DNA of 9,545 bases from Deltaproteobacteria bacterium (GTDB taxonomy: Bacteria; JAUYMQ01), in the NCBI GenBank assembly GCA_030698575.1, contig JAUYMQ010000131.1, forward strand, positions 1 to 9,545. Direction: 5' to 3'. The notes beneath the pieces were generated by a model. That model was not told the DNA's origin. It worked only from the letters and a program-made list of their open reading frames with translations, and searched no databases. Both the position numbers and the translations under genes were made by a program. Positions 1 through 9,545 of this stretch are shown piece by piece. The first letter of the stretch is position 1; each line of letters begins with the position of its first letter.

Positions 1-364
1 GATGACGGCCATGCCCAACTCGCCACCCGCCATTGCGGGCGTAGTCGATCTGCGAGGAGGTTTTATTCCGATTCTTGACATGCGCTGGCACACCGGGATC
101 GCGCCGGACCATGCCGGGCCGAAAGCGCGCATCATCGTGACGATCCTGCGCGGCAGGCTGGCGGGCTTGCTCGTCGACGAGCTGCTCCCGGTCATGCGCA
201 TTCCTGCGTCGGAAATGAAAGCGCCCCCGCGAATGGCAAAGGATCTCGGCTACGATTTTATCACCGCCATGTGTACGCGTGACGGCGATCTCTACATGCT
301 TATAAACGCGGACCGCATGCTCGACGACGTCGGCGGCGAAGCTCCGGCAGGAGTCCCGGCATGA
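1..364 (+). CDS. cheW: CheW-like chemotaxis scaffold protein, C-terminal part (5' end outside window)
   Basis: CheW joins MCP receptors to the CheA kinase in cytoplasmic signalling arrays. The visible 120 residues match the middle and C-terminal part of a CheW domain. [15 protein letters not shown] is the conserved 'P-N-x-P-x-x-x-G-V-x-x-L-R-G' stretch, followed by IPILDMR. Then come the second subdomain strands ([19 protein letters not shown]), a 'V-x-R-I-P' segment, and the final [12 protein letters not shown] strand-helix. An ATG lies at base 2, but a CheW domain needs roughly 30-40 more residues before this point, so that ATG is internal and the real start lies upstream of the window. The stop codon overlaps the MCP start (ATGA, bases 361-364), which indicates translational coupling and a shared operon. 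It could instead be the last CheW domain of a longer protein such as a CheV-like or multi-CheW protein. The family call is secure. Confidence 0.9.
349..353 (+). promoter_or_regulatory. Shine-Dalgarno AGGAG for the MCP gene, inside the cheW coding sequence
   Basis: AGGAG lies 7 bases before the ATG at 361, within the last codons of cheW. It supports that ATG as the MCP start and fits coupled translation through the ATGA overlap. Confidence 0.7.
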
Positions 365-2964
365 GCCAGAAAGCAAAGATAAACATCCAGACGAATCTCG
401 TGGTGTGGCCCGCGTTCGTCTCTCTCCTGGCGACGGTTCTCGTCACGTTCTTCGTGGTGAGCCTGATCCGGTTCGATCCGGATCAGGTCAAGCACATGCT
501 CCTCTTCGTGGCCGGCGTCTTCCCGCTGCTGTTCATTTCGTCCAGGGCGATAGTGCGCTCGCGCGAGCAGAGGATTATGCGCTACTGGAACGCGGTCCAG
601 GAGGGGAAGCCTCCCGCTGACGAGACGGAGGCGCGGCGGGTCTATACCCAAGTGATGAACCATCCCCGCTTCCTGCTGATCGTGGGTGTGGGCTTCTGGG
701 GCGCGGGAACGCTCCTGGTGGGCGCTTTCATGTTCGCCTTCGAGGGCATCAGCGGATTCGACTTCCTGAAAATCTGCTTTTCGGGGTTCAGCCAGGGCAT
801 CATCGCCAGCATCTTCATGTTCTACATCTCGAAGCAGTTCCTGAATCCGGTGCGGGCGTCCTTCCAGCGCTATCGGAGCATCCGCGGTTTCGGCGAGGGC
901 GTCATACGCATCGGCCTTCGCGCAAAGCTGATCACGACCTTCGTGTCGATCGTCTTCGTGACCCTCGCCTTCTCGGCGCTCATGTTCTACGAGCAGACCC
1001 AGCGGGCCGTCGAGCAGGCAAAGATGGAAAGCTCGCGGGCGGTGTTCGAAAGCCTGCGGTCGGAACTCTCCCGCCTCCCCGTGGACAAGGCTTCGAATCT
1101 GAATCTGGGCGCCCTCGCGGACCAGGCCGGCATGGAGCCGGGATCCGCTGTAGCGCTCCTCGATCAGGCAGGTAAGCGCCTGGCTTTTGCTGGCGACGCC
1201 CACGGTATCGCCGCCCTGCGCACGCGCGATGGGAGCGGAGACGCGCCCAACGGCCAGGTGATCTTCGGAAAAGGCGTGCCCGGCAAGCCATGGCGCCTGG
1301 CCCTCTACACCCCCACGGGCCTCGCCTCGCACGCCGCAACGGTGCTCCACCGCACCCTTGCGCTCCAGTTCTTCACGAGCCTTTCCATCGCCGTCGGACT
1401 GGCTCTCCTGGCGGCGAACGAGGTCAACCGGGCACTTCAGCGCATGGCGGAGTGGTCCAAGCGGATCGCGTCGGGTGATCTCACCACGCCCCTTCGGATC
1501 GAAAGCGAGGATGAGCTGGGTAGTCTCGCTGCGTCGCTTTCCGATATGTCATTCCGCCTTCGCGAAATGATCCTGCACGTGAAGGACAATACCAGCGGCG
1601 TCGAGGAAATGAGCGCCGAGGTGGCCACGATGAGCCAGGCGGTCATGGAGTCGAGTGATGAGCAGAGCTCGAGCGTGCTCGATGCGACGAGCGTTTTCGA
1701 GCAGATGAACGCGTCGATAAAGGGCATCGCAGAGCACACTGAGCACCTGAGCGTCTCGGCCGAGGAATCCTCCAGCTCGATCCTCGAAATGGGGGCGACG
1801 GTCGAGGAGGTCAGCGGAAACGTCGAGAGCCTGGGGCGCAGCGTCGATGAGTCGGTCTCGAGCATCGAACAGATGACCTCTTCGATTCACGAGGTTGCGC
1901 GAAACGTGGAGGGTCTGTCGGAGGTTGCGGAGGAGACAAACTGCTCGATGGAGGAGATGGCTGCGTCGATCCGGCAGGTGGAGGAGAACGCGAACGAGAC
2001 GCACAACCTCTCGGTCGACATGGTCAGGGCTGCCGAGACGGGGAGTGAGCGGGTGCTTGCCACGATCTTGGGCATCGAGTCCATTCGCACCGGTTCGGAA
2101 GAGGCGCAGCAGGTCATTACGAAGCTTGGCGCGCGCGCCGAAGAAATCGGAGAGATCCTGAACGTCATCGACGAGGTGGCCGAAGAGACCAACCTGCTCG
2201 CCCTGAACGCCGCCATCATTGCGGCCCAGGCAGGAGAGCATGGCCGGGGGTTCTCGGTGGTTGCGGACGAGATCAAGGATCTGGCGGACCGCGTGGGCAC
2301 GAGCACGAAGGAGATCGGCAAGCTGATCAAGGCGGTCCAGGACGAATCCGGAAACGCGATCATGGTTGTCAAGCGCGGAGCCGAGCAGGTCGTGGAGGGT
2401 GAGCGGCTGTCACGCGAGGCAGGAAGGGCGCTGGACGAGATCACCGCCAGCGCTCGCCGTTCGGGGGAGATGATCGGCGAGATCGCGCAGGCCAGCGCGG
2501 AGCAGACCAAGGGCTCCCGCTCGGTCGTCAACGCGATGGAACGCGTGCGGGAGATGGTCGCACAGATCAAAGGCGCGATGGTCGAGCAATCGCGAGGCTC
2601 CGAACGGGTCATGACGGCATCGATGTCCATGCGCGATGTGGCGCAGCAGGTGCGCGGGACGATCCTCGAGCAGGCGCGCGGATCGGGTCGCATCACGACC
2701 AGCATCGAGAACATCCGGGACATGGTGCAGCAGATCAACGGCGCAATTCAGGAGCAGCTGCGGGGGACCGAGCAGGCGGTGGTCGCTCTGGAGCACATCC
2801 GCGAACGCGCCGAGCAGAATCAGGACGCCGCGCTGAAGATGGGCGGTGTGGTCAAGGGAATGGTGTCCGAAGCGGACGTGCTCAAACAAGAAGTCGGTCG
2901 TTTCCAGCTCGGCGAGAGCACAGACGCTCCCGACGGATCGGCCGGAAACCAGGAGCCGGGCTGA
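361..2964 (+). CDS. Methyl-accepting chemotaxis protein with six predicted TM segments and a long repeat-built signalling hairpin
   Basis: Receptor that controls a CheA kinase through CheW; inner-membrane, 867 residues. Hydrophobic segments lie at about 14-36, 46-65, 103-127, 136-157, 188-210 and 332-352. Residues about 211-330, between TM5 and TM6, are the likely extracytoplasmic sensor region. A HAMP domain follows TM6 (about 353-405; [10 protein letters not shown] and EDELGSLA are typical). The cytoplasmic hairpin turns at about 608-617 ([10 protein letters not shown]), and [17 protein letters not shown] follows as in all MCPs. Each arm from HAMP to tip or tip to end is about 208 residues, roughly 30 heptads, far longer than the 36-heptad total of E. 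coli receptors. Both arms contain exact 28-residue repeats with methylation-like E-[EQ]-x-x-[AST]-[ST] motifs. The C-terminus ends NQEPG and lacks an NWETF-type CheR tether. The start is set by AGGAG at 349 and the ATGA overlap with cheW. Ligand unknown. Confidence 0.95.
1684..2019 (+). repeat. Four tandem 28-residue repeats, N-side arm of the MCP hairpin
   Basis: Protein residues 442-469, 470-497, 498-525 and 526-553 are four in-frame units of exactly 28 residues (four heptads, 84 bases each). In each, offset 5-10 carries a motif of the same shape: EQMNAS (447), LEMGAT (475), EQMTSS (503), EEMAAS (531). These resemble the MCP methylation consensus E-E/Q-x-x-A-S/T. The repeats are diverged at the DNA level, so this is an ancient protein repeat and not a recent duplication. 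Confidence 0.75.
2491..2826 (+). repeat. Four tandem 28-residue repeats, C-side arm of the MCP hairpin
   Basis: Residues 711-738, 739-766, 767-794 and 795-822 are four exact 28-residue units. Offsets 3-8 read EQTKGS (714), EQSRGS (742), EQARGS (770) and EQLRGT (798). A second shared motif lies near offset 19-24 ([28 protein letters not shown]). The unit length matches the four-heptad periodicity of the N-side repeats, so both arms appear to have grown by the same step. Confidence 0.8.
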
Positions 2965-2986
2965 CCCCGAGAGGCAGCCGGACTCC
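2952..2986 (+). other. Imperfect GC-rich hairpin spanning the MCP stop codon
   Basis: GGAG-CC-(G)-GGCTG (2952-2963) can pair with CAGCC-GG-(A)-CTCC (2975-2986). This gives 11 base pairs with two single-base bulges and an 11-base loop. The TGA stop (2962-2964) falls at the stem-loop junction. It is followed by C and only three T's, so it is at best a weak terminator or attenuator between the MCP gene and the next gene. Chance pairing in GC-rich DNA is possible. Confidence 0.4.
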
Positions 2987-3005
2987 CTTTGTGAACTCTG
3001 CAGCT

Positions 3006-3010
3006 GAGGA
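3006..3010 (+). promoter_or_regulatory. Shine-Dalgarno GAGGA for the zinc ribbon/receiver gene
   Basis: GAGGA is 5 bases before the ATG at 3016. It fixes that ATG as the start, which puts the first zinc-ribbon cysteine at residue 5, as usual for this finger family. Confidence 0.65.
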
Positions 3011-3015
3011 ATCTC

Positions 3016-4113
3016 ATGATTGTTGCGTGCCCCTCTTGCAAGGCGAAGTTCAGGATTGACGAAGGGCGGATCAAACCACCCGGTGTGCGCCTCCGGTGCG
3101 CCCGCTGCCAGAATCTGTTTGCCGTGCGCAAGCGCGTCGTGGAAAGCGCCGCGCCTGTCGGCCCCCCCAGGGAGAGCGTGGACCCGGCGCAAGGGAACGC
3201 AGCCGAAGGGAGGGGGCGAATACTGGTGGCCCACGGCGAGCCGGTTGTGGCGGCCGCGATGAGAGGGGCTCTCGAGAAGGCGAATTACGAAGTTCTGATT
3301 TCGGGGGACGGTGTCGACGCGCTCATGAAGATCCAGCGGGAGCGGCCCGGCGTGGCGGTGATAGATGTCGCCCTCCCGAAGATGTACGGCTTCGAGATTT
3401 GCGAGTTTCTCAAGCGCAACGAAAGCCTGCGCTACGTCAAGGTCATTCTCGTGGCGACTGAACACAACCAGGGGCGCTACAGGCGCACGCCCGAGAATTA
3501 TTACGGGGCGGATGACGTCGTCGAGGAGAGCGAGATCCCGGGCGAGCTGGCGGGCAAGGTCCACCGCCTGCTGCATGGCGGCGAAGATGCGGGCGCTACC
3601 GTGGAGCCGCCGGGGTCTGCGCCAGGTATTGACCATGAGGCCGCGGCCGGACTCGTCGAACCGGCGGCCGCCGAGATCGCGGCGCAGCCGGAAGAACGTC
3701 CTTTCGCAGAGCCGGAGGACCCGCTGCCCGAACCGGAGCGGGTCACCGCCGAAGATGATCCCCGGAAGGAAATGCGCGAGCGAGCCCGGAGGCTCGCACG
3801 CATCATCGTGAGCGACATCGCATTGTACAACCCCGAGATCGTTGAGCAGGGACTTCGATCGGGCGGTCTGCCCGCCCTCATCCGGGACGATCTCGAGGAG
3901 GGGTACAAGCTCTTCAGATCCCGCATCGACGAGGCAGTAGCTGCCGAGAGCGACTTCATTCGCGAGGCGCTCGACGCCTTCGTCGATCGCAAACGGCGTG
4001 ATCTTGGCATCCCCGACGACGCGGAGGCCGGGACAGATCCGGCTGATGACGAGCATGCGGTAGCCGATGATATTCCGTCGGCGGAATTCGGGACCGGTCA
4101 TGACGATTTTTGA
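3016..4113 (+). CDS. Zinc-ribbon protein with degenerate receiver domain and C-terminal helical domain
   Basis: 365 residues, cytoplasmic. Residues 1-38 are an MJ0042-type zinc ribbon: C5-P-S-C8 and C28-A-R-C31 are the metal ligands, with the typical 'CPxCxxxFxxxxxxxxxxGxxxRCxxC' spacing. A receiver fold occupies about 67-187 (RILVAHGEPVV to KVHRLL). D117 of AVIDVALP is the phospho-acceptor position and T148 of VILVAT the conserved hydroxyl. The Mg-binding acidic pair is replaced by H73-G74, and the conserved lysine of 'TKP' by E171 in GADDVVEESEIP, so normal phosphorylation is doubtful. An acidic, proline/alanine-rich linker (about 188-250) leads to a charged helical region (about 251-331) with RARRLARIIVSDIALYNPE. 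I recognise that segment as recurring in deltaproteobacterial zinc-ribbon and receiver proteins, but I know no assigned function. It lies between mcp and the HEAT gene, so an accessory role in this pathway is inferred. Biochemical role unknown. Confidence 0.85.
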   Translation: MIVACPSCKAKFRIDEGRIKPPGVRLRCARCQNLFAVRKRVVESAAPVGPPRESVDPAQGNAAEGRGRILVAHGEPVVAAAMRGALEKANYEVLISGDGVDALMKIQRERPGVAVIDVALPKMYGFEICEFLKRNESLRYVKVILVATEHNQGRYRRTPENYYGADDVVEESEIPGELAGKVHRLLHGGEDAGATVEPPGSAPGIDHEAAAGLVEPAAAEIAAQPEERPFAEPEDPLPEPERVTAEDDPRKEMRERARRLARIIVSDIALYNPEIVEQGLRSGGLPALIRDDLEEGYKLFRSRIDEAVAAESDFIREALDAFVDRKRRDLGIPDDAEAGTDPADDEHAVADDIPSAEFGTGHDDF

Positions 4114-6160
4114 GAAGGTCGAGGAAGCGCTGAACTGCGGCGACGAAGAGGCCCGGAGGGAGGCCGTGGAGTCTCTCTTCCAGGCCTCCGGGCCCGACGT
4201 CCTGCGCCTGCTCATCCGGGCGACCGGCGATGAGAGCTGGCGCGTCCGGAAGACCTCGGTCGAGGCCCTGCTGACTTACACCGAACCCGCCGAGGCGATC
4301 GATGCGCTCATTCACGGGCTCCATGCCGAGGACAATGCCGGACTCAGAAACGCTTGCGTCGAGACCCTCATACGCATGGGCGAGATGGCGGTGCTCGCCT
4401 TGCTGCCCCACGTCTCCTCGCCGGATGAAGACGTCAGGAAATTCGTGATCGATATTCTCGGCGGAATCGGCGACGAACGCGCCGTTCCGGCGCTGGTGGG
4501 GGCGATGGGCGACTCGAACGAGAACGTTCGGGCGACCGCCGCGGAGAACCTGGGGCTGATCGGCAGTGAAGCCGCCGTCGCGTCCCTCCTCGACGCCCTT
4601 CGGCGCGACGACCTGCAGCTTCAGTACGGCGCTCTGAGGGCCCTGTTCACGATCGGGCGGTCCGTCCCGCTGGATGCGATCACGCCGCTCCTGCAGAAGC
4701 CGCTTCTCCGGAAGCCCGTCTACGAATGTCTCGGGAACATCCGCGATCTTGCGGCCGTCGAAGTCCTGGTGAAGGGACTGGGCGAGCGCTCGACGGCCAG
4801 CCGGGTGGCCGCGGCCGGCTCGCTCATGAAGCTCTATCACGGTTCCGGTGACCGGGGTTTCCGGGAGGCGCTGGGTGAGCGCATCCGGCGAAACGTCCCC
4901 GCAGCCGACGTCGAGGCGCTCCTGCAGGATCTCGATTCGGCCGATCTGAACCGGCGCATGTCCGTGGCCCAGATTCTCGGGTTTCTCGGCGACGGAGCCG
5001 CAACCTTGCCGCTCCTGGAAGCCGCCGCCGACGAGCCCGTTTCGGCTTTCGCCCTCGACGCGATCGTGCGCATCGGCCGGCCGGCAAGGGACATCCTTGT
5101 TCAGAACTTCGGTGAGCTGCCTGACGAGCAGATGGCGCTGGCCTGCACGGCGCTCGGGTGCCTCGGCAGCGCATCCGCAATCCCTTCCCTTCGCCTTGCG
5201 ATCGACAACGAGTCGCCCGGGGTCCGGGCGGCAGCGGCCGTTGCGCTGGGCCGGCTGGACGCCATTGAATCGCTCTCCCGCCTGACGGCGCTTCTCGCGG
5301 ACGATTTCCCGGGGGTCCAGGAAGCCGCGGTAAAGTCGATCAAGGACCTTGCGAGCGTCCACGGACGCGAGGTGCTGGAGGCCGTTGCATCCATGACGCG
5401 CTCGTCCGGGGAGTTCATCCGGGCAAACGTCGTGCGGGTGCTCGGCGCGGTCGGGCTCGATGAGGGGATCGAGCGTGTGCTGGATGCCATGCGCGACGAG
5501 AGCGCCGCCGTGCGGCAGGCTGCCCTCGAGGCGCTTGGCCGGCTTGAATTCGCAAGGTTCAGGGACACCTTTCAGCTGGCCCTGACGGACGAGAGCGCCG
5601 AGGTGCGCGCTATCGCCGCCGATCTGTGGGGACGCAGCGGCGATCCGCGTGCGGCCGAGAATCTGATGCTCATGCTGGATCACGAGGATCTCTGGGTCCG
5701 CTGCGCCGCGCTACGGGGCCTGGGGGAGTGCGGGGACGCGTCCCGGGCCGATGCTCTGCGGCTGGCGCTGGCCCAGGCGGACGGGATCGCGCTCATCACG
5801 GGGCTGGAAGCGCTTGTTACGCTGGTCGGGGAGAACGCCGCGGAGGATCTGATCAAGGCGCTCGATCGCGACGATCCCGAAGTTGTCCGCGTAGCGCTTC
5901 AGGGGCTCGAGCGCGTCGGATCGCCGAGGGAGCAGGAATGCCTCGGCCGCGCGCTCTGCAGGCTTCTTGGACATGAAGATTCGGACGTGCGCCTGATGGT
6001 TGCGCGGTTCGCAGGAATTCACCGGGTCCTCGAGACGCTTCCCGCGCTCACCGCGCGGCATGAGGGTGAAGGGGACCAGGCGGTTCGGGAGATGCTCGGC
6101 TATGCGATCGAAAGGGTTGGCGGCCGGGATGCGGAAACGCGCCGAAGAGTAGCTAGCTAA
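4100..6160 (+). CDS. HEAT-repeat (PBS-lyase-type) protein, probable chemosensory scaffold
   Basis: 686 residues made almost wholly of about 20 HEAT-like helical pairs of roughly 31 residues. The second helix of many begins with a V-R-x-x-A-x-x-x-L-G signature: VRATAAENLG, VRAAAAVALG, VRQAALEALG, VRAIAADLWG, VRCAALRGLG. No signal peptide, membrane segment or catalytic domain is visible, so it should be a cytoplasmic alpha-solenoid for protein binding. An in-frame ATG at 4067 would add 11 basic residues. I prefer the ATG at 4100 because MTIFEKVEEALNCGDEEARREAV begins directly with repeat-like sequence and a weak GGGA lies 6 bases upstream. This start overlaps the preceding gene by 14 bases, suggesting coupled expression. 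HEAT proteins are known in some deltaproteobacterial che clusters (for example Myxococcus che7). The partner here is unknown; the receptor, CheR or the pseudo-receiver are candidates. The central repeats (about 190-345) are more diverged than the ends. Confidence 0.88.
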   Translation: MTIFEKVEEALNCGDEEARREAVESLFQASGPDVLRLLIRATGDESWRVRKTSVEALLTYTEPAEAIDALIHGLHAEDNAGLRNACVETLIRMGEMAVLALLPHVSSPDEDVRKFVIDILGGIGDERAVPALVGAMGDSNENVRATAAENLGLIGSEAAVASLLDALRRDDLQLQYGALRALFTIGRSVPLDAITPLLQKPLLRKPVYECLGNIRDLAAVEVLVKGLGERSTASRVAAAGSLMKLYHGSGDRGFREALGERIRRNVPAADVEALLQDLDSADLNRRMSVAQILGFLGDGAATLPLLEAAADEPVSAFALDAIVRIGRPARDILVQNFGELPDEQMALACTALGCLGSASAIPSLRLAIDNESPGVRAAAAVALGRLDAIESLSRLTALLADDFPGVQEAAVKSIKDLASVHGREVLEAVASMTRSSGEFIRANVVRVLGAVGLDEGIERVLDAMRDESAAVRQAALEALGRLEFARFRDTFQLALTDESAEVRAIAADLWGRSGDPRAAENLMLMLDHEDLWVRCAALRGLGECGDASRADALRLALAQADGIALITGLEALVTLVGENAAEDLIKALDRDDPEVVRVALQGLERVGSPREQECLGRALCRLLGHEDSDVRLMVARFAGIHRVLETLPALTARHEGEGDQAVREMLGYAIERVGGRDAETRRRVAS

Positions 6161-6178
6161 CCCGGCGGGAGCGCCGGG
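6161..6178 (+). other. Perfect 7-bp GC hairpin with GGAG tetraloop in the HEAT-cheR gap
   Basis: CCCGGCG (6161-6167) and CGCCGGG (6172-6178) are perfect inverted repeats separated by GGAG. It starts on the base after the HEAT gene stop and ends 14 bases before the annotated cheR ATG. No T-tract follows, so it is not an intrinsic terminator. It could stabilise RNA or modulate cheR translation; GGA in a hairpin loop resembles a CsrA/RsmA site, which is speculative. Confidence 0.5.
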
Positions 6179-6192
6179 GCGGGTGGTCAAGA

Positions 6193-7095
6193 ATGGCTGT
6201 CGTGCCGAAATTCGAAAGTCTTCTGGAGGGCTCTGGCCTTGAGGCCAGGCTCCAGATGAATGACGAGGACTTCAAGCTTCTCCGGGATTTCATCCGCGCT
6301 GAGAGCGGGATCCATTTCGGGGAAAGCTCAAAGCCGATCCTCGAGAAGCGGATGTCCAGGCTCGTCCGCGCGCGCCGGATCCGCAGTTACCGCGACTACT
6401 ACTACTTCCTCCGTTACGACAAGCGGAAGGATGAAGAGATGGATTCGGTCATCGACGCCGTCACGACGAACGAGACTTACTTCTTCAGGGAAGAGCGTCA
6501 GCTGAAGGCGTTCAAGGACGAAATTCTGCCCGAACTTCACGCGGAGAAGCTGTCGCGGGGCGACCGGACTCTCCGCATCTGGAGCGCCGGTTGCTCGAGC
6601 GGAGAGGAGCCGTACACGCTCGCAATGCTCATCATGGAATCGAAGCTCTTCAACGATTGGCGCGTGGAAATATTCGGCAGCGACATCAACCGCCGGGTGC
6701 TCCAGATCGCCAGGAAGGGGAGTTATGGCAACTCATCCTTCCGGGTCACGGAGAAGGGCTACATCGATCGGTACTTCAAGGAAGACGGCGGAAGGCGGCA
6801 GATAAGTGAAGATGTCAAGAAGCTCGTCAACTTCAGCTACATGAATCTCGTCGACCGACCAAAGATCAATCTCCTCCGCACGATGGACGTCATCTACTGC
6901 CGGAACGTCATCATATACTTCGAGCTATCTACCAAGAAAGCGTTGATAGAGAGCCTGGGCGAGAGGCTGGCGCCGGGCGGGTTCCTCATGCTCGGCCATT
7001 CTGAATCTCTCATAAACATCACGTCTTCTTACGAGCTGAGGCACCTGAAGAACGATCTGGTTTACCAGAAACCCAGGAAGCGGCGCATTTTCTGA
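6193..7095 (+). CDS. cheR: CheR, SAM-dependent MCP glutamate methyltransferase
   Basis: Transfers methyl groups from S-adenosylmethionine to receptor glutamates, giving adaptation opposite to CheB. 300 residues, cytoplasmic. The N-terminal helical CheR domain covers about 23-85 (DFKLLRDFIRAESGI). The catalytic domain shows TTNETYFFRE (91-100), the SAM-binding loop SAGCSSGEEPYTLAM (131-145), the acidic strand end FGSDIN (161-166), MDVIYCRNVIIYF (231-243) and LAPGGFLMLGHSESL (259-273). No TPR tail is present, unlike FrzF-type enzymes. The local MCP has no pentapeptide tether, so docking must be direct or through a partner. The start is uncertain: ATG 6193 has a weak GGTGG 6 bases upstream, whereas ATG 6256 (M22) would still give the full CheR domain and directly follows a nested inverted repeat (6223-6255). 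cheB follows after 37 bases. Confidence 0.95.
   Translation: MAVVPKFESLLEGSGLEARLQMNDEDFKLLRDFIRAESGIHFGESSKPILEKRMSRLVRARRIRSYRDYYYFLRYDKRKDEEMDSVIDAVTTNETYFFREERQLKAFKDEILPELHAEKLSRGDRTLRIWSAGCSSGEEPYTLAMLIMESKLFNDWRVEIFGSDINRRVLQIARKGSYGNSSFRVTEKGYIDRYFKEDGGRRQISEDVKKLVNFSYMNLVDRPKINLLRTMDVIYCRNVIIYFELSTKKALIESLGERLAPGGFLMLGHSESLINITSSYELRHLKNDLVYQKPRKRRIF
6223..6255 (+). other. Nested inverted repeat ending directly at an in-frame ATG within 5' cheR
   Basis: Outer arms CTGGAG (6223-6228) and CTCCAG (6250-6255) enclose inner arms CTGGCCT (6233-6239) and AGGCCAG (6242-6248). Together these give 13 base pairs with a 4-versus-1 base internal bulge. The next base begins ATG (6256), codon 22 of the annotated cheR. 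If that ATG is the real start, this is a leader hairpin adjacent to the initiation codon; otherwise it is an in-gene structure encoding the poorly conserved N-terminal tail. Confidence 0.45.
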
Positions 7096-7100
7096 GCCAC

Positions 7101-7120
7101 TTCCGGGGAGAGAGCCGGGA
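7101..7120 (+). other. Small hairpin with GGA-containing loop in the cheR-cheB gap
   Basis: TTCCGG (7101-7106) pairs with CCGGGA (7115-7120) as five Watson-Crick pairs and one G-T (G-U) pair around an 8-base loop GGAGAGAG. It lies 3 bases before the cheB Shine-Dalgarno. It is weak alone and notable only because the other gaps hold similar structures. Confidence 0.3.
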
Positions 7121-7123
7121 TAC

Positions 7124-7127
7124 GAGG
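7124..7127 (+). promoter_or_regulatory. Shine-Dalgarno GAGG for cheB
   Basis: GAGG is followed by a 5-base CGGGA spacer before the ATG at 7133. It supports this start, which places the receiver domain at residue 11, as usual. Confidence 0.6.
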
Positions 7128-7132
7128 CGGGA

Positions 7133-8287
7133 ATGGCGAAAGGCAACGGAAATCGGCAGGGCATTCGGGTTCTGGTGATCGACGATTCGGCTTACAACCG
7201 CCGGACGATCACGAAGATGCTCGAACGCTCGCCCTTCATCGAGGTCGTGGGAACGGCGAAGGACGGCGAGGAAGGATTGCGCCGCGCGCTGGACCTGCGA
7301 CCGGATCTCGTGACGCTCGATCTCGAAATGCCGAAGCTCGACGGCTTCAGCCTGCTCCGGGTGCTCATGGTGCGGCAGCCCACGCCGGTTCTCGTGGTCA
7401 GCTCGCAGAGCGAGGGGGAGAACGTTTTCAAGGCCCTCGAGCTGGGCGCCGTCGATTTCATCTCGAAGCCCACCCGTGGAATTTCCAGCGAACTCGAAAC
7501 GATCGGGGACGAGCTTGTCGGAAAGGTGCTGTCGATCAAGCAACTCAAGCTCGAAAATGCCCAGCACCAACTTGATTACGCCGCGAGCCGTGTCAGGGAC
7601 GGCGCGAAATGGGCTTCGACGGCGATGGCGGAAAACGCCGCCCAGCCGCGATGGACGCCCGGGGTCTTCAAGTTTTTCGCCATCGGTTCCTCGACGGGCG
7701 GGCCCGGCGCGATCACCTCCATCCTGCGCACCATCCCGGCCGATCTGCCGGCCGCGTTCGTCGTGGCGCAGCACATGCCTCCCGGCTTCACACGGCCCTT
7801 TGCGGAGCGGCTCGACAAGTTCACCGGGCTCGAGGTTCGAGAGGCGAAGGACGGGGATGCCATACGGCCGGGGAGAGTCCTCATCGCGCCAGGCGGGAAG
7901 AACCTGACCCTCGTGCGCCGGGGCACGAAAGTGGTGACAGCCCTGGCCGACAGGGTCGAGAGCGATCTCTACGTTCCCTCGGTGAATGCCCTCCTTTCCT
8001 CGGCTTCGAAGATCTATGGCGGCGACTGTGTAGCCGTGATCCTCACCGGCATGGGTGATGACGGCATGGAAGGCGTGAGGGAGATAAACAAGCGGAACGG
8101 CTTCACGATCGCCGAATCAGAGGAGACCAGCGTTATTTTCGGAATGCCCAAGAAAGTCATCTCGACGGGGGTCGTTGATCGGGTGCTGCCGCTCTGGAAG
8201 ATAAGCGACGCCATCGTCGGCTTTTTCACGCCGCGGGACGATTCCCCGAAAGGCGCGGAGAGATCCGGCGCGGAGGGGTCGCCATGA
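7133..8287 (+). CDS. cheB: CheB, receiver-regulated protein-glutamate methylesterase/deamidase
   Basis: Removes methyl groups from MCP glutamates and can deamidate glutamines; active when its receiver is phosphorylated by CheA. 384 residues, cytoplasmic. The receiver domain (about 11-130) is intact: acidic pair D17-D18 (VLVIDDSA), phospho-acceptor D63 (TLDLEMPKLDG), S90 (VLVVSS) and K112 (FISKPT). A linker of about 130-178 follows. The esterase domain (about 179-366) has nucleophile S187 in AIGSSTGGPGA, H214 in VAQHMPPGFT and D310 in ILTGMGDDGMEG, which match the E. coli S164/H190/D286 triad. The tail (about 367-384) is polar and likely disordered. The last base of the stop is shared with the ATGA start of the coiled-coil/GAF gene, so the two are translationally coupled. 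Unlike the receiver domain of the upstream zinc-ribbon protein, this one should be phosphorylatable. Confidence 0.97.
   Translation: MAKGNGNRQGIRVLVIDDSAYNRRTITKMLERSPFIEVVGTAKDGEEGLRRALDLRPDLVTLDLEMPKLDGFSLLRVLMVRQPTPVLVVSSQSEGENVFKALELGAVDFISKPTRGISSELETIGDELVGKVLSIKQLKLENAQHQLDYAASRVRDGAKWASTAMAENAAQPRWTPGVFKFFAIGSSTGGPGAITSILRTIPADLPAAFVVAQHMPPGFTRPFAERLDKFTGLEVREAKDGDAIRPGRVLIAPGGKNLTLVRRGTKVVTALADRVESDLYVPSVNALLSSASKIYGGDCVAVILTGMGDDGMEGVREINKRNGFTIAESEETSVIFGMPKKVISTGVVDRVLPLWKISDAIVGFFTPRDDSPKGAERSGAEGSP
8272..8276 (+). promoter_or_regulatory. Shine-Dalgarno GGAGG for the coiled-coil/GAF gene, inside 3' cheB
   Basis: GGAGG lies 7 bases before the ATG at 8284 and is the strongest ribosome site in the window. 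It supports the overlapping ATGA start and suggests this protein is made at a rate at least comparable with CheB. Confidence 0.75.
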
Positions 8288-9120
8288 GCGCGCCGAAGCG
8301 GCCCGAAGACAAGGCCCACCAGTTCGACAGGGCTGAGGAATTCCTTCAGATGTTCAAGAAGGGGGCTGAGTTCACCCAGGAGCTGCTGCGCGAGAACGAG
8401 CGGCTTCGCTTCAGGGCGATTGAGATAGAGGAACTGCTCAAGGACCCCGCGCGCAAAGGGTCGGGCAGGGAGGGAGCAAAGCTCATCACGCGGATCGAGG
8501 AGCTCGAAAAGGAACGCCAGGAGCTCCTGAGGAAGTATGAGGAAGTAGAGTCGGAGAACAAGGATTTCGCCAGGCGGTATCTCGAAATAGAGGAGGAGAA
8601 CAACAACCTCGCCAACCTCTATGTCGCCAGCTACCAGCTCCACTCCACGCTCGATTCCGACGAAGTCTTGCAGATCATCATCGAAATCATCATCAACCTG
8701 ATCGGCGCCGAGGTCTTTGCCATCCTCCTGCTCGACGAGAAGACCGGCGAGCTGAAACCGGTCGCCAGCGAGGGCATTGGCAAGGGGGAGATCCCGCCCG
8801 TGCGTCCCGGCGACGGAAGGATCGGCCTGGTGGCGAAGGCGGGCGAGAACTACTTCGCGGAGCACGTTCCCCGGGACGGCCATGTGGATACGAATGAGCC
8901 GATCGTCTGCATCCCGCTGAGCATCAAGAAACACGTCATCGGGGTCATTGTGATCTACAAGCTGCTCCAGCAGAAACCGGAGTTCACGGAGCTGGATCAC
9001 GAGCTTTTCACGCTGCTCGCAGGCCATGCGGCCACGGCAACCTTCGCCTCGCGGCTCTACTCCGAGTCGGAGCGAAAGCTTTCCACCATTCAGGGTTTCA
9101 TCGACCTGCTGACGAAATGA
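8284..9120 (+). CDS. Coiled-coil plus GAF-domain protein, probable chemosensory accessory
   Basis: 278 residues, cytoplasmic, no membrane segment. Residues about 15-118 are strongly helical and charged with heptad character (AEEFLQMFKKGAEFTQELL, then ELEKERQELLRKYEEVES), broken by a short basic Gly/Ser-containing stretch (about 54-64). This predicts a dimeric coiled coil. Residues about 119-265 are a GAF domain: SYQLHSTLDSDEVLQIIIEI entry helix, IGAEVFAILLLDE strand, GDGRIGLVAKAGENYFAEHV, then CIPLSIKKHVIGVIVIYK and the closing ELDHELFTLLAGHAATA helix. GAF domains bind small molecules or mediate dimerisation; no heme, Fe-S or chromophore signature is evident, although C209 lies in the binding-fold strand. 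No kinase, cyclase or output domain follows, so the protein is a sensor/adaptor lacking its own output. Coupling to cheB by ATGA and the following cheY argue for a role in this pathway. Ligand unknown. Confidence 0.88.
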   Translation: MSAPKRPEDKAHQFDRAEEFLQMFKKGAEFTQELLRENERLRFRAIEIEELLKDPARKGSGREGAKLITRIEELEKERQELLRKYEEVESENKDFARRYLEIEEENNNLANLYVASYQLHSTLDSDEVLQIIIEIIINLIGAEVFAILLLDEKTGELKPVASEGIGKGEIPPVRPGDGRIGLVAKAGENYFAEHVPRDGHVDTNEPIVCIPLSIKKHVIGVIVIYKLLQQKPEFTELDHELFTLLAGHAATATFASRLYSESERKLSTIQGFIDLLTK

Positions 9121-9123
9121 GGA

Positions 9124-9161
9124 CGGGCTCGGGCCGCGAAAAGCGACGATCCGGGAGCCCG
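9124..9161 (+). other. GC hairpin just upstream of the cheY ribosome-binding site
   Basis: CGGGCTC (9124-9130) and GAGCCCG (9155-9161) form a perfect 7-bp stem. Inside it, CGC (9135-9137) and GCG (9143-9145) may form a small inner stem with loop GAAAA. It begins 4 bases after the GAF gene stop and ends right before the purine-rich GGGAAGAG that serves cheY. There is no T-tract, so it is not a standard terminator. An mRNA processing or stability element separating cheY from the upstream genes is possible. Confidence 0.45.
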
Positions 9162-9175
9162 ATGGGAAGAGAAAA

Positions 9176-9545
9176 ATGGCCTACAAGATATTGATCGTCG
9201 AGGACTCGCCCACGATGCGCCAGGTGCTCAGCTTCGCCCTGAAGCGGCTCCGGCGGGTCGAGATCGTCGAGGCGCAGGACGGCGTGGACGGCTTGAAAAA
9301 GATCTGCCAGGAAAAATTCGACCTGGCGCTGATCGACATCAACATGCCGCTCATGGACGGTCTCAAGCTCGTGAAGCTCATCAGGAGCGATCCTCGCTGC
9401 AAGGACGTCCCCATTGCGATGATCACGACGGAGTCGGCGCGCGAGGACCGCGAGCGCGCGCTCCATCTCGGCGCCAACGAATATCTCACCAAGCCGGTCG
9501 AGCAGCGGGACATCCTTCGCGTCGCGCGGAAGCTCCTCAAGATCG
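9176..9545 (+). CDS. cheY: Single-domain CheY-type response regulator (3' end outside window)
   Basis: The ATG at 9176, preceded by purine-rich GGGAAGAG, opens a frame that runs to the window end without a stop. It gives 123 residues, about the full length of a CheY receiver. All catalytic positions are present: acidic pair E9-D10 (ILIVEDSPTMR), phospho-acceptor D54 (ALIDINMPLMDG), T84 (PIAMITTES) and K106 (EYLTKP). It should accept phosphate from CheA and act as a diffusible output or phosphate sink. Only a few residues may be missing, or the receiver may be the first domain of a longer protein; the window cannot tell. The opposite strand here also has open frames, but the conserved receiver motifs settle the + strand reading. 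Confidence 0.95.
   Translation, partial: MAYKILIVEDSPTMRQVLSFALKRLRRVEIVEAQDGVDGLKKICQEKFDLALIDINMPLMDGLKLVKLIRSDPRCKDVPIAMITTESAREDRERALHLGANEYLTKPVEQRDILRVARKLLKI

Follow-up and report, generated by a model that had tools for sequence, protein, structure and literature searches.

The che8 cluster of Myxococcus xanthus was noted in a 2008 genome paper to be conserved in Anaeromyxobacter and in Geobacter sulfurreducens (PMC2330069), and the beta-group cluster 5 of Geobacter was reported to be conserved among deltaproteobacteria, including M. xanthus, at sites that do not lie beside flagellar genes; preliminary data linked it to the extracellular matrix (PMC2577667). The beta group is also found in five genomes of Desulfuromonas, where 64H receptors are known (PMC8235581). 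In G. sulfurreducens the gene order is cheW GSU2220 (esnB), ATPase GSU2221 and cheA GSU2222 (esnC) (PMC5585712); judging from this order, these genes would belong to cluster 5. Without esnB or esnC, growth on electrodes is impaired and growth on Fe(III) oxide is not, and a genetic phenotype, the requirement for electrode biofilm growth and diguanylate cyclase signalling, is known only in this species (PMC5585712). Disruption of esnB raises a cGAMP reporter, as does loss of the diguanylate cyclase EsnD (PMC8835794). In another M. xanthus system, Che7, the HEAT protein Cpc7 binds CheY7 (PMC11514114).

The DNA analysed here (the window, 9,545 nucleotides) is the whole of contig C422 from a draft genome of 4.13 Mb in 653 contigs. 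Its left end was joined to contig C18 by an exact 112-bp overlap and its right end to contig C545 by an exact 125-bp overlap. The preliminary description had placed cheA just outside the window, and it was indeed found on C18, which also supplied, upstream, a gene encoding a DUF4388 (PATAN-like)-receiver protein, cheY1 and the 5' part of the cheW pair; leuS was added downstream from the neighbouring contig. The joined operon reads DUF4388-receiver, cheY1, cheA, cheW, cheW, mcp, zinc-ribbon pseudo-receiver, HEAT, cheR, cheB, coiled-coil/GAF, cheY2. It is preceded by fabD, fabG, fabF, glyA, nrdR, ribH, nusB and a gene resembling the M17 peptidase N-terminal part (M17N), and followed by leuS, holA and murJ. 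Because the intergenic distances from cheY1 to cheY2 range from -47 to +55 bp (8 bp between cheA and cheW), the che genes look like a single transcription unit; 204 bp separate cheY2 from leuS. Three non-core genes sit between mcp, cheR, cheB and cheY, woven among the core genes as first described. This arrangement is far beyond chance, the identical order being repeated in dozens of genomes.

CheA (695 aa) has Hpt, dimerisation, ATPase and CheW-like domains in Pfam, and its phospho-His motif HSLKG is intact. Two cheW genes follow, encoding 278 and 171 aa; the second (2..364, + strand, as are all genes of the window; PF01584, E=7e-19) is truncated at its 5' end in the window and reaches its full length once joined to C18. 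CheR (6193..7095; PF01739, E=1e-55, and PF03705) has intact motifs, and CheB (7133..8287; PF01339 and PF00072) combines an active receiver with the methylesterase motifs GSSTGG, QHMP and LTGMGDDG. CheY2 (9176..9545; 124 aa, the last residue and the stop codon being on C545; PF00072, E=2e-29) has the canonical site E-D/D/T/K. In alignments inspected by eye, the acidic and phospho-Asp residues were canonical in CheY1, CheY2, the CheB receiver and the DUF4388-receiver protein, which is 606 aa long and carries a long C-terminal extension.

The mcp gene (361..2964; PF00015 and PF00672) encodes a receptor with a HAMP domain, about six transmembrane segments and a 64H-like hairpin, whose arms were estimated at about 32 heptads each by a by-eye calibration against the 36H receptor of E. 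coli. The tips of the in-cluster receptors, in relatives as in the window, read NAAIIAA instead of the usual NAAxEAA, Ile replacing the trimer-contact Glu. This tip and the 64H-like arm lengths are common to the window receptor and to loci L034, L069-L078, L112, L156 and L177.

The first accessory gene (3016..4113) encodes a zinc ribbon (PF13717), a pseudo-receiver (PF00072) and a C-terminal helical domain (ARRLARIIVSDIALYN). Its initial reading as a pseudo-receiver was borne out: the acidic pair is lost, being H/N plus E/S, and the active-site Lys is replaced in nearly all relatives (by Glu in 36 of 37). The phospho-Asp position holds Asp in 32 of the 37 and N or S in the other five. The structure model of the domain has no helix alpha-4, and its top PDB matches (Foldseek) include the pseudo-receiver of FrzS. 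The protein thus resembles FrzS in having, in the model, a receiver fold without the full set of phosphorylation-site residues, though the Asp is mostly retained. The C-terminal helical domain also occurs in the same genome as a stand-alone protein of 88 aa (L218:1486-1752, G000:C585), encoded between genes for an HtrA-like protease and a pseudouridine synthase.

The second accessory gene (4067..6160, with an in-frame ATG at 4100 as the likelier start) encodes a HEAT-repeat solenoid (PF13646, E=1e-73). Its PDB matches were mostly designed alphaRep solenoids, uninformative on function, and its PADLOC matches were set aside as generic solenoid matches. In one draft genome (L035:9618-11567, - strand), HEAT repeats and CheR form a single ORF of 649 aa, pointing to a contact between the two proteins; the HEAT part is shorter than usual in this one case, which may reflect a deletion or an assembly error. 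The third accessory protein (8284..9120; PF13185), made of a coiled coil and a GAF domain, is among the most conserved of the operon, with 52-68% identity to homologues in the same slot. The nearest solved structure is the cAMP-bound GAF domain of 5w10, which suggests, rather than demonstrates, a cyclic-nucleotide ligand.

When 386 genomes were searched with a CheA profile, about 30 loci scored highly, and gene order was alike in the neighbourhoods of most of them. A second scan, of one genome per species and with an alignment of the CheA P2 region as query, gave 476 confirmed cheA relatives; the best 80 of these were mostly from Geobacteraceae and other Desulfuromonadales, together with Myxococcota (Enhygromyxa, Corallococcus, Paraliomyxa) and some Nitrospirae MAGs. 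Duplicates and rows outside the class in the CheA tree were left out of the class counts. Accessory genes were counted in the 71 class loci with at least 8 kb downstream of cheA; these loci were picked by best score, so that the counts describe the chosen set and not frequencies across bacteria, and they are lower bounds, as genes broken by frameshifts or contig ends are missed. HEAT was present in 63 of the 71 loci, cheB in 65, cheR in 54, the pseudo-receiver in 45 and the GAF gene in 41. The preliminary description had presented the three accessories as part of a possible extended chemosensory module and had named their co-occurrence in other genomes as a check: all three were found together, in a fixed order, in 36 loci, and in none of seven loci outside the class that were fetched in the same way. 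Their conservation inside the chemosensory cluster therefore stands; they are nevertheless not one obligate unit, as HEAT is the sole accessory in 18 of the 71.

Adjacency counts agree with this order: cheY1-cheA was found 91 times, cheA-AAA 68, pseudo-receiver-HEAT 46, HEAT-cheR 56, cheR-cheB 57 and cheB-GAF 41. The DUF4388-receiver gene is the first of the operon in most relatives. An AAA ATPase gene lies between cheA and cheW in 57 of 76 class loci, and is absent from the Myxococcaceae-type loci and from the window operon; HEAT is the only accessory kept in the Myxococcaceae-type loci examined. In many of the Geobacter and Desulfuromonadales loci L102-L174 a further cheY separates the two cheW and the AAA ATPase gene follows cheA; the window operon has neither. 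Two other loci with a class-like cheA (L090 and L091) encode several large MCPs and none of the three accessories. The slot with ribH-nusB(-M17N) upstream and leuS downstream, where the operon is often located, also in distant genomes, is present here and is shared on one side or the other by L036, L071, L084, L085, L087 and L213, and not by all members.

The window CheA was placed by the CheA tree within the class, alongside Geobacteraceae, Myxococcota and others, and, with weak support, near uncultured deltaproteobacterial and Myxococcota MAGs. Its residues 171-179, LTEYEEHRL, fit the P2 motif of the class, [TS]EYEE[HS]R[LF]; the shorter EYEE core was dropped as a strict class marker because it is also present in a few rows outside the class. 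In Myxococcus-family loci the class CheA is encoded after ribH-nusB-M17N and before HEAT, cheR, cheB and cheY, and in one of them (L213) CheB and CheY, of 345 and 126 aa, have the lengths listed for CheB8 and CheY8a (PMC3945109). The GSU2220-2222 order is that of the named Geobacter loci examined (cheA-AAA-cheW). Three lines, namely the lengths and slot of L213, the cheW-ATPase-cheA order of Geobacter and the reported conservation of che8, thus agree, and the operon, which follows the order cheY1-cheA-cheW-cheW-...-HEAT-cheR-cheB-...-cheY2, matches the class known as Che8 in M. xanthus and as the beta group in Geobacter. The proposal that this set defines a new, distinct output class was consequently not upheld, as such systems had already been noted in M. 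xanthus, Anaeromyxobacter and Geobacter. The alpha group of Geobacter, characterized by an HD-domain protein, was ruled out as a match because the operon contains no HD gene.

Orthology with M. xanthus Che7, where Cpc7, the partner of CheY7, links aggregation with sporulation, was also considered. Both systems include a HEAT gene (PMC11514114), and Che7 groups with Che8 in the M. xanthus tree (PMC3945109). However, a single CheW and a single CheY are tabulated for Che7, whereas the two cheW, the two cheY, the M17N/nusB-leuS slot and the protein lengths all fit Che8; furthermore, most Myxococcaceae-like genomes have a single cheA match at E<=1e-120, located at the nusB slot where examined. On this indirect evidence we consider the orthology quite improbable, and retain the assignment to Che8/beta group.

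The genome of the window gave no match to FlhA or FliM, an absence that is not proof as the assembly is 91.6% complete and in 653 contigs. It encodes several T2SSE ATPases, two of which, PilB/PilT-like, lie side by side on C264, and gave 15 GGDEF matches. A second chemosensory cluster is present in this genome (L009, G000:C4, 2674-7768), composed of cheR, a short MCP of about 44H, cheW, a cheY-like gene and a cheA of 668 aa. FliM was absent from 19 of 26 class-bearing genomes. Given the lack of FlhA and FliM matches and the PilB/PilT-like ATPases here, and the related genomes devoid of FliM, the output is probably not flagellar. Firm grouping with a standard flagellar class, next to flagellar genes, was the other finding that, according to the preliminary description, would overturn its reading; no flagellar genes adjoin the operon, and this check did not overturn it. 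The full core set of cheA, W, Y, R, B and mcp would suit a flagellar chemotaxis cluster with passenger genes, but the fab/rib/nusB and leuS/holA/murJ flanks, together with the FlhA and FliM results, make this explanation hardly credible. Most of the bacteria or lineages that carry the class are ones for which a flagellar output is not the obvious one.

The best candidate for an output regulator is the DUF4388-receiver protein, DUF4388 being a domain that we take to be the PATAN domain of cyanobacteria. This candidacy is based on cyanobacterial PATAN-receiver proteins, which bind and act on the pilus motor PilB1 (PMC7690835). Alternatively, the accessories could serve a transcription- or stress-control output through orphan regulators, and not pilus or surface control: CheA8 and CheA7 of M. 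xanthus have been linked to the phosphorylation of MXAN_4468, an orphan regulator acting on the transcription of groEL (PMC9040617), and a zinc ribbon is a possible binding module for nucleic acid or protein. The electrode-growth and cyclic-dinucleotide phenotypes of esnB and esnC in Geobacter argue against such an output, as does the position of the PATAN-like receiver at the head of the operon in most relatives, and we judge it unlikely.

We regard it as probable that the window covers the 3' part of an entire Che8/beta-group operon. The receptor array that this operon encodes would control type IV pili, attachment to surfaces and c-di-GMP, and the triad would act as adaptors on the array side. 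The long membrane receptor, CheW and CheA would form the array; CheA would phosphorylate CheY1, CheY2, CheB and the DUF4388-receiver protein, and CheR and CheB would reset the receptor. For the source organism, we infer that these three, and not a flagellar motor, receive the output, and we infer roles for the three accessories: CheY~P and CheR may dock on the HEAT solenoid, the pseudo-receiver may serve as an adaptor that does not depend on phosphorylation, and a cytosolic, cyclic-nucleotide-like signal may reach the array through the coiled-coil/GAF protein. A more specific proposal, possible but on balance doubtful, is that a 64H-type array independent of flagella has the triad as its dedicated structural partners, the solenoid forming a bridge between CheR and CheY~P, and a cyclic-nucleotide signal entering through the GAF protein. 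If true, a scaffold without a described counterpart in the chemotaxis systems studied would integrate output and adaptation.

In conclusion, this is a real, conserved and flagellum-independent chemosensory operon of a known kind, and Che8 and the beta group (esnB/esnC), names that come from separate literatures, designate one operon class. The class is little studied and part of an electrode-sensing network; the triad is absent from textbook chemotaxis, and its order is kept across several phyla. As far as found in the literature, it is new to show explicitly that the class includes the three accessories across lineages, and to extend the class beyond Geobacter and myxobacteria: our search for papers on the triad as such returned none, and no role is assigned to the three conserved accessories in the literature found. 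They can now be tested in the genetically tractable Geobacter and Myxococcus, where the published deletions found concern cheW and cheA only.

Compared with the cyanobacterial PATAN-CheY regulators PixG, PixE and LsiR, the DUF4388-receiver protein shares a PATAN-like domain joined to a receiver and a gene associated with a chemotaxis-like system (PMC7690835); it differs by its length of 606 aa and its long C-terminal extension. Named Geobacter and Desulfuromonadales loci of the beta group contain, like the window operon, cheR, cheB, HEAT, pseudo-receiver and GAF genes. Unlike it, they have the AAA ATPase and, in many loci, the extra cheY between the two cheW, and the Geobacter clusters are mostly devoid of mcp and use an unlinked 40H receptor, EsnA. 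The input may therefore differ from that of Geobacter, as the window operon has its own 64H-like mcp; the mcp-less cluster is a trait of the Geobacter subset and not of the class, since 16 of 76 class loci carry an mcp inside the cluster. Che7 of M. xanthus likewise pairs a HEAT protein with a chemosensory system, and differs in cluster content as judged from its published description. Che8 of M. xanthus (MXAN_4751-4759) shares with the window operon the cheY-cheA-cheW-cheW-...-cheR-cheB-cheY order and the HEAT gene, and Myxococcus-family loci share nusB-M17N upstream; in contrast, the latter have no mcp, pseudo-receiver or GAF gene in the cluster, whereas the window operon has all three.
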